In this document: positions 1-64,000 of the stretch, one piece after another
Layout: the number at the start of each line of letters is the position of its first letter
Position numbering within the stretch: the first letter of the stretch is position 1
Assembly (NCBI GenBank): GCA_002897775.1
Contig: BDTR01000020.1
Coordinates: 1-64,000 of the forward strand
Source of the DNA: a bacterium BMS3Bbin08
Lineage (GTDB): Bacteria > Nitrospirota > Thermodesulfovibrionia > UBA6902 > BMS3Bbin08
Length of the DNA: 64,000 bases
Reading direction: 5' to 3'
Notes under the pieces: model-generated
Database searches by the model: none
What the model was told of the DNA's origin: nothing
What the model saw: the letters and a program-made list of their open reading frames with translations, nothing else
Translations under genes and position numbers: made by a program

Positions 1-140
1 AAATACCCACCCCTGGAGAAAACTGCAACATTTAGGCTATATGCAGAAACAAAAGGGGATTTCTGAGAGCAATATTTAAAACTTACAAATAGGACATTTC
101 TATTTTGGTAAGAATAGGACATTTCTATTTTGGTTTGACA
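1..140. mobile_element. End of an IS21-like insertion sequence (partial)
   Basis: Read on the minus strand from 140, the sequence begins TGTCAAACC and carries two copies of a 22-bp subterminal repeat (see 88-134). A TGTCA tip followed by multiple direct subterminal repeats is typical of IS21-family ends. The element body would lie left of position 1. A short open frame enters at position 1 and stops at 64-66; it could be the tail of a transposase gene but is too short to identify. An outward-facing TTGACA hexamer lies at 135-140, so the end could contribute a -35 box to flanking sequence. The family assignment is inferred from end structure only. Confidence 0.5.
88..134. repeat. Two 22-bp direct repeats at an IS end
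   Basis: A 22-bp unit containing GGACATTTCTATTTTGGT occurs at 88-109 and again, identically, at 113-134, with a 3-bp spacer and 25-bp period. Such repeats are transposase-binding sites in IS21-type elements. Confidence 0.85.
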
Positions 141-197
141 TAATCCTTTAATAATCTTGATTAAATAACTCATAAAGAGGTATATTAAAAAGACTTT

Positions 198-254
198 TTG
201 AAATTCGGAAGTCTGCGATTATATAGATAAAATACATGGTCTTGAAGTTCAAGA
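198..254 (+). promoter_or_regulatory. Possible promoter and palindromic operator upstream of yqeY
   Basis: A TTGAAA hexamer at 198-203 is followed 18 bases later by TATAGA at 222-227. Just downstream lies a perfect palindrome, TCTTGAAGTTCAAGA, at 240-254. Placed about 90 bp before yqeY, this could be a promoter with an operator. It is a visual match only. Confidence 0.3.
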
Positions 255-340
255 TCACATAAGAAAAACAGCAAACTACGCCTACATTTATTCTGGTGCT
301 ACTGCCGATTTCGTCGGTAACTTTTTCTGAAGGAGTAAAG

Positions 341-787
341 ATGTCTGTTTTTGAAAGACTTGAAGATGACCTCAAAACAGCCCTTAAAGGCGGAGACAAA
401 GACAGGGTCTCGGTCATCAGAATGGCAAAGGCCGCGGTAAAGAACAGGGAGATAGAAAAAAGGGACCCTCTTAATGATGAGGAAGTCTGCAGTGTGCTTA
501 TGTCCCTTGCCAGGCGCGCGAAAGACTCCATTGAACAGTTCTCAAAAGGCGGCAGGCAGGAACTTGCCGACAAGGAAGAAAGGGAGCTTGCAATAATTCA
601 GGCGTACCTTCCTCAGCAGCTTTCAGCAGACGAGATCAGGGGGATAGTCAAGGACGTGATCCCGGAGCTCGGCGCGGCCGGTCCCGGAGATATGGGCAAG
701 GTCATGAGATCTGTTATGTCAAAGGTGAAAGGAAAGGCTGACGGCAAGCTTGTCAGCGAACTTGTGAAAGAGGCCCTGGTCTCCTAA
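341..787 (+). CDS. yqeY: GatB/YqeY family protein
   Basis: This 148-residue protein spans the whole YqeY family. Family hallmarks are the alpha-helical N-terminus (FERLEDDLKTALK), the YLPQQLS segment near residues 88-94 and GPGDMGKVM near 113-121. YqeY resembles the C-terminal tRNA-binding domain of the GatB amidotransferase subunit, so a role in tRNA handling is likely but unproven. ATG 341 was chosen because AAGGAG sits at 330-335; the frame is open further upstream without a ribosome site. It is followed after 10 bases by the NIF3-like gene and then dnaG-rpoD, a common arrangement around the macromolecular-synthesis operon. Confidence 0.93.
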   Translation: MSVFERLEDDLKTALKGGDKDRVSVIRMAKAAVKNREIEKRDPLNDEEVCSVLMSLARRAKDSIEQFSKGGRQELADKEERELAIIQAYLPQQLSADEIRGIVKDVIPELGAAGPGDMGKVMRSVMSKVKGKADGKLVSELVKEALVS

Positions 788-797
788 AGGAGGAATT

Positions 798-1757
798 GTG
801 TTACTAAAGGACATATATAAAACCATAATCAGTAAAGGTATGGAAGCGGACCCAAGAGGAAAAGATGATGTTCTGAAGAGCCTTGAAAAACAGAAAGAGG
901 CTTATGAGGACATGAAAGAAGATGAAAAGGAATTTTTTGACAGGGAAAGCCTTACCAATCCTTATGCTGATTCAAGGATCCTTCATGGAACTGGTGATGA
1001 AGAGATAACTGCCGCTATTGTCGGGATCGATATGGAAATGGCTGAAATACTTCTGGCTGACAGGCTTTCTTCAAAAGGAAAGAAGATTGACCTTGTGATC
1101 GCCCATCATCCCGAAGGCAGGGCATACGCGAATTTTTATGAAGTAATGCACATGCAGGCCGATATACTGAATAAATTCGGGGTGCCGATAAATGTTGCTG
1201 AAGACCTTATTGAGGGCAGGATGAAAGAGGTCGAGAGAAAGCTGTCCCCGGTAAATCATACAAGGGCGGTGGATGTGGCAAGGCTCCTTGACATGCCTTT
1301 TATGTGTGTTCATACGCCCGCGGACAATATGGTCGCAACCTATCTCCAGCGCATCTTTGACGAGAGGCAGCCTGACACGCTTGAGGACATACTTAAGATA
1401 TTAAAGGAGCTTCCTGAATACAGAGAGGCATCAAAGAACAATGCCGGGCCCAAGATACTCCTTGGCTCCGGGGGCAGAAAGACAGGGAAGGTATTTGTGG
1501 ATATGACGGGCGGAACCGGGGGCTCCAAGGACATCTTTGAAAGTATGGTGAACGCGGGTGTTAGCACGATAGTGGGTATGCACCTGGGCGAGGACCACCG
1601 TAAAGAAGCTGAAAAAAATCACATGAACATTGTGATCGCCGGGCATATATCAAGCGATAACCTCGGTATCAATCTGGCGCTGGATGAAGTGCAGAAGGCG
1701 GGCTCTCTGGAAGTGCTTGAGTGTTCGGGGTTTAGAAGGTTCAGCAGAATAAAATGA
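798..1757 (+). CDS. NIF3-like (DUF34) metal-binding protein
   Basis: The 319-residue protein carries NIF3/DUF34 metal-ligand motifs: HHPEG at residues 103-107, HTPADN at 172-177, HLGEDH at 262-267, and AGHISSDNLGIN from 281. Family members bind a dinuclear metal centre and have been linked to GTP cyclohydrolase-like chemistry, but the substrate is unknown. An extra helical N-terminus of about 65 charged residues precedes the core. The start is GTG 798, ten bases after the yqeY stop, with AAAGGAGG at 787-794 overlapping that stop. Translational coupling with yqeY is therefore likely. Confidence 0.85.
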   Translation: MLLKDIYKTIISKGMEADPRGKDDVLKSLEKQKEAYEDMKEDEKEFFDRESLTNPYADSRILHGTGDEEITAAIVGIDMEMAEILLADRLSSKGKKIDLVIAHHPEGRAYANFYEVMHMQADILNKFGVPINVAEDLIEGRMKEVERKLSPVNHTRAVDVARLLDMPFMCVHTPADNMVATYLQRIFDERQPDTLEDILKILKELPEYREASKNNAGPKILLGSGGRKTGKVFVDMTGGTGGSKDIFESMVNAGVSTIVGMHLGEDHRKEAEKNHMNIVIAGHISSDNLGINLALDEVQKAGSLEVLECSGFRRFSRIK

Positions 1758-1785
1758 CAGAATACTGGGTTCAGGCTGAAAAGAA

Positions 1786-1880
1786 GGTAAAGGTCAGGAT
1801 GCCGGTATGGTAGTTGGGTTAAGGTTAAGTTAAGACTAACTACATGACCTGTTAGCTAAACCGGCATCCTGACCTTTACC
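1786..1880. repeat. Long inverted repeat between the NIF3-like gene and dnaG
   Basis: The arm at 1786-1806 (GGTAAAGGTCAGGATGCCGG plus one T) is perfectly complementary to 1860-1880, giving a 21-bp stem around a 53-base loop. The loop holds weaker partial repeats (TAGTT/AACTA, GTTAAG words). It ends 19 bases before the dnaG ATG. There is no T-run typical of an intrinsic terminator. It may be a small palindromic mobile element, an RNA processing site or an attenuator controlling dnaG-rpoD. Confidence 0.85.
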
Positions 1881-1899
1881 CAATGACTAATTGGTAATC

Positions 1900-3681
1900 A
1901 TGTCCTCTTATAACAACGACCAGGAAGAAATAAAAAGCAGGTTAGACATTGTTGATGTAATATCCGAATACGTGTCGCTGAAGAAGGCAGGACAGAACTG
2001 GAAGGGGCTCTGTCCCTTCCACGCGGAGAAGACCCCGTCTTTTATGGTCAGCCCCTCAAAACAGATATACCACTGCTTTGGATGCGGAAGCGGAGGGGAT
2101 ATCTTCACTTTTCTCATTAAAAATGAAAACCTTTCTTTTCAGGAGGCGCTGCGCGTCCTGGCAAAAAAAGCCGGGGTTTCGCTTCAGAGGACCCGGGTAC
2201 AGACCGCGGCCGTGGGGTTAAAGCAGAGCCTGCTTGATCTGCATAAGGACGCCGCGCTTTTTTATCAGCAGAACCTGAAGCCAAACACGAAACCCCTGAA
2301 CTATCTGAAAGGCAGGGGAATAACAGCGGAGATCCAGAAGCGCTTTTCAATAGGATACGCGCCTGACACCTGGGACGCCCTTCTTTCTTATCTTAAGAAA
2401 AAGGGATACAAGGCTGACCTTATTGAAAAGGCGGGGCTCGTTACGAAAGGGAAAAAGGGTTTTTACGATACATTCAGAAACAGGATCATCTTTCCGATCT
2501 TTGATATGAGGGGAGAGGTTATCGCTTTTGGAGGCAGGGTCATGTCGGAATCGACCCGTTCCGGGGATAAAGCCATGCCCAAGTATCTTAACTCGCCGGA
2601 GACGCCTATTTTCAGCAAAAGCAGGGTGCTTTACGGGCTTGACCTGGCAAAAGAAACGATCAAAAAAACAGGATTTGTTATTTTTGTAGAGGGTTACCTG
2701 GATGTTATAACATCCCATATGTACGGGTTTGCGAACGCGGTGGCCCCGCTTGGTACCGCGCTTACGCCGGAGCATGGGAAATTGATCAAAAGGTTTACGC
2801 AGGACGCGGTTATAGTTTTTGACGGTGACGCGTCAGGGATTAAGGCGGCAAAGAGCGGTATCAGCGTACTTCTGGAGTGCGACCTTAATGTGAAGGTGCT
2901 GTCCATGCCGCTGGGAGAGGACCCTGACAGTCTCCTGAAGAAGCAGGGCAAAGAGGCATTTGACGCCCTGATCCGGAAAGAGCAGTCAATAGTTGATTTT
3001 TTTGTGTTTGCCGGGGGCGGGTCGCAGCAGGAGGGCGGCGCGCGTCTCATAGCCCGCGAGGCCCTTGAAATAATTTCCAGGATACCTGACAGTGTTCTGC
3101 AGGGCTCCTATACCAAACTGCTCGCGGAAAGACTCGGGATAAACGAACTTTTTATCCGGGAAGAGCTGGGGAAGGTCAAAAAAAGACTGCGTACCAGGAG
3201 GCCGCAAAGGCCTGATGCCGCGTCTGTAAAAGAAAGCCCCCGTGTTTCCGGAGCGCGTGCCTCGGCAAGACCCAGGGATGAAATGTACATACTGCAACTG
3301 GTCCTGCAGTTCCCGGAGATGGCGGAGAGTATTTTTAGCACTGTTTCGGCAGATGACCTGGATGATTCTGTCGCGAGATCGATTTTCAAAAAAATGGAAG
3401 CGGGCCTGATAAGTTCTAACGATCTGATATCAGAATGCAGTGAAGAGGAAAAGAACCTGCTTACCGCGCTTTCTTTAAAGACCGAGTTCGCGTTTGATAC
3501 TGAATCAGGCGATCCTGAGAAACTGCTGGCGGACTGCGTGAAGCGAATCAGGTTTAGAAAGCGGCAGGCACTGCTTAACGGGCTTCAGGACAAAATAAAA
3601 AAGGCTGAGTCTGAGAAAGACCATCATTTGTTAAAGACCCTTCAGCGGGAACACCAGAAACTGCTCAGGTTAAAGGGGTAA
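1900..3681 (+). CDS. dnaG: DNA primase
   Basis: A 593-residue DnaG that synthesises RNA primers at the replication fork. The N-terminal CHC2 zinc finger is present (C38, H41, C59, C62 in CPFH and CFGC). The TOPRIM domain shows the catalytic glutamate in FVEGYLDVI (E264) and the DGD metal site at 308-310. The remaining C-terminal third fits the helicase-binding region. ATG 1900 was preferred over an in-frame TTG at 1891. It lies 5 bases upstream of rpoD, so the two are co-transcribed. A 21-bp inverted repeat precedes it. Confidence 0.97.
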
Positions 3682-3686
3682 TCAGC

Positions 3687-5276
3687 ATGACCGGGAAATT
3701 AAACGGGGTTACGACCGGTGGAAAAGAAGAAGAGGAAAACATTAGGGGCGGCGCCGCTGAAACCGCACCCGATGCCATAGATAAAGAAACAATAACTCAT
3801 AAGATCGAGCTTACCCCGGATGACCCGGCAAGAATATACCTCAGGGAAATGGGAGCTGTCTCCCTGCTGACAAAGGAAGGAGAAGCCGAGGCCGCAAAAA
3901 AAATAGACAGGGGCAAAGAAAAAGCGGCCGGGGTAGTTTTCGCGATGCCGTTCACCATCAACAGGGTTTTATCTTTTGCCGGACTGTTAAAGAAAAAAGA
4001 GATGCAGACAAGAGACGTGGTGTTAATGGGAGAAGAGGTGTCTTACGCGGAGGAGCGGGATACTTTAAACGGGTTTTTGAAAACCGTCAGGTCAATAAAA
4101 CATCTCTATAAGAAGAAGAACCTGTATATGACGAAACTGAAAGACAAAAGATTGGGACGCAAAAGTATCGAAGCGTTAACGGAAAAATTAACGGCTAACA
4201 GCCGGCTTATGGTCAGCAGAATTTTCAGTCTCTGCCTTAAGGAAGAAATTATTGCGGCCCTTCTGCGGCAGTTCAGGGAATATACGGCCCGGTATGCCGG
4301 CATTGCCGGAGAAATGGACAGTATTCGCAAGAGACATGGAACATCAGGCAGTAAACAGAGGCGCGGGGGCGCGGCGGCAGCACGCTCCTCCGGCAGGAAG
4401 GTGAAGAGGGCGGACACGGCAAAGCGCCTTTCTATGGATCACAGGCAACTTGTCAGCGAAAAAGATTTTATAGAGTCTGAGCTGGGTCTCTGGGGTGATG
4501 AGGTGAAAAAGGCAATAAGGCTTTGTATGCGCGGAGAGAAAGAGGAGCTTGAAGGCAAGGACCTGCTTGTAGAGGCGAACCTCAGGCTTGTGGTAAGCAT
4601 TGCGAAGAAATACATAGGTAACGGCCTCAGTCTGTCGGACCTGATCCAGGAGGGCAACATTGGACTGATGCGGTCGGTTGATAAGTTTGAATATAAGAGA
4701 GGTTATAAATTCAGCACGTATGCTACATGGTGGATAAGGCAGGCCATTACGCGGGCCCTGGCAGACCAGGCAAGGACCATACGGATACCGGTCCATATGG
4801 TGGAGACCATGAACCGGGTTACGCGCGCTTCAAATGATCTTGTTCAGGAATCCGGTTGCGAGCCGACTGCCGATGAGATAGCGGAAAAGATGGGTATGCC
4901 CCCGGGGAAGGTAAAGGCCATTCTCAGGATATGCAAGGAGCCTGTGTCCCTGGAAACCCCCTTTGGTAAGGAGGATGACAGTATTTTAGGGGATTTCATA
5001 GAGGACAAGACCGTGCCCTCACCGCTGGAATCAGTCCTTCATAATGACCTTCAGAGTCAGATAAGAAAAGTAATGGCGACCCTTGATGAAAAAGAAGCGG
5101 CGATCATCAAGAGGCGTTTTGGCATTGAAAATGACGCGGCCCGCACTCTTGAGGAGGTCGGACAGGAGTTCAGGGTTACGCGGGAAAGAATACGGCAGAT
5201 AGAAGCAAAGGTCATAAAAAAACTAAGGCATCCGACAAGAAGCAGGCTGCTAAAGAGTTTTGTGGAAGGCCTGTAG
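3687..5276 (+). CDS. rpoD: Primary RNA polymerase sigma factor RpoD
   Basis: A 529-residue group 1 sigma-70. Region 1.2 is near residue 47 ([11 protein letters not shown]). A variable charged linker follows, then region 2 with [17 protein letters not shown] near 318 and [10 protein letters not shown] near 348. The region 4 helix-turn-helix ([19 protein letters not shown]) begins near residue 495. It starts 5 bases after dnaG, the classical dnaG-rpoD pairing. It would be the housekeeping factor recognising the TTGACA/TATAAT-like promoters seen elsewhere in the window, for example at mgtC. Confidence 0.97.
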
Positions 5277-5332
5277 GACCGCACGAAAAGTTCCACTGTT
5301 CTCCCTTGTTGAGAAAAGAGAGTTTGTGAGCG

Positions 5333-5432
5333 CGAAAGAGGGCGCTTCGCTCTTTCAACTGACAAATTTTTCATTTCTGACGGGGTTTACCCCATTAGAA
5401 TAAAGAGTTCAGACCTTTCTGACGGGGTTTAC
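5333..5432. repeat. Small hairpin and 17-bp direct repeats in the rpoD-tRNA gap
   Basis: The 282-base gap after rpoD contains a hairpin (GAAAGAG at 5334-5340 with CTCTTTC at 5350-5356), a weak terminator candidate. It also holds two copies of TTTCTGACGGGGTTTAC at 5374-5390 and 5416-5432. From about 5458 to 5550 follow degenerate CAGATGT / ATCTGTGG / ATCTGCAT words. No gene is seen before the tRNA. Confidence 0.6.
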
Positions 5433-5558
5433 TTTTCTCTGTGTTTTCCATAAAATAAAGACCGCAGATAATCATTGATTATATATAGATAAACACAGAT
5501 GTCTTTTCTGTGGTAATCTGCATCTTTATATCAGCGAACATCTGTGGTTCTTATTGCA

Positions 5559-5634
5559 GGGCCCATAGCTCAGCTGGAAGAGCTACCGGCTCATAACCGG
5601 TTGGTCCCAGGTTCGAGTCCTGGTGGGCCCACCA
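5559..5634 (+). tRNA. tRNA-Met (anticodon CAT)
   Basis: A 76-base cloverleaf with an encoded CCA end. The acceptor stem is GGGCCCA (5559-5565) paired with TGGGCCC (5624-5630), discriminator A, then CCA at 5632-5634. The anticodon arm is ACCGG-CTCATAA-CCGGT and the T-loop is GTTCGAGTC. The G1-C72 pair and the lack of three GC pairs at the anticodon stem base argue against initiator tRNA, so elongator Met is most likely. A lysidine-modified tRNA-Ile2 also has a CAT anticodon and cannot be fully excluded. Confidence 0.93.
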
Positions 5635-5671
5635 GTATATTTAAAAAGCAGTTTTACGGTGGGGATCGAAA

Positions 5672-6421
5672 TTGAATGAGCAGTTAAGTTTATTAATAAG
5701 TCTTCAGGAAATAGACTCCGCAATCCTTGCGATCGCTGAGTCTATTGAATCACTTCCCAACAAACTCAATAGCGCGAGGGCCCTCCTGAAAAAAGCGAAT
5801 ACCGCTTTTGAAAAGTTTAAAGCTGAATACCAGAAAGCGGAAAAACAGAAAAAACAAAAAGAAGGCGAACTGGAGGAAACACAGGAAAAGATCAATAAAC
5901 TGAAAGCCAAAAGTGCGGAGGTCAAGACGAACAAGGAATACGAGGCATACCTTAAAGAGATCAAGGCATTTGAGGACACCAGGTACCAGATCGAAGAAAA
6001 TATCCTTTCAGCTATGGAGACCATTGACGCCCTGTCCGGGAACATGAAGCAGGAAGAAGCGGAATATGAAAAAGCGGAAGAAAAGTTCAGGCAGGAGGAA
6101 AAGGCGCTGGAGGAAGAAAAAAACAGATTAAGTTCTGATATCGATACGTATAAAAGCAAAAGGAAGGACCTGGCCGATAAACTGGACAATGAAATTTATA
6201 ACAGGTATGTGAGCATCTTGGAGGCCGCGGGCGGTGTGGCTGTGGTGCCGGTTCAGAATGAGGTGTGCCTCGGATGCAACACAAATATCCCGCCGCAGCT
6301 GTATAACGACATAAAGAATAATGACGATATCTTCTCCTGCTGCTACTGCAACAGGTTTTTGTTTTACAGGGTCCCGTCTGATCTACCCGGGGTAATAAAG
6401 ACAGGTAATGACACTCATTGA
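5672..6421 (+). CDS. Coiled-coil protein with C-terminal C4 zinc ribbon
   Basis: A 249-residue protein. Residues 1 to about 185 form a charged heptad-rich coiled coil. The C-terminus carries two CxxC pairs (CLGCNTNIPP and CCYCNRF), matching the C4 zinc-ribbon family (zf-RING_7/DUF164 type). Family members have been suggested to bind nucleic acid; the function is not established. The only good start is TTG 5672, preceded by GGTGGGGA at 5659-5666. Its last 14 bases overlap rnhA, which suggests coupled expression. Confidence 0.85.
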   Translation: MNEQLSLLISLQEIDSAILAIAESIESLPNKLNSARALLKKANTAFEKFKAEYQKAEKQKKQKEGELEETQEKINKLKAKSAEVKTNKEYEAYLKEIKAFEDTRYQIEENILSAMETIDALSGNMKQEEAEYEKAEEKFRQEEKALEEEKNRLSSDIDTYKSKRKDLADKLDNEIYNRYVSILEAAGGVAVVPVQNEVCLGCNTNIPPQLYNDIKNNDDIFSCCYCNRFLFYRVPSDLPGVIKTGNDTH

Positions 6422-6917
6422 CAGTATGCCGGGCGAAGATAATCTTCTGCTTTTCGAAGAGGGTCCGCCTGAAACAGAGGCCGAGCTTTACTGCGACGGC
6501 GCCTCAAGCGGTAACCCGGGCGACGCGGGAACAGGCGTTGTAATAAGGTTCAAAGACAGGCCGGGCTCATCCACGTTCAATAAAAAGCGCAAGATATCCA
6601 GATACATTGGAGTGGCGACAAATAATGTCGCGGAATATACAGCGCTTGTAAGCGGCCTTAAAGAGGCTCGCGCGCTGGGGCTGAAAAGAGTGAGCATTTT
6701 TCTTGATTCCGAACTTTTGGTAAAACAGTTAACAGGTGTTTACAAAATAAAGAGCCCGCATTTAAGGCCCTTCTGGGAAGAAGCCGGTAACATCCTGAAG
6801 AAGTTTGACTCATACACCATAGCCCATGTGAGACGGGAATTCAATACAGAGGCTGATAAACTTGCCAGGGACGCCGTAAAAAAAAATTCAGGCAAGTGCC
6901 TGATAAATAAGAAATGA
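6408..6917 (+). CDS. rnhA: Ribonuclease HI family protein
   Basis: A 169-residue RNase H fold protein that would cut RNA in RNA:DNA hybrids. The four acidic catalytic positions are visible: D30 in YCDGASSGNPG, E76 in NNVAEYTAL, D100 in FLDSELLVKQL and D150 in NTEADKLARD. It resembles the short reverse-transcriptase-like/archaeal-type RNase HI branch. The start overlaps the previous gene by 14 bases; an internal ATG at 6426 is an alternative. The first 25 residues before the core are not conserved. Confidence 0.9.
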   Translation: MTLIDSMPGEDNLLLFEEGPPETEAELYCDGASSGNPGDAGTGVVIRFKDRPGSSTFNKKRKISRYIGVATNNVAEYTALVSGLKEARALGLKRVSIFLDSELLVKQLTGVYKIKSPHLRPFWEEAGNILKKFDSYTIAHVRREFNTEADKLARDAVKKNSGKCLINKK

Positions 6918-7026
6918 TCAGTCCTGAGGCCGGCCGGTTGCTTTTAAAAGATGTTTGATGTATATTAGGAAATTATAGGTCTTATAATTTCTGCTTATAA
7001 CCAGCACGCTTTTACGCTGGAGGAAA

Positions 7027-7944
7027 ATGGACGACCATAAGTTAAAAGTATTTTGCACTGTTGCCGAGACTAAAAGTTTTTCCAAGGCATCAGAGATAAT
7101 CCGTCTTACCCAGCCCGCTGTCAGCCTCCAGATACAGGCCCTTGAGGAAGTATGCGGCACCAAGCTCTTTAATCGTTCCGGCTGTGTTATCACGCTCACA
7201 AAGGCAGGGGAGATGCTTTACAGGTACGCCAAAGAGATCAACACGCTTTATCAGGCGGCTGAAAAGGAGATCGGAGAGTTTACCGGTGTTGTAAAGGGCA
7301 TTGTTAGTGTGGGCGCAAGCTCAACAATAGGTAACTACGTTCTCCCCCCTGTTATTTCCGAGTTCAGAAAGAAATTCCCGAATGTCGGCGTTCATCTGCA
7401 TATCGGCAACACAAAGAACGTAATTGAGTTCCTGAACTCCGGGAATATCGATGTGGGCCTTGTTGAAGGAGATATCAAGAAGCAGAAACTGGTCATTGAA
7501 AAATTGATAGCGGACGAGATGGTGCTTATAATGTCACCGCTTCATCCCTGGGCAAAGCGCTCTAATATCTCTATCCTGGAACTTTCAAAAGAGCCTTTCA
7601 TACTCAGAGAAGAGGGTTCAGGTACAAGGCAGATGATCGAAAAGCACCTCACCAGGCACGGGATGTCCTCACATAACATAAAGATAGCTTTTATAATGGG
7701 CAGTACTGAATCAATAAAAGGCGCTGTTGAAGAAGGCCTCGGCATTTCCATAGTCTCCAGATGGGCGGCGAAAAAAGAGATCCGTTACGGGACCTTAAAA
7801 ACAGCCACTTTTAAGGAAGAAAAGTTTATAAGGGACTTTTCACTGCTTTACCGCAAACCCAAGGACTCGTCTCACTCTCTTGATAAGTTCCTTGGATTCC
7901 TGAAAAAATTCCCGTTTGATAAGCTGCTGAGCTCTCAGCGGTGA
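7027..7944 (+). CDS. LysR family transcriptional regulator
   Basis: A 305-residue LysR regulator. The winged helix-turn-helix is at residues 1-60, with the recognition segment TQPAVSLQIQALE. A periplasmic-binding-protein-like effector domain follows, beginning around VSVGASSTIGNYVLPP. The overall pattern resembles regulators of the CysB/selenium-metabolism-associated group, but the effector cannot be named. ATG 7027 has GGAGG at 7018-7022. A short hairpin (CCAGC 7001-7005 with GCTGG 7016-7020) partly covers that site. It stands alone, with no divergent target gene beside it. Confidence 0.88.
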   Translation: MDDHKLKVFCTVAETKSFSKASEIIRLTQPAVSLQIQALEEVCGTKLFNRSGCVITLTKAGEMLYRYAKEINTLYQAAEKEIGEFTGVVKGIVSVGASSTIGNYVLPPVISEFRKKFPNVGVHLHIGNTKNVIEFLNSGNIDVGLVEGDIKKQKLVIEKLIADEMVLIMSPLHPWAKRSNISILELSKEPFILREEGSGTRQMIEKHLTRHGMSSHNIKIAFIMGSTESIKGAVEEGLGISIVSRWAAKKEIRYGTLKTATFKEEKFIRDFSLLYRKPKDSSHSLDKFLGFLKKFPFDKLLSSQR

Positions 7945-8146
7945 TCCTTGTTTAACCATGCTCATAGCTCCCCGTAAGGTTCTTCTTGAAAGGGCGAACC
8001 TAAAACTATCCCGAACTACGGGACAGGCTGGGGTGAATACATAGTTCGTAGCTCAGAGTTAATTATTTGCAATTTACGTTAATTTTTTCAGGGTGTTCTG
8101 TGTACTCAGTGGTGCAGAGTCTATAAGATCCGATATCTCACGGGGT

Positions 8147-8839
8147 TTACAGAGTTGCCCTGTCCCTGCTATCCACTCTTACCGCCCTGACAAATTCCAG
8201 GGTCCCCAGTTTACGAAAAACATCTCTGACGGCCTTTTTATCCCTGGTAGAAACAAGGAAATTATAGACCTGGTCTCCGGTTGCGAGATTTTTTTCGTAG
8301 TCAATCGAGCTGATGTTCATTCCGTATTCTGTAATAACAGCGGCTAATTCTTCTTCCGCGCTGTCAGATATGCCGGTTGAAACAGTGATGTTCCTGAAAG
8401 ACAGTTTTTTGATCTTTGTTTCCACCCTCCTCAGTGTGACAAGGGCAACTACTGTAATTGCCGAGGTAGCAACAGCTGCCAGGTAAAGCCCGGCGCCGAT
8501 CGCGAGACCAATAGCGGAAACGATCCATATTGACGCCGCGGTTGTAATGCCCCTTACCGTGCTGCCGCCTTTTATGATCACGCCGCCGCCCAGAAAACCG
8601 ATCCCGATTATAGCGCCCGCGGCAATTCGCGCGGGGTCGATCCTGAGGGTAGGGTCTATCGCCTTTATGTAAAAATAATAATTTTCAGAGACGATCATTA
8701 TAAGAACAGCCGCGACACAGACTATCAGCTGAGTCCTGAAACCGGCGGCCCGGCCGTGGACCTCCCTTTCAAACCCTATAATGCCTCCTATTAATGCTCC
8801 GAGAACAAGGCGTAATACTATCTCCTGCGCGGGTATCAT
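8147..8839 (-). CDS. mgtC: MgtC/SapB family membrane protein
   Basis: A 230-residue protein. Residues 1-135 hold four to five membrane helices with the MgtC signature GFEREVHGRAAGFRT near residues 22-37 and the GIGFLGGGVIIKGG segment. The C-terminal cytoplasmic part (about 145-230) looks like an ACT-type ligand-binding domain. MgtC proteins act in magnesium-limited growth and ATP synthase or transport modulation. The ATG at 8839 starts just 7 bases after a consensus -10 box and has no Shine-Dalgarno sequence, so the mRNA is probably leaderless. The 202-base gap below it (7945-8146) holds only small hairpins (for example AGGTTC 7977-7982 with GAACCT 7996-8001). Confidence 0.92.
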   Translation of the reverse strand: MIPAQEIVLRLVLGALIGGIIGFEREVHGRAAGFRTQLIVCVAAVLIMIVSENYYFYIKAIDPTLRIDPARIAAGAIIGIGFLGGGVIIKGGSTVRGITTAASIWIVSAIGLAIGAGLYLAAVATSAITVVALVTLRRVETKIKKLSFRNITVSTGISDSAEEELAAVITEYGMNISSIDYEKNLATGDQVYNFLVSTRDKKAVRDVFRKLGTLEFVRAVRVDSRDRATL

Positions 8840-8845
8840 AACGTT

Positions 8846-8874
8846 ATTATAATCCAGCGCCTGCTCGCTGTCAA
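8846..8874 (-). promoter_or_regulatory. Consensus sigma-70 promoter for mgtC
   Basis: On the minus strand TTGACA (8874-8869), exactly 17 bases of spacer, and TATAAT (8851-8846) form a perfect housekeeping promoter. The expected start of transcription, 7 bases downstream, falls on the A of the mgtC ATG at 8839. Confidence 0.8.
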
Positions 8875-8967
8875 AAGCAATAATGGTTGTGGTAAACTAC
8901 AGCTTTAATAAAGCTTGATTTCATAGATAAAAAAGCATGGATTCCTCAGATAAATGGCGTAATTGTT

Positions 8968-10398
8968 ATGACACCAAAAGGCAAAAGAACAAGAACTGAA
9001 AAAGACTCACTCGGAAAAGTTATCCTGCCTGAAGACGTGTATTTTGGCGCCCAGACAAAAAGGGCGGTCAACAATTTCCAGATAAGCGGTCTCAGGCTTC
9101 GACGAGATTTTATAAAGGCGCAGGGAATGGTCAAGCTTGCCGCTGCCAGGGCAAACAGCGCTTTAGGCGTTCTTGATAAGCGGACCGCAAAGGCCATAGA
9201 AAAGGCCTCTTCAGAGGTTATCAGGGGCAGGCATGACAAGGATTTTGTTGTTGACGTTTTTCAGGCCGGGGCCGGTACTTCTCAGAACATGAACGTCAAC
9301 GAGGTAATAGCAAACAGGGCGATTGAAATACTGGGGAGCAAAAAGGGTGATTACAGCATTGTTCATCCTAATGACCACGTTAACATGGCGCAGTCAACCA
9401 ATGACACTATCCCCAGCGCAATGTATATTTCCGCGTTTGAGGCGGTAAAACTCGGTCTTTTGCCGGAACTTGAATTATTGCGCACAGGCCTTTCAAGAAA
9501 GGCCGGGGAATTCGGCGGTATTGTCAAAGCAGGCAGAACGCATATGCAGGACGCGGTGCCGATAACGCTCGGTCAGGAATTCAGTGGTTACGCGGAAGCC
9601 GTGCAAAATGACATGCTGCGGATCCAGAAGGCGTCTGATTCGTTGATGGGCCTGCCGATCGGCGGGAACGCGGCTGGCACAGGCATAAACGCCCATCCAG
9701 GGTTCCGGAGTTCTGTTATCAGGGAGATCAGAAAAATTACAGGGGTCAAGTTCAGAAGTTCAGGAAACCTGTTTGAAGGTATACAGAATGTTAACCCCGC
9801 CCTTGAAATGAGTTCCTGTCTAAGGGGCGTTTCAGTCACGCTTATAAAAATAGCCAATGACATACGCCTGCTAAGCTCAGGACCAAGGACAGGGTTTGCC
9901 GAGATCACGCTGCCTGCTGTTCAGCCGGGATCCTCAATAATGCCCGGCAAGGTAAATCCGGTAATGGCTGAGATGCTTAACATGGTCTGTTTTCAGGTCA
10001 TGGGAAATGATACAGCCGTAGCTTACGCGGCCCAGGCCTCACAGCTGGAGCTTAATGTCATGATGCCCCTTATCGCGTATAACCTTTTGTTTTCCATCGA
10101 GATACTTAAAAACGGCGTCAGGGCATTTACAGCTAAATGCGTTAAAGGCATTAAGGCCGACGCCGGCAGGTGCAGAGAACTTGCCGAGGCCACGCTGGCC
10201 CTGGCAACTGCTTTGAACCCGGTTATTGGTTATTCAAAGGCCGCTGAGGTCGCCAGGGAGGCTTACAGGACAGGCAGGACAGTACAGCAGGTGGTCGTTG
10301 GAAAAGGGATCCTCAGGGAAAAAGAGGCAAAACGTCTCCTTGACCCAATGAGACTGACCGGGGAAAAATCATCCGGCAGAAAAAAATCTAAGATCTGA
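8968..10398 (+). CDS. aspA: Aspartate ammonia-lyase (aspartase/fumarase superfamily)
   Basis: A 476-residue superfamily enzyme. The conserved blocks are GAGTSQNMNVNEVIANRA, THMQDAVPITLGQEFSGY and the catalytic loop GSSIMPGKVNPV near residues 321-332. GAGTSQNMN and MLNMVCFQVMGND resemble aspartase more than class II fumarase, so deamination of aspartate to fumarate is favoured, but the two families are close. The last residues (GRKKSKI) are encoded by an AAATCTAAGATCT-type repeat that continues past the stop, so the C-terminus may be a recent addition. No clear ribosome site precedes ATG 8968. Downstream it converges with the ATPase gene. Confidence 0.82.
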   Translation: MTPKGKRTRTEKDSLGKVILPEDVYFGAQTKRAVNNFQISGLRLRRDFIKAQGMVKLAAARANSALGVLDKRTAKAIEKASSEVIRGRHDKDFVVDVFQAGAGTSQNMNVNEVIANRAIEILGSKKGDYSIVHPNDHVNMAQSTNDTIPSAMYISAFEAVKLGLLPELELLRTGLSRKAGEFGGIVKAGRTHMQDAVPITLGQEFSGYAEAVQNDMLRIQKASDSLMGLPIGGNAAGTGINAHPGFRSSVIREIRKITGVKFRSSGNLFEGIQNVNPALEMSSCLRGVSVTLIKIANDIRLLSSGPRTGFAEITLPAVQPGSSIMPGKVNPVMAEMLNMVCFQVMGNDTAVAYAAQASQLELNVMMPLIAYNLLFSIEILKNGVRAFTAKCVKGIKADAGRCRELAEATLALATALNPVIGYSKAAEVAREAYRTGRTVQQVVVGKGILREKEAKRLLDPMRLTGEKSSGRKKSKI

Positions 10399-10426
10399 AA
10401 TCTAAAATCTATGAATGCATAGCGAG

Positions 10427-10446
10427 CCTGCCTGACGGTAGGCAGG
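10427..10446. repeat. Dispersed CCTGCCT palindrome in an intergenic repeat cluster
   Basis: CCTGCCT (10427-10433) and AGGCAGG (10440-10446) flank a 6-base loop. It is a relative of the palindromes inside nrdJ and nuoB. The rest of the 215-base convergent gap (10399-10613) holds other word repeats: AAATCTAAAATCT next to the aspA stop, a GCCCGAAGGGC hairpin, and TCTCTACTCTCTACT at 10563-10579. No gene is seen. Confidence 0.7.
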
Positions 10447-10613
10447 TGGATGCGAGTGAATATGATAATGGTTTGTTAGTCCCTACATTGTGCTTACCCG
10501 CCGGTTTTTGCGGAGGGCTTGCCCGAAGGGCGACCACTAAAGTAAGTTCAATTCCTTTTTTTTCTCTCTACTCTCTACTGACTACCTGCCCCGTTGTCCA
10601 GATTCGTTAGAAT

Positions 10614-12341
10614 CTAACCGGGGCTCTCTACTTTTTCAGTCAGGTTCTTGGTAAGTATTATTTTTGAATAGTCCTTTGTTTCCTCGAACCTTATGTCATC
10701 CACGTATTTCCTGATCATATGGAGGTGGTCATCTGATATGGACTCAAAAGAGGCCGGGGGAATGAGTCTTTTATCAGGTGTTTTTATCTCCATTTTGAAT
10801 GTTTCTTTGCTGCATTCAAATTTCAGCTGAAAGCTTCCGTTACCGTGATCTTCCTGTTTGACCACGCTGACAAAAAGGTCGATCAACGCGGCCTGTAACT
10901 TCGCGGTTATTTCAGCAGAGACATTATAATTCCGGGCTATCTGTTCAAGCGCCTTGACCGCTATTATCTCGGCTCTGGGTGCCGCGGGTATGGTCAGCTT
11001 GAATGAAGGCACATTCACTTCTTCTGAATGCTTTGCCTTATCTCGTATAAATGCCTCCTCAATGCTGTCAAGCGGTTCATCAAGAACCTCCCTGCTGTAC
11101 AGCGCATTTATAAAATCAGACATTACCCTGTCTTCGGCAAGCCTGAATGTGCTGTGAGTCTTCTCCACTATCCCGTGAGCGCGGAACGCTTTTAATATCG
11201 AGTGGAAGTCCTGCCGGCTTATCGAAAGCGAGGGAAGGGCCGGCCTGGAAATGTACTTATCAACTATATCATCTATATCCTGCCTGGTAACTGAGATCGT
11301 TTTAGCCAGGTCCGACAGCCCGGAAACACTGTGACGGCTCAGGTGGCGAAGCAGTTCAATAGAAGCCTTCCTGAGTTCGAGCTCAGGCACGCATGCTTTT
11401 AATCTGGACATCCAGGTGGTGTAGATCTTTCCGGATGTAATCTCTCTGAAATATATTTTCCACAGGTCGTTTTCAGCCAGGTTCCGGCCGTGCCGGCGCG
11501 CAGCCTGTGAAAAGGTCTTTATATAAGAGGGGTTACCGTTGAACAGGTCTATAAAGTGTGCCCAGTGTTCATCGTCGGTTTTTACAGCGCTATCGTCATG
11601 AAACAAAGAGAGCAGCCTGAGCGAGGCGCTGTTATCAAGCCCTGAAAGATAGACCAGCTCAAGAGAACTCCCAAAGGAGGTTTTTTCAAAGAACATTTCG
11701 TCCAGCTTATGCCTGGAACCCGTGAGCAGGTGAGGAGTGTGTCCGGACCGGAGCGCGTCCTCAAAGAGCATCCACAGATCGTCGGAGTCTTCCAGGGCTG
11801 ACCTGTAAAGGCCTCTGATAGAGTGGAAATTATCGATCATTACAACCACAGGGACCCCGGTGCCAAAGTAACTAAGATGAGGCGCCTTGATCGCGGACAA
11901 AAAAAGCTTTTCAGGATCAGTGCCTGCTCTTCTAGCCTGGAGATACCTGCCCAGTATATCCACTGCCCAGTTTGAATCCAGTTTTTCAGCAAGACGCATC
12001 AGGTCTTCCACAGAAAGCTCGTCCGCGAGCGCAAGAGAAAGGTCTTTCTGCTGGAACGCCAGTCTCTGGCGCATGAAACTGCTCAAATAATCATTTGAAA
12101 GATCACGCGCGGAAATAAGAGCGGGATTTACCGTGTAGAAAAAAGGCGCGGCATCCTCATGCTTGTGGAAGAGGTCGGCAAATAAGCGCCTTAAGAGCTC
12201 GGTCTTGCCGGCCCCGGTCTGCCCTGACAGGAAAATACTTGCGGCGGTCCCTATGGCAGCTTCCGAAGCTATACGGGAAAGGGACTGAAGCTCTTGAGCT
12301 CTGCCCATAAAATAATTTTCTGAGATCGTTTTGAACGGCAT
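10614..12341 (-). CDS. P-loop ATPase with C-terminal HATPase/RsbW-like domain
   Basis: A 575-residue protein. An ORC/STAND-type ATPase module comes first: Walker A GQTGAGKT at residues 40-47, Walker B VVVMIDN at about 165-171, and sensor-like TGSR further on. A helical and winged-helix-like middle part follows. The last roughly 125 residues, starting near FKLTIPAAPRAE and with ALEQIARNYNVSAEITAKLQ, look like the N-terminal half of an RsbW-type anti-sigma kinase fold; the ATP-lid motifs are degenerate. The domain reading is inference. A promoter-like TTGACT-17-TATTCT lies upstream. The next gene upstream is a PocR-GGDEF protein in the same direction, suggesting a signalling pair. Confidence 0.7.
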   Translation of the reverse strand: MPFKTISENYFMGRAQELQSLSRIASEAAIGTAASIFLSGQTGAGKTELLRRLFADLFHKHEDAAPFFYTVNPALISARDLSNDYLSSFMRQRLAFQQKDLSLALADELSVEDLMRLAEKLDSNWAVDILGRYLQARRAGTDPEKLFLSAIKAPHLSYFGTGVPVVVMIDNFHSIRGLYRSALEDSDDLWMLFEDALRSGHTPHLLTGSRHKLDEMFFEKTSFGSSLELVYLSGLDNSASLRLLSLFHDDSAVKTDDEHWAHFIDLFNGNPSYIKTFSQAARRHGRNLAENDLWKIYFREITSGKIYTTWMSRLKACVPELELRKASIELLRHLSRHSVSGLSDLAKTISVTRQDIDDIVDKYISRPALPSLSISRQDFHSILKAFRAHGIVEKTHSTFRLAEDRVMSDFINALYSREVLDEPLDSIEEAFIRDKAKHSEEVNVPSFKLTIPAAPRAEIIAVKALEQIARNYNVSAEITAKLQAALIDLFVSVVKQEDHGNGSFQLKFECSKETFKMEIKTPDKRLIPPASFESISDDHLHMIRKYVDDIRFEETKDYSKIILTKNLTEKVESPG

Positions 12342-12362
12342 GATGACCCGATTTAGGACATT

Positions 12363-12391
12363 AGAATAAAAAACAGCCAGCCAAAAGTCAA
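12363..12391 (-). promoter_or_regulatory. Probable sigma-70 promoter for the ATPase gene
   Basis: On the minus strand TTGACT (12391-12386) is separated by 17 bases from TATTCT (12368-12363), about 22 bases before the ATG at 12341. Confidence 0.5.
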
Positions 12392-12484
12392 TATCATTCA
12401 GAGTTGTTCTTACGGCTGCGTATCCGGCGTTGCGGGCAGGTATTCCAGGAGCTTAGTGGTATTCTGGCTGGCTGAGGCCGGAAT

Positions 12485-14545
12485 TTACAGGTATACCAGC
12501 TTGTTCCTGCCGCTTTTTTTGGCGAGATATAATGCGTGGTCTGTTTTTTCGAACAGTTCAGTCTCTGCAGAGGCGTCCTCAGGGAATGAAGCCAGCCCGA
12601 TGCTTACAGTAAGGCGGTCCTGCGGAGATCCCTCTTCGATTGGTACGCGGCATGCTTCCACGCTCTCCCTGAGCCTGTTCGCGATACTTATTGCGTCCGG
12701 CTTGGCTGTTTCGGGCAGGATCACGACAAACTCATCGCCGCCGAACCTGGCCACTATGTCCAGGGCTCTTAGCGAGGATGTGATGGCCCTGGCAATGCTT
12801 TTAAGAACCCGGTCTCCTGTAATATGTCCGAATGTGTCATTGTACTGCTTGAACCCGTCTATATCAAGCATCAGGATACTGAAGACGTGTTTATGTCTTC
12901 TGTAACGGGCGACCTCTTCGGCAAGCCTGCTGTCGAAGCAGCGGCGGTTAAAAATGCCTGTCAGCGGGTCTGTTACCGACAGCTTTTCCAGCTCAGTTAT
13001 TTTTTTATAAAGTGAATTCCTTTCAATGGCAAATTCGGCATTGGGAGTGAGTGACTGTATCAGTTTCAGATCGTTCTCATCAAAGGCCTGGCCGCCTATC
13101 TTGTCCGACAGATTAAGGACCCCGGCAACTTTGTTCTCAAGCCTTATAGGAATGCTTATAAATGACTTTGTCTTGTAGCGCGGCCTGTTTTTCTGAAGTA
13201 TCCGGGGATCGCTTTCCAGGTCCTTCACAAGCAGCGGCTCCCCGCGTTCAAAGACCCTTCCTGCTATTCCTTCTCCGACGCGGAGCTTCATGTTGTCCTG
13301 TACCACGCTATCTATGCTTTTCCTGGCTTCCACGAGAAGCTCTGATGTTTCCCTGTTCAGCAGCATAAGAGAACCCTGTTCAGCCTTTAGCAGTTGCGCG
13401 GACTTTTCCAGTATGGTCTGAAGCAGCTGTCCCCAGTTAAGCATAGGGGCTATGGATGTGGACAGGTCGGAAATGGAAGCGAGGATCTCGTCCATTTTCC
13501 TGTTTATTGAAAGATGAAGCGCGCGATTTTCAATGGTTACTTGAATGTATTCGCGGAACGCGGAGATGATCTTTATGTCTTCATGGGGAAGCTCGTTATC
13601 AAGGACCCCTATCAGCCCTTCCATTTTATCGCCGACATAAACAGGGAAAAGGTTCAATATCCTGGTCTTTCCCGCGCTCCCCGGCTGAATAAGCTTTTCT
13701 GCCTCGAGGTCTATACGAAAAACAGGAGAACGTGTCTGACCTATCTGCTTAATGACCGAACTCTTTGATGAGAACTCAAGGCCGAGTATAGCGTTCTTGT
13801 GCTTGCCGGAAGCACTTACTGCCTTATATGTTGACGTCCGGTTGTCAAGAGCCAGCATGGCAACTGACGTCGGCCCAAGTATAAATTCAATAGTGTCGAT
13901 AATATACCTGTAAATGGAGTTCGGGTCTCTGGATAATTTCTCAAGGATATTTGTATCCACCAGGGACGTGAACCGCCCCAGTTTCTCTGTGATCTTCTGC
14001 TTTTCCTGGAGATTGCTTAACATGTAATTTATTACGTTATGGATGTATTGAGAGATGCTGGCCACATAATTCTCATCTACAAAATTCAGTGGCGCTGTAA
14101 TGGGGATCTCCTGAAGGTCTTTGTTCTTTGCCGTTTTTAAAAATTCCAGGAAATCTTCATAGCAGGCAAAACCGTTCCTGCCAACGACAACAGCGTTTTC
14201 TCTCAGATAACTTATTGGCATGGAGAAGCTCATTACCTTTGAGCGGCATTTGCATATCAGGGGCCTGTCGAGTTTTAACGGTTCCAGTATGCGTTCTTCA
14301 CAGGAACCCGGGCAGTTTGCCGTACTGCTTTGGGCTGTTTCGCTGAACTTGCATATAGGGTTTTCAGTTACGGTTAAAAGCAGACCGCCTTTTTCATTGT
14401 AAACGCTGAGGTGAAAACCCGTGATAAGCGAGAGGCTCTTAAGATAGTCCTTACATTTGTCTGAAGAGAGCAGACGTTTTAAGGCAGTGTTTTCCGTGTT
14501 GCTGAGAGGCGCAGAAGAGTTCGATATGTTGTTTACTATAGCCAT
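12485..14545 (-). CDS. PocR-GAF-GAF diguanylate cyclase
   Basis: A 686-residue cytoplasmic signalling protein. Residues 15 to about 180 resemble a PocR ligand-binding domain with its cysteine cluster (CPGSCEER, CKCRSKV), suggesting sensing of a small molecule or redox state. Two GAF-like domains follow. The C-terminal 165 residues are a GGDEF domain with an intact active site (ARFGGDEFVVIL) and an RxxD inhibitory site (RALD) five residues ahead. It should therefore make cyclic di-GMP under product inhibition. ATG 14545 was chosen; an upstream TTG at 14596 is possible but less likely. TATAAT lies on the minus strand at 14564-14559. No EAL domain is fused. Confidence 0.88.
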   Translation of the reverse strand: MAIVNNISNSSAPLSNTENTALKRLLSSDKCKDYLKSLSLITGFHLSVYNEKGGLLLTVTENPICKFSETAQSSTANCPGSCEERILEPLKLDRPLICKCRSKVMSFSMPISYLRENAVVVGRNGFACYEDFLEFLKTAKNKDLQEIPITAPLNFVDENYVASISQYIHNVINYMLSNLQEKQKITEKLGRFTSLVDTNILEKLSRDPNSIYRYIIDTIEFILGPTSVAMLALDNRTSTYKAVSASGKHKNAILGLEFSSKSSVIKQIGQTRSPVFRIDLEAEKLIQPGSAGKTRILNLFPVYVGDKMEGLIGVLDNELPHEDIKIISAFREYIQVTIENRALHLSINRKMDEILASISDLSTSIAPMLNWGQLLQTILEKSAQLLKAEQGSLMLLNRETSELLVEARKSIDSVVQDNMKLRVGEGIAGRVFERGEPLLVKDLESDPRILQKNRPRYKTKSFISIPIRLENKVAGVLNLSDKIGGQAFDENDLKLIQSLTPNAEFAIERNSLYKKITELEKLSVTDPLTGIFNRRCFDSRLAEEVARYRRHKHVFSILMLDIDGFKQYNDTFGHITGDRVLKSIARAITSSLRALDIVARFGGDEFVVILPETAKPDAISIANRLRESVEACRVPIEEGSPQDRLTVSIGLASFPEDASAETELFEKTDHALYLAKKSGRNKLVYL

Positions 14546-14648
14546 CGTAATAGACCATATTATATTTTTGTGTATTACTTTACCATATACAGCCAAAGGA
14601 AGTTAAAAAATAAAATGTAAACTACTTTATCATAAGATTGAAAGTTTG

Positions 14649-15746
14649 TCAATAATTATAAACTCTTTTTACTCTTTGCCCTATGGACGTCAGGACCTCA
14701 TAAGGTATGCTGCCGACCTTGTCCGCGATGTCCAGCGCAGAGATTTTTTCTTTTCCCTGCCTGCCTATCAGTACAACCTCAGTGCCTGTCTTTGGATCCG
14801 GTATCCTGGTTACGTCAACCATGACGGTATCCATGCAGACCCTGCCTACCACAGGCGCGCGTTTTCCTTTTATGATGACCTCTCCGCTGTTTGAAAGCTG
14901 TCTGCTGTAACCATCGGCATAACCGAGCGGTACAGTGGCTATGGTGCTTTTTCTTTTGGTAATAAAGGTTCTGCCGTAACTTATGGGGGTTCCCTCCGGC
15001 ACGGTTTTTATAAAAATAATTCTGCTTTTAAGGCTTAAGACCGGTTTGAGGCCCGTCCTGGCGCCAGGTCCATAGCCGTACAGCATTATGCCCGGCCTTA
15101 CCATGTTAAAGTGTGCCTTTGGAAACCGGAGCACCGCGGCGCTGTTAGCTATGTGGTGAAATTTGAAATTAATTCCCTTTTCTTTGAGCGCCCTGATAAG
15201 ACATGTAAACTCTTCAAGCTGGTGTTCTGCAAAGCCCTGGTCAGCCAGCCCGGCGTCTGAGAAATGGCTCATAAGGCCTTCAAGTCGTAGATTCTTTAGT
15301 TCAGCGATCTTAAGGATCTCTGAAATGGCGTTCGAACTGCTCATTCCGACACGGCCCATGCCGGTATCCACCTTCAGATGTACTGATATCTTTTTGTTGA
15401 GTTTGCCGGCCCTGGCGGAAAAGGTCTTCGCGTTTTTAAGGTCGAAAATAACAGGTTTAAGTGAGTATTTAAAGTAGATTTCCGGGTCGTTAGGGTCAAA
15501 AAAGACCACTATAGGGGCTTTTATGCCGGCTTCTCTGAGTTCAATAGCCTCCTCAGTAAAGGCCACGCCGAGCATTGACGCGCCGTTTTTCAGAAGATGC
15601 CTGGACACACGGACAGAACCGTGTCCGTAAGCCCCTGCTTTTACAACCGCAAGCACGGTTTTATTTTTTGTTTTTGATTTTACAACACCAAGATTTTGTG
15701 AAAGGGCTCTGAGATCTATTTCAGCAAAGGTCTTCGGAGAATCCAC
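14649..15746 (-). CDS. alr: Alanine racemase
   Basis: A 365-residue PLP enzyme interconverting L- and D-alanine for peptidoglycan. The PLP lysine lies in AVVKAGAYGHG (K36). The catalytic tyrosine is in ISYGRTF of the C-terminal domain, and VKVDTGMGRVGM and RPGIMLYGYGP are conserved. The GTG start at 15746 directly abuts the tatA TAA stop, so translation is probably coupled. Confidence 0.95.
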   Translation of the reverse strand: MDSPKTFAEIDLRALSQNLGVVKSKTKNKTVLAVVKAGAYGHGSVRVSRHLLKNGASMLGVAFTEEAIELREAGIKAPIVVFFDPNDPEIYFKYSLKPVIFDLKNAKTFSARAGKLNKKISVHLKVDTGMGRVGMSSSNAISEILKIAELKNLRLEGLMSHFSDAGLADQGFAEHQLEEFTCLIRALKEKGINFKFHHIANSAAVLRFPKAHFNMVRPGIMLYGYGPGARTGLKPVLSLKSRIIFIKTVPEGTPISYGRTFITKRKSTIATVPLGYADGYSRQLSNSGEVIIKGKRAPVVGRVCMDTVMVDVTRIPDPKTGTEVVLIGRQGKEKISALDIADKVGSIPYEVLTSIGQRVKRVYNY

Positions 15747-15974
15747 TTATGACTTGCTTTCCCTGTCGGAATCAACCCGTGCCGCGTTCTCTTCGGATCC
15801 TTCATTCTTTTTTTCCGGGGTCACATCAATTTCAGAAGGTTCAGATGTGGATTTCTTGAAATTCTTAATGGCTTCGCCTACGCCTCTGCCTATCTCGGGC
15901 AGTCTGCGAGCACCAAAGAGAATGACAATAATAACAAGTATAATAATTAATTCTGTAGGTCCAAGGCCAAACAT
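15747..15974 (-). CDS. tatA: Sec-independent translocase subunit TatA
   Basis: A 75-residue protein. The N-terminus ([18 protein letters not shown]) forms the single membrane helix, followed by the [22 protein letters not shown] amphipathic helix and an acidic, disordered tail. This is the pore-forming TatA/E component of twin-arginine export. It lies between mobA and alr. TatA next to molybdenum cofactor synthesis makes sense, since many molybdoenzymes are Tat substrates. Confidence 0.95.
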
Positions 15975-16013
15975 TTTCCTCCTTCCCCCTGTTAAGGGTG
16001 TTTAAGACTGATT

Positions 16014-16619
16014 TTACAGCCCCGCGGGAGCCTGAATAAATAACCTGGCGTCCTCCAGGGTGTTAATGTTAATAAAAGACCTCATTTCAGGGTCTGTCTT
16101 TTTGATTTCCCTTGTTGTTATGTATTTTACCCTTTTAGTGATCAAAAAATCTTTCAACCCCCTTTTGCCTGAACACAAGGCTTTTTCTATCTCTAGTATA
16201 AGCCGATTTGAATAAAATGTAAAAAGCGGCTCAGTCTTGCCGAGCGGCAGGGGGACTACGGCGTCGAACCCCTCTCTTTTATCAGCCATATATCTTATCA
16301 GATCCTGGTTTATGTACGGCATATCACACGCGGATACAAAGACCCACGGGGTTGAGGCGTTCAGCAAAGATGTTAATACGCCGGTCATGGGCCCCCGCGT
16401 GTCGTAAACATCGCCGAGCAGAGGAGTTTGAAGGCGCACATAAATCTCAGGCTGGTTTGTGACAATAAAATTTTCTTTAAAGAGGGTTTTGAAGATACTG
16501 AGGTTTTTCTCAATGATCTTACTGCCGTTTACTTTGAGGAAGGATTTCAATACAGGCATCCTCCTGTTCTCACCGCCCGCCAGGATAACGCCGGTACAAT
16601 CTTTCAGGAGCTCTGACAT
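16014..16619 (-). CDS. mobA: Molybdenum cofactor guanylyltransferase
   Basis: A 201-residue nucleotidyltransferase adding GMP to molybdopterin to make the guanine dinucleotide cofactor. The N-terminal signature reads LAGGENRRMPVLKSFL, where the usual glycine after RM is proline. VSACDMPYIN holds the metal-binding aspartate, and the TRGPMTGVLTSL region matches the family GPLAGI block. ATG 16619 lies 7 bases after the stop of the HD-GYP gene. Confidence 0.9.
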   Translation of the reverse strand: MSELLKDCTGVILAGGENRRMPVLKSFLKVNGSKIIEKNLSIFKTLFKENFIVTNQPEIYVRLQTPLLGDVYDTRGPMTGVLTSLLNASTPWVFVSACDMPYINQDLIRYMADKREGFDAVVPLPLGKTEPLFTFYSNRLILEIEKALCSGKRGLKDFLITKRVKYITTREIKKTDPEMRSFININTLEDARLFIQAPAGL

Positions 16620-16626
16620 GCCGGGG

Positions 16627-17745
16627 TCAGGAAAGCAAAGTGTTTTTAACGTTCATAAAAGCGGCGACCACATCGGGGTCAAACTGGGTGCCTGAATTGA
16701 TCTGGATCTCTTTGGTCGCCCTGTCGGCAGGCAGTTTTTTCCGGTAGGGCCTGTCTGACATCATGGCATCGAACGCGTCCGCTACCGCGATTATACGAGC
16801 CATTAACGGTATCGCCTCTCCTTTTAATTTTTCATGTACGCCGTTGCCGTCCCATTTCTCGTGATGATATCTTATGCCGTTTGTTATGTCCTTGAAGGGC
16901 TTTAGTTCACCAAGGATCGTAGCGCCTGTCAGCGGGTGCTGCTCTATTTCGGTCAGTTCGTCATTTTCCAGTGTTTCTCTTTTATCCAACAGTTCTACCG
17001 GGGTGGCGATCTTACCGATGTCGTGCAAGAGCGCGCATATCTTCAGCCTGTCTCTGAACTCACTGTCCATGCCCATTTCCCTGGCAATGGCAGCGGCGTA
17101 CCTGGTCACCCTCTCTGAATGGCCGGACGTCCAGTGAGACCTGGACTCTATGGCCTTTACAAAGGCCATGACAGTGCCGAAGAAAAAACCTTCGAGCTCC
17201 TGGTGCAGATAGGCGTTTTCTATCGCCAGGGCCGCCTGTGAGGAGATGGCCATCAAAAACTTTGTATCAGAAGAGTAAAACTCCTCACCCGAACTTTTTT
17301 CACCTATTACAAGGGCGCCCAGTGATTTCTTCTTGCCCGCCATGGGGCAGGCGATAATAGCTTTCATTTTTTTGAAAGTATTATTGTGAGGTGAATTTTT
17401 GATATCGCAAAATACCTGGGGCTTGTTCTTTTCGATAGCGTCCCATACAATGTGATCGCTTTTTGTGATCACTTCATCAGCCTTCCACCCCCCTGTGCTA
17501 AGGGCTGTGTATACTTCCGGTCTTTCCTCATCAACAAGCATGATCGCGATTGTCTCTACGCCGAGCATTGTCTGGACCTCGTCAAGGAGTTTATTGCATA
17601 TCTCGTCCACTGTCAGTCCCGCGAAAGTCTGTGATATATGGTAAAGGATGGATATCTCTTCGTAAACGTCGCTTAGCTCGTGGACTGTCTGATCGAGGTC
17701 GCTTTGCAGCTGTCTGATATGGTTGTTACTGGAAGTCGCGCTCAT
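16627..17745 (-). CDS. GAF and HD-GYP-type domain protein
   Basis: A 372-residue protein. A short coiled coil (residues 1-35) leads into a GAF domain (about 40-185), then an HD-GYP phosphohydrolase core with HSERVTRYAAAIA, LLHDIGKIATP, HPLTGATIL and YHHEKWDGNG. The usual GYP triplet after DGxG is replaced by VHE, so activity against cyclic di-GMP or its preference may be altered. The HD metal ligands are intact. Its ATG overlaps the stop of the receiver gene (ATGA), making the two a likely functional pair. Confidence 0.9.
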   Translation of the reverse strand: MSATSSNNHIRQLQSDLDQTVHELSDVYEEISILYHISQTFAGLTVDEICNKLLDEVQTMLGVETIAIMLVDEERPEVYTALSTGGWKADEVITKSDHIVWDAIEKNKPQVFCDIKNSPHNNTFKKMKAIIACPMAGKKKSLGALVIGEKSSGEEFYSSDTKFLMAISSQAALAIENAYLHQELEGFFFGTVMAFVKAIESRSHWTSGHSERVTRYAAAIAREMGMDSEFRDRLKICALLHDIGKIATPVELLDKRETLENDELTEIEQHPLTGATILGELKPFKDITNGIRYHHEKWDGNGVHEKLKGEAIPLMARIIAVADAFDAMMSDRPYRKKLPADRATKEIQINSGTQFDPDVVAAFMNVKNTLLS

Positions 17746-18116
17746 TGTTCCGGTTTCCCTATTGTTTCTTCAATAAGTTTCAGAAGTGCTTTTGGGCTGA
17801 AAGGTTTTGTAATGTACTGTTTGATACCGCATTGATATCCCTGGACCTCATCCGCTTCCTGCCCTTTAGCGGTCAGCATAAAAACCGGTATACCGCGGGT
17901 TTCAGGGTCCTCGCCAAGGCTTTTGCAGATGTCCAGGCCGCTAATGCCCGGAAGCATCCAATCCATAATTACAAGATCGGGCGTTTCTTTCTTTACAAGG
18001 GCCATTGCGTTGCTGCTGGTTCTCCGCGTTATAACGTGGTATCCGGCTTTTTTGAGCTTGTCCTCAACGATCATCAGTATAAAGGGCTCGTCATCAACAA
18101 TAAGAACTTTTTTCAT
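17742..18116 (-). CDS. Stand-alone response regulator receiver
   Basis: A 124-residue CheY-like receiver. The acidic pocket DDEP, the phosphoacceptor D in VIMDWMLPGISG, the T in MLTAKG and the K in ITKPFSP are all present. There is no output domain. It ends 4 bases into the HD-GYP gene, which it probably controls. ATG 18116 is used; an in-frame TTG at 18143 would add nine residues. Confidence 0.93.
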   Translation of the reverse strand: MKKVLIVDDEPFILMIVEDKLKKAGYHVITRRTSSNAMALVKKETPDLVIMDWMLPGISGLDICKSLGEDPETRGIPVFMLTAKGQEADEVQGYQCGIKQYITKPFSPKALLKLIEETIGKPEQ

Positions 18117-18181
18117 GAATGCTGTTTTTTTCCTTTCTTTCAACTGACCGCCAGCGTCAATTTCACTGTATCCGCTTTATT

Positions 18182-18245
18182 TGTAACCAGTTACAGGCAT
18201 TGTCAATAATCCCGCCGGCACATAATGAGATATATAATTATATAT
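18182..18245. promoter_or_regulatory. Palindromes upstream of the receiver gene
   Basis: A 14-bp inverted repeat TGTAACCAGTTACA (18182-18195) and a perfect 16-bp AT palindrome ATATATAATTATATAT (18230-18245) lie 66-130 bases upstream of the receiver start. The first looks like a dimeric operator; the regulator is unknown. Confidence 0.4.
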
Positions 18246-18329
18246 AATATTTAATTTTTGTAATAAAATCAATCAATATCTTGCATTGTCCGTCAGAATA
18301 GGTGACAATAAGGCATGCTACGTCAGTTT

Positions 18330-19586
18330 TTAGCTGGGTTTTTTTATTATTTCAAGGATATCTTTTACCTTAAGCGCGACCGCTGTTTCTTTTTTGTTTT
18401 GCATGTCTTTTATCACTGCTTTTCCTTTTTTAAGTTCATCCTCACCCAAAACAATAACGGTTCTGGCATTGACCCGGTCTGCTTTTCTCATCTGGCTGCG
18501 AAGTGACGAGCTGTCATAATTCATTTCAACCCACGACCCCTCAGCCCTTAACTGTTCAGCCAGGACAAAGCTCTTCTCAGACGCCTCCCTGCCAAGCGGG
18601 CAGAAGAACAGGTCCGGGCCCTGCGCTTCTTCCACAGAATCCTTGATAAGGGGAATAAGCCGCTCCATGCCAATGGCAAACCCGATACCAGGAGTTTGCG
18701 GTCCGCCGAATTCCTTTACCAGCATGTCATATCTGCCTCCGGCAGCCACGGCCTTCTGGCTTCCAAGCGATTCACTGGTCACTTCAAAAGCAGTCCTCGT
18801 ATAATAATCAAGGCCCCTTACGATATTGGGATTAAGCACATAGGATACGTTAAGCAGGTCAAGATTGTGTTTCAGGCCATTAAAGTGCCCGCCGCATTCC
18901 ACACATAAATAATCTAATATCGCGGGAGCACCCTTTCTCGCCTTTATGCATGATGATACCTTGCAATCGAGTATCCTCAGCGGGTTGGCCTTATATCTCC
19001 TGCGGCAGTCTTCACAGAAGTCTTTTAGTTTGCCCTTGATCGACTTCTGTAACGCTGTTTTGTATTCAGGACGGCATAGCCTGCAGCCGATCGATGTGAT
19101 CTCAAGCCTGGCGTCCTTAAGCCCTGTTCTTTTCAATATCGTCCAGAGCATGGAGACGGCCTCAGCGTCGAGCTGCGGATTTTCACTGCCCATCGCTTCA
19201 ATGCCTATCTGATAGAACTGCCTGTTCCTGTATGCCTGGGGCCTTTCGTATCTGAACATGGGGCCAAGATAATAATATTTCTGGGGAGAGGGCCCGTTAT
19301 GGAGATGGTGCTGGACAAAAGCCCTGACGAACGGCGCGGTACCTTCGGGCCTCAGGGTTACGCTCCGGCCTCCCTTGTCCTCGAATGTATACATCTCTTT
19401 TTCAACAATATCGGATGTTTCACCGATGCTTCTGCTGAAAATGTCAGTAACTTCAATTACCGGGAGCCTTATTTCGTGATATCCGTATTTCTGAAAGACC
19501 TCCCTCGCGATGTTCTCTATATGCTGCCAGATGAATACCTCGGGCGGAAAGATATCCTGAACACCCTTGAGCGACTTAAACCTCAT
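18330..19586 (-). CDS. hisS: Histidine-tRNA ligase
   Basis: A 418-residue class II synthetase charging tRNA-His. Motif 2 is TLRPEGTAPFVRAF. The histidine-specific loop is GLDYYTRTAFEV, and motif 3 is PGIGFAIGMERL. A C-terminal anticodon-binding domain is present (VIVLGEDELKKG). ATG 19586 begins MRFKSLKGVQDI, the typical HisS N-terminus, and overlaps the divIVA stop by 11 bases. Confidence 0.95.
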   Translation of the reverse strand: MRFKSLKGVQDIFPPEVFIWQHIENIAREVFQKYGYHEIRLPVIEVTDIFSRSIGETSDIVEKEMYTFEDKGGRSVTLRPEGTAPFVRAFVQHHLHNGPSPQKYYYLGPMFRYERPQAYRNRQFYQIGIEAMGSENPQLDAEAVSMLWTILKRTGLKDARLEITSIGCRLCRPEYKTALQKSIKGKLKDFCEDCRRRYKANPLRILDCKVSSCIKARKGAPAILDYLCVECGGHFNGLKHNLDLLNVSYVLNPNIVRGLDYYTRTAFEVTSESLGSQKAVAAGGRYDMLVKEFGGPQTPGIGFAIGMERLIPLIKDSVEEAQGPDLFFCPLGREASEKSFVLAEQLRAEGSWVEMNYDSSSLRSQMRKADRVNARTVIVLGEDELKKGKAVIKDMQNKKETAVALKVKDILEIIKKPS

Positions 19587-20049
19587 CGGGCTTTTCTTCC
19601 TCTCTCTGCCTGTCAAACTCCATCATGCCCAGATGGCTCTCAATAAGCCTCTTGAGCTCTTCCTTGAAGTGCAGTCTTACACCCTTGAGGTCTGTTATAT
19701 CCTCGTGTATCCTGACCACCTTTTCCTGGGCCCCCCTCACCATGTCTTCAGCTTTTAGCTCGGCCTCTTTTCTGATAAGTTCAGCGTCCTTTTTCGCGTT
19801 GGCCTTGTGCTCTTCCACTATCTGCTGTGTGGCCATGAGAGTATCCCTGAGTGTTGATTCAATGCTTTTGTACTCTTTTAACTGTTTTTCCATTTTTTTT
19901 GTTTCTTCCCTGAGGGAGGCGTTGTCCCTTAAAAGTTCTTCCATCTCCTCCCTTACAAGCTCAAGAAAGGAATCCACCTCTTCTTCGTCAAATCCCCTGA
20001 ATTTCGCGGGAAACTGTTTTTGCTGGATGTCCAGCGGAGTTATTCTCAT
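19576..20049 (-). CDS. DivIVA domain protein
   Basis: A 157-residue protein. The N-terminal MRITPLDIQQKQFPAKFRGF is the lipid-binding DivIVA segment, followed by a long coiled coil to residue 125. DivIVA-type proteins sense curved membrane at poles or septa and act in cell division or growth. It sits between yggT and hisS, similar to the yggS-yggT-divIVA order of many division-associated clusters. Confidence 0.88.
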   Translation of the reverse strand: MRITPLDIQQKQFPAKFRGFDEEEVDSFLELVREEMEELLRDNASLREETKKMEKQLKEYKSIESTLRDTLMATQQIVEEHKANAKKDAELIRKEAELKAEDMVRGAQEKVVRIHEDITDLKGVRLHFKEELKRLIESHLGMMEFDRQREEEKPDEV

Positions 20050-20083
20050 AATTAACCTGCCTCCTTAAACTTACAACTAACTT

Positions 20084-20377
20084 TTAGAATAGACTGTGTC
20101 TTATTATATACCTTGCGATAATCGACTGAATTAAAATAATAGCAATAATTACTATTAAAGGAGAAATATCTATTGGTCCCAGTCTGTTGCCAATGAATCT
20201 CCTCACAGGTCTCAGGACGGGCTCAGTAACAGAATATAAAAACCTGACAATGGGATTGTAGGGATCTGGATTAACCCAGCTTATAAGCGCGGCGATTATA
20301 ACAATCCATTTATAAATATTAAGAAGAGCGTCAATTAGCTTAAAAATACCTGTAATCAGATCAACCAGAATAGACAT
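20084..20377 (-). CDS. YggT family membrane protein
   Basis: A 97-residue protein with two membrane helices around the conserved SWVNPDPYNPIVRFLY and VTEPVLRPVRR motif of the YggT/YlmG family. These proteins are implicated in osmotic tolerance, division or thylakoid biogenesis; the precise role is unknown. ATG 20377 is preferred to an upstream TTG at 20383. Confidence 0.9.
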   Translation of the reverse strand: MSILVDLITGIFKLIDALLNIYKWIVIIAALISWVNPDPYNPIVRFLYSVTEPVLRPVRRFIGNRLGPIDISPLIVIIAIILIQSIIARYIIRHSLF

Positions 20378-20419
20378 TATCAATCCATATCATAAACAGC
20401 TAATAATTTAACACCTGTT

Positions 20420-21217
20420 TTACGAAACTTTTCCTAACTCTTCAGACCTGTTTTTTGCCGCTTTAACAGCAGACATAACAGTGTCCTTAAATTTCTTCTT
20501 TTCAAAAACCCGCAGGCCCGCCGCGGTCGCGCCCCCCGGAGAAGTGACCATTTCCCTGATAGCTGAAGGGCTCATCCCCGAAGAAAGTAATTGAGATGTC
20601 CCGATGGCGGTCTGTACAGCAAGGGTAAGAGCGTCTTTTTCCTCAAGCCCCATCTTTATCCCGCTGTCTGTCATTGCTTCTATGAAAAGGGCGAAAAACG
20701 CAGGTCCGCTTCCTGACAGGGCGGTTACGGCATCCATATGCTCTTCAGGCAGAACGAGCAGCTGCCCTATAGTCATAAATATTTTTTTGACGACAGGTAT
20801 ATCAATATCAGAGAAATGTTCACGCATAGATATTACAGTCATGCCTTCCCGTACAAGCGCGGGTGTGTTCGGCATGACGCGAATGATCTTTTTCGTCTTA
20901 AGCCTTGAGGAAAGATAAGACAGAGTGACGCCCGCGGCGATCGACACAACGGTTTTTTCCTCAGTAACAGAGCCGCCTATCTCGTCCAGGACAGCTTTCA
21001 TGTCCTGCGGCTTAACCGCGAGGATTATGATGCTGCAGGAAGAAACTATCTCTTTGTTTGAGTCTGTGGTCTGTATGCCGTGATGCTGTTTGAGATAATG
21101 TCTCCTGACTTCCCGGGGTTCGGAAACAAATATATCTTTTATGCCCAGGGATTCCATACCCTTTATCAGGACATTTGCCATGTTGCCGCCGCCTATAATG
21201 CCTATCTTTCCCATCAT
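20420..21217 (-). CDS. proC: Pyrroline-5-carboxylate reductase
   Basis: A 265-residue enzyme performing the last step of proline synthesis. The Rossmann motif is IGIIGGGNMANVLIKG. RVMPNTPALVREGM and the C-terminal signature SGSGPAFFALFIEAMTDSG followed by TSPGGATAAGL are all intact. The start is one of two adjacent ATGs. It lies 17 bases after the yggS stop, in the common yggS-proC order. Confidence 0.95.
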   Translation of the reverse strand: MMGKIGIIGGGNMANVLIKGMESLGIKDIFVSEPREVRRHYLKQHHGIQTTDSNKEIVSSCSIIILAVKPQDMKAVLDEIGGSVTEEKTVVSIAAGVTLSYLSSRLKTKKIIRVMPNTPALVREGMTVISMREHFSDIDIPVVKKIFMTIGQLLVLPEEHMDAVTALSGSGPAFFALFIEAMTDSGIKMGLEEKDALTLAVQTAIGTSQLLSSGMSPSAIREMVTSPGGATAAGLRVFEKKKFKDTVMSAVKAAKNRSEELGKVS

Positions 21218-21234
21218 ATTAATAATATACTATC

Positions 21235-21930
21235 TTAGCGGTTCCTTTCACCGAAAATTAACGTGCCTACCCTTACCATGGTGGCGCCCTCTTCAACAGC
21301 TGTTTCGAAATCATGCGACATGCCCATTGACAATTCACGTACAGGGAAGCCCTTTTCAGATGCTGTTTCAGCAAGCAGCCTGAGCCTTTTGAAATACGGC
21401 CTTGTTTTCTCAGGATCTTCAAAGAACGGCGGCATCAGCATCAGGCCTTCCAGTTTCAGATTTTCCATTGTACTCACTCTTTGAAGCAGTTCCATCAGGT
21501 TCTTTTCGGATATTCCGTGCTTTGCGGCCTCATCCGCGAGTTTCACCTGAACAAGGACCCTTTGTTTTTTTCTTTTTTGCCGTGCGTGGCTGTTTATTTC
21601 ATCCGCCAGCTTTTCCGAATCAACGGAATGTATCATATCAAACAATTGCACCGCTGACCCGGCCTTATTTCTCTGAAGGTTCCCGATCAAATGCCATTCG
21701 ACCCGCAGGTCCGGTCTCAGTGCCCGAAGCTCTGTTATCTTGGCCTTTGCCTCCTGGACCCTGTTCTCGCCCAGAATGTATGCCCCGGCGTTAACTGCCT
21801 CAATGACCTTCTCTATGCCCACGGTCTTTGAAACCGCGACCAGCTTTATATTATCAAAATCCCTGCCCGCTTTAACAGCAGAATCCCTGATCTTTGTCCG
21901 TACCTCGTTGAAAGCCCCGGCGATCCCCAT
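21235..21930 (-). CDS. YggS/PROSC family PLP homeostasis protein
   Basis: A roughly 231-residue alanine-racemase-fold protein that binds pyridoxal phosphate without known enzymatic activity and buffers the cofactor pool. KLVAVSKT holds the PLP lysine. GENRVQEAKAK, WHLIGNLQRNKAG and MGMSHDFETAVEEGATMVRVG are family blocks. ATG 21930 was selected from the family N-terminus; ATG 21948 or earlier starts would add poorly conserved residues. Confidence 0.92.
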   Translation of the reverse strand: MGIAGAFNEVRTKIRDSAVKAGRDFDNIKLVAVSKTVGIEKVIEAVNAGAYILGENRVQEAKAKITELRALRPDLRVEWHLIGNLQRNKAGSAVQLFDMIHSVDSEKLADEINSHARQKRKKQRVLVQVKLADEAAKHGISEKNLMELLQRVSTMENLKLEGLMLMPPFFEDPEKTRPYFKRLRLLAETASEKGFPVRELSMGMSHDFETAVEEGATMVRVGTLIFGERNR

Positions 21931-21998
21931 TGAGTAGAAGCTTAGCATGTTTGTTTTTTTGTTGGCAAGACCGTTAAAAGAGGCATCAACAGTAGTAT

Positions 21999-22027
21999 TT
22001 GACCTCAATGTTTATCTTTGATAAGAT
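21999..22027 (+). promoter_or_regulatory. Probable sigma-70 promoter for the M16 peptidase genes
   Basis: TTGACC (21999-22004), a 17-base spacer and TAAGAT (22022-22027) precede the GTG start at 22035 by 7 bases. There is no Shine-Dalgarno sequence, so the transcript is probably leaderless. Confidence 0.55.
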
Positions 22028-22034
22028 TTAGTAC

Positions 22035-23381
22035 GTGAAAAAACTACTTTTTGTGATTCCCATTTGTTTGCTTTTTTTCAGCAATATTTCCTGCGCCAAT
22101 TCAGCCGCTGAGATCCGGAATGAAAAAACGGTGTTATTGCGTGAAGAAGTGCTGCCTAACGGGCTTAAGGTGTTTATTCTTAAGGACCGGAGCGCGCCGC
22201 TCGCTGTTTTTCAGATATGGTATCATGCCGGTTCAGCTAACGAACAGATAGGCAAAACAGGACTGAGCCATCTCCTTGAGCATATGATGTTCAAAGGCAC
22301 CCGCAGGTACGGGCCCGCGGAATTTTCAAAGATCATCAAGAGGGCGGGAGGCATTGATAACGCGGGGACGACCAGGGACTACACGTTTTATTACCAGAAA
22401 CTTTCGCCTGACAGGATTCATCTTTCCATAGAACTCGAAGCCGACCGGATGCGGAATCTGGTGATGGACCCTGAAGAGACCCTTTCAGAAAGGGATGTTG
22501 TTATGGAGGAACGAAGGCTGAGATATGAAGATGACCCTCAAAACCTCGTTTATGAAGAGGTCGTATCAGCCGCCTTTAAGAACTCTCCGTACAGGTGGCC
22601 TGTTATCGGCTGGATGCAGGACATAAAAGGGATAACAAGGGACGATCTGTGGAAATACTATAAGGAACGCTATGTGCCCAATAACGCTGTCATAATCGTT
22701 GCCGGCAATATTGATGTGGATTCAGTGCTTGCCATGATAAGGAAGGAGTTCGGCCCTATTCCAAAGGGCCCTGATATCAGGGAACTGAAAATAGGAGAGC
22801 CTGAACAAAGGGGAGAGAGAAGGGTGTTCGTAAAAAAGGAAGCTGAACTCCCGTATGTATTAAGCGCGTACAAGGCTCCGAACGTACTTCAGAAGGACAG
22901 CTATGCCCTTGATGTGCTGGCTGGGGTGCTTTCAGGCGGCAAGAGCGCGAGGATTTACAGGAGTCTGATTGATGAAAAGCAGATCGCGCTTTCCGCTGGC
23001 GCGGGCTACAGCAATTTCCTGAAATATCCTTTTCTTTTTTATCTGTATGGGACCGCAATGCCCGGCAGGTCAATAGATGAAGTTGAAAAGGCTTTATATG
23101 AAGAAGTGGAAAAGATCAAGGAACATGCCCCGACTGAAAGAGAAGTGCAGAAGGCAAAAAACCAGATCGAAACTGATTTTATCATGGGGCAGGATTCCAT
23201 ATTCTTCCAGGCGGAGATGATTGGAATGTTTGAGATGATCGGAGACTGGCGGCTTAAGGATAAATACCTTGAAGGTGTAAGGGAGGTGACGCCCGGGGAC
23301 GTGAGGGATGCCGCGCGCAAATATCTTATAGAAGATAAAAGGACTGTCGGGATTTTAATTCCGCTTAAAAAATCAGAATAA
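22035..23381 (+). CDS. M16 family zinc metallopeptidase (catalytic subunit)
   Basis: A 448-residue secreted or envelope peptidase. A signal peptide (residues 1-21, MKKLLFVIPICLLFFSN) precedes the processing-peptidase fold. The inverted zinc motif HLLEHMMFKGT is present with the downstream glutamate in ERDVVMEERR. The C-terminal half carries the second M16 domain. It likely pairs with the next gene, which lacks the zinc motif, to form a heterodimeric peptidase. The GTG start is 7 bases from a -10 box and lacks a ribosome site. Confidence 0.93.
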   Translation: MKKLLFVIPICLLFFSNISCANSAAEIRNEKTVLLREEVLPNGLKVFILKDRSAPLAVFQIWYHAGSANEQIGKTGLSHLLEHMMFKGTRRYGPAEFSKIIKRAGGIDNAGTTRDYTFYYQKLSPDRIHLSIELEADRMRNLVMDPEETLSERDVVMEERRLRYEDDPQNLVYEEVVSAAFKNSPYRWPVIGWMQDIKGITRDDLWKYYKERYVPNNAVIIVAGNIDVDSVLAMIRKEFGPIPKGPDIRELKIGEPEQRGERRVFVKKEAELPYVLSAYKAPNVLQKDSYALDVLAGVLSGGKSARIYRSLIDEKQIALSAGAGYSNFLKYPFLFYLYGTAMPGRSIDEVEKALYEEVEKIKEHAPTEREVQKAKNQIETDFIMGQDSIFFQAEMIGMFEMIGDWRLKDKYLEGVREVTPGDVRDAARKYLIEDKRTVGILIPLKKSE

Positions 23382-24754
23382 TGTACGATTCACGATTCAC
23401 GATTCACAATTCACGGCAGTTAGTCCGTATCTTTATTTTACTGTGCGCTGTTTACTGTTCTTTGTTCACCAGTGCATACGCGCTTGACGCGAAACGGCAG
23501 GTGCTTGAGAACGGCCTTACCCTTTTGATGGTTGAGAGGCATAATCTTCCGATCGTAAAGGTGACTGTCGGCATCAGGGCGGGAAGCCTTATGGAGCCTG
23601 AGGACAGGGCAGGGCTGGCCGGTTTGACAGCCGCGCTCCTGACCGAGGGCACGAAAAAGAGGAGTGCCGCGCAGATAAGTGAGGAGAGCGAATTTGTCGG
23701 CGCGTCAGTCGGCGCGTCGGGCGGTGATGACTTTATCACGGTCAGCCTTTCTGTTTTAAAAAAGGATGTGTCTCTCGGTTTTGACCTTCTTTCAGATATA
23801 ATCTTAAACCCCGTGTTCCCTGAGAAAGAATTAAATAAAAAGGTAAAACAGATCAAAGGAAGCCTGAAGGCGCGGGAGGACGACCCTGGTTTTGTCGCGT
23901 CAAAGATATTTAAAAGCGAGGTCTTTGGAAAGCATCCGTACGGCAGGTTGACCGCGGGCAGTCCCGAGACCCTTGACAGGATAAAAAGAGATGATGTTGT
24001 TAAGTTCCACTCGGCCCTTTACGTTCCCAATAATTCAATAATGTCTGTTGTCGGCGATATAACGCCGGAAGAAGTAAGCGGCCTGCTTGAGAGATACTTT
24101 TCCGCGTGGCGCGCGAAACCTGTTGAGCTAAGCCCCCCTGAAAAACCCGCGGAGATAAAGAAGAAAAAAACCGTTGTTATAGACAGGGACCTTACCCAGG
24201 CCAACATTATCCTCGGCCATATCGGGATAAGCAGGGACAATCCTGAGTATTATGCTGTATCCGTTATGAACTATATACTGGGAGGCGGCGGTTTTGGATC
24301 AAGGCTTATGCAGAACATCAGGGAGGAAAAGGGGCTTGTCTATGATATACACAGTTCTTTTAGCGCCAACAAATACGGCGGATCTTTCAGGGTCAGTCTT
24401 CAGACGAAAAATGAGTCGGCAAATGTTGCTATAGAAGAGGTCCTGAATGAGATGAAAAAAATAATGAACGGGAAGGTGTCTGATTCAGAGCTTTCAGACG
24501 CAAAGGCGTTTCTCACCGGAAGTTTCCCCATGAGGATAGAAACGAGCGGACGCATCGCGGGTTTCCTGGTCGCTGTGGAGTATTACGGGCTCGGCGTTGA
24601 TTACGTCAATAATTACCCTGGTTACATTAACAGCGTGACAAAAGAAGATGTGCTTGAAGCGGCAAAAAAGTACCTTGACCCTGAGCAGTTCATTCTTGTT
24701 GTTGTTGCCGATAAGGAAAAGGCGTCAATAGTAGAGAACAAAAGTAGAGAGTAG
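23381..24754 (+). CDS. M16 family peptidase-like protein, non-catalytic subunit
   Basis: A 457-residue M16 paralog. Where the catalytic partner has HxxEH, this one reads GLTAALLTEGT, so zinc ligands are missing. The substrate-binding RxxxxxY region is kept (NIREEKGLVYDIHSSF). This is the usual non-catalytic partner of a two-gene M16 peptidase. The ATG overlaps the previous stop by one base (TAATG). The first 13 residues are encoded by ACGATTCACGATTCAC repeats, which sit ahead of the signal peptide (IFILLCAVYCSLFTSAYA). The last residues run into an AGTAGAGAG repeat. Confidence 0.92.
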   Translation: MYDSRFTIHNSRQLVRIFILLCAVYCSLFTSAYALDAKRQVLENGLTLLMVERHNLPIVKVTVGIRAGSLMEPEDRAGLAGLTAALLTEGTKKRSAAQISEESEFVGASVGASGGDDFITVSLSVLKKDVSLGFDLLSDIILNPVFPEKELNKKVKQIKGSLKAREDDPGFVASKIFKSEVFGKHPYGRLTAGSPETLDRIKRDDVVKFHSALYVPNNSIMSVVGDITPEEVSGLLERYFSAWRAKPVELSPPEKPAEIKKKKTVVIDRDLTQANIILGHIGISRDNPEYYAVSVMNYILGGGGFGSRLMQNIREEKGLVYDIHSSFSANKYGGSFRVSLQTKNESANVAIEEVLNEMKKIMNGKVSDSELSDAKAFLTGSFPMRIETSGRIAGFLVAVEYYGLGVDYVNNYPGYINSVTKEDVLEAAKKYLDPEQFILVVVADKEKASIVENKSRE

Positions 24755-24773
24755 ATAGTAGCAAGTAGCAAGA
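24742..24773. repeat. Left AGTAGAGAGTAG-type flank of the IVP gene
   Basis: AAGTAGAGAGTAG (24742-24754) followed by AGTAGCAAGTAGC. The same 13-mer and the word GTAGCAAGTAG occur inverted at 25147-25164 on the other side of the four-helix-bundle pseudogene. Confidence 0.75.
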
Positions 24774-25138
24774 ATGAAGAAAAAACCAATAAAAAATATT
24801 GAAGATTTCGATGGTTACCAAAAAACTGCAAAAGTGTTCGAAAAATTCACAGAAGAAGACTTTCCTATTCTTCAGAAAACCCGACAGGGAAAGCTTTAGC
24901 GCGCAATCAGCTAAGATGTCTGGATTCTATTTGTGCAAATATGGAAGAGGACTATGAAAGGAAATCAGGCAAGGACATAAAGAATTTTTTTAGAATGTCT
25001 AAAGGCTCGGCTGGTGAAGCTAAGGGAAGATATAAAAGATTAAAGAAAGTATTCCCGGATAAAACTATAGACAAGCGTGTAGCTGTTTTAAACGAAATCA
25101 GGGCTATGTTGGAATCTCTGATTAAAAAGTGGGTGTAG
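24774..25138 (+). pseudogene. Frameshifted four-helix-bundle protein (23S rRNA intervening-sequence type)
   Basis: The frame from ATG 24774 reads MKKKPIKNIEDFDGY to KTRQGK, then stops. The continuation in another frame is ALARNQLRCLDSICANMEED followed by YERKSGKDIKNFF to the stop at 25138. Restoring one A in GGGAAAGC near 24888-24892 gives a full 121-residue protein of the S23/IVP four-helix-bundle family, close to its usual length. These genes are known as passengers in 23S rRNA intervening sequences and as stand-alone ORFs. AGTAGAGAGTAG words in opposite orientation flank it, suggesting a small mobile unit. The shift may be genuine decay or an assembly error. Confidence 0.8.
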
Positions 25139-25139
25139 T

Positions 25140-25172
25140 TTTCTCTCTACTCTCTACTTGCTACCCGCTACT
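25140..25172. repeat. Right AGTAGAGAGTAG-type flank of the IVP gene (inverted)
   Basis: CTACTCTCTACTT at 25147-25159 is the exact reverse complement of the 13-mer at 24742-24754, and CTACTTGCTAC at 25154-25164 complements the adjacent left-side word. Confidence 0.75.
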
Positions 25173-25186
25173 TAAGTGCTTATTCC

Positions 25187-26059
25187 ATGAATTCAGAAGA
25201 AATACTTATAAAAGACGCTTTCCTGCTCGGTATTGAGCTGAGGCTTTTCTGGGTCGTAGCGTTTTTGTATATCATATGTTTTTTTATCGGGGTCGCGTAC
25301 CTGATAACTTCAAAACAAACATACGGCAGGACACTTACATCCGGGCTCTGGATAACCGCCGTGATCCATACGATACTGATACTGTTCAGGACATTTGAGG
25401 GTATGAGGCCGCCTTTTCAGACCCTTTATGAAACGCTCTCATGGTTCGCGTGGTCAGTGAATATAACTTATATCTATGTCCAGCGCCGGTGGAAGGAGGT
25501 CTTTCTGCCCGGCCTTATCGTTGCAGGAATTGCCGGAGCCGCGTGCATTTACAGCCTGCTTACGCGCAGTCCTGTGATAGCGCCTGTACCTCCGGCGCTT
25601 CAAAGCCCGTGGTATGAAGCGCACGTTATTGTTGCCTTTCTGGCTTATGCTGTTTTTGTAGTAAGTTTTTCCGTTGAGGTCTGTTACCTGAAGTTCAGGA
25701 TACCGGCGGATGAAACTCCGGGAATTTTCGGATGTGTTGACGAAGAATTTCACAGGTGGACCCACAGGCTCGTGCTTCTGGGATTCCCGCTCCTGACGTT
25801 TGCCGTTTTCTCAGGGGCCGCTTGGGCGAATGACGCGTGGGGAAGATACTGGTCATGGGACCCGAAGGAAACATGGTCATTAATAACCTGGACCGTCTAT
25901 GCCCTTTACCTTCATACACGGGCGGTCGGGAAGTGGAGGGGCACACCCGCGTCATTACTTAATCTGCTGGGCTTTATCTGCATGATCATGACCTTTCTCG
26001 GAGTGAACTGGCTTACAAAACTTTTGAATATTCCGAGTATCCATACCTATGCTGTATAA
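25187..26059 (+). CDS. ccsB: Cytochrome c biogenesis protein CcsB/CcsA (heme handling)
   Basis: A 290-residue polytopic membrane protein. The tryptophan-rich heme-handling motif WGRYWSWDPKETWSLITW lies near residues 218-235. Conserved histidines occur in flanking helices (EAHVIVAF, WTHRLVLLG). It is the heme channel component of system II cytochrome c maturation. The naming of CcsA and CcsB differs between annotation systems. The reading frame overlaps the ResB-type gene by 11 bases, as expected for the two-part synthase. Confidence 0.92.
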   Translation: MNSEEILIKDAFLLGIELRLFWVVAFLYIICFFIGVAYLITSKQTYGRTLTSGLWITAVIHTILILFRTFEGMRPPFQTLYETLSWFAWSVNITYIYVQRRWKEVFLPGLIVAGIAGAACIYSLLTRSPVIAPVPPALQSPWYEAHVIVAFLAYAVFVVSFSVEVCYLKFRIPADETPGIFGCVDEEFHRWTHRLVLLGFPLLTFAVFSGAAWANDAWGRYWSWDPKETWSLITWTVYALYLHTRAVGKWRGTPASLLNLLGFICMIMTFLGVNWLTKLLNIPSIHTYAV

Positions 26060-27476
26060 ACTGTTCTCATCTCTGAAAACATCGGTCTATATCCTCATTT
26101 TCATGAGTTTTATGTTCCTGATAGGGACCATTTTCCCGCAGGGAGGGGATATTGAGGCCTATATTGAGGCAGGCGGGAAATACGCGGCTGTTGTCAGTGC
26201 CCTGGATTTTCTGGACATTTTCATGTCACCGCTTTTTATTTTTGTTACAGGCATCCTGGTATTGAATCTTCTTGCTTGTCTTTATGACAGGCTTAAATTG
26301 TTTTTGAAGTTAAAAAGAAAACCCATAGACTTCGAAAAATTAAAGGCACACCCCGGCACCGCGGTCCTTGAAAGTATTGACATTGAAGAACGGCTCCGCG
26401 GGATGAGATTCAAGCTAAAGACAGAAACCAAAGGCAGATGGTATCCGGGTGTAAAAATTTACGAAAAGGGGCTTCAGTACTGGTGGCTTTCGTGGTTCTA
26501 TCATGTCGGTATTATCCTTGCCATAGCGGGCTTTTTCATGACCGCGCTTTTTGCCGTTGAAAAAGCAGTTGTGCTTTATCCTGACAAGCCTGAGACAATA
26601 TCCCTTTACAGCAGAGATACCAGGTGGAACCGGTTCCTGACAGACATGGGCATGGAACTGCCGGAACAGAGCAGTAAGGAGGAATATGTTCTTACCCTTA
26701 AGGAATTCAGGACAGAGTACTACCAGGGCCTTAAGATCGACTATCCAAAGGACAGGACTGAGAGGTTCCTTCTTGGAGCAGGGCTTAAAAAGATCGAGCC
26801 CTCAAAAAAGGGATTTTCCTATATGCCCAGGATGTGGCTGACCCGGCTGTTCGTGAAAGAGCCTGACGGAAAGGTCCTGGACGCCGAATTGCGGGTGAAC
26901 AGGCCTTTTAGAACAGGAGGGCTTACCCTTTATCAGATGGGCTATGAGCAGAATGCAAAACTGCTTGTTCACCCCGTTGGCAAGAAAGATCTGTCAGAGC
27001 TTTCTAACGGGGTCAAAGATGAAACCATTGATGTTGAAGCGCGTGTGCCATTTCAGGTAAAGGAGGAAAAAGGCAAGTTTGTCCTTGGATCGTTCAGGGT
27101 AGGCACGCTTTTTAAGAAAGACGGCTCAACCGAGGATATCGCTCCTTTTACAACGCTTTATTATATCCCCGAAGATAAACCTTCTGAAAGGGAGGTCCTT
27201 GGCCAGATCGGTCCTGACAGGAGTCTGGAGGCAAAGGGCATAACTTTTGCGTTAAAGGATTTCAAAGAGGCCTCTTATCTCAGTTACAGAAAAGACCCCG
27301 GGGTCTGGCTTGTGGGCCTTGCGTGTCTTTTTGTTTTTCTTGGTCTTTTTATCAGAAGCCTTGGCGCGTGGTACAGGGTTCAGCTGGCTGTTGAGGGCAG
27401 GACCGCATATGTTCTGATAAGCACAAGAGGTATTTTGGCTGATAAAGACAGGGTCATAAAAAAACTGAAACAGTGA
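26049..27476 (+). CDS. resB: ResB-like cytochrome c biogenesis protein
   Basis: A 475-residue ResB-family protein. There are membrane helices near residues 11-28, 57-80 and 140-165, a large periplasmic domain (about 170-415) and a final helix near 420-440. LKIDYPKDRTERF and LTLYQMGYEQ are family-like stretches of the periplasmic domain. With the preceding gene it forms the system II complex that exports heme and ligates it to CxxCH apocytochromes. Possible clients here include the sensor kinase at 50974 with heme motifs. Confidence 0.9.
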   Translation: MLYKLFSSLKTSVYILIFMSFMFLIGTIFPQGGDIEAYIEAGGKYAAVVSALDFLDIFMSPLFIFVTGILVLNLLACLYDRLKLFLKLKRKPIDFEKLKAHPGTAVLESIDIEERLRGMRFKLKTETKGRWYPGVKIYEKGLQYWWLSWFYHVGIILAIAGFFMTALFAVEKAVVLYPDKPETISLYSRDTRWNRFLTDMGMELPEQSSKEEYVLTLKEFRTEYYQGLKIDYPKDRTERFLLGAGLKKIEPSKKGFSYMPRMWLTRLFVKEPDGKVLDAELRVNRPFRTGGLTLYQMGYEQNAKLLVHPVGKKDLSELSNGVKDETIDVEARVPFQVKEEKGKFVLGSFRVGTLFKKDGSTEDIAPFTTLYYIPEDKPSEREVLGQIGPDRSLEAKGITFALKDFKEASYLSYRKDPGVWLVGLACLFVFLGLFIRSLGAWYRVQLAVEGRTAYVLISTRGILADKDRVIKKLKQ

Positions 27477-27595
27477 CCGGGACTACTGACGATTGATGAT
27501 TGAAGATCGACGAATAACAAACACAAATGTTCTAAATAATAAGTTTAAAGTTGAAAGTTTAGGATTTTAAAAATTTGAACTTTGAAATTGCCCGT

Positions 27596-27621
27596 CCTCC
27601 GCAGTAGCTCTGTTACGGAGG
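27596..27621. repeat. CCTCCG/CGGAGG hairpin in a repeat-filled gap
   Basis: CCTCCG (27596-27601) pairs with CGGAGG (27616-27621), and the loop holds CAG/CTG. The surrounding gap (27477-27702) is built of degenerate words such as GATTGATGATTGAAGATCGACGAAT, AAAGTTGAAAGTT and TTTCGAATTTCGATATTCGAA. No gene is seen. Confidence 0.55.
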
Positions 27622-27702
27622 GTGGATTTCGAATTTCGATATTCGAACTTCGGATTTTAATATTCAGTGAGAGTCAGTGGCTAAATAAATATGTAAAAGT
27701 AT

Positions 27703-27731
27703 GGAACAATTACACTTTTTTAATTGTCTAA
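27703..27731 (+). promoter_or_regulatory. ECF (sigma-E-like) promoter in front of the ECF sigma gene
   Basis: GGAACAA (27703-27709), a 16-base spacer and GTCTAA (27726-27731) match the sigma-E type consensus (GGAACTT and GTCTAA). The same arrangement with the same spacing precedes the DUF4139 gene (29807-29835), which supports autoregulation. The -10 box ends 4 bases before the ATG, implying a leaderless transcript. Confidence 0.7.
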
Positions 27732-27735
27732 CATA

Positions 27736-28344
27736 ATGAGTGAGAAGGCACATCAAAATCCTGATACTGATCATGAGATCATCCTTAAATGCCAGGAGGG
27801 TGATGTTGAGGCATTTGAGGGCATTGTAGGGAAGTACCAGAAAAAAATGTTCAACATATCATACAGGATAACAGGAGATTACAATGATGCCGCTGAAGTG
27901 GCGCAGGACGCGTTTGTCTCCGCTTTCAAAAACATAAAGGCATTCAAGGGAAGGTCAAGGTTCTCGACCTGGCTGTATACCATAGTGGTTAATCTGTCGA
28001 AGAACCGCCTTAAGCAGACAAGAACCCGTTCTTATCGCGAACAGATGTCCCTGGATGACCCTGTTGAAACAGATGACGGACAGATAATTATAGAGCCTGT
28101 TTCAAATGACCTGTCAGCGCTGGAAAAACTGGAAAAAAACGAGATCGCGGGAAGGGTTCAGAAATGCATTGACGCGCTTGAAAGCGGTTTCAGGGAAGTC
28201 ATTGTTTTAAGGGACATGCAGGGTTTTGCTTATGAGGAGATCAGTGATATGCTTAATACAGCAGCAGGTACAGTTAAATCACGGCTGCACAGGGCGCGTG
28301 AGGCTGTAAAGAACTGCCTTAAAATGGCTGCAGGAGCTTTATAA
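27736..28344 (+). CDS. ECF-type RNA polymerase sigma factor (RpoE/SigW-like)
   Basis: A 202-residue group 4 sigma factor. Region 2 spans residues about 20-90 (GDVEAFEGIVGKYQ, RITGDYNDAAEVAQDAF, STWLYTIVVNLSKNRL). Region 4 spans about 135-195 (REVIVLRDMQGFAYEEISDM, GTVKSRLHRAREAVK). It is followed one base later by a zinc-finger anti-sigma gene, the standard pair for envelope stress. ATG 27736 lacks a ribosome site; an in-frame TTG at 27724 lies inside the -35/-10 region of the putative promoter and is unlikely. Confidence 0.93.
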   Translation: MSEKAHQNPDTDHEIILKCQEGDVEAFEGIVGKYQKKMFNISYRITGDYNDAAEVAQDAFVSAFKNIKAFKGRSRFSTWLYTIVVNLSKNRLKQTRTRSYREQMSLDDPVETDDGQIIIEPVSNDLSALEKLEKNEIAGRVQKCIDALESGFREVIVLRDMQGFAYEEISDMLNTAAGTVKSRLHRAREAVKNCLKMAAGAL

Positions 28345-28345
28345 C

Positions 28346-29299
28346 ATGAAATGCAGCGATATTGAAAAGAAATTATCAGCATATATAGAAGAGATGCTCT
28401 CTGGAGAAGACAGGAAGCAGGTAGACGCGCATCTTGAGACATGTTTGCAATGCAGGGCTTCTCTGGATGACCTGGAGAGGTCTATCGCGTATACACAGGG
28501 GATCGAGGAAGTGGAACCGCCGGTATGGCTTAAACAGAAGGTCATGGCAAGGGTGAGACAAGAGGGCAGGGCTAAAAAAGCTATTTTCCAAAAGCTGTTT
28601 TTCCCTTTGCATATAAAAGTGCCTATTGAGGTTATTGCGACCCTGGCAGTGGCTGTAACAGCCTTTTATGTGTTTAAGTCAGTTGAGCCTGACATGAAAA
28701 TGGCATATGCCCCGGCAGAGCAGGACATAACTTCCAGGCAGGAAGAGATAAAGGGGTTAAAAAAGGATGAATATTTTGCTGGAACAGCGCCGGGTTACGG
28801 CATGTCCGGCACCGCGGAAAAACAGAGGGTCAGAATAAAAACGGATGATATGGACGAGGCTGATCAGCGGCAGGAACCAGAAGCCTTAGACGAAGAAAGG
28901 CCGGTCCCAAAGGCAGCTTACAGGGTCCCCCCTCAGATGAAGGCAAAAGAGGAACTCGAGAGTGCTGTTGCCGGATCAAAACTATTGGCTGATACGGAAC
29001 AGCCTGCTGTCAGTCTGACAGTTTATGTTGAGGATATTGAAACCGCCGGAAAAGAAATTGAAGCGGCAATAACCCGGCTTAATGGTAAAATGATCAGGAC
29101 AGAGTCTTTTGAGGATAAAGATGTCCTCATTGCTGAACTTAATGCTGAAAAAGCCGATGAGTTGAACGAACGACTTGGGCAAATTGGAGAAGTTAAGGGG
29201 AAGGAGGCTTTGTTGGCACTTGAAGACAAAGAGCCCCTGTCCCCGGGGGTCGTGGGAATCAAGATAGAAATTGTGAGAGTATCAGGGCATATCAAATAA
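28346..29299 (+). CDS. Anti-sigma factor with zinc finger and periplasmic domain
   Basis: A 317-residue membrane protein. The N-terminal anti-sigma zinc finger has H and CLQC (HLETCLQCRASL, residues 28-40). A single membrane helix (VPIEVIATLAVAVTAFYVF) follows near residues 90-110. A long charged linker leads to a periplasmic C-terminal domain (about 220-310, SLTVYVEDIETAGKEIEAAI) resembling DUF2275. It should hold the preceding sigma factor inactive until an envelope signal releases it. The assignment of the C-terminal domain to DUF2275 is from memory of the family and tentative. Confidence 0.85.
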   Translation: MKCSDIEKKLSAYIEEMLSGEDRKQVDAHLETCLQCRASLDDLERSIAYTQGIEEVEPPVWLKQKVMARVRQEGRAKKAIFQKLFFPLHIKVPIEVIATLAVAVTAFYVFKSVEPDMKMAYAPAEQDITSRQEEIKGLKKDEYFAGTAPGYGMSGTAEKQRVRIKTDDMDEADQRQEPEALDEERPVPKAAYRVPPQMKAKEELESAVAGSKLLADTEQPAVSLTVYVEDIETAGKEIEAAITRLNGKMIRTESFEDKDVLIAELNAEKADELNERLGQIGEVKGKEALLALEDKEPLSPGVVGIKIEIVRVSGHIK

Positions 29300-29374
29300 C
29301 TGATTACAGCCGCTTTTTTTGTGATATGATGAACATCAAAGAAGATGCCATTTGGTGATTAAAGGAGAATGAAA

Positions 29375-29680
29375 ATGAAGAACAATGAGAAACTATTCAA
29401 TGAAATTGCCAGAGTTGCATATCACCTTTTCGAGAAGAGGGGAAATGTCCATGGGTATAACGTTAAAGACTGGATAGAGGCAGAAAAGACAGTGATGCAG
29501 AAGCACGCCAAAGAAATAGAGCATGAGGCTGAGGATATCAGTTCAGCAAAAAGAAAGAAGACAGCAGTTAAGAAAAAAACAGAGGTTTCACAAGCATCTC
29601 AAAAAACGTCCGGTAAAGCCGTAAAGAAAGCTGTAAAGAAAAAGAAAGCCACTAAGAAAGCTGTAAAGAAAAAAAACTGA
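29375..29680 (+). CDS. DUF2934 protein with lysine-rich histone-like tail
   Basis: A 101-residue protein. The N-terminal half (IARVAYHLFEKRGNVHGYNVKDWIEAE, in two parts) matches DUF2934. The C-terminal half is lysine/alanine repeats (KKAVKKKKATKKAVKKKN) like histone H1 tails, suggesting DNA or RNA binding. ATG 29375 is chosen because AAAGGAG at 29361-29367 is 7 bases upstream; the ATG at 29369 would be too close. It lies between the sigma/anti-sigma pair and the DUF4139 gene. A weak hairpin (AAGAAT 29683-29688, ATTCTT 29695-29700) follows the stop. Confidence 0.85.
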   Translation: MKNNEKLFNEIARVAYHLFEKRGNVHGYNVKDWIEAEKTVMQKHAKEIEHEAEDISSAKRKKTAVKKKTEVSQASQKTSGKAVKKAVKKKKATKKAVKKKN

Positions 29681-29806
29681 CTAAGAATAGCCGGATTCTT
29701 TATTCCTATAAAAGGGATAATTAAGCATGGTGGCCCCGGAACTCCGGCTGCGTTAATTCCTTCCAGTCATTGATAAACAGCTAAAAAACCTCTCAATCAT
29801 TCCCCG

Positions 29807-29835
29807 GGAACTTTTTCCAAACCTCCTTTGTCTAA
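29807..29835 (+). promoter_or_regulatory. ECF (sigma-E-like) promoter for the DUF4139 gene
   Basis: GGAACTT (29807-29813), 16 bases, then GTCTAA (29830-29835) is an exact match to the sigma-E consensus. It has the same spacer length and the same following bases (CA) as the promoter ahead of the ECF sigma gene. The ATG at 29934 is 98 bases downstream. Confidence 0.75.
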
Positions 29836-29933
29836 CAAGCTAAAGCCATTCCAACAAATGGCTGATGACACAGATCCTAAGGACGATTACACCGATAATA
29901 TGATCTGTGAAATTAAAAAAAGGAGGTTTAAAG

Positions 29934-31406
29934 ATGAGAGAGAGAGTTCTGGCAGTAAGGAAATTCAATGTTATTTTGCTGGTGTTGCTTCTTTTTTTAA
30001 CAACCGGCTGTGAGAGTGTCGAGGCAAAAAAGCCGGACACAAAGGTCCATTCCATGTCTACAGATCAGAATGACCAGGCTGATATAGCGTTGACTGTTTA
30101 TAACGTTAACCTGGGGCTGGTCAAAGACGTCCGGGACATAAAACTTGCAAGGGGCCTCAGTGAACTCAGGTTTATGGATGTCGCGTCAGGTATTATCCCA
30201 ACAAGTGTTTATATCCGGTCGCTTAAGAACCCTGACAGCCTGAGTATTCTTGAGCAGAATTATGAGTATGACCTGCTTAATCCCAAGAAACTGCTTGATA
30301 AATACGTGGGTAAGACGGTAAAGCTTTATAACATGAACCCTTATACCGAGAGGGAACAGTTGGTTGAGGCCACGGTGCTGTCAAACAACGGACAGCCCAT
30401 ATTCAGGATCGGCGATGAAATAACTTACGGTTATCCCGGCAGGATCATATTCCCGGGTGTTCCTGATGACCTTATTCCAAAGCCCACACTTGTATGGCTT
30501 CTGGAAAATGACCTGCTCTCTACCCAGAAGGTGGAGGCGTCGTACCTGACCAATGGCATTAACTGGCTCGCGGATTATGTCGTAACGCTTAATGACAGGG
30601 ATGACAAGGCGGGCCTTTCAGGATGGGTGACCATTGATAACAGGAGCGGCGCAACTTACCGGGACGCGAAATTAAAGCTCGTTGCAGGCGATGTGAACAG
30701 GGCAGGGAGTGATGTCGGCTACAGGCAAAAGATGATGAAGTATGCCCTTGCAGAGGTCGACTCGGCCCGGGAACAGTTCACAGAGGATGCGTTTTTTGAA
30801 TATCACATATACACGCTGCAAAGGCCGTCGACAATAAAGAACAACCAGACAAAGCAGATAAAGCTTGTTACCGCGGCTGATATACCGGTGAAAAAGGAGT
30901 TCCTGTACTACGGCGCAAGGTACTACTACCGGAGCCGGTACGGCGAAAAAATATCCAACCAGAAAATAGGGGTCTTTGTTGAGATATCGAACAAAAAAAG
31001 GAACAATCTGGGCATGCCCCTGCCAAAAGGCACTGTACGGGTGTATAAACATGATAAAGAGGGAAGCCTTCAGTTCGTGGGCGAGGACTCGATCGACCAT
31101 ACTCCAAAGGACGAAAAAATAAGGATCAAGCTGGGCGACGCGTTTGATGTTGTTGGGAGCAGAAAGCAGACAAGCTGGAAAAAGATCGCGTATGATACTT
31201 ATGAGGCGGGCTTTGAGGTGTCTCTCAGAAACCACAAAAAGGACAGGGTCGTGGTGAAAGTAATTGAGCCTATCCCCGGCGACTGGAAGATGATACGCTC
31301 TAACCATTCCTACAATAAAACAGAGGCATTTACCGCGGAGTTCAATATCCCGGTACCCAGTGATAAAGAGGTAAAGCTCAAATATAAGGTAAGGATGAGG
31401 TTCTAG
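29934..31406 (+). CDS. DUF4139 domain lipoprotein, putative ECF sigma target
   Basis: A 490-residue envelope protein. The N-terminus (VILLVLLLFLTTGC) is a lipoprotein signal with the cysteine near residue 25. The mature part matches DUF4139-type proteins, with VTLNDRDDKAGLSGWVTIDN and the late beta-rich VEISNKKRNNLGMPLPKGTV region. The function of this family is unknown. ATG 29934 is 8 bases after AAAGGAGG (29918-29925). An exact ECF promoter lies upstream, so it probably belongs to the regulon of the sigma factor 2 kb upstream. A strong terminator follows. Confidence 0.85.
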   Translation: MRERVLAVRKFNVILLVLLLFLTTGCESVEAKKPDTKVHSMSTDQNDQADIALTVYNVNLGLVKDVRDIKLARGLSELRFMDVASGIIPTSVYIRSLKNPDSLSILEQNYEYDLLNPKKLLDKYVGKTVKLYNMNPYTEREQLVEATVLSNNGQPIFRIGDEITYGYPGRIIFPGVPDDLIPKPTLVWLLENDLLSTQKVEASYLTNGINWLADYVVTLNDRDDKAGLSGWVTIDNRSGATYRDAKLKLVAGDVNRAGSDVGYRQKMMKYALAEVDSAREQFTEDAFFEYHIYTLQRPSTIKNNQTKQIKLVTAADIPVKKEFLYYGARYYYRSRYGEKISNQKIGVFVEISNKKRNNLGMPLPKGTVRVYKHDKEGSLQFVGEDSIDHTPKDEKIRIKLGDAFDVVGSRKQTSWKKIAYDTYEAGFEVSLRNHKKDRVVVKVIEPIPGDWKMIRSNHSYNKTEAFTAEFNIPVPSDKEVKLKYKVRMRF

Positions 31407-31420
31407 GCCTGTAAGCGGGC

Positions 31421-31447
31421 AAAGGGGGTCGATCCGACCCCCTTTTT
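31421..31447. terminator. Intrinsic terminator, possibly bidirectional
   Basis: AAAGGGGGTCG (31421-31431), a 3-base loop and CGACCCCCTTT (31435-31445) continuing into T's give a strong hairpin plus T-run for the plus strand. The A's on the left provide a shorter T-run for the opposing gene ending at 31483. Confidence 0.9.
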
Positions 31448-31482
31448 TATACTTCGGCGGTGTTATTTTCCTGGTTTTCCTG

Positions 31483-33198
31483 TTACCTTTTTACCTTAAC
31501 ATTTATCTGATCAAGATTTCTTGAGAGATAAAAGCCTGTCAAGGCGTCAATATCAGCAGTGAGCTCCTGGAGTCTGAGCGCCTTTTCTGTTTTATCCTTG
31601 ATCTCTTCAGAAGGAGAAAGGAGCATCTCGATCTGCAGTCTCCTTCTCGCAAAGTAAAGTCTCGTAACCTCGTTAAGCACATCGTCTCTTAATTGGACCA
31701 TGAGCCTCGACCTCACATCTATAGAGGTCTGAGAGGTATTCCAGATAAGGTCTCCCAGTTCCCAGGTAAGGGAGATTGACCATCCCCAGTCTTTTCCACT
31801 TGTAATATCATCATCTGTATATTTCTGAGTGGTATTGCTGTAGAAATAGGTACTGCTCTGCCAGTCTTTGTCTTTGTCATATTCTACTTTTAGATCCGGC
31901 AGCCACGCCCTCTTCGCGGCAGCCTTTCTCCATCCCTCTATTTTTTCCGGATGTACCTCGGCATATCTTATCGCGGTTTTCTGAATCTCTCCTATAGAAG
32001 GTTCATCAGCAAAAAAGGAAAGTATCTCCTCTGCTTTCATTCCTCTGTTCTTAGAGATAACATTCGGTTCGACTGAGCTGACTGTCGAAGTCTGTACCAT
32101 AGGAACTGTTTTAAATACTCCTTTTTTTGTGGCTGCCCAGAGGTTTGTGTCCTGGATAAGCCGGGATTGAATAGTGGGAACAAGTGCCAGGAAACGGATG
32201 TCTATAGCAGTAAGGCCATTGTAGAGTTCTAACCAGTTGCCTGAAACCCTGGAGTATCTAAAGACCCCCCTGCCGGTTGCTGCATACACACCGTCCTGGT
32301 CTGCCGGACTAATCACAAGGTGGTGTATATCGCGGCTGATAAGGCCCGAACTGCTTACCATTTTCCATGTTAATCCGCCATTTTTAGCTACAAGGAGACC
32401 CTCTGATGTTCCAACATATACTGTGCCGGTATCTGCCGGATCAATGACAATACCTCTTATCTTTGTTTCAATTCCATTGGATTCTTCTGATTCAACCTGA
32501 TCTGAAGTGCTATATTCGTTCCCGGTGTTATTCTCAGGGATATTTGTTCCAATGATTCTCTTCCAGTCAACTCCACTGTTTATACTTTTATATAATCCTC
32601 TGTCTGCGGCCGCATAAATAACCTGAGGCCTGGAATGATCAATGGCGATAAAAGAGACTACAGCTTCTGAAGGTAGATCCCGGCTTTTTTCCCAATCGCT
32701 TCCTCCATTGTTTGTCCAGAGAAGACCTGCTCCGGTTCCAATAAATAAGTTCTCTGAATTTACAGGATTAATGGCTATATAGAGGATAGAGCTCTTTAAT
32801 TCTCCGATTCCACTAAAGATTTTTTCCCACTTTATTCCATAGTCGTTGCTTCTAAAAAGACCGTTCCGGGTCCCCGCGTAGATAACCTTTGTATTCAAAG
32901 GGGTTATTGCAATTGAGTTTATGGTATTCCCTGTGCCTCTGAATGACAGAACCTCATCCCAGCTTTTGCCCCCGTCTGAGGTCTTATAGATAGCATTGGG
33001 GGAACCGATGTAAACTATTTCCGGATTGTCAGGGCTTACGGCCACTACCTGCAGGTTAAAATCCTTGATGCCATTGCTTACATCCCCCCATATCATTTCC
33101 TGTACAGATGCGCCTGCTACGGGAACTACTGTAAGATAAAGAAAACAATAAATAATTGTAACCAAAGGAATACCTGTTCTCTGCGTTAAAACTCTCAT
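31483..33198 (-). CDS. Secreted beta-propeller (Asp-box) protein fused to a TolC-like region
   Basis: A 571-residue exported protein. A signal peptide ends near residue 30. Residues 40 to about 365 contain five Asp-box/BNR repeats of the form SDGGKSW, SNDYGIKW, TNNGGSDW, INSGVDW and KNGGLTW, spaced like blades of a sortilin/YCF48-type propeller. The last 170 residues read like part of an outer membrane TolC/OMP factor: AAAKRAWLPDLKVEYD, a beta-rich WGWSISLTWELGDLIW, then long helices with VTRLYFARRRLQ. That fusion is unusual. ATG 33198 has AAAGGAGG 4 bases upstream. Confidence 0.75.
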   Translation of the reverse strand: MRVLTQRTGIPLVTIIYCFLYLTVVPVAGASVQEMIWGDVSNGIKDFNLQVVAVSPDNPEIVYIGSPNAIYKTSDGGKSWDEVLSFRGTGNTINSIAITPLNTKVIYAGTRNGLFRSNDYGIKWEKIFSGIGELKSSILYIAINPVNSENLFIGTGAGLLWTNNGGSDWEKSRDLPSEAVVSFIAIDHSRPQVIYAAADRGLYKSINSGVDWKRIIGTNIPENNTGNEYSTSDQVESEESNGIETKIRGIVIDPADTGTVYVGTSEGLLVAKNGGLTWKMVSSSGLISRDIHHLVISPADQDGVYAATGRGVFRYSRVSGNWLELYNGLTAIDIRFLALVPTIQSRLIQDTNLWAATKKGVFKTVPMVQTSTVSSVEPNVISKNRGMKAEEILSFFADEPSIGEIQKTAIRYAEVHPEKIEGWRKAAAKRAWLPDLKVEYDKDKDWQSSTYFYSNTTQKYTDDDITSGKDWGWSISLTWELGDLIWNTSQTSIDVRSRLMVQLRDDVLNEVTRLYFARRRLQIEMLLSPSEEIKDKTEKALRLQELTADIDALTGFYLSRNLDQINVKVKR

Positions 33199-33212
33199 AT
33201 GCCCTCCTTTTT

Positions 33213-33232
33213 AAGTATAATTTTCTATACTT
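33213..33232. promoter_or_regulatory. Inverted repeat upstream of the propeller gene
   Basis: AAGTATA (33213-33219), 6 bases and TATACTT (33226-33232) form a perfect inverted repeat 15-34 bases upstream of the ATG and close to the ribosome site. It may be an operator or mRNA hairpin. Confidence 0.45.
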
Positions 33233-33345
33233 GCACCCTCTCTTTAAAGAATGCCTTTTTAAAGTGAAGTTAACATGCCATAGGATATGATTTTTACGGA
33301 GAATGATCCGGAATGGCAGGATTTCGGTCAGGGTTTTCTATTGAT

Positions 33346-33681
33346 CTAATTACCTTTCCCGACGGTCTCTCTGATAGTAATGGACTTTGCCGTGTTCCTG
33401 CCCGGGATCTCAGAGTATCTGGTTGTGACCTTATCCCCGATATTAATATCAGTAATTGCTGTTTTGTTTATACATTGTATGATCTTTGTTTTTTCTTCAA
33501 CGCTCATGGTGACCTCCCTGTCCTTTTTCCGGACAGTTATTGTACTTGCCGCTGTGTCAATTGCCGTGACATTGCCTGTTAACTGCCTGGTCTTTGATGA
33601 AGCTGCTTCTACTGTCGCAAGGGCCGCTATCGCAATAAAAAATAAAAACAGAACGGGCATTACAATCTCGAATTTTTTCAT
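33346..33681 (-). CDS. Small exported protein of unknown function
   Basis: A 111-residue protein. A signal peptide (about residues 1-27, VMPVLFLFFIAIAALATVEA) precedes a short beta-rich domain (GNVTAIDTAASTITVRKKDR, TKIIQ, IGDKVTTRYSE). That pattern of alternating strands is typical of small periplasmic OB-fold or DUF5666-like proteins. Strong ribosome site AAAGGAGG lies upstream of ATG 33681. It lies 17 bases after the nrdJ stop and may be co-transcribed. No function can be given. Confidence 0.75.
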   Translation of the reverse strand: MKKFEIVMPVLFLFFIAIAALATVEAASSKTRQLTGNVTAIDTAASTITVRKKDREVTMSVEEKTKIIQCINKTAITDINIGDKVTTRYSEIPGRNTAKSITIRETVGKGN

Positions 33682-33698
33682 CGTGCATTTACCTCCTT

Positions 33699-35465
33699 TT
33701 AATCAAAGTCATCAAGTTTTTCAAGTGTGCCTCGTTTTGAACCATATCTGAACACTGTTATTCCTTTACATCCCCTGTCATACGCGAGCATAAACGCGTT
33801 GGCCACGTCGTCTCTTGTTGCCCTGTGCCTCAGATTGACTGTTTTTGAAACAGCATTGTCTGTGAATTCCTGGAACGCGGCCTGCATTCCTATATGGTCT
33901 TCAGGCGATATCTCGTATGCCGTCTTCTGCTTGAAAAAAAAAACGCTGGGTATTTCCTTAAAACTTCTGAGGCTTCCTTTTGCTCTTACTTTCTCAATGA
34001 GTGAAGGGCTGTAAAACCCTCTTTTTTTAGCGGTCTCAAGGAAATAAGGATGTATCTCATGAAGTTCTGTGTCAAGGACAAGCCTTTTATAGGCAATGGC
34101 AAAAATGGGTTCAATGCCGCCTGAACAATCGGCAAGTATTGATAATGATCCGGTGGGAGCGATAGTGGTTGTTGTAGCGTTCCTTAAGCCGCCCTTCGCG
34201 GCCATTTCCGGCGTATCATAAACAGAGCCTTTGAAATTCGGGAATGCCCCCCGCTGTTTTGCAAGCTCTGAAGATGCCTCTCTCGCGTTATCTCGTATAA
34301 AACCCATTAATTCGCGCGCGAGATCAAATGCCTTTGAAGAATTATATCTGATGCCGAGTTTAATAAGCATATCAGCCCACCCCATGACCCCGAGCCCGAT
34401 CTTTCTGTTCCCTTTATGCATTTTCTCTATTTCCGGAACCGGATATTTATTTACATCAATAGAATTATCCAGGAACCTGACAGCAAGCGATATAAGGGAT
34501 GTCAGGAGATCCCAATCAATCTCGTATTCTTTTGTCTGTGTTCTGTGCCTGCCTGTCCGGCAGGCAGGTTCTGTGCTCTGTGTTCTGGTTTTCACTGCCC
34601 TGGAAAGATTGATGGAGCCGAGCACGCATGCTTCAAAAGGCAGAAGGGGCTGCTCACCGCATGGGTTTGTGCTCTCGATGTCCCCGAGACGCGGGGTAGG
34701 GTTGTCCCTGTTGATCCTGTCGATAAACACAAGCCCGGGGTCCCCGGTCTCCCACGCGTTTTCAACTATTTCCCTGAAGACATACGAGGCCCGGAGATGA
34801 GTTGTTTCACCCATGCTTCTGGGGTTGATCAGGCTGTATTCTGAGCCTGTTTTTAATGCCTGCATGAACGCGTCTGTTACAGCAACAGAGATGTTGAAGT
34901 TTGCCAGTTCCTCCTCATGCCGCTTTATCCTGACAAATTCAAGGATGTCGGGGTGGTCCACCCTGAGTATTCCCATGTTAGCGCCCCTTCTGGCTCCTCC
35001 CTGTTTAATGACCTCGGTCGCGGTATTGTAGATCCTCATGAACGAGACAGGGCCGCTGGCTATACCGCCTGTTGATTTGACAATATCAGACCTGGGTCTT
35101 AGATGTGAGAAGGAAAAACCGGTGCCCCCTCCGCTTTGAAGTATAAGAGCGGCGTTCTTAAGAGAATCAAAGATGCTTTTCATTGAGTCGTCGACAGGAA
35201 GTACAAAACACGCGGCAAGCTGGCCTATGTCCTTGCCCGCGTTTATCAGGGCAGGGGTGTTCGGAAGAAAAAAAAGATCTGTCAGCGCGTCATAAAATTT
35301 TGTTTCCCACTCTTCAGCGTTTCCACCGTGTAGTGTTTCCGCGGAGGCGATGGTATGTGCTACCCGCTGGAACATTTCCTCAGGGGTCTCCCTGATATCC
35401 CCGTGTTCATCCCTGAGAAGGTAGCGTGCCTTCAGAACCTTGAGGGCATTGTCGCTGAGTTTCAT
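33699..35465 (-). CDS. nrdJ: Adenosylcobalamin-dependent ribonucleotide reductase (class II), with assembly artefact
   Basis: A 588-codon class II reductase. LQSGGGTGFSFSHLRP, GGARRGANMGIL, NPCGEQPLLPFEACVLGSIN and TTTTIAPTGSLSILADCSGG are the family blocks, and GCKGITVFRYGS lies near the end. Two insertions disturb it. Residues VFFFKQKTAYEI are encoded by an Illumina P7 adapter plus poly-A (33910-33943). About 20 residues between NLSRAVKT and YEIDWDLL come from a dispersed palindromic repeat (34540-34568). The usual C-terminal cysteine pair is not seen. No cobalamin riboswitch is visible in the short upstream gap. That gap (35466-35553) is filled by CATGAACTATGAGC repeats. Confidence 0.9.
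   Translation of the reverse strand: MKLSDNALKVLKARYLLRDEHGDIRETPEEMFQRVAHTIASAETLHGGNAEEWETKFYDALTDLFFLPNTPALINAGKDIGQLAACFVLPVDDSMKSIFDSLKNAALILQSGGGTGFSFSHLRPRSDIVKSTGGIASGPVSFMRIYNTATEVIKQGGARRGANMGILRVDHPDILEFVRIKRHEEELANFNISVAVTDAFMQALKTGSEYSLINPRSMGETTHLRASYVFREIVENAWETGDPGLVFIDRINRDNPTPRLGDIESTNPCGEQPLLPFEACVLGSINLSRAVKTRTQSTEPACRTGRHRTQTKEYEIDWDLLTSLISLAVRFLDNSIDVNKYPVPEIEKMHKGNRKIGLGVMGWADMLIKLGIRYNSSKAFDLARELMGFIRDNAREASSELAKQRGAFPNFKGSVYDTPEMAAKGGLRNATTTTIAPTGSLSILADCSGGIEPIFAIAYKRLVLDTELHEIHPYFLETAKKRGFYSPSLIEKVRAKGSLRSFKEIPSVFFFKQKTAYEISPEDHIGMQAAFQEFTDNAVSKTVNLRHRATRDDVANAFMLAYDRGCKGITVFRYGSKRGTLEKLDDFD
33910..33943. other. Illumina P7 adapter sequence with poly-A (assembly artefact)
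   Basis: Positions 33910-33933 read ATCTCGTATGCCGTCTTCTG then CTTG, the P7 adapter end, followed by ten A's (33934-33943). This is what an adapter read-through looks like. It encodes the well-known spurious peptide FFFKQKTAYEI in frame within nrdJ. The native bases around here cannot be trusted. Confidence 0.95.
34540..34568. repeat. Dispersed palindromic repeat inside nrdJ
   Basis: CCTGCCTG (34548-34555) and CAGGCAGG (34561-34568) flank TCCGG. The 25 bases at 34540-34564 are the exact reverse complement of 53253-53277 in nuoB. Both copies read the same way relative to their coding strand, and the unit is free of stops in all six frames. Flanking TTCTGTG/CTGTGTTCTG words extend the insertion. 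Confidence 0.9.
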
Positions 35466-35553
35466 ATTCCAATGAACCTCTCAGCTCATGGTTCGACAGG
35501 CTCACCATCGAGAATAGCTGATAGCAGTTACTATGAACCATGAACTATGAGCT

Positions 35554-36435
35554 TTATTTAACTATCTCCGTTCCTATGCCTTTTTCCGTGAATATTTCAA
35601 GGAGCAGGACGTGCGGGACACGTCCGTCAATGATATGCGTCTTTTTCACCCCGCCTTTAAGGGCTGTCTGGCAGGCCTCGACCTTTGGGATCATGCCGCC
35701 TGATATGATGTTTTTTGATATGTGAGATCTGATCTTTGTTTTACCGAGGGTTGATATCAGCTTTTTCTTTTTATCTACTATGCCTTTTGTGTCCGTAAGG
35801 AGAATGAGCTTTTCCGCGCTTAGTGCTGACGCGACCGCTCCGGCAACATAGTCAGCATTAATGTTCAGGGTTTCATTCTTCTTTCCGGCGCTTATAGGCG
35901 CGATCACAGGAATAAACCCGTCTTTTTCCACGGAATGGATAATTTGCGGGCGGACCTTCTCAACATCTCCCACAAGCCCCAGGTCTATAATCTCAGGCGT
36001 CCCGGCGGCAGCTGAACGCTTTCTCATAACCTTTCTCCTGGCCTTTAAAAGACCGCCGTCCTTTCCGCTCAATCCGATAGCGCGTCCTCCATGACTGTTT
36101 ATCAAAGAGACGATCTGTTTGTTTACCAGACCGCCAAGCACCATCTCCACAATATCGATGGTCTCACTGTCAGTAAAACGCTGGCCGCGCACAAAGGTCG
36201 GTTTTTTGCCCATTTTCTCCATTATCTTATTGATCTTGGGGCCTCCGCCATGAACGATGACCGGTTTTATGCCTATCAGGTTTAAAAGCACAATGTCCTG
36301 CGCAAAGGCGTCCTTGAGTTTTTCATCAACCATTGCCGCGCCGCCGTATTTGATCACAAAGGTCTTGCCGTAGAAATTCCTTATGTACGGCAGTGCCTCG
36401 ATCAGGACATTTGCTTTTTCAATAATTGCTTTCAT
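35554..36435 (-). CDS. argB: Acetylglutamate kinase
   Basis: A 293-residue amino-acid kinase phosphorylating N-acetylglutamate in arginine synthesis. FVIKYGGAAM at the N-terminus binds phosphate, VIVHGGGPKINK is the substrate loop, and NADYVAGAVASAL and LTDTKGIVD complete the fold. It lies 88 bases upstream of nrdJ on the same strand, separated by repeats. ATG 36435 begins MKAIIEKANVLIEALPYI, a typical family N-terminus. Confidence 0.95.
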   Translation of the reverse strand: MKAIIEKANVLIEALPYIRNFYGKTFVIKYGGAAMVDEKLKDAFAQDIVLLNLIGIKPVIVHGGGPKINKIMEKMGKKPTFVRGQRFTDSETIDIVEMVLGGLVNKQIVSLINSHGGRAIGLSGKDGGLLKARRKVMRKRSAAAGTPEIIDLGLVGDVEKVRPQIIHSVEKDGFIPVIAPISAGKKNETLNINADYVAGAVASALSAEKLILLTDTKGIVDKKKKLISTLGKTKIRSHISKNIISGGMIPKVEACQTALKGGVKKTHIIDGRVPHVLLLEIFTEKGIGTEIVK

Positions 36436-36766
36436 AACAATAAATTATACTTTATCTTCAGGATTTATTCACGCGGCTAAAAAAACTAAATTTAATTGAT
36501 TATAGGTGATTATGCGGATTGCCATTCGCTTGAGCTCTGCGCAAAGCGCCTCACAACAAGCGGTTACAACAGACGAGTCCGTCAGCAAACAAGTTTGTTT
36601 ACGGTCTTGCTGATGATCCGCAGCATTATCTGACAAAAAAACTAAAAAAATGTAATAATTAATCTATACGCGAGTCTTAAAAAATCTTTTTAAATAAAAA
36701 TGGAACGGGCAGAAGATCTGAACCCGGAGATAATTTCATTTAAATCTAAACATGGAGGAGTTAAAA
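36436..36766. other. Gene-free stretch with possible RNA structure
   Basis: This 331-base region carries no convincing ORF. Complementary segments TGCGGAT (36513-36519) and ATCCGCA (36616-36622) could close a structure that contains CAGCAA/TTGCTG and an AAACAA-GT-TTGTTT palindrome (36588-36601). The ends hold A-rich sequence and the ribosome site of the SWIB gene. Whether this is a structured RNA is unknown. Confidence 0.35.
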
Positions 36767-37099
36767 ATGGCAGAAGCAAAAGGATTGAGTAAACCGGTAA
36801 AGCTGAAAAAAGAGCTGGCAGAGTTTCTGGGAGCAACAGAACTTCCCAGGACAGAGATCACCAAAAAATTATGGGACTATATTAAAGCGAATAAACTTCA
36901 GACAAAGACTGAAAATGGAAAGCCTGAGAACGCGGGCAAGTTCATTGTGGCTGATGCTAAATTGCTCCAGATCTTCAAAAACACAAACTCCAAAAGCAAA
37001 TCAGGCAAGGTCACTGACCTTACAAATCTGAAAGAAGGCCAGACGATCAATATGATGCAGATGGCTGCTGTTGTCGGCGCGAACATAGAATCAACTTAA
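36767..37099 (+). CDS. SWIB/MDM2 domain protein
   Basis: A 110-residue protein that is almost entirely a SWIB domain: LKKELAEFLGATELPRTEIT, KKLWDYIKANKLQ, the AGKFIVADAKLLQIF segment. SWIB domains occur in eukaryotic chromatin remodellers and in small stand-alone bacterial proteins, best known in chlamydiae, where a DNA-associated role is suspected. ATG 36767 is used because GGAGGAG (36754-36760) is 6 bases upstream; an earlier ATG at 36752 overlaps that site. It is monocistronic. Confidence 0.9.
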   Translation: MAEAKGLSKPVKLKKELAEFLGATELPRTEITKKLWDYIKANKLQTKTENGKPENAGKFIVADAKLLQIFKNTNSKSKSGKVTDLTNLKEGQTINMMQMAAVVGANIEST

Positions 37100-37492
37100 A
37101 GTGTTGAGCTGGAAATCAGGACCAGGTTCCCGCGATACCATGGGACAGGCAGGCACTACAGGGCGGATAAACTTGTCGAAGCGACTCTCAGCGAAGTCAT
37201 AGCGATCCTTTGGTCGAGCCTGCATACCTGAGGCATGTAAACCTGCCGGTAGGCAGTTCGACTAAACTCCGACCCGCTTTGGGACTCGCATCGAGAATCT
37301 TAACATTTCAGTCGTTTGTAAATCTCAACTTATTGATTACAAATGAAACTCTTCACCTGGTTATCGAGTTGCGACCTCGATAATTGGTTGTCATTTCAAT
37401 CGCTTGTTAACCGCCTGTTTTTATTGCCATAGCCAGTTCAATTTGGTATAACAAAGAAAACTCTATAATCACTTGTTAGACCAGGATAAGGC
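37100..37492. repeat. Repeat-rich gap before the exonuclease gene
   Basis: No gene is seen in these 393 bases. They hold pieces of dispersed repeats: GGACAGGCAGGCAC (37143-37156) and CCTGCCGGTAGGCAG (37242-37256), both related to the nrdJ/nuoB palindrome, and a perfect hairpin TTATCGAG (37361-37368)/CTCGATAA (37376-37383). Paired CATTTCAGTCGTTTGTAAA and CATTTCAATCGCTTGTTAA words also occur. Confidence 0.55.
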
Positions 37493-38209
37493 ATGAAGTT
37501 GCTGAGCTTTGACATAGAGATATCGGATGTCTTCGAGCTCGGGAGGCACGAGGACATGGAGAAGTATGCGCCGTTTCATATTTCGGTGGGGGCGACGGCG
37601 ATACACAACGGTGAGGAGCGGGTGTGGTATTCGAACGATAAGGAGGGACGTCCCGCGTTGAACCTGACGCTGGAACGTGCTCATGATTTACTTGAGTATC
37701 TCGGTGAGATGCAACAAAAAGGGTTCGTGGTGTGCGCGTGGAATGGTTTGGGTTTTGACCTGAAATGGATCGGCCATCAAGCCAATGACATGGCCCTCGC
37801 CGCACGTATCGCTCTTAAGAGCTATGACCCCATGTTCCAGTTTTTCAACCAGGCCGGTTTCCCCGTCGGGCTGGGAAAAGTGGCAGAAGGTATGGGCATT
37901 CAGCAAGAGAAACTCATGGACGGCGCGGACGCGCCAAAGCAATGGCGTGCGGGAAATCATAAGGAGGTAATGGACTACTGCCTCGGTGATTGCCAGATGA
38001 CCAACCTCATCGTTCGTGCCATACAAGAGTCTCGTGAAGTCAGATGGGTGACTGCCAGTGGACGTGTGCGCACAGAGCCAATGCCCCAACTTAAACCTGT
38101 GCAGCAGGTAGTCAACGAACCGGTAGCCGACCAATCCTGGATGGATACCCCAATCCCCAAGACAAAGTTCTACAAATGGCTTCAGGAAGCTGCAGGGACG
38201 AAAACATGA
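37493..38209 (+). CDS. Predicted 3'-5' exonuclease (RNase H-like, PolB exonuclease type)
   Basis: A 238-residue protein. DEDD-type motifs are visible: D7 and E9 in SFDIEIS, D89 in CAWNGLGFDLKWI, and Y162/D166 in DYCLGDCQMT, consistent with a DEDDy exonuclease related to family B polymerase proofreading domains. The last 65 residues are low-conservation. The codon usage (many CGT/GCG, CTCG) and base pattern differ from neighbours, and it lies in a repeat-rich stretch, so acquisition by transfer is plausible. ATG 37493 follows AGGATAAGG. Confidence 0.75.
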   Translation: MKLLSFDIEISDVFELGRHEDMEKYAPFHISVGATAIHNGEERVWYSNDKEGRPALNLTLERAHDLLEYLGEMQQKGFVVCAWNGLGFDLKWIGHQANDMALAARIALKSYDPMFQFFNQAGFPVGLGKVAEGMGIQQEKLMDGADAPKQWRAGNHKEVMDYCLGDCQMTNLIVRAIQESREVRWVTASGRVRTEPMPQLKPVQQVVNEPVADQSWMDTPIPKTKFYKWLQEAAGTKT

Positions 38210-38296
38210 GTGACGAGCTAACATTATTCTCCTCCTGGTATAAGTAGAGAAAACCATGTATATGTTTCTCAGACCGCTATAATAAAGGGAAGGAAG

Positions 38297-38665
38297 ATGA
38301 TATCGTTTGAAATTATAAAAGAAGATGGAATAGTTGTCATTGAGCCGTCCGGAACTCTAGAACAGGCTGATTTTGAGCGGCTTACCAAAGAAATAGACGC
38401 ATACATAAATGAAAAAGGCTTTGTTAACGGAATAATAATACACACTAGGAACTTTCCTGGATGGGAGAGTTTCGGGGCATTCACACATCATATGAAATTC
38501 ATAAAAGATCATCATAGGAAGATCAAAAAAGTAGCGGCAGTGACCGGTTCAACATTCATGTCAATCGCCCCGAAGATAGCTAATCACTTTGTATCTGCTG
38601 AAGTGAAGCATTTTGACTATGCTGACATGGATGCCGCCAAGAAATGGGTAAAGGAAGCAGTCTAA
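38297..38665 (+). CDS. STAS/SpoIIAA-like protein
   Basis: A 122-residue protein of the SpoIIAA-like/UspA-associated STAS group: IVVIEPSGTLEQADFERLTK, the NGIIIHTRNFPGWESFGAF strand-loop, and the KKVAAVTGS strand. The typical phosphorylatable serine context is not evident. Members often have membrane-lipid or regulatory roles, but the function is not known. GGGAAGGAAG directly precedes ATG 38297. Confidence 0.82.
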   Translation: MISFEIIKEDGIVVIEPSGTLEQADFERLTKEIDAYINEKGFVNGIIIHTRNFPGWESFGAFTHHMKFIKDHHRKIKKVAAVTGSTFMSIAPKIANHFVSAEVKHFDYADMDAAKKWVKEAV

Positions 38666-38944
38666 CCAATCGTTTGGACCTGGGCGGGAAATGTATTTCT
38701 TATGATTCTCATCGGTGTTGTTTTTATGGCATTGCCCTTTTTCATAAGATACTGAACCGATGAGTACATAACCAGAAAAGAAAATGGGAAGTTCAGGTCT
38801 TACATCCTATGGATCAATACGCTAACCAATAAATCCAGCCCTCACCGCTTCGTTTTGCCGCGCAAAAGCAAAGCAAAAAGGTGGGGCTTACTTTTTCGTA
38901 ACGCAGGAAACAGGCAGGAACAGCGTCTGCCTGACATTAAACAG
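38666..38944 (+). other. Gap with a possible membrane-protein relict
   Basis: No intact gene. In the frame of 38668 the sequence reads PIVWTWAGNVFLMILIGV then VFMALPFFIRY, a convincing membrane helix, then a stop and, in the same frame, TDEYITRKENGKFRSYILW. There is no start codon ahead. It may be a decayed gene. The remainder (38830-38944) holds GCAAAGCAAAAAG and CAGGCAGGAACAG words. Confidence 0.3.
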
Positions 38945-39736
38945 CTAACTTTTCTTCGCCATCAGCTGATCTATTTTCGTGCCGATATCATCAGCCTTCA
39001 TTAGGGCAGTTCCTACAAGTACGGCGTCCGCTCCGGCTGATCCGATCGCTTCAACGTCAGCCCTGTTATCTATTCCGCTTTCACTTACTATTACTTTATT
39101 ATCAGGAATGTCCTTAAGAAGATCAAAGGTTGTGTTTAAGCTCGTCTTTAGTGTGTTCAGGTCCCTGTTATTTATGCCGATCAGATCCGCCCCCGAGCGC
39201 AAAGCTGTATCAAGCTCTTTCAGGTTATGGACCTCCACAAGACAATCAAGGGAGAGTTCTTTCGCAAGGCCCTGCAGATCGGATAATTGAGATTTATCAA
39301 GACCAGCAACTATCAGCAGGACAGCGTCAGCGCCGTAAACCCTTGACTCATAGACCTGATAATCATCAATGATAAAATCTTTTCTCAGGAGAGGCCTTTT
39401 TGTCAGTCCCCTCACTTCATCAAGGTAATCAAGGCTGCCTTCAAAATAACGCTTATCCGTAAGAACTGATATAGCGGCAGCTTCTTTTTTATCGTAAATG
39501 GATATGATCTCAGGGACGCTGAAATTCGTCCTTATTACACCCTCTGAGGGAGACGCCTTTTTGAGTTCAGTTATGAGTTTTATCGGCTCATCCGCTTTTC
39601 TTGTGACAGATGCTTTGAACGGCCTTGTTGCCACAATATCCTTTACCCGGGTTTTTAAGTCAGGCAGAGGCATGAGGTTTTTTCTCTTTTCCACCTCTTC
39701 ACGCTTGTGCCGCAATATTTCTTTAAGAACGCTCAT
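38945..39736 (-). CDS. trpC: Indole-3-glycerol phosphate synthase
   Basis: A 263-residue TIM barrel catalysing ring closure in tryptophan synthesis. ELKKASPSEGVIR carries the catalytic lysine. LRKDFIIDDYQVYES, LVEVHNLKELD, IGINNRDLNTLK and VSESGI are the remaining conserved blocks. It stands apart from other trp genes in this window and follows the pentose phosphate cluster on the same strand. Confidence 0.96.
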   Translation of the reverse strand: MSVLKEILRHKREEVEKRKNLMPLPDLKTRVKDIVATRPFKASVTRKADEPIKLITELKKASPSEGVIRTNFSVPEIISIYDKKEAAAISVLTDKRYFEGSLDYLDEVRGLTKRPLLRKDFIIDDYQVYESRVYGADAVLLIVAGLDKSQLSDLQGLAKELSLDCLVEVHNLKELDTALRSGADLIGINNRDLNTLKTSLNTTFDLLKDIPDNKVIVSESGIDNRADVEAIGSAGADAVLVGTALMKADDIGTKIDQLMAKKS

Positions 39737-39801
39737 TTAGCAGATTCTAAATAAAGGCACGGTTTTTTTCAAGCCGGGCAACACTAAATATTCTTTTACT
39801 C

Positions 39802-40560
39802 TTACTGCTTGCCGTGCGCATGAGACAGAAGCGAGCCTGCGCCTTCGTCAAGCAAAAAGAACAGCTTGCCCCTGGCTGGTTTAACACGGCTGGCCGGCAG
39901 TTGACTGCTTTCTTCTTCGATCACTTCTTTTAATATACCGGCTTTGCCTTCACCGCCAACCATAAAAATAACGTTTTCCGCATTGTTAATTACGGGGAAG
40001 GTAAGAGTTATTCTGTCCTTTTTGGCCGCATCAGAAGGCGTAACTGCTACTGCAAGACGCCGAGTCTCGTCAAGGGCCGCTGTTTCGGGGAAAAGAGAGG
40101 CTGTGTGGCCGTCCTCTCCTATACCCAGGAACATGAGGTCGAATTTCGGAAATTCGTCCTGAGACAAATCAAAATAAGAGATCAGATCGCCTTCATATTT
40201 TGACGCGGATGTTTGCGAAGAGCTCACAGCTGTTGAGACAGGATGGATATTTTCTGTTGGGACCTGCACGCCTTTTACCAGCGTCCGGAAGATCATCCTG
40301 TAATTGCTCTTGTCATCATCATACGGGACAAAACGCTCGTCAACCAGAAAGATATGGGTTTTGTCCCAGGGCATGGGACCTTTAAACCCGGCCAGCTGTT
40401 TATAGAAAGTTACAGGTGTTTTCCCGCCTGAAAGCGCGACATTGAACCGGCCCCGGTCTTTTATCGCCTCGCCAGAGACTATCTGCCATTTCTTAATCGC
40501 AAAACCTGCCATTTCAGCCAGGTCTTTGAAAATATGGACTTCCAGGTTCTCAATGGTCAT
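39802..40560 (-). CDS. pgl: 6-phosphogluconolactonase
   Basis: A 252-residue DevB/SOL-type lactonase hydrolysing 6-phosphogluconolactone, the second oxidative step. NVALSGGKTPVTFYKQLAG is the phosphate-binding region; IFLVDERFVPYDDDKSNY and FLGIGEDGHTASLFP hold the catalytic residues. It starts 19 bases after the zwf stop, so the two are co-expressed. It is the last gene of the pentose phosphate cluster. Confidence 0.95.
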   Translation of the reverse strand: MTIENLEVHIFKDLAEMAGFAIKKWQIVSGEAIKDRGRFNVALSGGKTPVTFYKQLAGFKGPMPWDKTHIFLVDERFVPYDDDKSNYRMIFRTLVKGVQVPTENIHPVSTAVSSSQTSASKYEGDLISYFDLSQDEFPKFDLMFLGIGEDGHTASLFPETAALDETRRLAVAVTPSDAAKKDRITLTFPVINNAENVIFMVGGEGKAGILKEVIEEESSQLPASRVKPARGKLFFLLDEGAGSLLSHAHGKQ

Positions 40561-40579
40561 GAAACAGCACCCGGGACCA

Positions 40580-42139
40580 TCACCATGTCCGCCACTGGCG
40601 GCCGTCCCGCCCTATTATGTCATCAGCTTCTTTGGGGCCCCATGTGCCCGCGGGATAGTTGGGAAAATGGAGTGCGGGGGTATTCTCCCATCTGCTGATT
40701 ATGGGGTCAACTACTGACCACATTGCCTCAATGCCGTCCTGTCTTGCAAAAAGTGTCCGATCCCCTTTCATGCAGTCAAGCAGAAGTCTTTCATAGGGCA
40801 GGGCAAAATGCGTATTGCCCGGCATGTCTTCTTCATAGCTAAAATTCATGTTGACAGGATAAAGCTGGTTCCCGACGCCCGGATGCTTAACGCCAATGTG
40901 CAGGGAGATCTTTTCACGAGGCTGAATGCCGAGTACCAGCAGGTTAGGCTCCCTGATCCCGCATGTTGAACTGAACAGTTTTAAAGGGGGTTGCCTGAAA
41001 TGAATGCTGATCTCAGTGACACGCTTCGCGAGACGTTTGCCTGTTCTCAAATAAAAAGGAACCCCGGCCCACCGCCAGTTGTCTATAAAAAGTTTGGCCG
41101 CGAAAAAGGTGGGCGTAATGGAACCTGAAGGTATATCTTTTTCTTCCCGAAAGCCCGGAACTTCCCTGTTGTTTATGGTTCCGTTACCGTACTGGCCGCG
41201 GACAGTGAAACTGTCGATGTATTCGGCGTCCATCGGGCGGATCGTATCGTAGACCTTAACTTTTTCATTGCGGATAAAGTCTGCCTCAAATCCGATCGGA
41301 GGCTCCATAGCGACCAGCGCCAGGAGCTGAAGCATATGGTTCTGCACTATGTCCCTGACCACTCCGGCTTTTTCATAGAACCGCCCTCTGTTTTCTATGC
41401 CGAGACTTTCAGCGACGGTTATCTGGACATGGTCTATATATCTACGGTTCCAGAGGGGTTCGAAAATGCTGTTGGCAAAGCGGAAAAACAGAATGTTCTG
41501 AACGGTTTCCTTGCCAAGATAATGATCGATCCTGTAAACACGGTCATCCTCAAAGACCTTTGCGATCATCCTGTTCAGTTCGGTAGCAGACGACCTGTCC
41601 CGTCCAAAAGGTTTTTCCACGATCACCCGGGTATTGTACTTTTCTCTGCAGGTATCGCAGGAAGATAAATTATTGAATATGTCCCGCAGATGCGCGGGAG
41701 GAACCGCCATATAGTAAATGACGTCCAGTGGGCCTTTTTTTACGGACTTCGATATTTTTTCAAGGTGACCGGAGAGGATCTTGTAACTGTTCTCATCGTC
41801 AAACTTTCCTGATATATAATGCAAATGACGGCTGAATCTTTCCCAGCACTTTATGTCGAACTGACCGTCGCCGAATTCCTGGACGGCCTTTTTTATCAGC
41901 TCACGATATTCCTCGTCAGTGCGTTCGCTGGATGCGAACCCGATAACTGAGTATTCTTCCGGCAGGGAATCTTCCTTGCACAGGTGATAAAGCGTGGGCA
42001 GCAGTTTTCTTTTGCTGAGATCTCCGGACCCGCCGAATATCACCATTGTAAAGGGTTGCATGGACACTCTTTCGGGTGAGATATCGCAGAACTCCGGCAG
42101 ACTGCCTGACGAAGCATGGATAAGCGGTTTACCGGGCAA
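40580..42139 (-). CDS. zwf: Glucose-6-phosphate 1-dehydrogenase
   Basis: A 519-residue enzyme oxidising glucose-6-phosphate with NAD(P). The dinucleotide motif FGGSGDLSKRKLLP begins near residue 34. The active-site RIDHYLGKETVQN contains the substrate lysine and histidine, and VEKPFGRD is conserved. The TTG start at 42139 is favoured by AAAGGAGG nine bases upstream; an ATG at 42061 would remove 26 poorly conserved residues. It follows the transaldolase gene by 37 bases. Confidence 0.96.
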   Translation of the reverse strand: MPGKPLIHASSGSLPEFCDISPERVSMQPFTMVIFGGSGDLSKRKLLPTLYHLCKEDSLPEEYSVIGFASSERTDEEYRELIKKAVQEFGDGQFDIKCWERFSRHLHYISGKFDDENSYKILSGHLEKISKSVKKGPLDVIYYMAVPPAHLRDIFNNLSSCDTCREKYNTRVIVEKPFGRDRSSATELNRMIAKVFEDDRVYRIDHYLGKETVQNILFFRFANSIFEPLWNRRYIDHVQITVAESLGIENRGRFYEKAGVVRDIVQNHMLQLLALVAMEPPIGFEADFIRNEKVKVYDTIRPMDAEYIDSFTVRGQYGNGTINNREVPGFREEKDIPSGSITPTFFAAKLFIDNWRWAGVPFYLRTGKRLAKRVTEISIHFRQPPLKLFSSTCGIREPNLLVLGIQPREKISLHIGVKHPGVGNQLYPVNMNFSYEEDMPGNTHFALPYERLLLDCMKGDRTLFARQDGIEAMWSVVDPIISRWENTPALHFPNYPAGTWGPKEADDIIGRDGRQWRTW

Positions 42140-42176
42140 TATACCAGACCTCCTTTAAGGATCGATATCCAGGGAT

Positions 42177-43298
42177 TTAACCCTTTGCCTTTGTTTCAAT
42201 GGTTTTCAGCAGTGAGTCAAATGATCTTTCAAATGAAACCACGCCCTCTGCCAGCAGTTTCGCGCAGATGTCGTTAATATCGATATCAAATCCCTTTAAG
42301 GCTTCTATCACCGCCCCGGCTTCCTGAACGTTTTGGGTCAATGTTTCTTTCGCGCTGCCGTGGTCAGCAAACGCGTCGTATGTCTGCTGCGGCACAGTGT
42401 TGACCGTAGGGTTTCCAATTAATTCTTCAACGTATTTGATGTCGCTGTAACCGGGGTCCTTTGTGCCTGTAGAACCCCAGAGAACTCTCTGGACGCGGGC
42501 CCCTTTGTCTTTAAGCAGCTGGAAATCATTTCCTGAAAATATTTCCTGAAATTTCTGAAATATCAGTTTTGAATTTGCTACCGCTGCCTTTCCTCTTAAA
42601 GACTTTAATTTGTCTTTTGTTCCCGCGTCCTGTTCGTTCGATATTTTTTCGTCGATCAGCCTGTCTATGGCAGTATCGATACGGCTGACAAACACACTTG
42701 CCACAGACGCCATACGGCTCAGGTTGCCGCCCTTATCAAGCAGTCTTTTCATGCCTTTTAAAAAAGCCTGTGTTGTTCTTATATACTGGTCCCTTGAAAA
42801 GATCAGCGTTATGTTCACATTTATGCCTTCGGACAAAAGCTCTTCAATGGCCTCGAACCCTTCATCTGTTGAAGGTACCTTGAACAGGACATTGGGCCGG
42901 TTCACTTTCGCGTGAAGCCGTTTCCCCTCTTTTATGGTTTCCCTCGTATCCGAGGCGAGTTTCGGGTTGATCTCAAGGCTGACGTAGCCGTCAAGCCCGC
43001 AGGTTTTTTCATATACCGGCTTAAACAGGTCCGCGGCGTCCTGTATGTCCCTGACAGTAAGATCATCGTATATCTCAAACGTGGACTTCCCAAGCTTATT
43101 CAGTTGCTTAACTTTTTCATTGTAGTCATTGCCCGAGCTGATCGCTTTGTCAAAAATGGTCGGATTAGAGGTCATCCCTCTTAGTCCCATATCTATCATC
43201 TCCTGCAGCTTTCCGCTTTCGATCATGGACCTGCTTATGCTGTCCATCCACACGCTCTGACCGGCTTCGCTTAATTCCTCGATCTTTGTCTTTGCCAT
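42177..43298 (-). CDS. tal: Transaldolase
   Basis: A 373-residue transaldolase of the long (type 2) form, transferring a dihydroxyacetone unit in the non-oxidative pentose phosphate branch. The Schiff-base lysine lies in NVLFKVPSTDEG. GLRGMTSNPTIFDKAI and LWGSTGTKDPGYSD are typical of this form. The ATG is 2 bases after the transketolase stop, so translation is coupled, with AAAGGAGGA inside the previous gene end. Confidence 0.95.
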   Translation of the reverse strand: MAKTKIEELSEAGQSVWMDSISRSMIESGKLQEMIDMGLRGMTSNPTIFDKAISSGNDYNEKVKQLNKLGKSTFEIYDDLTVRDIQDAADLFKPVYEKTCGLDGYVSLEINPKLASDTRETIKEGKRLHAKVNRPNVLFKVPSTDEGFEAIEELLSEGINVNITLIFSRDQYIRTTQAFLKGMKRLLDKGGNLSRMASVASVFVSRIDTAIDRLIDEKISNEQDAGTKDKLKSLRGKAAVANSKLIFQKFQEIFSGNDFQLLKDKGARVQRVLWGSTGTKDPGYSDIKYVEELIGNPTVNTVPQQTYDAFADHGSAKETLTQNVQEAGAVIEALKGFDIDINDICAKLLAEGVVSFERSFDSLLKTIETKAKG

Positions 43299-43300
43299 TT

Positions 43301-44248
43301 CTAACCCGTTCTCCTCCTTTTAACTGCTTTTTTTGCCGAGTTGACTATATCTTTATCCTTCAGGTGATATTTTTCAAGCAGTTCCCCCGGCGTTCCTGAC
43401 TCACCAAAGGTATCGTTGACAGCTACCATCTCAATTGGAGCCGGAAAATGCTGTCCCAGGACTTCTGCGACCGCGCTGCCCAGCCCTCCGTTTATCTGGT
43501 GTTCTTCAGCTGTTACGATCGCGCCGGTCTCCTTCGCGGCACTGATAACAGCCTGCTCATCAACAGGTTTGATCGTGTGCATATTTATGACCCCTGCATC
43601 GATGTTTTCGCGCTCTAACGTCTCTGCCGCTGTGAGCGCTTCAGACACCATCAGGCCGCAGGCGATTATTGCTACATCTTTTCCCTCTCTAATGATATTT
43701 GCCTTTCCGATCTCGAATTCATCACTTTCTTTTGTCAATACAGGGAAAGGCGGACGGCCCAGCCTCATATAGACCGGCCCTTTCATGCCTGCTATCGCGC
43801 GGGTCGCTTTTTTCGCTTCTATCGCGTCCACAGGACATATTACTTTAATGTTCGGAAGAACTCTCATGATCGCGAAGTCCTCAAGGCACTGAGCGGTCGC
43901 CCCGTCCTCGCCCACGCTCAGGCCGCCGTGCGAACCGATCACCTTGACGTTGCGATTATTGTAACAGACAGCGATCCTTAGAAAATCATATGCCCGGTTC
44001 GTAAGGAACACCGCGAATGAGCAGGCAAAAGGAATAAGCCCGTTCATGCTCATACCTGCCGCTGTTCCTATAATATCCTGTTCGGCAATGCCGAGGTTAA
44101 AAAACCTGTCAGGAAATTCTTTTTTAAAATACTCCGCGCGGGTGGCGTCCTCAAGATCGCCTGAAAGCACGACTATGTTCCTGTTTTCCCTTCCGAGTTC
44201 CAGAAGTGTCTCTCCGAACGCGTCCCTTGTCGCTTTCATCTCAGGCAT
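43301..44248 (-). CDS. Transketolase, C-terminal subunit
   Basis: A 315-residue protein equal to the pyrimidine-binding and C-terminal domains of transketolase. VVLSGDLEDATR, the glutamate in FFNLGIAEQDIIG that activates thiamine, and YMRLGRPPFPV are present. The other half is encoded by the gene just upstream, so the enzyme is a split heteromer of the kind common in archaea and many anaerobes. It is followed by transaldolase. Confidence 0.93.
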   Translation of the reverse strand: MPEMKATRDAFGETLLELGRENRNIVVLSGDLEDATRAEYFKKEFPDRFFNLGIAEQDIIGTAAGMSMNGLIPFACSFAVFLTNRAYDFLRIAVCYNNRNVKVIGSHGGLSVGEDGATAQCLEDFAIMRVLPNIKVICPVDAIEAKKATRAIAGMKGPVYMRLGRPPFPVLTKESDEFEIGKANIIREGKDVAIIACGLMVSEALTAAETLERENIDAGVINMHTIKPVDEQAVISAAKETGAIVTAEEHQINGGLGSAVAEVLGQHFPAPIEMVAVNDTFGESGTPGELLEKYHLKDKDIVNSAKKAVKRRRTG

Positions 44249-44281
44249 GATAGACCTCTAAATAATATTAAATTATGCAAG

Positions 44282-45106
44282 CTAAAATCCCAATTCCTTT
44301 AGTGCTGCTGCCAGCTGCTCTTTGTCAGGGGCCTTTCCGTGCCATTTGGCCTGACCTTCCATAAATGACACGCCTTTGCCTTTCACAGTATTGGCTTTAA
44401 TAAAGGTCGGCCTGTCCTTTACTGTGTCAAACTCGTCAAGGGCATTTATTATTTCGCTGAAGTTGTGACCATCCACCTCAATGACATGCCAGCCGAAATC
44501 CTGCCACTTATCAAGGATGGGCTCCTCATTTTTTATTTCTTTGACAGGTCCGTTCTCCTGTACCTTGTTGCAGTCGAGAATCGCGCATACGCTGTCCAGC
44601 TTGTGGTGTCCGGATGTCATTGCTGATTCCCAGACCGAGCCTTCCTGTATTTCGCCGTCACCGAGCAGGCAGTAAGTATTAAAATTCATACCCTGTATCC
44701 TGGCGCTTAGCGCGATGCCGTTTGCAACTGACAGGCCCTGGCCAAGTGAGCCTGTGTTGTGCTCCACGCCCGGGACCCCTGTATATACGTGTCCCTGAAG
44801 GCGTGAACCCAGTTTTCTGAATGTTTTTAACTCGTCTTTTGGAAAAAAACCGCGATTTGCCAGAACCACGTAGAGGGCAGGGCACGCGTGGCCTTTTGAC
44901 AGGATGAACCTGTCTCTTTGGGACCAGTCCGGCTTGTCCGGTTTATGTTTCATCTTGTAATAATAAAGGGCGATAAGGACCTCGAGCTCGGAAAGAGAGC
45001 CGCCCGGGTGTCCGGAGCCTGCCTCAGTAAGCATTTCAAGGATCTCCCTTCTGAAATGCCGGGCTTTTTCAATAAGGGAATCAATGTCAGTCGATTTTAA
45101 TGACAT
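44282..45106 (-). CDS. Transketolase, N-terminal subunit
   Basis: A 274-residue thiamine diphosphate-binding half of transketolase. GSGHPGGSLSELEVL, SKGHACPALYVVLA, and the cofactor motif GDGEIQEGSVWESAM ending in LDCNKVQ are intact. It pairs with the C-terminal subunit 33 bases downstream. The 169-base gap upstream to gnd is filled with GATTACACAGATTGTAAAG and ATCTGTGTAATC words. Confidence 0.93.
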   Translation of the reverse strand: MSLKSTDIDSLIEKARHFRREILEMLTEAGSGHPGGSLSELEVLIALYYYKMKHKPDKPDWSQRDRFILSKGHACPALYVVLANRGFFPKDELKTFRKLGSRLQGHVYTGVPGVEHNTGSLGQGLSVANGIALSARIQGMNFNTYCLLGDGEIQEGSVWESAMTSGHHKLDSVCAILDCNKVQENGPVKEIKNEEPILDKWQDFGWHVIEVDGHNFSEIINALDEFDTVKDRPTFIKANTVKGKGVSFMEGQAKWHGKAPDKEQLAAALKELGF

Positions 45107-45275
45107 ACAACAATCTCCCTGATTACACAGATTGTAAAGACGATTTCACCGATCATCCGATTAGTTATCTGTGTAATCTAACTTTTTTAATGTTCCCTCC
45201 GGGAACCTAATGTAATGATTTTCTTATTAATCATATTCGCTCATTAACACTCGCTATTGCATTTAATCTGTGGAA

Positions 45276-46175
45276 TCATGATTTCTTCACATCATGTCCG
45301 CCGAACTCATTACGCAGTGCCGCAATGACCTTGGCGCTGAAAGACTCGTCCTGTCTGGAGCGAAAGCGTTCCAGCAGGGAAAGTGTTATGACCGGTGCAG
45401 GGACATCCTCCTCAATAGCCTCTGCCACTGTCCACCTGCCTTCTCCGGAGTCTTCTACATAACCGCGGATCGAGGCCAGTTCCGGCTCTTTTTTGAAGGC
45501 GTCTTCAGCCAGCTCCAGCAGCCAGGACCGGATAACACTGCCGTGGTTCCACAGGCCGGCTATTTTGCCAAGGTCGAGATCAAATTCCTTTTTCGCGTTC
45601 ATGATCTCAAAGCCTTCCGCGTAACTCTGAAGCATTGCGTATTCAATGCCGTTATGGACCATCTTCACAAAGTGGCCCGCGCCATGAGGGCCGACATGGG
45701 CATACCCGTTCTCAGGGGCCAGTGTCTTAAATATCGGCTCCGCTTTATCAAAGGCCTGCTTATCCCCGCCTATCATCATGCAGTAGCCTGTCTTCAGCCC
45801 CCATATCCCGCCGCTTGTGCCCGCGTCAAGAAAAGATATCCCTTTTTCCCTGAGTTCCCGCGCGCGGCGCATGGAATCCTTGTAAAAAGAATTGCCTCCG
45901 TCAATAAGGATGCCGCCTTTTTCCAGAAGTGGAGTGATCTTGTTGATTGTCTCCTGCGTTGCCCTGCCCGCAGGGACCATTAGCCATACTATGCGGGGGG
46001 TTTTCAATTTGCTGAGCATATCCTCAATGGAATCAGCGCCAATTGCCCCTTTGTCCTCCGCTTTTTTTACTGACTCAACTGTCCTGGCATAAGCGACCAC
46101 TTCATGCCCGTTGTTCAACAGACGCTGAGCCATGTTTCCGCCCATTTTCCCAAGACCGATCAGGCCTATCCTCAT
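45276..46175 (-). CDS. gnd: 6-phosphogluconate dehydrogenase, decarboxylating (short form)
   Basis: A 299-residue short-form GndA/YqeC-type dehydrogenase converting 6-phosphogluconate to ribulose-5-phosphate. The NAD(P)-binding motif is IGLIGLGKMGGNMAQRL. DGGNSFYKDSMRRA and the catalytic HGAGHFVKMVHNGIEY (with the lysine and histidine) are conserved. GGAG precedes ATG 46175 by eight bases. It heads the pentose phosphate cluster gnd-tkt-tkt-tal-zwf-pgl, so hexose oxidation and pentose recycling are encoded together. Confidence 0.95.
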   Translation of the reverse strand: MRIGLIGLGKMGGNMAQRLLNNGHEVVAYARTVESVKKAEDKGAIGADSIEDMLSKLKTPRIVWLMVPAGRATQETINKITPLLEKGGILIDGGNSFYKDSMRRARELREKGISFLDAGTSGGIWGLKTGYCMMIGGDKQAFDKAEPIFKTLAPENGYAHVGPHGAGHFVKMVHNGIEYAMLQSYAEGFEIMNAKKEFDLDLGKIAGLWNHGSVIRSWLLELAEDAFKKEPELASIRGYVEDSGEGRWTVAEAIEEDVPAPVITLSLLERFRSRQDESFSAKVIAALRNEFGGHDVKKS

Positions 46176-46390
46176 TGTCTTATCTCCGTTCTTTACCTGT
46201 TCAGGGTTATAAAAAACTTATATCTTAAAATTGCTCTTTTGTAAAGCCCTGGTCATAAATAAAAAGGATTATAGCTTACCAGAAAACATGAGCAACCCGG
46301 CGACAATTCCATGTTTTCCTTCTCCTTTTTATTAACCGCCCATTTTTTTGATATACTTTAAAATAATACGGTTTATTGTACCTGATTTTG

Positions 46391-46594
46391 ATGAATACTG
46401 GTGATCTATATAACTTAAACCCATTAATGCTTAAGGGCATACTTAAAAAACCTCGCCTGCCTGTAAGCAAAAAACCCGCGACTCCTGAGAATATAGCGAA
46501 CCAGCTAAAAAAACCATACAGAAGAATGCCCTCGTTTTCGTATCTTGCGGATGAGCAGATCTCCAACATAATTGATTTTTTAAATACCTTCTGA
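46391..46594 (+). CDS. Truncated cytochrome c-like fragment
   Basis: A 67-residue frame. KPATPENIANQLKKPYRRMP followed by SFSYLADEQISNIIDFLNTF matches the C-terminal end of class I cytochrome c domains, including the methionine ligand context and final helix. The N-terminal CxxCH heme-attachment site is absent and not visible upstream in any frame. No ribosome site precedes the ATG. It is probably a relict or a non-heme fragment. It lies directly ahead of the beta-barrel gene. Confidence 0.45.
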   Translation: MNTGDLYNLNPLMLKGILKKPRLPVSKKPATPENIANQLKKPYRRMPSFSYLADEQISNIIDFLNTF

Positions 46595-46649
46595 TTATAG
46601 ATATAACAGCTTGTTTGCCTATATCTGCCGCCTTGTAATAATATAAATA

Positions 46650-47441
46650 ATGATATTGTTCAGGGTTCTCCTTGTCTTATTTCTGGTTCTTGTTACTTAT
46701 TCCAGTGTGCTTGCCGGTAATTTCGGGGTCGGCGCGCATATTGGCTACGGGGTCTTCAAGCATAAGGAGATAGATAAGGGCCAGGAGGCGAGATCTACCC
46801 AGGATGTTATTCTGTTTGGAGTGTCAGGGGAATACTCTTTTGTTAAACCCGATAAATTTTTTGTTGGTATCACTACAGACTGGACCATTGGACTTGAGGA
46901 CAAGGAGGAATGGACTGTCAATGATACGCAGGTCCTGACGAACGATATAAAGATCACAGGGCAGTTCTATGACCTTAGATTCGGGTACAAGAACAGCTTT
47001 GACAGGTTCTACTACAGGTTCTACGTATCAGGCGGGTGGGACGGTCTGTATTTTAAAAGGAAGAATTTTACGCGGGGAAATGCTAATGTTCCTTCCGGCA
47101 GGAACACAAGGGATTACAGCCTGTGGCGCACAGGTCTGGGAACCGGGTTTGGTTATCGGCTGGGCAGGTGGGCTCTGGACGCGAGGGCTGCTTATTCCTA
47201 TAATCCCATAGTTGATGTGGATGACAGCGCCTTGAGTCAGTTCACATTTGACACCAGCGGTACATGTCTGGACATGGGTTTTGGCATAGCACGCCGTATT
47301 ACAGATACCCTGGGCTTTTACGCGGGCGGCAGTTATACATTGATAAAACTCGATAAGAGTGATGTGATAAACGGTTTTTTTATCCCTGAGACCGAGACCC
47401 GGCTTCTGGCAGGCGTTATTAACCTTACTTACGCGTTTTAA
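46650..47441 (+). CDS. Outer membrane beta-barrel protein
   Basis: A 263-residue exported protein. A signal peptide (residues 1-22, LLVLFLVLVTYSSVLA) is followed by alternating beta strands (FGVGAHIGYGVF, YYRFYVSGGWDGLYF, GLGTGFGYRL, GFYAGGSYTLI) and a terminal aromatic strand NLTYAF. It resembles small OmpA/OmpW-like eight-stranded barrels. No ribosome site precedes the ATG; a TTGTTT-17-TGTAAT pair ends 10 bases upstream. Its 3' end overlaps the convergent mqnA by 17 bases. Confidence 0.8.
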   Translation: MILFRVLLVLFLVLVTYSSVLAGNFGVGAHIGYGVFKHKEIDKGQEARSTQDVILFGVSGEYSFVKPDKFFVGITTDWTIGLEDKEEWTVNDTQVLTNDIKITGQFYDLRFGYKNSFDRFYYRFYVSGGWDGLYFKRKNFTRGNANVPSGRNTRDYSLWRTGLGTGFGYRLGRWALDARAAYSYNPIVDVDDSALSQFTFDTSGTCLDMGFGIARRITDTLGFYAGGSYTLIKLDKSDVINGFFIPETETRLLAGVINLTYAF

Positions 47442-48270
47442 CTACATACTGTTCGAACAACCTCAATCCTTCCATGTGCTGTTCAGTAAAGTCATACGAT
47501 ATTTTTTTCCAGTAATTTACCAGGTCTTTTTCACTGAGCCATTTTTTCTGCGGCGCCTGTTTTGCTATTGAAGACAATTGCTTGGGCGCGAACTTTTTGG
47601 CTTTAAGCAGGTCGGCTGAGAGTTTCTTTATGAGCTCCATTTTTTTTGTGACCGCATCCTTTCTGACTATCCAGAGCGCGAACACGAATGGAAGGTCGGT
47701 GTGCTCTGCCCATAATTCCCCCAGGTCGTAGATATAGAGCCGCGATGGACGAGAGACGATAGACGAAACAGGTGATTTTTTTACAGCTGACAGTAATTTC
47801 GCTTGCTTCATTGCCTGATCCCCGATAAGCAGTACCGCGGGATAAGATGAGAGGATGTTTTTTACACTGGTGCGTTTGATCTTTTTGAACCTGCACTTTA
47901 AAGAGAGGAATTTATTCAGAATGATCTTGAGGAGAAGAACAGAGGTTTCGGAAGCCGAGGTTACAGCTACTGTTTTATTGTGAAGCTCTTTTAGCGGGAG
48001 CTTTGAGAAAAGAAGTATGCTGCTTATAGGGCCGGTCGAGCTGATCGTAAACCACGGAAGTATAAAATATTTTTTTTTGTTTTTCAGATATTCAATGGAG
48101 GAAGACGGGCTGATGTCCAGTTTACCTTCACGCAGCATTCTGTTCAGTGTAGAAGGCACACCCTCGACAAACCTGTAATCCGAAAGGTCGCATTTTCTCT
48201 CCAGATAATTAAATGTCGGGAAGAGGTTCGCGTACGGGATCCTGCCTACCCTTAGCTTTGTTTTTTTCAA
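47425..48270 (-). CDS. mqnA: Menaquinone biosynthesis protein MqnA (chorismate dehydratase)
   Basis: A 281-residue periplasmic-binding-fold enzyme converting chorismate to 3-enolpyruvyl-benzoate, the first step of the futalosine route to menaquinone. VGRIPYANLFPTFNYLE at the N-terminus, LDISPSSSIEYL and AVTSASETSVLLLKIIL are family blocks. The start is TTG 48270. It indicates that the quinone used by complex I further along is menaquinone. Confidence 0.9.
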   Translation of the reverse strand: MKKTKLRVGRIPYANLFPTFNYLERKCDLSDYRFVEGVPSTLNRMLREGKLDISPSSSIEYLKNKKKYFILPWFTISSTGPISSILLFSKLPLKELHNKTVAVTSASETSVLLLKIILNKFLSLKCRFKKIKRTSVKNILSSYPAVLLIGDQAMKQAKLLSAVKKSPVSSIVSRPSRLYIYDLGELWAEHTDLPFVFALWIVRKDAVTKKMELIKKLSADLLKAKKFAPKQLSSIAKQAPQKKWLSEKDLVNYWKKISYDFTEQHMEGLRLFEQYVVKTRK

Positions 48271-48285
48271 TGTTCTTTCATCTTT

Positions 48286-48358
48286 CAGTAATTGAGTAAT
48301 TTAGTCATTGAGTTATTTAAATAACTTAGTTACTTAATGACCTAATAACTAAATGACT
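48286..48358. repeat. AT-rich word repeat with a 16-bp palindrome
   Basis: The gap between rtcB and mqnA is filled by TAATTGAGTAATTTAGTCATTG-like words (quoted in parts) and the perfect palindrome AGTTATTTAAATAACT (48311-48326), then TTACTTAATGACC and TAACTAAATGACTT. Confidence 0.7.
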
Positions 48359-48375
48359 TGTTTTTTATTTAAATC

Positions 48376-49821
48376 TTATCCTTTGATGACTCCCAGAGGT
48401 TTTAGTCTGGCAACCTTTTTAGACAGTCCCGCATTATGAACAATATCTACGACATCTGTGACGTTCTTATACGCTTCGGGCATTTCCTCTGCAAGAGTTG
48501 ATCTTCCAGTGTACCTTACAGTTACGCCCATGTCTTCCATTTCTCTCCGTATTGACCTTCCTCTCGCGCGTTTTATTGCCTGATGCCTTGACATTACCCT
48601 GCCTGCGCCGTGGCATGTCGAGCCGAGCGCCTCTTTCATCCCTTTTTCTGTTCCAAGAAGCACATAGGATGCCCTGCCCATATCACCCGGGATTATAACA
48701 GGCTGACCAATATGTTTGTAGGCGTCAGGTACTTCAGGGTGGCCCGGCGGGAATGCCCGGGTCGAGCCTTTGCGGTGCACAATGACCTTCGTTTTCCTGC
48801 CGTTAATATCATGTTCTTCAACTTTGGCGATATTATGGGCAACGTCGTATACAAGGCCCATACCAAGGGCTTTCGGGTCGGTGTTAAATACCTTTAAGAA
48901 CGATTCTATTACCCAGTGCGTTATACACTGCCTGTTTGCCCACGCGTAATTTGCGGCAGCCTTCATCGCCGCGATATAATCCCGCGCTTCAGGGCTGTTA
49001 AAAGGCGCGCAGGCAAGTTCCCTGTCAGGCAGCTGAATGTTATATTTATGCGCGGCTTTTTGCATCACATCCAGAAAATCAGTGCATACCTGGTGGCCGA
49101 ATCCCCTGGAGCCTGTGTGTATCATTACTGTGATATCGCCTTTGAACAGCCCCAGGCTGGAGGCCGCTTTTTCATCGAAGATCTCTTCAACAAACTGGAC
49201 CTCTGTAAAATGATTTCCAGAACCGAGCGTGCCCTGCTGTGCCCGCCCTCTGTCATATGCCTTCCGGCTTATGATTTCCGGGTCAGCGCCCACCATGCAC
49301 CCTCCTGATTCCGTGTGTTCCAGGTCTTCCTGGCTTCCGAAGCCCTGTTCAACAGCCCACCCGGCGCCTTTAAGCAGGACCCTTTTCTGGTCCTGGGCAT
49401 TAAGCCTCAGGGTCCCCTTTGAACCGACACCTGCCGGTATCCTGTTGTACAGGGCCTCCACTATATCCCTCATCTTCGGTATGGCCTTGTCTTTCCGCAG
49501 ACCGCTTCTTACCAGCCGGACGCCGCAGTTAATGTCATAGCCAACGCCCCCGGGTGAGATAATGCCCTGTTTCAGATCAAAAGCAGCCACTCCGCCAATG
49601 GCAAAACCGTACCCGGCGTGAATATCAGGCATAGCCATGGATGGGCCCACAATGCCCGGCAGGGTTGCCACGTTCGCTACCTGTTCCACTGATCTTATAT
49701 CAAGGTCTTTTTCCAGGGTCCTATCCACATAAATAATACCGTTAGTCCGCATCCCCGGTTTGTAGCCCCTGGGAATTTCGATCTTTGTACTGTCTATTCT
49801 TCTCAACCCTTCAACGGCCAT
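48376..49821 (-). CDS. rtcB: RNA-splicing ligase RtcB
   Basis: A 481-residue RNA ligase joining 2',3'-cyclic phosphate or 3'-phosphate ends to 5'-OH ends with GTP and manganese. GGVGYDINCGVR contains the metal-binding cysteine. GSGNHFTEVQ, HTGSRGFGHQ and CHGAGRVMSR supply histidines, the last near the guanylylated site. AAAGGA precedes ATG 49821. Its activator archease lies directly upstream but is frameshifted. Confidence 0.95.
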   Translation of the reverse strand: MAVEGLRRIDSTKIEIPRGYKPGMRTNGIIYVDRTLEKDLDIRSVEQVANVATLPGIVGPSMAMPDIHAGYGFAIGGVAAFDLKQGIISPGGVGYDINCGVRLVRSGLRKDKAIPKMRDIVEALYNRIPAGVGSKGTLRLNAQDQKRVLLKGAGWAVEQGFGSQEDLEHTESGGCMVGADPEIISRKAYDRGRAQQGTLGSGNHFTEVQFVEEIFDEKAASSLGLFKGDITVMIHTGSRGFGHQVCTDFLDVMQKAAHKYNIQLPDRELACAPFNSPEARDYIAAMKAAANYAWANRQCITHWVIESFLKVFNTDPKALGMGLVYDVAHNIAKVEEHDINGRKTKVIVHRKGSTRAFPPGHPEVPDAYKHIGQPVIIPGDMGRASYVLLGTEKGMKEALGSTCHGAGRVMSRHQAIKRARGRSIRREMEDMGVTVRYTGRSTLAEEMPEAYKNVTDVVDIVHNAGLSKKVARLKPLGVIKG

Positions 49822-49877
49822 CGTATTCCTTTCTAAAACTATTCACTGTTCACAATTCACTATTCACGGTCTTTGAG

Positions 49878-50290
49878 TTATATGTCAAATATTACTGTTG
49901 CTTCCCACCCGGATCCGGCCTTTTTTACTGACAGGCCGTGATAAGTAGCCGCCTTGATAAGAAGCCGGCTTTCATTGACCCTGGGGTCAAAGACTCCCCC
50001 TGATATTACCGCGCTAAGGCTGTTGTTTTTCAGATTTACTGAAAATGATCTTCCTATGTATCCATAAGTATCAAACATGAAGATCAGTTCGTTGAGCCAC
50101 AGGACCAGAAGGTTCTCGCGGCTGTCGGAATCAAGGGTGATCTCTTTTTTTTAATCTCCTTGAGGCCGGATATGTCAGTGCTCAGGTCTGATATTCCAAG
50201 GGCGGCATTTTCAAAAAGCTCTTTCAGCGTGTTGCCTGATATGTGAAGACCGACATCTCCTGAAATATCGATCTGCTCGTATTTTTTCAT
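49878..50290 (-). pseudogene. Archease, frameshifted in an A8 tract
   Basis: From ATG 50290 the frame reads MKKYEQIDISGDVGLHISGN to GLKEIKKK, then goes off the family. The other frame continues ITLDSDSRENLLVLWLNEL then IFMFDTYGYIG and ends KAATYHGLSVKK...TVIFDI at 49878. One extra A in the run at 50145-50152 (A9 instead of A8 on the coding strand) restores a 137-residue archease. Archease activates RtcB turnover, and the gene sits just upstream of rtcB. Genuine mutation, slippage-based switching and sequencing error are all possible. Confidence 0.88.
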
Positions 50291-50340
50291 GATATTGTTG
50301 ACATTTTAAACGGTTCATCCTAAGTTAGCGGCATAATATA

Positions 50341-50368
50341 GATTATATGCCATAACAGGCATATAATC
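50341..50368. promoter_or_regulatory. Perfect 11-bp inverted repeat upstream of a tiny ORF
   Basis: GATTATATGCC (50341-50351), loop ATAACA and GGCATATAATC (50358-50368) are fully complementary. A related half-site GGCATAATATA lies just upstream at 50329-50339. It sits 33 bases before the small ORF at 50401, an operator-like position. The surrounding 327-base gap (50291-50617) has no other gene. Confidence 0.6.
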
Positions 50369-50400
50369 CAGACGCAGACCATAAGAAAAGGAGTCCTTTT

Positions 50401-50472
50401 ATGCCGTATATGGCGGCAGTTATGACGGCGAGCGCGGTTACGTATCTTGCCAGTGATCTTCTGATAAGCTAA
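50401..50472 (+). CDS. Possible 23-residue hydrophobic peptide
   Basis: ATG 50401 is preceded by AAAAGGAG at 50386-50393, an ideal ribosome site, and the frame encodes MPYMAAVMTASAVTYLASDL then LIS before TAA. The peptide is alanine-rich and could form one short membrane helix. It lies between two minus-strand operons, behind a perfect inverted repeat. No family is recognised; it could be a membrane micropeptide, toxin-like or leader peptide, or chance. Confidence 0.4.
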   Translation: MPYMAAVMTASAVTYLASDLLIS

Positions 50473-50617
50473 TACCTGCCGGATTTCTTTATGTGCCGGC
50501 GTCTCTGCCGCGGATAGGAACTTTTTATTTCATGAAGAAGTTTCTTAAAGACCTGAGATCATAAGATCAGAAACATGCCTGGATAGTGGATAGTAAGGCA
50601 GGACAGCTATTCCGGTT

Positions 50618-50977
50618 TTATGATTTAAAAACTTCGTTAACAGCTGTAAGCAGGGTCTCCGGTGTGAACGGTTTTTCGATATAATTGAGAGCGCCGAGCT
50701 TTAGTGTTTTGACCGCTGTTTCCACACTGCTGTATCCGGTTACCATCATGACATTTGTGTCGGGCCATTTTGCCTTGATCTCATTAAGCACCTCGACCCC
50801 GTCCATATCCGGCATTTTCAGGTCCAGCAGTACAAGATCAACAGGCCCTTTTTCAAGGAGTTCAAGGCCCTCACTGCCGCTGGAAGCTATTATTACCTCG
50901 AAACCCTCCGGGGTAAGGGTTCTTTGACAGCTTACCCTTACAATGTGTTCGTCATCTATAACCAGGATCTTTTTCAT
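50618..50977 (-). CDS. Response regulator receiver protein
   Basis: A 119-residue single-domain receiver. DDEHI, the phosphoacceptor in LVLLDLKMPDMDG, the T in MMVTGYSS and K in YIEKPFTP are present. It has no DNA-binding output. The ATG overlaps the sensor kinase stop by 4 bases, so the kinase at 50974 is its partner. The target process is not shown; the nuo operon is the next gene set, divergently arranged. Confidence 0.93.
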   Translation of the reverse strand: MKKILVIDDEHIVRVSCQRTLTPEGFEVIIASSGSEGLELLEKGPVDLVLLDLKMPDMDGVEVLNEIKAKWPDTNVMMVTGYSSVETAVKTLKLGALNYIEKPFTPETLLTAVNEVFKS

Positions 50978-52572
50978 GTCCGCTGTTCCTTAAGCGGTAG
51001 TCTAACAAAAAAGCTCGTGCCTTTGCCAACTGTACTTGAAACCTTGATCTCTCCGCCCAGGTGCTTGACAATGCCGTGGCTTACAGAGAGGCCGAGCCCG
51101 GTGCCTTTATCCACCGGTTTTGTGGTGAAAAACGGTTCAAAAAGCTTCTCCATGTCCTCCTGTTTAATGCCGCTGCCAGTGTCCGTGAACTCTGTTTCAA
51201 CATAATTTTTGCCGTTTTCCGTTATCTTGCGTGTCGCGACGGTTATTTCCCCTCTGCCGTTCATGGCATCAGCGGCGTTCAGGAACATGTTCAGGCATAT
51301 CTGCTGGAACTGTGACGGATCTCCGTCTGAAATGAACTGGGTGTCATCAATGCTGGTGTTGAACTTGATGTTATGGAATTTCTCCTGGTTCTTTACCATG
51401 TATATGGTCCTGCTCAGGACATTGTTCACATTTATTTCGCCCTTTTCAGAAGGTGTCGCGCGCGAGAATGTCAGCAGGTTCCTTATTATTTTTGAACACC
51501 GGTCGGCCTGTTCAATAATGACCTTGAGGTCTTCCGCGTCAAGACTGTCCGGCGGAACACGCTGCAGCATCAGATGAGAAAAAGTTACAACCCCTGTCAG
51601 AGGATTATTTATTTCATGCGCCACACCCGCGGCCATTCTGCCGAGAGAGGCGAGCTTTTCCGTCTGCAGAAGGCTGGCATGGGTCTTCTGTATCTCTTCT
51701 GTCTGTTTCGCGATCTCCGCCTCCAGTGTTTGCGTCCACAACTCCCTCTGGTCCCTCGCGGCCTTTATGTCTTTTATCATGGAATTGAACGTAGATGTCA
51801 GAACACCTATCTCGTCCATGGATTTTATGGGGACAGAATAATTGAAATCGCCTTCAGCCACCTTACCCATGCCAAGGGTGAGTTCGGTGACAGGTTTTGA
51901 GACAATTTTCCAAAGAATTATCCCCAGAGCGACAGATATCGCCAGAAAAAAAACGAGCACGTATGCTGTAAGGGCCAGCCCCTGCTTGAACTTTGCCTTA
52001 TCAAGAAGCGCCAGGGACATGTCAGCCTCAATAAAGCCCAGGATCTTTTGCTCCTGAGGATGCACGTGGCAGTCAGACGTATAGCAGGTTATTTCATTGC
52101 GAATAGGCTCTACAAGTTTCAGAGCCGTAAAACCCAGCGAATCTTTATAAACACTCCAGGTCTTCCGTTCTGATAAGAGCTGGAAGTCACTTTTGGCCTC
52201 CACATGACACCCCCTGCAGGCAAGTGTATCTCTATCAACGGAGCTGCCGACACTTGGCCTGTCAGTTGAATAGGATATGTTTCCGTCATGATCAAATATC
52301 CTTACCCTTTCAACTCCTTCTGCCATGCTTATGTCTTCGAGGGTCTGTTGAATAACCGCCCTGTGATCAGTGAGCATGCTGAAACTGGTCCGGCGTTTGA
52401 CATAATCAATAAAAGATCCGCCGTAATTTACCGCGATGGACATGATGTCTTTTTCCTGCTTGTGCAGGATAGAGAACCAGAAAATAAAACTTCCCACGAC
52501 CATTAGGAGGCCGATGGCTATGATGAGTTTCGCGGCAAGAGACTTTCTGGGATCACGGAAAATATTTTTCAT
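50974..52572 (-). CDS. Membrane sensor histidine kinase with heme c motifs
   Basis: A 532-residue kinase. Membrane helices at about 13-35 and 199-222 enclose a periplasmic sensor of roughly 160 residues. That sensor contains CRGCH (residues 119-123), a canonical heme c site, and CYTSDCH (163-169), a CX4CH variant. HAMP (about 223-275), a coiled coil, HisKA with GVAHEINNPLTG (H319) and HATPase domains (DTGSGI, GTGLGLSVSHG) follow. It may sense redox state or a diatomic gas. CcsB/ResB in this window could attach the heme. It is transcribed with the receiver gene and divergently from nuoA. Confidence 0.92.
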   Translation of the reverse strand: MKNIFRDPRKSLAAKLIIAIGLLMVVGSFIFWFSILHKQEKDIMSIAVNYGGSFIDYVKRRTSFSMLTDHRAVIQQTLEDISMAEGVERVRIFDHDGNISYSTDRPSVGSSVDRDTLACRGCHVEAKSDFQLLSERKTWSVYKDSLGFTALKLVEPIRNEITCYTSDCHVHPQEQKILGFIEADMSLALLDKAKFKQGLALTAYVLVFFLAISVALGIILWKIVSKPVTELTLGMGKVAEGDFNYSVPIKSMDEIGVLTSTFNSMIKDIKAARDQRELWTQTLEAEIAKQTEEIQKTHASLLQTEKLASLGRMAAGVAHEINNPLTGVVTFSHLMLQRVPPDSLDAEDLKVIIEQADRCSKIIRNLLTFSRATPSEKGEINVNNVLSRTIYMVKNQEKFHNIKFNTSIDDTQFISDGDPSQFQQICLNMFLNAADAMNGRGEITVATRKITENGKNYVETEFTDTGSGIKQEDMEKLFEPFFTTKPVDKGTGLGLSVSHGIVKHLGGEIKVSSTVGKGTSFFVRLPLKEQRT

Positions 52573-52785
52573 AACTAATTTGCGCCTGAAAGAAGGTTGT
52601 AAAGCGTAATCACTGTTTTTCAGCGCGGAATCTATAAATAAATTATACGGATTCAGGCTTATTTTGCAACAGGGAAAATGTCCCTGACTTTTTTTCAGCT
52701 GGTTCAGATGCCGAAGTGTGCCTGCTAAAGTACGTTTGAATGGGATTAATTAATTAAAACTACGAATAAGTAAATTAAATATGCA

Positions 52786-52815
52786 TTGACAGCAGTCGTT
52801 GTTTTTATGTATAAA
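52786..52815 (+). promoter_or_regulatory. Probable sigma-70 promoter of the nuo operon
   Basis: TTGACA (52786-52791) and TATAAA (52810-52815) are 18 bases apart. The -10 box ends 10 bases before the ATG at 52826, so the untranslated leader would be only a few bases. No ribosome site is seen. Confidence 0.5.
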
Positions 52816-52825
52816 AAAAAAGAAT

Positions 52826-53197
52826 ATGCCTGGAACCTATGTCCCATCAAATTACTTGCCAATCTTAATAATTATAGTAATAGCGGCGCTGGTCGGTCTC
52901 GGCGCCCTGATCGTGGGCCTTGTCGTGAGGCCGAGGAGGCCTTATGATATAAAACTTTCCCCTTACGAGTCAGGTAACCCGCCTGTAGGAGAGCCAAGAC
53001 ATAAATTCTCTGTCAGGTATTACATTGTCGCGATGCTCTTTGTTGTGTTCGATGTTGAAGCTGTGTTCCTGTATCCATGGGCGGTTGCCTATGACACGAT
53101 TGGGCTATATGGATTCGCGGAGATGATGATATTTATATGCATACTTTTAGTCGGATACATCTATGCATGGGAAAAGGGAGCGCTTGAGTGGGAATAG
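52826..53197 (+). CDS. nuoA: NADH-quinone oxidoreductase subunit A
   Basis: A 123-residue complex I membrane subunit with three helices. [20 protein letters not shown] and [17 protein letters not shown] are the diagnostic NuoA segments. ATG 52826 was selected; starting upstream at 52799 would place the start within the promoter. Its 3' end overlaps nuoB by 10 bases. It heads the operon nuoABCDEFGHIJKL. Confidence 0.94.
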
Positions 53198-53790
53198 ATA
53201 ACCGGAACACCCCGAAAAACTTCGTCTTGGGGCAGGCCGGGACCAGAGCCGGCCTGCCGGACAGGCAGGCACAGAACGCGGACAATCCTTCACTGGTAAA
53301 GGTTGCGGAAGGGATAAAAGTGATCCCCGGAGCGAACACGCTTATCACCACACTGGATAAACTCATCAACTGGGGAAGAAAATCCTCTATCTGGCCGATG
53401 ACCTTTGGTCTTGCCTGCTGTGCTATTGAAATGATGGCGACCGGCTCAAGTGTTTATGATCTTGACCGCTTTGGCATTGTTTTTCGCGCTTCCCCCAGAC
53501 AGTCGGACCTCTTGATCGTGGCCGGCACCGTGACCAAGAAGATGGCCCCTGTTGTGCGCAGGGTATACGACCAGATGAGCGAGCCGAGATATGTGATGGC
53601 AATGGGCAGTTGCGCGTGTTCCGGAGGGATATTCAACACGTATGCCGTTGTCCAGGGATGTGACGAATTCTTACCTGTTGATATATATGTTCCGGGCTGC
53701 CCGCCAAGGCCCGAGGCTTTAATGGAGGGCCTGCTTAAGCTTCAGGATAAGATTCAGAAGGAGCACTTCAGATGGAGCCCGTGGCGGTAA
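53188..53790 (+). CDS. nuoB: NADH-quinone oxidoreductase subunit B
   Basis: A 200-residue peripheral subunit carrying cluster N2. The cysteines are CC in [10 protein letters not shown] (77-78), C in GSCACSGG and C171 in [14 protein letters not shown] 53188 overlaps nuoA by 10 bases. The N-terminal 50 residues are unusual: residues about 15-33 ([18 protein letters not shown]) are encoded by a palindromic dispersed repeat shared with nrdJ. The conserved core begins near [18 protein letters not shown]. Confidence 0.95.
53231..53277. repeat. Palindromic repeat inside nuoB
   Basis: GGCAGGCCGG (53231-53240) pairs perfectly with CCGGCCTGCC (53249-53258); GCCTGCC (53252-53258) can instead pair with GGCAGGC (53264-53270). 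The 25 bases at 53253-53277 are identical to the coding strand of the nrdJ insertion (34564-34540), with a further 6 of 8 matching bases downstream. Confidence 0.9.
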
Positions 53791-53875
53791 TAACAGGGCT
53801 AAAAAACATAATTATAACCTGTAGCTTATTGGCTGAAGTAAAAAACCATGAGCTATGAACTATTGGACTAAGATA

Positions 53876-54409
53876 ATGGAACCATTAGAGATAGCAGAGC
53901 TTTTAAAAGAGAAGTTCCCGATTGAAGTGCAGGATGTGACAAACTTCAGGGACCAGGTTTCGGTCTCTGTTAAACGGGACAGGATCAGTGATATCTGCCG
54001 CTACCTTATTGATGATCCTGATATCAGTATGGATTTTTTGTCGGATCTGTGCGGCGTTGATTATCCTGAGAGAAGACTCCGTTTTGAGGTAGTGTACAAT
54101 CTTTGTTCCCTCAAATATAAACACCGTATAAGGATCAAGGCTTTGATCCCGGAAGATGACCCTTCGATTGACAGTGTTGTGCCCCTTTGGAGCGGCGCGA
54201 ACTGGCACGAAAGGGAAGCATGTGATATGTTCGGCATTGTCTTTAACGGCCATCCTGACCTGAGACGTATTCTGATGCCCGAGGATTGGGAAGGATATCC
54301 TTTGAGAAAGGACTACCCGCTTCGCGGGCCGGAGGGCTTTGAATACAGAAAGTACGAGGAACTTAAGGAACTGCACACTCATGATGATGAGTGGACAATC
54401 AAGTCCTGA
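53876..54409 (+). CDS. nuoC: NADH-quinone oxidoreductase subunit C
   Basis: A 177-residue 30-kDa subunit of the complex I connecting module. The signature [22 protein letters not shown] (quoted in two parts: [28 protein letters not shown]) and [12 protein letters not shown] is intact. ATG 53876 is preferred; an upstream ATG at 53855 lies inside a CATGAGCTATGAACTAT repeat. It is separate from nuoD rather than fused. Confidence 0.94.
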
Positions 54410-54459
54410 ACAGTAAGTGCCTTTCAAACCGTTTAACTGTTCAGTGGAACAGGATTTTT

Positions 54460-55686
54460 ATGATGGAAGATATGAAAAGCGGCCTGGACAATAAAACAGA
54501 CGATGCCCCCCGTATAGCTACCAAGGAGCTCACCCTGAGCATGGGGCCGCAGCACCCCGCGACGCACGGTGTTCTGAGACTTGTGCTTGACCTGGACGGA
54601 GAAACCGTTGTAAAGTGCACGCCTTATGTAGGCTATCTCCACAGGGGGGTTGAAAAACTCTCCGAATACAGGAACTACTTCCAGATAATACCGCTTACCG
54701 ACCGCCTGGATTATATATCCTCAATGGCAGGCAATATAGGCTACTGTGTTGCCGTGGAAAAACTTTTTGATATACAGCTGCCTGAAAGGGCCCAGTACAT
54801 CAGGACAATTGCGGCAGAAATGGCGCGCATAACGAACCACCTTCTCTGGCTTGCCACCCACGCGCTTGATATCGGCGCGATGACCGTATTTCTTTACTGT
54901 TTCAGAGAGAGGGAAGTGATACTGGACCTGTTTGAAAGGATGAGCGGCGCGAGGCTTACTGTCAGCTATCCAAGGATAGGCGGCGTTAAGAATAATGTTG
55001 ACGCCAAATGGCTGGACGATCTTTACCGGTTCACCGATGAATTTCCAATGAGGTTAGAGCAGTATGAGACGCTTATAGACAAGAACCGCATCTGGCTGCG
55101 CCGGACAAAAGGTATAGGAATCATCTCCGCGGAGGATGCCATAAACTGGGGTATAAGCGGCCCCACGTTAAGAGGTTCCGGCGTTCCGTACGATATAAGA
55201 AGGTATATGCCCTATGGAGTTTATGACAAAGTAAAGTGGGAAGTGCCTGTGGGCAAAAACGGGGACGTGTATGACCGTTACCGGGTTAGGATGGAGGAAT
55301 TTCGCCAGTCAAACTCCATCATAAGACAGTGCATCAAGCAGATCCCTGACGGCCCTGTAATGGCGGATGCCCCGAAATTTATACTGCCTGCCAAGGATAA
55401 GGTTCTCTCTGACATGGAGCATCTTATCCGCCAGTTCGTGCTCATAACCAAAGGTCCGCAGAGTGCGCCTGAAGGGGAGATCTATGTTGCCACCGAGGTC
55501 CCGAAGGGAGAACTCGGTTTTTATATTATAAGTGACGGAACAGGCAAACCTTACCGCATGAGGGTAAGGGCGCCGTCGTTCGTGCATGTCGCTGTTCTGC
55601 CGAAGCTGTGCGAAGGCGGTTTTGTCGCGGATGTGATCGCTAATATAGGGACGATCGATATTGTGCTTGGTGAATGCGATAGGTGA
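54460..55686 (+). CDS. nuoD: NADH-quinone oxidoreductase subunit D
   Basis: A 408-residue 49-kDa subunit that forms the quinone-binding pocket with Nuo[15 protein letters not shown] contains the quinone-site histidine. [24 protein letters not shown] and the C-terminal GEGYVATE-like [13 protein letters not shown] plus [13 protein letters not shown] are family-typical. ATG 54460 (followed by another ATG) has GGAACAGGA upstream; an earlier in-frame ATG at 54391 overlaps nuoC. Confidence 0.95.
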
Positions 55687-55689
55687 AAA

Positions 55690-55757
55690 AAGTAGAGAGT
55701 AGTCCCGAAAAGTCGGGATCTCCGCTTCGCTACGACAAGTAGAGAGTAGAGAGTCAA
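55690..55757. repeat. AGTAGAGAGTAG words and TCCCGA hairpin between nuoD and nuoE
   Basis: AAGTAGAGAGTAG occurs at 55690-55702 and 55737-55749, the same 13-mer that flanks the IVP pseudogene at 24.7 kb. Between them TCCCGA (55703-55708) and TCGGGA (55713-55718) form a hairpin. Confidence 0.8.
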
Positions 55758-55762
55758 AAACC

Positions 55763-56227
55763 ATGTTCAACGAAACCGTTTTAAAAGAAATTGATGGGAT
55801 AAGGGCAAAGTACCCTGACGCGAGGAGCGCGCTGCTTCCGTCTCTGTACGTCGCGCAGAGAGAGTTCGGCTGGCTAAGCCCTGAGGCCATGACATGTGTC
55901 GCGAAAACGCTTAACCTGCCTGAGGCAATGGTCAGGGGCACGGCTTCTTTTTATGCTATGTTCAGGCATAACCCTGTGGGACGTAATGTTATCCAGCTCT
56001 GTACCAATGTGTCGTGCATGATCCTGGGCTCTGACAGGCTCCTGGACCTGCTTAAGAGCAGATTTGACCTGGAACCGGGCGAGACAACCAAAGACGGAAG
56101 GTTCTCGCTTGTAATAATGGAATGCATTGGGGCATGCGGTACGGCGCCGGCAATGCTGGTTAACACAGATTTTCACGATAACCTTACAGAGCAGAACCTG
56201 GAAGAGATAATGGGGAAATACAAATGA
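55763..56227 (+). CDS. nuoE: NADH-quinone oxidoreductase subunit E
   Basis: A 154-residue 24-kDa subunit with a thioredoxin-like [2Fe-2S] domain. The four cysteines lie in CTNVSC (residues about 81-86) and CIGACG (about 121-125). It works with NuoF in the NADH-input module. The ATG follows a cluster of AGTAGAGAG repeats and lacks an obvious ribosome site. Confidence 0.95.
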   Translation: MFNETVLKEIDGIRAKYPDARSALLPSLYVAQREFGWLSPEAMTCVAKTLNLPEAMVRGTASFYAMFRHNPVGRNVIQLCTNVSCMILGSDRLLDLLKSRFDLEPGETTKDGRFSLVIMECIGACGTAPAMLVNTDFHDNLTEQNLEEIMGKYK

Positions 56228-56322
56228 GAAAAATCACAGATGATCGCTGATGAAAGGATGCAGATTATCGCAGAAATATCTGTGCTCATCTGTTAATAAT
56301 CTGTGATTATCTGCGTTTATTA
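56227..56322. repeat. ATCTGTG-type word repeats between nuoE and nuoF
   Basis: The gap consists of ATCACAGATGATCGCTGATG, GCAGATTATCGCAG, ATCTGTGCTCATCTG and AATCTGTGATTATCTGCG. The same word family is seen before tRNA-Met (5458-5550) and before the transketolase gene (45110-45180). Confidence 0.7.
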
Positions 56323-56324
56323 TT

Positions 56325-57593
56325 ATGGAAAAGATCTTACTTAAGAACATAGAAAACCCGAACTCAGCTGATATCAGGGAGTATCAGAAGACCGGCGGGT
56401 ACCAGAGCATTTCAAATGCCTTTGAAATGCAGCCCAGGGACGTGATAGAGGAAGTTAAGAGCTCGGGTCTCAGGGGCAGGGGAGGCGCTGGTTTTCCCAC
56501 GGCAATGAAATGGAACTTTGCCAACGCGGACCCCAAGTTTCCCAAATATCTTGTGTGCAATGCTGACGAGGGCGAACCCGGAACGTTCAAGGACAGGCCT
56601 ATCCTTGAGAAAAACCCTCACCTGCTGATAGAGGGAATGGTCATATCAGGATACGCGCTTAGAGCTGAATACGGTTACATATATCTGAGGGGTGAATATC
56701 CCCTTGCAAAGGATATCCTTGATAATGCCATAGCCCAGGCCCGTGAAAAGAATTATCTGGGAGAGAACATACTGGGCAAGAATGTAAAGTTCGAGCTTTC
56801 AGTGTACCAGGGCGCGGGGGCATATATCTGCGGTGAAGAGACCGCCCTGATCGAATCCCTGGAGGGTAAAAAGGGTCAGCCCAGGTCCAAACCGCCTTTT
56901 CCCGTTAATGTCGGCGCATGGGAGATGCCGACAATTGTCAACAATGTAGAGACGCTTTCCAATGTGCCGTACATTATTGCTATCGGAGGCGAGGCATATT
57001 CCAAAATAGGGCGCGAGGACTGCACCGGACCGAAATTATACTGCGTAAGCGGACACGTTGTAAAACCAGGAGTATATGAACTTCCTATGGGTACGAACCT
57101 GCGCGACATAATTTATAAACATGCCGGCGGTATAAAGAACAATAAAAAACTTAAGGCCGTGCTCCCCGGCGGGATTTCCACGCCGGTGCTGCCTGCTGAC
57201 AGGATAGACTGCCTGATGGACTTTATTTCAATGCCCAAACACGGCAGTATGCTTGGTTCAGGCGCTGTTATTGTTATGGACGAATCCGTATGCATGGTCA
57301 AAGTGGCGCACAGGGCGTTGAAGTTTTTTGAGCACGAATCCTGCGGCAAGTGCGTTCCGTGCAGAGAGGGTACAGGCTGGCTCAGGCAGATCCTGGGCCG
57401 GATCGAGAGCGGGAAGGGAAAACAGGGGGACATAGAGCTTTTGTCTGATATCACGGACATTATGTCCGGGAGGACGTTCTGTCCATTAGGGGACGGCGCC
57501 GCGGGAGTGGTGACCGGCATGCTCAGGCATTTCAGGGATGAATTTGAAGAACACATTAAGAGCGGACATTGCAAATTGTCGATCGACAATTGA
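56325..57593 (+). CDS. nuoF: NADH-quinone oxidoreductase subunit F
   Basis: A 422-residue 51-kDa subunit binding NADH, FMN and cluster N3. GLRGRGGAGFPTAMKW is the nucleotide-binding glycine-rich loop. CNADEGEPGTFKDR contacts FMN, and GAYICGEETALIESLEG is conserved. ESCGKCVPCREGTGWL plus FCPLGDGA supply the [4Fe-4S] cysteines. The last residues (KLSIDN) are encoded by a palindrome of the CAAATTGTCGATCGACAATTG type spanning the stop. Confidence 0.96.
   Translation: MEKILLKNIENPNSADIREYQKTGGYQSISNAFEMQPRDVIEEVKSSGLRGRGGAGFPTAMKWNFANADPKFPKYLVCNADEGEPGTFKDRPILEKNPHLLIEGMVISGYALRAEYGYIYLRGEYPLAKDILDNAIAQAREKNYLGENILGKNVKFELSVYQGAGAYICGEETALIESLEGKKGQPRSKPPFPVNVGAWEMPTIVNNVETLSNVPYIIAIGGEAYSKIGREDCTGPKLYCVSGHVVKPGVYELPMGTNLRDIIYKHAGGIKNNKKLKAVLPGGISTPVLPADRIDCLMDFISMPKHGSMLGSGAVIVMDESVCMVKVAHRALKFFEHESCGKCVPCREGTGWLRQILGRIESGKGKQGDIELLSDITDIMSGRTFCPLGDGAAGVVTGMLRHFRDEFEEHIKSGHCKLSIDN
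57574..57591. repeat. 18-bp perfect palindrome at the nuoF stop
   Basis: AATTGTCGATCGACAATT is self-complementary and ends on the first base of the nuoF TGA. It is followed by ACAATTGCAAATTG words up to nuoG. Confidence 0.8.
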
Positions 57594-57610
57594 CAATTGC
57601 AAATTGAGAT

Positions 57611-60193
57611 ATGATCACAATAACCATTAATGGAAAAAACATAAAACTGGACGAGCCGATGTCGGTCCTGAAGGCCGCGGGCAAGGCCGGGATAAAGATA
57701 CCCACACTGTGTCATCACGACGCCCTTGAGACCTACGGCGGCTGCAGGCTCTGTGTGGTTGAGGTAGAGAGAATGCCCAAACTGCAGAACGCGTGCACGC
57801 TGATCGCGGCTGACGGCATGGTTATCACGACCGAGTCCGAGGTTATATCAAAGGTGCGCCGCGGAATACTCGAACTCCTGCTTATCAATCATCCGCTTGA
57901 CTGTCCTTACTGCGACAAGGCCGGGGAATGTGAACTTCAGGACCTTGTGGACAAGTACGGCCCCACAGTAGGGAGATATACAGAAATAAAAAGAAAGGTG
58001 CCCGCAAGCCATAAAGATGAGATATTCGTCAGAAATATGGACAGGTGTGTGGTATGCACCAGATGCGTAAGGATGTGTAATAAGGTCCAGGGCGCGTCTG
58101 CTATTGACATTATAGGCAGGGGAAACAAATCGAGGATGGAGCCTTTCTCTTCCGCCTCTTTTAACTGTGAATACTGCGGGAACTGCCTGTCAGTGTGCCC
58201 TGTGGGCGCGATACTCAGCCGCCTTTATCTGCACAGCTTCAGGCCGTGGCAGATAGACAGGGAAGTGGAAACGGTCTGCTCCTACTGCGGTGTGGGATGC
58301 TCTGTTGTCGTGCAGGTGAGGGACGATTCAATAAAGCGCGTAATACCCAGGTTCGGACTGGGGCTGAACAACGGCCTGCTGTGTTCAAGGGGCCGTTTTG
58401 GTTATGAGTATATAAACAGCGAAGAAAGGCTTAAAGAGCCTCTGATCAGAAAGAACGGAAAGCTCGAGAAAAGCACATGGAGCGAGGCAATAGACTTTAC
58501 CGCTAAAAAACTGACGGAGATAAAGAACTCTCACGGCGGGGATGCCGTTGCCGGTATCGCATCACCAAGGTGTACGAACGAGGACAACTATGTGTTCCAG
58601 AAATTTATGCGCATGGCGTGCGGGACGAACAATATAGACTCTGTATCAAGAATGGGATTTGCCTCTGCCCAGAAGTACCTGGAAGACCTGCTGGGGCAGG
58701 GCGTGACTTCAAATATGATATCCGGCGTCAAGAACGCGGATACGATTCTGGTTGTCGGAGGCGACCCGACCGCCGTAAATCCCATACTCGGGCTAGCCGT
58801 GAGGGAAGCGGCAAGAAACGGCGCGGCCGTGGCGGTGATAGGAGAGGCAAAGGGGCTTGAAAAGTTCAAGACGCTCAAGGTCGTCCCGCCTGTGTTCAGG
58901 GAGGCTGAACTGCTCGAGTCACTGCTGTCAGAGGTGGCTGAAGCCAAGGACCCGCGTAACGAAAGACCGGCCGTAGATCAGGGGATTAGCCAGTTGTCCG
59001 GCGGGTCCGCGGGAGTTGATACGGGAGAGCTTAAGAAAATACTGCTGGATGGGAAATCCATATCAATTATTCTGGGATCAGACCTTGTTCAGCGTGCTAA
59101 CGGGCACAGGGCCCTGTTTGCGATCGCGGGTCTTACGTACATGCTTGAGGCCCGGCTGACACTCCTGTCGGACAGGCCGAACGAGCAGGGACTTATAGAT
59201 ATGGGATGTCTGCCTGATACGCTTCCGGGAGGCAGGCCTGTTACTGTCCACGATTTCAGGGACAAGTTTGAGAACGAGTGGAATGGAACAATCCCGGAAA
59301 ATGAGGGTCTGAGCCTGCTGGAAATAATAGAGGGAGCTGAAAACGGGAACATAAAGGCATTATATGTAATGGGCGAGAACCCTGCTTTTAATCTACCTGA
59401 CAGCTCTTCTGCCAGGAAGGCATTAGAATCCCTTGATCTCCTGGTTGTCCAGGATATATTTCTCACGGAGACAGCAGAGATCGCGGATGTGGTTTTCCCC
59501 TCTTCCGGCTGGGCGGAGAAACAGGGCACATATACGAACCTTGAGCGCAGGATCCAGCTTTTGAATAAGGCAGTAGGAGCATCGTCATCCATGGAAGACT
59601 GGAAAATACTTAAAGAGGTCTCTATCAAAATGGGATATCAGATGACATATTCTTCGGCTGAAGACGTCATGGATGAGATCGCGACGGTATCGCCGCTTTA
59701 CAGTGACCTGACGTACAGGGAGATAAGCGCCGGACATTGCCTGTGGCCTTATCACGGCAAGCCTCTGCGAGGAGAAATAAACGAGCTTCCTGCGTCAGCT
59801 GAAGCGCCTGAAGACTATAAAGAGGACCTATACCTCGTGATTGACAAGCCCCTGTTCCATTCGGGCTCACTTTCGAGGAAGTCACCGGCGTTGAGAAAAA
59901 TTTGTCCTGAGCCGCTGCTCAGGATCGGCCCGGGACACGCCCAAAAACTGGGATTAAAAGACGGCGATCTTGTTGATGTCTCCACCTCAAAGGGCGGCTT
60001 TGACGTCACGCTGTCAGTAGATGACTGCCTGGGTGACGGGAAGGTATATCTCAGTAATAATTTTGAGGACAGGGGTGTCTTGAGCCTGATGGGCTACAGA
60101 CTTGATCCTGTAACAAAGGCCCCCGGAATTGAGGGCTGCGCGGTGAAAATACAAAAAAAGGCGGACTCGTCCGCCGGGTCGGATAAATCATGA
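57611..60193 (+). CDS. nuoG: NADH-quinone oxidoreductase subunit G
   Basis: An 860-residue 75-kDa subunit carrying the electron chain to NuoI. The N-terminal [2Fe-2S] site has C34, C45, C48 and C62. HPLDCPYCDKAGECELQ binds N5, and CVVCTRCVRMC with CEYCGNCLSVCPVG forms a ferredoxin-like pair. CSYCGVGC plus CSRG near residues 223-260 is the extra N7-type site seen in longer NuoG forms. The rest is a molybdopterin oxidoreductase-like domain with no catalytic role expected. The stop overlaps the nuoH ATG by 4 bases. Confidence 0.96.
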   Translation: MITITINGKNIKLDEPMSVLKAAGKAGIKIPTLCHHDALETYGGCRLCVVEVERMPKLQNACTLIAADGMVITTESEVISKVRRGILELLLINHPLDCPYCDKAGECELQDLVDKYGPTVGRYTEIKRKVPASHKDEIFVRNMDRCVVCTRCVRMCNKVQGASAIDIIGRGNKSRMEPFSSASFNCEYCGNCLSVCPVGAILSRLYLHSFRPWQIDREVETVCSYCGVGCSVVVQVRDDSIKRVIPRFGLGLNNGLLCSRGRFGYEYINSEERLKEPLIRKNGKLEKSTWSEAIDFTAKKLTEIKNSHGGDAVAGIASPRCTNEDNYVFQKFMRMACGTNNIDSVSRMGFASAQKYLEDLLGQGVTSNMISGVKNADTILVVGGDPTAVNPILGLAVREAARNGAAVAVIGEAKGLEKFKTLKVVPPVFREAELLESLLSEVAEAKDPRNERPAVDQGISQLSGGSAGVDTGELKKILLDGKSISIILGSDLVQRANGHRALFAIAGLTYMLEARLTLLSDRPNEQGLIDMGCLPDTLPGGRPVTVHDFRDKFENEWNGTIPENEGLSLLEIIEGAENGNIKALYVMGENPAFNLPDSSSARKALESLDLLVVQDIFLTETAEIADVVFPSSGWAEKQGTYTNLERRIQLLNKAVGASSSMEDWKILKEVSIKMGYQMTYSSAEDVMDEIATVSPLYSDLTYREISAGHCLWPYHGKPLRGEINELPASAEAPEDYKEDLYLVIDKPLFHSGSLSRKSPALRKICPEPLLRIGPGHAQKLGLKDGDLVDVSTSKGGFDVTLSVDDCLGDGKVYLSNNFEDRGVLSLMGYRLDPVTKAPGIEGCAVKIQKKADSSAGSDKS

Positions 60194-61182
60194 GCATAAT
60201 GGACTGGGCATGGCTGCTTATCAAGATCCTGATCGTGATAGGGATAACAATGCTCCATGTGGCGTATGTCGTTTATTTCGAGCGAAAGGTCATCGGGCAC
60301 ATGCAGGCGCGGATGGGACCCATGAGGGTCGGTTGGCATGGACTGCTGCAGCCTATCGCGGACGGTATCAAGCTCTTCTTTAAAGAGGATATTATTCCTT
60401 CAAATGCTGATAAGCCCCTGTTCTATATAGCGCCTGTGATCAGTGTGATCGCGGCGCTGGCATCTCTGGCAGTTCTACCGATATGGGAGGCATTTTCAAT
60501 TGTTAATATCAATATCGGTCTCTTGTATATACTGGCTCTTTCTTCTGTGGGGACATTCGGTATTATCCTTGCCGGCTGGGCCTCGAATTCAAAATATGCT
60601 TTTCTCGGCAGTCTCAGGTCCGCAGCCCAGGTGATCAGTTATGAGATATCAATGGGGCTGAGCCTTGTGCCGGTCATCCTGTTTGCCGGGAGCACTGACC
60701 TTGTTGATATAGTGAATGCCCAGGTTAAATACCCGTTTATAGCGAACCCCATTTTTATCGTTCCGTTCTTTGTCTGCCTTATGGCCGCTATAGCAGAGAC
60801 GAACAGGGCGCCTTTTGACCTTCCTGAGGCAGAGACCGAACTTGTGGCCGGATATGCGACAGAGTATTCAGGGATACGGTTCGGCCTGTTTTTTATAGCG
60901 GAATACGCGGGCATGTTTATTATGTCCGCTTTTATTACTGTCTGCTTTCTCGGAGGATGGTACGGTCCTGACGCCTGGATCCCGTGGCTCGGATTTCTTT
61001 CTTTTGTTCCGAACTGGATATGGTTCATGCTTAAGGTTTATTCATTGATCTTTTTCTATTTCTGGATAAGGGCGACCCTGCCCAGGTACAGATATGACCA
61101 GCTTATGGGCCTTGGATGGAAGATATTTTTGCCTTTGACACTGGCCAGTATAGTGGTCGCGGCAGTGGTGAAAATTTTGTAA
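60190..61182 (+). CDS. nuoH: NADH-quinone oxidoreductase subunit H
   Basis: A 330-residue membrane subunit with eight helices that joins the hydrophilic arm and lines the quinone channel. YFERKVIGHMQARMGP near residue 30, the acidic loop AETNRAPFDLPEAETELVAG and RATLPRYRYDQLMGLGWK are diagnostic. The ATG overlaps the nuoG stop by 4 bases. Confidence 0.96.
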   Translation: MSIMDWAWLLIKILIVIGITMLHVAYVVYFERKVIGHMQARMGPMRVGWHGLLQPIADGIKLFFKEDIIPSNADKPLFYIAPVISVIAALASLAVLPIWEAFSIVNINIGLLYILALSSVGTFGIILAGWASNSKYAFLGSLRSAAQVISYEISMGLSLVPVILFAGSTDLVDIVNAQVKYPFIANPIFIVPFFVCLMAAIAETNRAPFDLPEAETELVAGYATEYSGIRFGLFFIAEYAGMFIMSAFITVCFLGGWYGPDAWIPWLGFLSFVPNWIWFMLKVYSLIFFYFWIRATLPRYRYDQLMGLGWKIFLPLTLASIVVAAVVKIL

Positions 61183-61253
61183 AACTTAACATTTTTCCCT
61201 CGACTTAGCTCGGGACAGTGAGCTTGTCGAACTGAGATTTTAGATTTACGGTT

Positions 61254-61799
61254 ATGACATTAAAAGATTTTATTAAAAAGATATTTTTCGTGGAGATACT
61301 CCAGGGGCTGGCCCTGACCTTTAAAACTATGGTCTCGCCTTCGGTCACAAGGCAGTACCCTGATGAGAGAAGAGAGCCTTTCCCCGGTTCGCGCGGGCTT
61401 CACGCGCTGGCCAGGAACGCCGACGGAAATGCCAAATGCGTGGGATGCGGCCTGTGTGCCGCCATGTGCCCTTCACAGTGTATACACATCTACACGAGCG
61501 AGGGGGAGGACAACAAAAAGGTCGTTGACAGATATGAGATCGATGTACTGAGATGCGTTTTCTGCGCTTTCTGCGTTGAGGCGTGTCCTTACGGGGCCAT
61601 TGTTCTCACGGACCATTATGAATATTCGGATTTTACAAGAGAGGCCTTTTATTACACAAAGGACCGGCTTCTTGATAACTGGGACAAATACATGGCAGGG
61701 CCGAAAGGCGAGGAATATTTCGAAAAGTTCTGGGGACCCAAATCAGGAGATTTTGCCGTTGTGAACAACAACGGCTCTGGAGGCGGAGAGGACAAATGA
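61254..61799 (+). CDS. nuoI: NADH-quinone oxidoreductase subunit I
   Basis: A 181-residue ferredoxin-like subunit with clusters N6a and N6b. The two cysteine sets are CVGCGLCAAMCPSQC (about residue 61) and CVFCAFCVEACPYG (about 102). It overlaps nuoJ by 4 bases. The 71-base gap upstream contains a CTTGTCGAACTGAGATTTTAG repeat fragment (quoted in part: GCTTGTCGAACTGAG). Confidence 0.95.
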   Translation: MTLKDFIKKIFFVEILQGLALTFKTMVSPSVTRQYPDERREPFPGSRGLHALARNADGNAKCVGCGLCAAMCPSQCIHIYTSEGEDNKKVVDRYEIDVLRCVFCAFCVEACPYGAIVLTDHYEYSDFTREAFYYTKDRLLDNWDKYMAGPKGEEYFEKFWGPKSGDFAVVNNNGSGGGEDK

Positions 61800-62311
61800 G
61801 CGTACCGCAATTTTTCTTTGGATATTTCGCAGTTATGCTTATAGGGTTATCAATAATGGTTGTGACCAGGAAAAACCCTGTCCACAGCGTTATATTGATG
61901 CTGGTCCTGTTCGTGCATATAGCAGGCGTGTACCTGTTTTTGAACGCGGAGTTCCTGGCCGCGATACAAATAATAATCTACGCGGGGGCAATACTTGTGA
62001 TGTTCCTTTTTGTTATCATGCTCCTTGACCTTAAAAAAGAAGTGACTGAGAGAAGATTTCTAAAACCATGGCCTTTGGGCCTGGTTGTCGCGGGAACGTT
62101 CATGGTATTTATCACCGCGGTACTGGGCAAGCTGACGGTGTTCCCGGAGCCCGGAAAATACAGCATTGACAGGATACAGGCCGAAGGTATGATGATGACA
62201 ATAGGAAAAGTGCTGTATACTGAATACCTTCTGCCTTTCGAAATAGCGTCTCTCATACTTCTTGTTGCTATAATCGGAGCGATAGTCCTGGCAAAGAAGA
62301 GGCTCGAATAA
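61796..62311 (+). CDS. nuoJ: NADH-quinone oxidoreductase subunit J
   Basis: A 171-residue membrane subunit with five helices. VTRKNPVHSVILMLVLFVHI and EFLAAIQIIIYAGAILVMFL, the latter containing the pi-bulge helix, identify NuoJ. It starts 4 bases inside nuoI. Confidence 0.94.
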   Translation: MSVPQFFFGYFAVMLIGLSIMVVTRKNPVHSVILMLVLFVHIAGVYLFLNAEFLAAIQIIIYAGAILVMFLFVIMLLDLKKEVTERRFLKPWPLGLVVAGTFMVFITAVLGKLTVFPEPGKYSIDRIQAEGMMMTIGKVLYTEYLLPFEIASLILLVAIIGAIVLAKKRLE

Positions 62312-62329
62312 TATAGATCACAGGAGGAT

Positions 62330-62635
62330 GTGGTGGTTCCATTAAGCTGGTATATAGTGCTAAGCGCGATCGTGTTCAGTATTGGCATGTTCGGTTTTCT
62401 TGTCAGGCGCAACCTGATCATCATATTTCTGTCTATTGAGCTTATGCTGAACGCGGTTAACATCAGCCTGGTGGCTTTCAGTCATTACCTGCAGTCAATT
62501 AACGGGCAGATACTTGTCTTTTTTGTCATTACTGTTGCTGCCGCCGAGGCCGCGATCGGACTGGCAATACTGATCGCCTTTTACAGGAACAAGCCTACTG
62601 TTGAGGCTGACGAAATAAATTTACTAAAAGGATAA
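62330..62635 (+). CDS. nuoK: NADH-quinone oxidoreductase subunit K
   Basis: A 101-residue, three-helix membrane subunit. The charged helix residues are visible in [20 protein letters not shown] and [17 protein letters not shown], the glutamates needed for proton transfer. The start is GTG at 62330, or the next GTG at 62333, with AGGAGG a few bases upstream. Confidence 0.94.
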
Positions 62636-62665
62636 CGTGCAAATTACGATTCACGGTCTATAATT

Positions 62666-64000
62666 ATGAAATACGTATTAATACCATTACTGCCGTTAAT
62701 AGCTTTTGCCATAAATATCCTTTTCGGCCGCAAATACATAAAGGATAAGGCGCACTGGGTCTCTGTGCCCGCGGTGATAATGTCCTTTATACTCGCGGTC
62801 GGGGCCTTTATGGATGTTAAGGCCGGTAAAGTCATTAATATAAATCTTTACGACTGGATCGTATCAGGCAATTTTAATGTAACAATAGGCTTTCTGATAG
62901 ACCGGCTTACAGTCGTAATGCTTCTGGTTGTAACATCTATAAGCTCGCTTATTTTTATTTACTCAGTGGGCTACATGCGCGGCGACAAAGGCTACTACAG
63001 ATTTTTTGCGTACCTGAGCCTGTTTGTCTTTTCCATGCTCATACTTGTTATGGCCAATAATTTCCTGCTTCTTTATTTTGGATGGGAGGCGGTCGGCCTG
63101 TGTTCCTATTTCCTGATAGGCTTCTGGTTTGACAGGAAGTCAGCCGCGAACGCCGGCAAAAAGGCCTTTGTGGTCAACAGGTTCGGGGACTTCGGGTTCG
63201 GACTCGGGATTATTCTTATTTTTCTTACATTTGGCAGCCTTGAATATCTTCAGGTCTTTCCCGGCGCTCACAGTATTGTCGGTCAGACCCTTAACATCTT
63301 TGGTCATGAGGTCGACACCATTACTGTGATATGCCTGCTTCTTTTCTGCGGCGCGGTTGGAAAGTCAGCGCAGATACCGCTTCATGTGTGGCTGCCTGAC
63401 GCTATGGAAGGGCCCACGCCTGTGTCCGCGCTGATCCACGCGGCTACAATGGTTACGGCCGGTGTTTTCATGGTAGCCCGGTGCAATCCGCTTTTTGTTC
63501 TTTCGCCTGTTGCCATGAACACTGTGGCAGTGGTCGGGGGAGTAACGGCGATATTCGCGGCCACTATTGCGCTCGTTCAAAATGACATAAAGCGCGTTAT
63601 AGCGTATTCAACAGTGAGCCAGCTGGGCTATATGTTCCTTGCCCTTGGCATGGGCGCCTTTTCAGCCGCGATATTCCATCTCTACACTCACGCGTATTTT
63701 AAGGCCCTTTTGTTTCTTGCTTCAGGAAGTGTTATTCATGCCCTCCATCATGCCAAACATGATGATGAGCAGAATATGCAGAAGATGGGCGGATTGAGAA
63801 AGTATATGCCAATAACTTATCTGGTGTTCATTCTTGCCACATTGAGCATTACCGGTATCCCGGGCCTTGCGGGCTTTTTCAGCAAGGACGAGATACTGTG
63901 GAGGGCGTATATGGGCGGGAACCTCGGTAAGTTCCTCTGGTTCCTGGGTACTACCGCGGCGCTTTTAACCGCGTTCTATTCCTGGAGACTCATATACATG
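62666..64000 (+). CDS. nuoL: NADH-quinone oxidoreductase subunit L (3' end beyond window)
   Basis: The frame is open from ATG 62666 to the window end, 445 codons, so the C-terminus is missing. It is an antiporter-like proton-pumping subunit: YFGWEAVGLCSYFLIGFW carries the key glutamate of helix 5. GKSAQIPLHVWLPDAMEGP holds the helix 7-8 lysine region. HAYFKALLFLASGSVIHAL and GIPGLAGFFSKDEILW are conserved. A short ACGATTCACGGTC word precedes the start. nuoM and nuoN are expected beyond the edge. Confidence 0.95.
   Translation, partial: MKYVLIPLLPLIAFAINILFGRKYIKDKAHWVSVPAVIMSFILAVGAFMDVKAGKVININLYDWIVSGNFNVTIGFLIDRLTVVMLLVVTSISSLIFIYSVGYMRGDKGYYRFFAYLSLFVFSMLILVMANNFLLLYFGWEAVGLCSYFLIGFWFDRKSAANAGKKAFVVNRFGDFGFGLGIILIFLTFGSLEYLQVFPGAHSIVGQTLNIFGHEVDTITVICLLLFCGAVGKSAQIPLHVWLPDAMEGPTPVSALIHAATMVTAGVFMVARCNPLFVLSPVAMNTVAVVGGVTAIFAATIALVQNDIKRVIAYSTVSQLGYMFLALGMGAFSAAIFHLYTHAYFKALLFLASGSVIHALHHAKHDDEQNMQKMGGLRKYMPITYLVFILATLSITGIPGLAGFFSKDEILWRAYMGGNLGKFLWFLGTTAALLTAFYSWRLIYM

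Follow-up and report, generated by a model that had tools for sequence, protein, structure and literature searches.

The 64-kb window, by which we mean the whole stretch of DNA analysed here, carries a sigma factor gene, an anti-sigma gene and two promoter-like boxes of the same design. Does this sigma factor read both boxes, and which genes would it then control? An earlier note on this DNA had proposed sigma autoregulation and a local regulon with a DUF4139 lipoprotein gene and perhaps a DUF2934 gene as members. We suggest, with a probability of about 90% as judged from sequence, that an RpoE-like ECF sigma factor here governs a small, self-contained regulon.

The sigma gene (27736..28344, + strand) encodes an RpoE/AlgU-like protein of 202 aa. 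Pfam confirms an ECF sigma factor, with Sigma70_r2 and Sigma70_r4_2 (PF04542 and PF08281, sigma-70 regions 2 and 4) as in the ECF group (group 4), and the nearest solved structures are proteins deposited as sigma-H, sigma-E and SigW types. Against the RpoE equivalog TIGR02939 (NCBIfam) the protein scores 137.1 bits, far under the cut-off of 236.15, and we therefore call it RpoE-like and not RpoE.

The anti-sigma gene is located at 28346..29299 (+ strand). In brief, Pfam and alignment indicate a zinc finger (zf-HC2, likewise confirmed by Pfam), a hydrophobic segment at approximately residues 93-112, read from the sequence, and a variable outer domain with a DUF2275 match. Residues His29, Cys33 and Cys36 (H-x3-C-x2-C) are invariant in 12 relatives. 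The Hx3Cx2C motif is the signature of class I (ASDI) anti-sigma factors (PMC7406223). With this motif at its N-terminus, a membrane segment and a gene adjoining the sigma gene, the protein has the features of a zinc-binding anti-sigma factor of this class. Its identity to relatives is 24-43%, against 66-72% for the far better conserved DUF4139 protein.

Two boxes are read from the sequence, both on the + strand. Box 1, GGAACAA-16-GTCTAACA at 27703-27733, precedes the sigma gene; its elements (27703..27731) are a -35 GGAAC(AA) at 27703-27707, an 18-nt gap and a -10 GTCTAA at 27726-27731. Box 2, GGAACTT-16-GTCTAACA at 29807-29837, precedes the DUF4139 gene; its elements (29807..29835) are a -35 GGAAC(TT), an 18-nt gap and a -10 GTCTAA at 29830-29835. 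Both fit an RpoE-type promoter, with a GGAACTT -35 and a -10 of the TCtAA/TCAAA type; the RpoE elements reported are -35 GGAACTT and -10 TCAAA (PMC12153292). Exact GGAAC-N18-GTCTAA occurs twice in the window, at 27703 and 29807, whereas 100 dinucleotide shuffles of it gave a mean of 0.02 matches and none of the 100 reached two. The earlier note had described two boxes with equal spacer and -10 near the sigma/anti-sigma pair, and was right in sequence, coordinates and strand.

The DUF2934 gene (29369..29680, + strand; Pfam match above cut-off) encodes a protein with a Lys-rich tail. No separate box precedes it, although box 1 might serve it by co-transcription. No DUF2934 homologue was found in the comparison loci of related genomes, and the gene is not conserved in this neighbourhood. 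The suggestion that this protein serves envelope stress thus finds no support, and we dropped it as a regulon member.

The scan proposed in the earlier note was run over the whole genome (2.7 Mb) as GGAAC-N18-GTCTAA and gave three exact matches, all 5' of sigma or exported-protein genes. Two are those in the window. The third is at positions 350-378 of contig C25 of the same genome (G000), 68 nt 5' of the ATG of a gene (C25:447-1253, locus L067) for a 269-aa exported protein. Here we use C25 also as the name of this family of approximately 265-aa exported proteins; the member in this genome has a sub-threshold Pfam match only (DUF7918). The regulon proposed as local is thus local in having two boxes at the locus, and it reaches beyond it to at least one further target elsewhere in the genome.

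Sites with one mismatch number 26 in this genome, against 46 for a reversed-pattern control, and about half of them are inside reading frames. Since their count does not exceed the control, we take only exact boxes as informative and claim no wider regulon; weaker targets may exist among these background-level sites. Two near-identical one-mismatch sites, GGAACTCAAATGTCAATA[A/G]TCATGTCTGA, are located 616 bp apart at C18:20516 and C18:21132 (G000) and are apparently part of a repeat. The latter is 142 nt 5' of an ORF whose start resembles an ATPase P-loop.

The strict motif GGAACW-N16-TGTCTAA, which leaves N18 between GGAAC and GTCTAA, was sought in 101 related genomes. It gave 39 matches at N18, none with one base less (N17) and two with one base more (N19), that is, conserved -35 and -10 elements with a rigid spacer as in ECF promoters. 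A reversed strict pattern gave approximately 20 matches against the 39; because its letter order differs, we prefer the off-spacing controls. Judged by location and homology, 30 of these matches precede four known gene families, namely sigma in 11 cases, DUF4139 in 7 (with one at a contig end), the C25 family in 9 and exported VIT/VWA proteins in 3. The nine other N18 matches (G002:C48, G020:C1, G033:C566, G038:C268, G040:C227, G058:C1, G070:C68, G088:C76 and G096:C1:1078564) lie near none of these families and are either background or further targets.

It is mainly in genomes with the cognate anti-sigma gene that target genes appear to have a box. Where a genome has a clear anti-sigma relative, a box precedes seven of nine DUF4139 genes; in the other genomes it precedes one of 15 (Fisher 7e-4, uncorrected for shared ancestry and with G050 inferred across a contig break). 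Two DUF4139 genes, in G083 and G096, have no box although the anti-sigma is present. For VIT proteins the box is found in 6/6 cases with the anti-sigma and 0/5 without it (Fisher 0.002, again uncorrected for shared ancestry; three of the six boxes have one mismatch). All ten genomes with the C25 family have a box at the gene, one of them with a mismatch. In L109 (G040:C75:4195-4513) the C25-family gene is apparently frameshifted and the exact box is retained.

A scan of named genomes for the DUF4139 family found it in Nitrospirota, Geobacteraceae and other Deltaproteobacteria records, Methylomirabilota, Rokubacteria and Omnitrophota, with the closest named relatives of the window's host among Nitrospirota/Thermodesulfovibrionia records. 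Nitrospirota, Rokubacteria and some Deltaproteobacteria records have sigma, anti-sigma and DUF4139 in this order, with a box before the sigma gene and another before the DUF4139 gene. About half of these wider DUF4139 loci are without a box, mostly those without an adjacent sigma gene, and no box was found at the Geobacteraceae loci. Nitrospirota loci have a gap of 18, and Rokubacteria and most Deltaproteobacteria pairs one of 17. Of 22 loci, 21 have equal spacers in their sigma and DUF4139 promoters (13 with 18/18 and 8 with 17/17; uncorrected for shared ancestry). In our view no other single argument speaks as strongly as this match for one sigma factor reading both promoters.

Box 2 resembles the general RpoE consensus, and among the ECF sigma factors of the genome we considered only that of the locus; it might therefore be a chance match or be read by another ECF sigma factor. 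We hold this to be highly improbable, as box 2 keeps its place across many genera, its spacer is as long as that in the promoter of the adjacent sigma gene, and the presence of the box goes with that of the anti-sigma. Both regulatory proposals of the earlier note gain from the comparison: autoregulation from a box 1 conserved at the sigma gene in several phyla with a spacer matched to the DUF4139 promoter, and control of the DUF4139 gene from a box 2 at the same position across several phyla with the matched spacer.

The DUF4139 gene (29934..31406, + strand), the predicted regulon target of the window, encodes an exported protein with a weak Pfam match (26.1 bits, under the curated cut-off of 31.8); homologues 71-72% identical to it score above the cut-off. 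A lipobox-like cysteine is found in the window protein (LTTGC) and in its homologue L057, and others have an export signal without the cysteine. The description as a lipoprotein fits these two and is not a conserved feature of the homologues. A terminator-like hairpin 3' of the gene (31421..31445, + strand) comes from a consensus scan only. Searched by profile against solved structures, DUF4139 gave no match and C25 one insignificant match, and the AlphaFold models, with a mean pLDDT of 41 and 37 respectively, are too poor to use. A literature search, with most subscription journals outside it, found no paper with both DUF4139 and a sigma factor; the papers mentioning DUF4139 were unrelated by title. 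A published description of this ECF group could exist.

Two further points were missed in the earlier note; they concern where the sigma gene starts and what the box 2 spacer contains. The sigma ATG is located 4 nt past GTCTAA and is without a Shine-Dalgarno sequence, from which we suggest that the sigma mRNA is probably leaderless. Among 32 boxed sigma genes, 18 have a start codon exactly 4 nt after the -10 (16 ATG and 2 GTG). The Shine-Dalgarno sequence is absent in 24 of 25 sigma genes with a close start and present in 43 of 46 target genes. Two loci, L059 (sigma at 4866) and L151 (sigma at 3134), do not fit a leaderless start: with no gap left between their -10 box and the sigma ATG, RNA started from the box could not carry the sigma start codon.

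These two loci bear on the alternative that box 1 is too near the ATG to give a translatable sigma mRNA at all. Active sigma would then mainly transcribe the anti-sigma gene, which has its own Shine-Dalgarno sequence (AGGAG 5' of its ATG), and the outcome would be negative feedback and not amplification. In the Mycobacterium tuberculosis sigma-H complex the T residues of the GTT element are at -10 and -9 relative to +1 (PMC6411747), and by this numbering +1 would be expected at the base that follows the A of the sigma ATG. Start-site choice may however move by a base or two, and with ECF sigma-L scaffolds having 4-7 nt from the -10 region to the downstream duplex were all functional (PMC6372665). 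The 4-nt distance is moreover sharply peaked, as would be expected if a start at the A were selected for, and the window offers no alternative sigma start codon with a Shine-Dalgarno sequence. Overall we consider the alternative unlikely and keep to the probably leaderless, autoregulated sigma gene.

The spacer of box 2 contains AAACCTCCTTT (29819..29829, + strand), an 11-nt perfect complement of the Shine-Dalgarno sequence of the DUF4139 gene, AAAGGAGGTTT (29919..29929, + strand). It is a candidate anti-Shine-Dalgarno element: RNA reading through from the sigma operon would leave DUF4139 untranslated, and the protein would be made only from RNA started at box 2. Predicted folds agree with this, as the Shine-Dalgarno sequence is masked in the read-through RNA (z -2.8) and stays open in RNA started after box 2; the folding is a prediction only. 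CCTCC occurs in 12 of 38 DUF4139 spacers versus 0 of 32 sigma spacers (Fisher 2.5e-4, inflated by related loci). Spacers also show better pairing with the ribosome site of their own locus than with those of other loci (permutation p 5e-5 overall, 0.03 in N18 and 0.001 in N17, with the same inflation). Against this, the element is missing in about two thirds of the loci, and the spacers are pyrimidine-rich anyway (77%). The reading is compatible with the regulon proposed above, and we put it somewhat short of an even chance and offer it as a lead. A similar two-transcript arrangement is found in bacteriophage T4 gene e, where the ribosome site is hidden in a long RNA and accessible in a shorter one started at an internal promoter; at the DUF4139 gene the predicted mask is the spacer of an ECF promoter.

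Based on the boxes, their positions and conservation, the matched spacers and the co-occurrence with the anti-sigma gene, all of which come from sequence and comparison, we suggest the following circuit, in which we infer promoter activity, signal, leaderless translation and target function. The membrane anti-sigma, with its cytoplasmic zinc finger, one hydrophobic segment and an outer domain, would keep the sigma factor inactive. The outer domain would sense an envelope condition and the sigma factor would be released, to start transcription with RNA polymerase at GGAAC-N18-GTCTAA. From box 1 it would transcribe the sigma/anti-sigma operon, giving amplification together with a built-in supply of inhibitor, and from box 2 the gene of the DUF4139 exported protein. 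The third box, elsewhere in the genome, would serve a second exported protein, of the C25 family; in some relatives a VIT/VWA exported protein would be a target instead or as well. The best reading of the predicted regulon is approximately three transcription units supplying exported proteins. The membrane anti-sigma and the exported targets suggest a role in envelope stress.

A more far-reaching version is a cross-phylum ECF circuit in which a leaderless autoregulatory sigma gene is combined with a DUF4139 promoter spacer that acts as anti-Shine-Dalgarno and silences read-through RNA. We think it rather unlikely that both twists hold together. If they did, DUF4139 protein would be made only when the sigma factor itself starts transcription. 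The conserved, probably leaderless start and the candidate anti-Shine-Dalgarno spacer can be tested by simple reporters, and the predicted regulon is small enough for a direct test of its output. The circuit would tie DUF4139, the C25 family and VIT/VWA exported proteins to one stress-type switch in uncultured groups, and this link is a lead on when these uncharacterised exported families are made.

The predicted system shares parts with several known ones. ECF36 sigma factors are fused to a DUF2275 anti-sigma extension (PMC8999054). The anti-sigma of the window likewise has a DUF2275 domain, but it is encoded by a gene separate from that of the sigma factor and has a zf-HC2 domain. ECF systems with a class I (ASDI) anti-sigma (PMC7406223) are alike in the N-terminal Hx3Cx2C, the membrane segment and the gene adjoining that of the sigma factor, whereas DUF4139, DUF2275 and Nitrospirota are all unmentioned in that paper. 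RpoE of E. coli and AlgU of P. aeruginosa are alike in several respects: the sigma factor is nearest to structures of this type, the -35 is near-identical (GGAACTT) and the -10 similar, and an autoregulated sigma/anti-sigma operon, a membrane anti-sigma and exported targets are predicted here too. Unlike in RpoE/AlgU, the sigma factor scores 137 bits against an NCBIfam RpoE cut-off of 236, the anti-sigma has a zinc finger and its outer domain gives no RseA-type match, the predicted regulon comprises only three units with uncharacterised targets, the sigma mRNA is probably leaderless, and each lineage keeps to one spacer length.

Follow-up and report, generated by a model that had tools for sequence, protein, structure and literature searches.

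Two core-enzyme genes of BMS3Bbin08, a bacterium of the phylum Nitrospirota, share a 25-base sequence which is very probably part of a dispersed CAGARCA element enclosing a 21-bp palindrome and counting among several families of small repeats which insert into genes or are rewritten within them. The repeats are dispersed through the genome, lie in frame inside genes, add residues relative to homologues, turn over between species and switch their units in concert. The sequences we compared were nearly all from MAGs.

Results

A repeat shared by nrdJ and nuoB

Our window was the first 64,000 nucleotides of contig BDTR01000020.1. Its initial annotation had noted 25 identical bases (CCTGCCGGACAGGCAGGCACAGAAC) in nrdJ and nuoB, and we found these at the same coordinates: 34564–34540 on the minus strand in nrdJ and 53253–53277 on the plus strand in nuoB. 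A check of the sequence confirmed that the 25-mer is read in different frames (11 residues, not shown, in NrdJ versus LPDRQAQN in NuoB) and that it contains no stop codon in any of the six frames. Two 25-mers recur in the real window, whereas shuffled windows held no recurring word of 16 or more bases. Allowing up to 3 mismatches, a 17-mer gave 7 matches in the window (some being both strands of one place) versus 0.11 expected. The features concerned are:

33699–35465, minus strand: nrdJ, adenosylcobalamin-dependent ribonucleotide reductase (TIGR02504, E = 4.8e-208; match to the T. maritima NrdJ structure)
34529–34588, minus strand: 60-bp composite in nrdJ, CCAGAACACAGAGCACAGAA + 21-bp palindrome + CACAGAACACAGACAAAAG (sequence; 3 other loci)
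34548–34568, minus strand: 21-bp palindrome CCTGCCTGCCGGACAGGCAGG, the core of the finding (sequence, family count, RNA hairpin z = −3.85)
53188–53790, plus strand: nuoB, NADH-quinone oxidoreductase subunit B (NF005012, E = 2.9e-78)
53243–53285, plus strand: degenerate composite in the NuoB N-terminal tail, CCAGAGC..CCTGCCGGACAGGCAGG..CACAGAACGCGGACAA (composite search, 1 mismatch)
10427–10446, plus strand: intergenic palindrome CCTGCCTGACGGTAGGCAGG (CCTGCC..GGCAGG family search)
37242–37256, plus strand: intergenic short palindrome CCTGCCGGTAGGCAG (sequence)

The exact 17-mer was rejected as a family definition, being too narrow: it has just 3 copies in the 2.71-Mb genome, the third of them intergenic. 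The genome search for further copies which had been proposed in the initial annotation returned 70 matches to the CCTGCC-N-GGCAGG family versus 2 for the reversed-pattern control. The majority of copies are intergenic; in-frame copies were found in nrdJ, nuoB, larC, dapF, a CheW-like linker and at the cysE|cysS junction, with all three reading frames in use among the genic copies. Related palindromes had been listed at 10427, 37143 and 37242; the first and last of these stand, while that at 37143 is only a half copy. A scan of the window against Rfam gave a tRNA as its sole match and no known RNA family for the repeats. At the cysE|cysS junction (L016:1501-1521) the palindrome lies exactly between serine acetyltransferase and cysteinyl-tRNA synthetase in a single 739-aa frame, a possible gene fusion by the palindrome repeat.

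The repeat in nrdJ had been described as 25 bp long; these bases are indeed shared, but the repeat extends to a 60-bp composite (34588–34529) with CAGARCA heptamers on both sides of the palindrome and a common 3′ end, CACAGACAAAAG. This composite element, [CAGARCA]n-palindrome-[CACAGAA]n with the palindrome as its core, was found in the same phase at four loci (nrdJ, larC, nuoB and one intergenic locus; 0 for the reversed control), and a related composite is intergenic on contig C49. CAGARCA arrays without the palindrome are also dispersed (43 + 41 matches versus 1 + 3 in the control), which suggests that the palindrome is a module set inside another repeat. It sits in the same way, at a constant position, within TTCGACAGG..CTCAGG repeats (L003, L006, L206) and in AGTAGAG arrays (L204, L195); translations of these nesting repeats, VRQAHHPEQSRG and LRQAQDK, recur in DapF and the CheW-like protein.

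In nuoB the composite residues precede the conserved domain. The gene start is a GTG at 53188 with AAGGGAG upstream and overlaps the end of nuoA; NuoB in relatives begins at the same place with [VLM]G, and three relatives carry other heptamer-derived peptides at the N-terminus. The nuoB copy would lie in translated sequence if the 53188 GTG is used, a downstream GTG start also being possible. A near-identical repeat-derived NuoB N-terminus (SKELRVTSYELGNKDKNTEYSRLRRPAVAGTQNT) was seen in L048 (G002) and L067 (G009), from genomes placed in different families, reflecting either horizontal transfer or a binning error.

Heptamer and octamer repeats in the genome

We surveyed tandem arrays in a 564-kb sample of the 2.7-Mb genome, made up of stretches which were not picked for repeats, with genes called by a simple script of our own. 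Period 7 was represented by 47 arrays (41 outside and 6 inside predicted genes) and period 8 by 16 (7 outside and 9 inside), while periods 4–6 and 9–13 had at most 7 arrays each. Extrapolated from this sample, a genome would hold roughly 70 strict genic arrays. Array load differs within the order: this genome (G000), G008 and G029 are array-rich, and G005 and G017 are array-poor. The units observed include CAGARCA, GTCAGAA, GATTCAC and AGTAGAG; heptamer arrays also form inverted pairs, and five of them have a common 11–12-base end, C(A/C)CAGACAAAAG. Hairpins of CCCCCTTT are a further repeat family found in frame inside genes. The window itself contains three further heptamer arrays:

10560–10585, plus strand: (CTCTCTA) array running into CCTGCC, intergenic
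23381–23415, plus strand: (GATTCAC)4 array, at the 5′ end of a gene whose start resembles a signal peptide
25143–25164, plus strand: (CTCTCTA) array, intergenic

In the approximately ten cases within conserved domains, CAGARCA arrays always had the sense which encodes hydrophilic, RTQNTEH-like peptides. Arrays in the other sense (SVFCVLC-like) were found near N-termini, in signal-peptide-like or hydrophobic segments. This bias in orientation fits selection after insertion, in a small sample. Hydrophobic-sense heptamer arrays form or abut signal-peptide-like N-termini, for example SSLCSVLCVLFLSLEVQA and ALFTFHFSLFTA (L166, L169, L187, L255:4245-4277, L233:7252-7288 and 23381–23415 of the window), and it is possible that such repeats were domesticated as export signals.

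Most genic octamer arrays are halves of a single inverted-repeat element of ~78 bp (75–83 bp), (AGAAGATA)n..(CTCAACCT)n, which retains both arms, with little variation in length, at dozens of places. Genic copies use the one open frame, giving ..EDKKIRSxEDKxxSTSQPLNFSTS. The element forms an imperfect hairpin with fold z-scores from about 0 to −4, several single copies folding better than shuffles. A consensus RNA structure was discarded, as the multiple alignment gave no pairs, and our model of the element (R1) is therefore a sequence-only model; it was built from genic copies and hence favours these. In this genome R1 matched 57 times, with matches on either strand of a place counted separately, and it matched 20 of the 31 genomes of the neighbourhood. 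Its distribution across the phylum was uneven, with matches at E ≤ 1e-7 in 12 of 148 sampled genomes.

The nrdJ site in related species

The nrdJ composite encodes 20 residues at the tip of a beta-hairpin. In an AlphaFold (AF2) model of NrdJ with good overall confidence (85.7), residues 297–310, between two strands, are the only internal segment with pLDDT < 50. Judging by its open frame the repeat is probably translated as part of the enzyme, where an exposed loop would allow it to be tolerated.

We compared the NrdJ loop, delimited by LGSINLS and EIDWD, in 30 orthologues from the order and 75 outgroup NrdJ sequences, the nearest named relatives being Nitrospirota / Thermodesulfovibrionia MAGs. 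In most of the 30 order members the loop is a tandem array or a palindrome, with units which differ: GTCAGAA, GCGGTCA, GGGCAAG and ACAAGGG plus CTCGTCA, the octamers GGATTCAA and GACCCCTT, and CCCCCTT..AAGGGGG. The score for period 7/8 was at least 11 in 18 of the 30, and a codon-shuffle test gave p ≤ 0.008 in 21. As had been anticipated from the window, distant homologues lack these residues: none of the 75 outgroup sequences had a strong array, or scored above 9 for period 7/8. On an nrdJ gene tree built without the loop, with unit labels assigned by eye, we counted at least 22 changes of loop content. Loops differ even within two sister pairs at 93.6–94.2% nucleotide identity. In a trio at about 89% identity, one loop consists of CTCAGAA units, the second of AACGGAA units at equal length, and the third is shorter by exactly 21 nt (three heptamers). 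With the repeat at a given site changing from one species to the next, we infer that pieces of such enzymes are being rewritten by repetitive DNA.

It is unlikely that these arrays were simply made in place by replication slippage in permissive loops, with no movement between loci. The loops are permissive, the arrays are tandem and the 21-nt difference fits gain or loss of units. However, an identical two-repeat composite is present at four loci, five arrays have the same C(A/C)CAGACAAAAG end, the octamer element keeps both arms and its length at dozens of places, and all units can switch while the length stays constant. Slippage alone is insufficient because composite and array ends are common to different loci and units switch at constant length.

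It should be noted that this nrdJ, in a publicly available MAG, does contain an artefact of assembly. The Illumina P7 adapter (CAAGCAGAAGACGGCATACGAGAT) is embedded without mismatch at 33910–33933, or 33910–33943 on the minus strand with the preceding T run, and translates as FFFKQKTAYEI where RLFVTAHEI is conserved. It swaps about ten codons without a change in length and lies 600 bp from the repeat, which is untouched. Misassembly or binning might similarly have pulled repeats into genes, an artefact which the initial annotation had itself raised. This is extremely improbable and has been largely refuted, as same-site repeats occur in dozens of independent assemblies, including the single-contig genomes G020, G032 and G045, and the frames remain open.

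carB and other host genes

At the junction between the two synthetase halves of carB, most of 29 order members have an inverted heptamer/octamer array, with a period 7/8 score of at least 11 in 20 species. The arms vary by species yet pair within species: a species' own halves had a mean pairing energy of −29.0 kcal/mol, compared with −17.7 kcal/mol with foreign right halves (p = 7e-6, 24 species). Either the hairpin of each species was inserted recently as an inverted repeat, or a hairpin is maintained at this junction as its units turn over.

These observations bear on two further readings. The carB hairpin, and perhaps other sites, may be under selection, for instance for slowing the ribosome at a domain junction, with units drifting in concert. 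The presence of a hairpin with paired, species-specific arms in most species, sitting between the two synthetase halves, speaks for this, but the junction is short and without an array in three species, nrdJ arrays are often direct with no inverted partner and the other hosts are scattered and mostly unshared, and we regard it as quite unlikely. It is very improbable that the inserts are transcribed without being translated, through ribosomal bypassing of hairpins like that in Magnusiomyces mitochondria cited in PMC6649704. While the carB inserts, and often the octamer elements, are hairpins, the nrdJ and carB inserts keep the frame without stops and genic octamer elements use the one open frame. 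This counts against bypassing because bypassing would not require an open frame. Loop sequences predicted from these frames include AQSTEHR and EDKKIGSWEDK.

Hosts in this genome include truA, mqnE, larC, cbiB, an EtfA-like protein, a P-type ATPase, carB, queC, dapF and purL; those in relatives include aroA, tgt, hemH and others. Compared with solved homologues, CarB has ~37 aa inserted between YSTYE and ECEA, QueC has two insertions and the repeat-encoded residues of dapF and purL are a clean gain; in relatives, AroA and Tgt have repeat insertions of 22 aa and about 20 aa, respectively, against solved structures. TruA has a ~70-aa insertion relative to the solved structure which includes a heptamer array, lying between GWQ.QN and TIQ (truA at L172:649-1662). 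A hemH site and a molybdo-enzyme site each have a repeat common to two species. Apart from the nrdJ and carB sites, hosts were scattered and mostly not common between species.

Discussion

The genic elements described here keep the frame, are free of stops and lie at loops and domain junctions absent from homologues, and the content of one site shifts between close relatives, at times with all array units changing at unchanged length. We suggest that copies derive from a repeat unit located elsewhere in the genome, carried over either by insertion or by conversion between arrays via common cores such as CAGA. Selection would then purge copies which break the frame or damage folding, so that conserved domains are left with the hydrophilic sense and its open frame. 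Such transfer or conversion, between arrays which have a CAGA-like core in common, explains the data most simply. A bolder and doubtful proposal is that heptamer/octamer arrays are written and rewritten genome-wide by an activity dedicated to this task, which might use a template (through ectopic conversion or copying from RNA), such that the units of a fixed site switch together while length, frame and carB arm pairing are kept.

The initial annotation likened the palindrome to Rickettsia palindromic elements (RPEs; Ogata 2000, 2002, reviewed in PMC2229807 and PMC3767692). Much of this likeness stands: small hairpin repeats, here in an unrelated lineage, are found both between genes and in frame in conserved genes as a clean gain, the octamer element being the closest. 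However, the palindrome belongs to a composite as one of its modules, there are further families and the sites turn over. RPEs are palindromes of 105–146 bp, in contrast to the tandem heptamers or octamers and 21-bp palindrome seen here (60 bp for the composite, 75–83 bp for the octamer element). For RPE-1/2/3, orthologues reportedly retain one and the same element at a given locus (PMC3767692), whereas our nrdJ and carB sites hold different repeats per species. Also unlike RPEs, several families use the same sites, and the lineage is Nitrospirota. We do not file these repeats as RPEs because the described size, unit structure and behaviour in orthologues differ; they appear to work like RPEs but to be built like heptanucleotide repeats.

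The latter include the cyanobacterial STRR, TAACTGA of Beggiatoaceae (PMC4679880) and GGGNATC of Xanthomonas and Nostoc (PMC4692102). Our repeats are STRR-like in being dispersed tandem arrays of 7 bases with three or more copies, mostly intergenic. Described heptanucleotide repeats have few intragenic copies, mostly at protein ends, whereas the arrays found here have many unit types, form inverted pairs and occur within the conserved domains of core enzymes. Compared with the units printed in those two papers, TAACTGA and GGGNATC, ours are different.

Bacterial MITE, ERIC and Correia-type elements with translated frames (Delihas, PMC2759123; PMC2229807) are likewise short and joined in frame to genes, and some of them translate as signal-peptide-like segments. 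They have defined terminal repeats, target duplications and a transposase partner; inverted arms were observed here in the octamer element. GTAG/CGTC-tagged REP/RAYT palindromes (PMC3733652) are similarly short, GC-rich and extragenic, in a genome with many Y1 transposases; 17 Y1_Tnp (IS200/RAYT-like) matches were observed in this 2.7-Mb genome (G000, L215-L231). REP/RAYT palindromes flank a Y1 tyrosine transposase, whereas none of the 17 loci here has a CCTGCC..GGCAGG palindrome within about 1.5 kb, and a RAYT-like Y1 transposase was rejected as the mobiliser of the palindrome. Hairpins also occur in functional protein genes of Nematomorpha mitochondria (PMC6649704), where the arms are perfect repeats encoding conserved protein regions; here the inserts are in variable loops.

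A literature search, thin on subscription journals, returned no report of such gene insertions in Nitrospirota, and the scale of the genic arrays (roughly 70 per genome) and their turnover had no match among the literature found. Loop insertions in Nitrospirota proteins are not in themselves evidence of function, and may mislead alignments and structure work. Comparison of the same sites between species amounts to a natural experiment, which bears on the spread of short repeats in the absence of a visible transposase, on why seven bases are preferred and on how proteins absorb foreign sequence. Repetitive DNA would continually supply the core enzymes of an uncultured bacterial lineage with peptide sequence.
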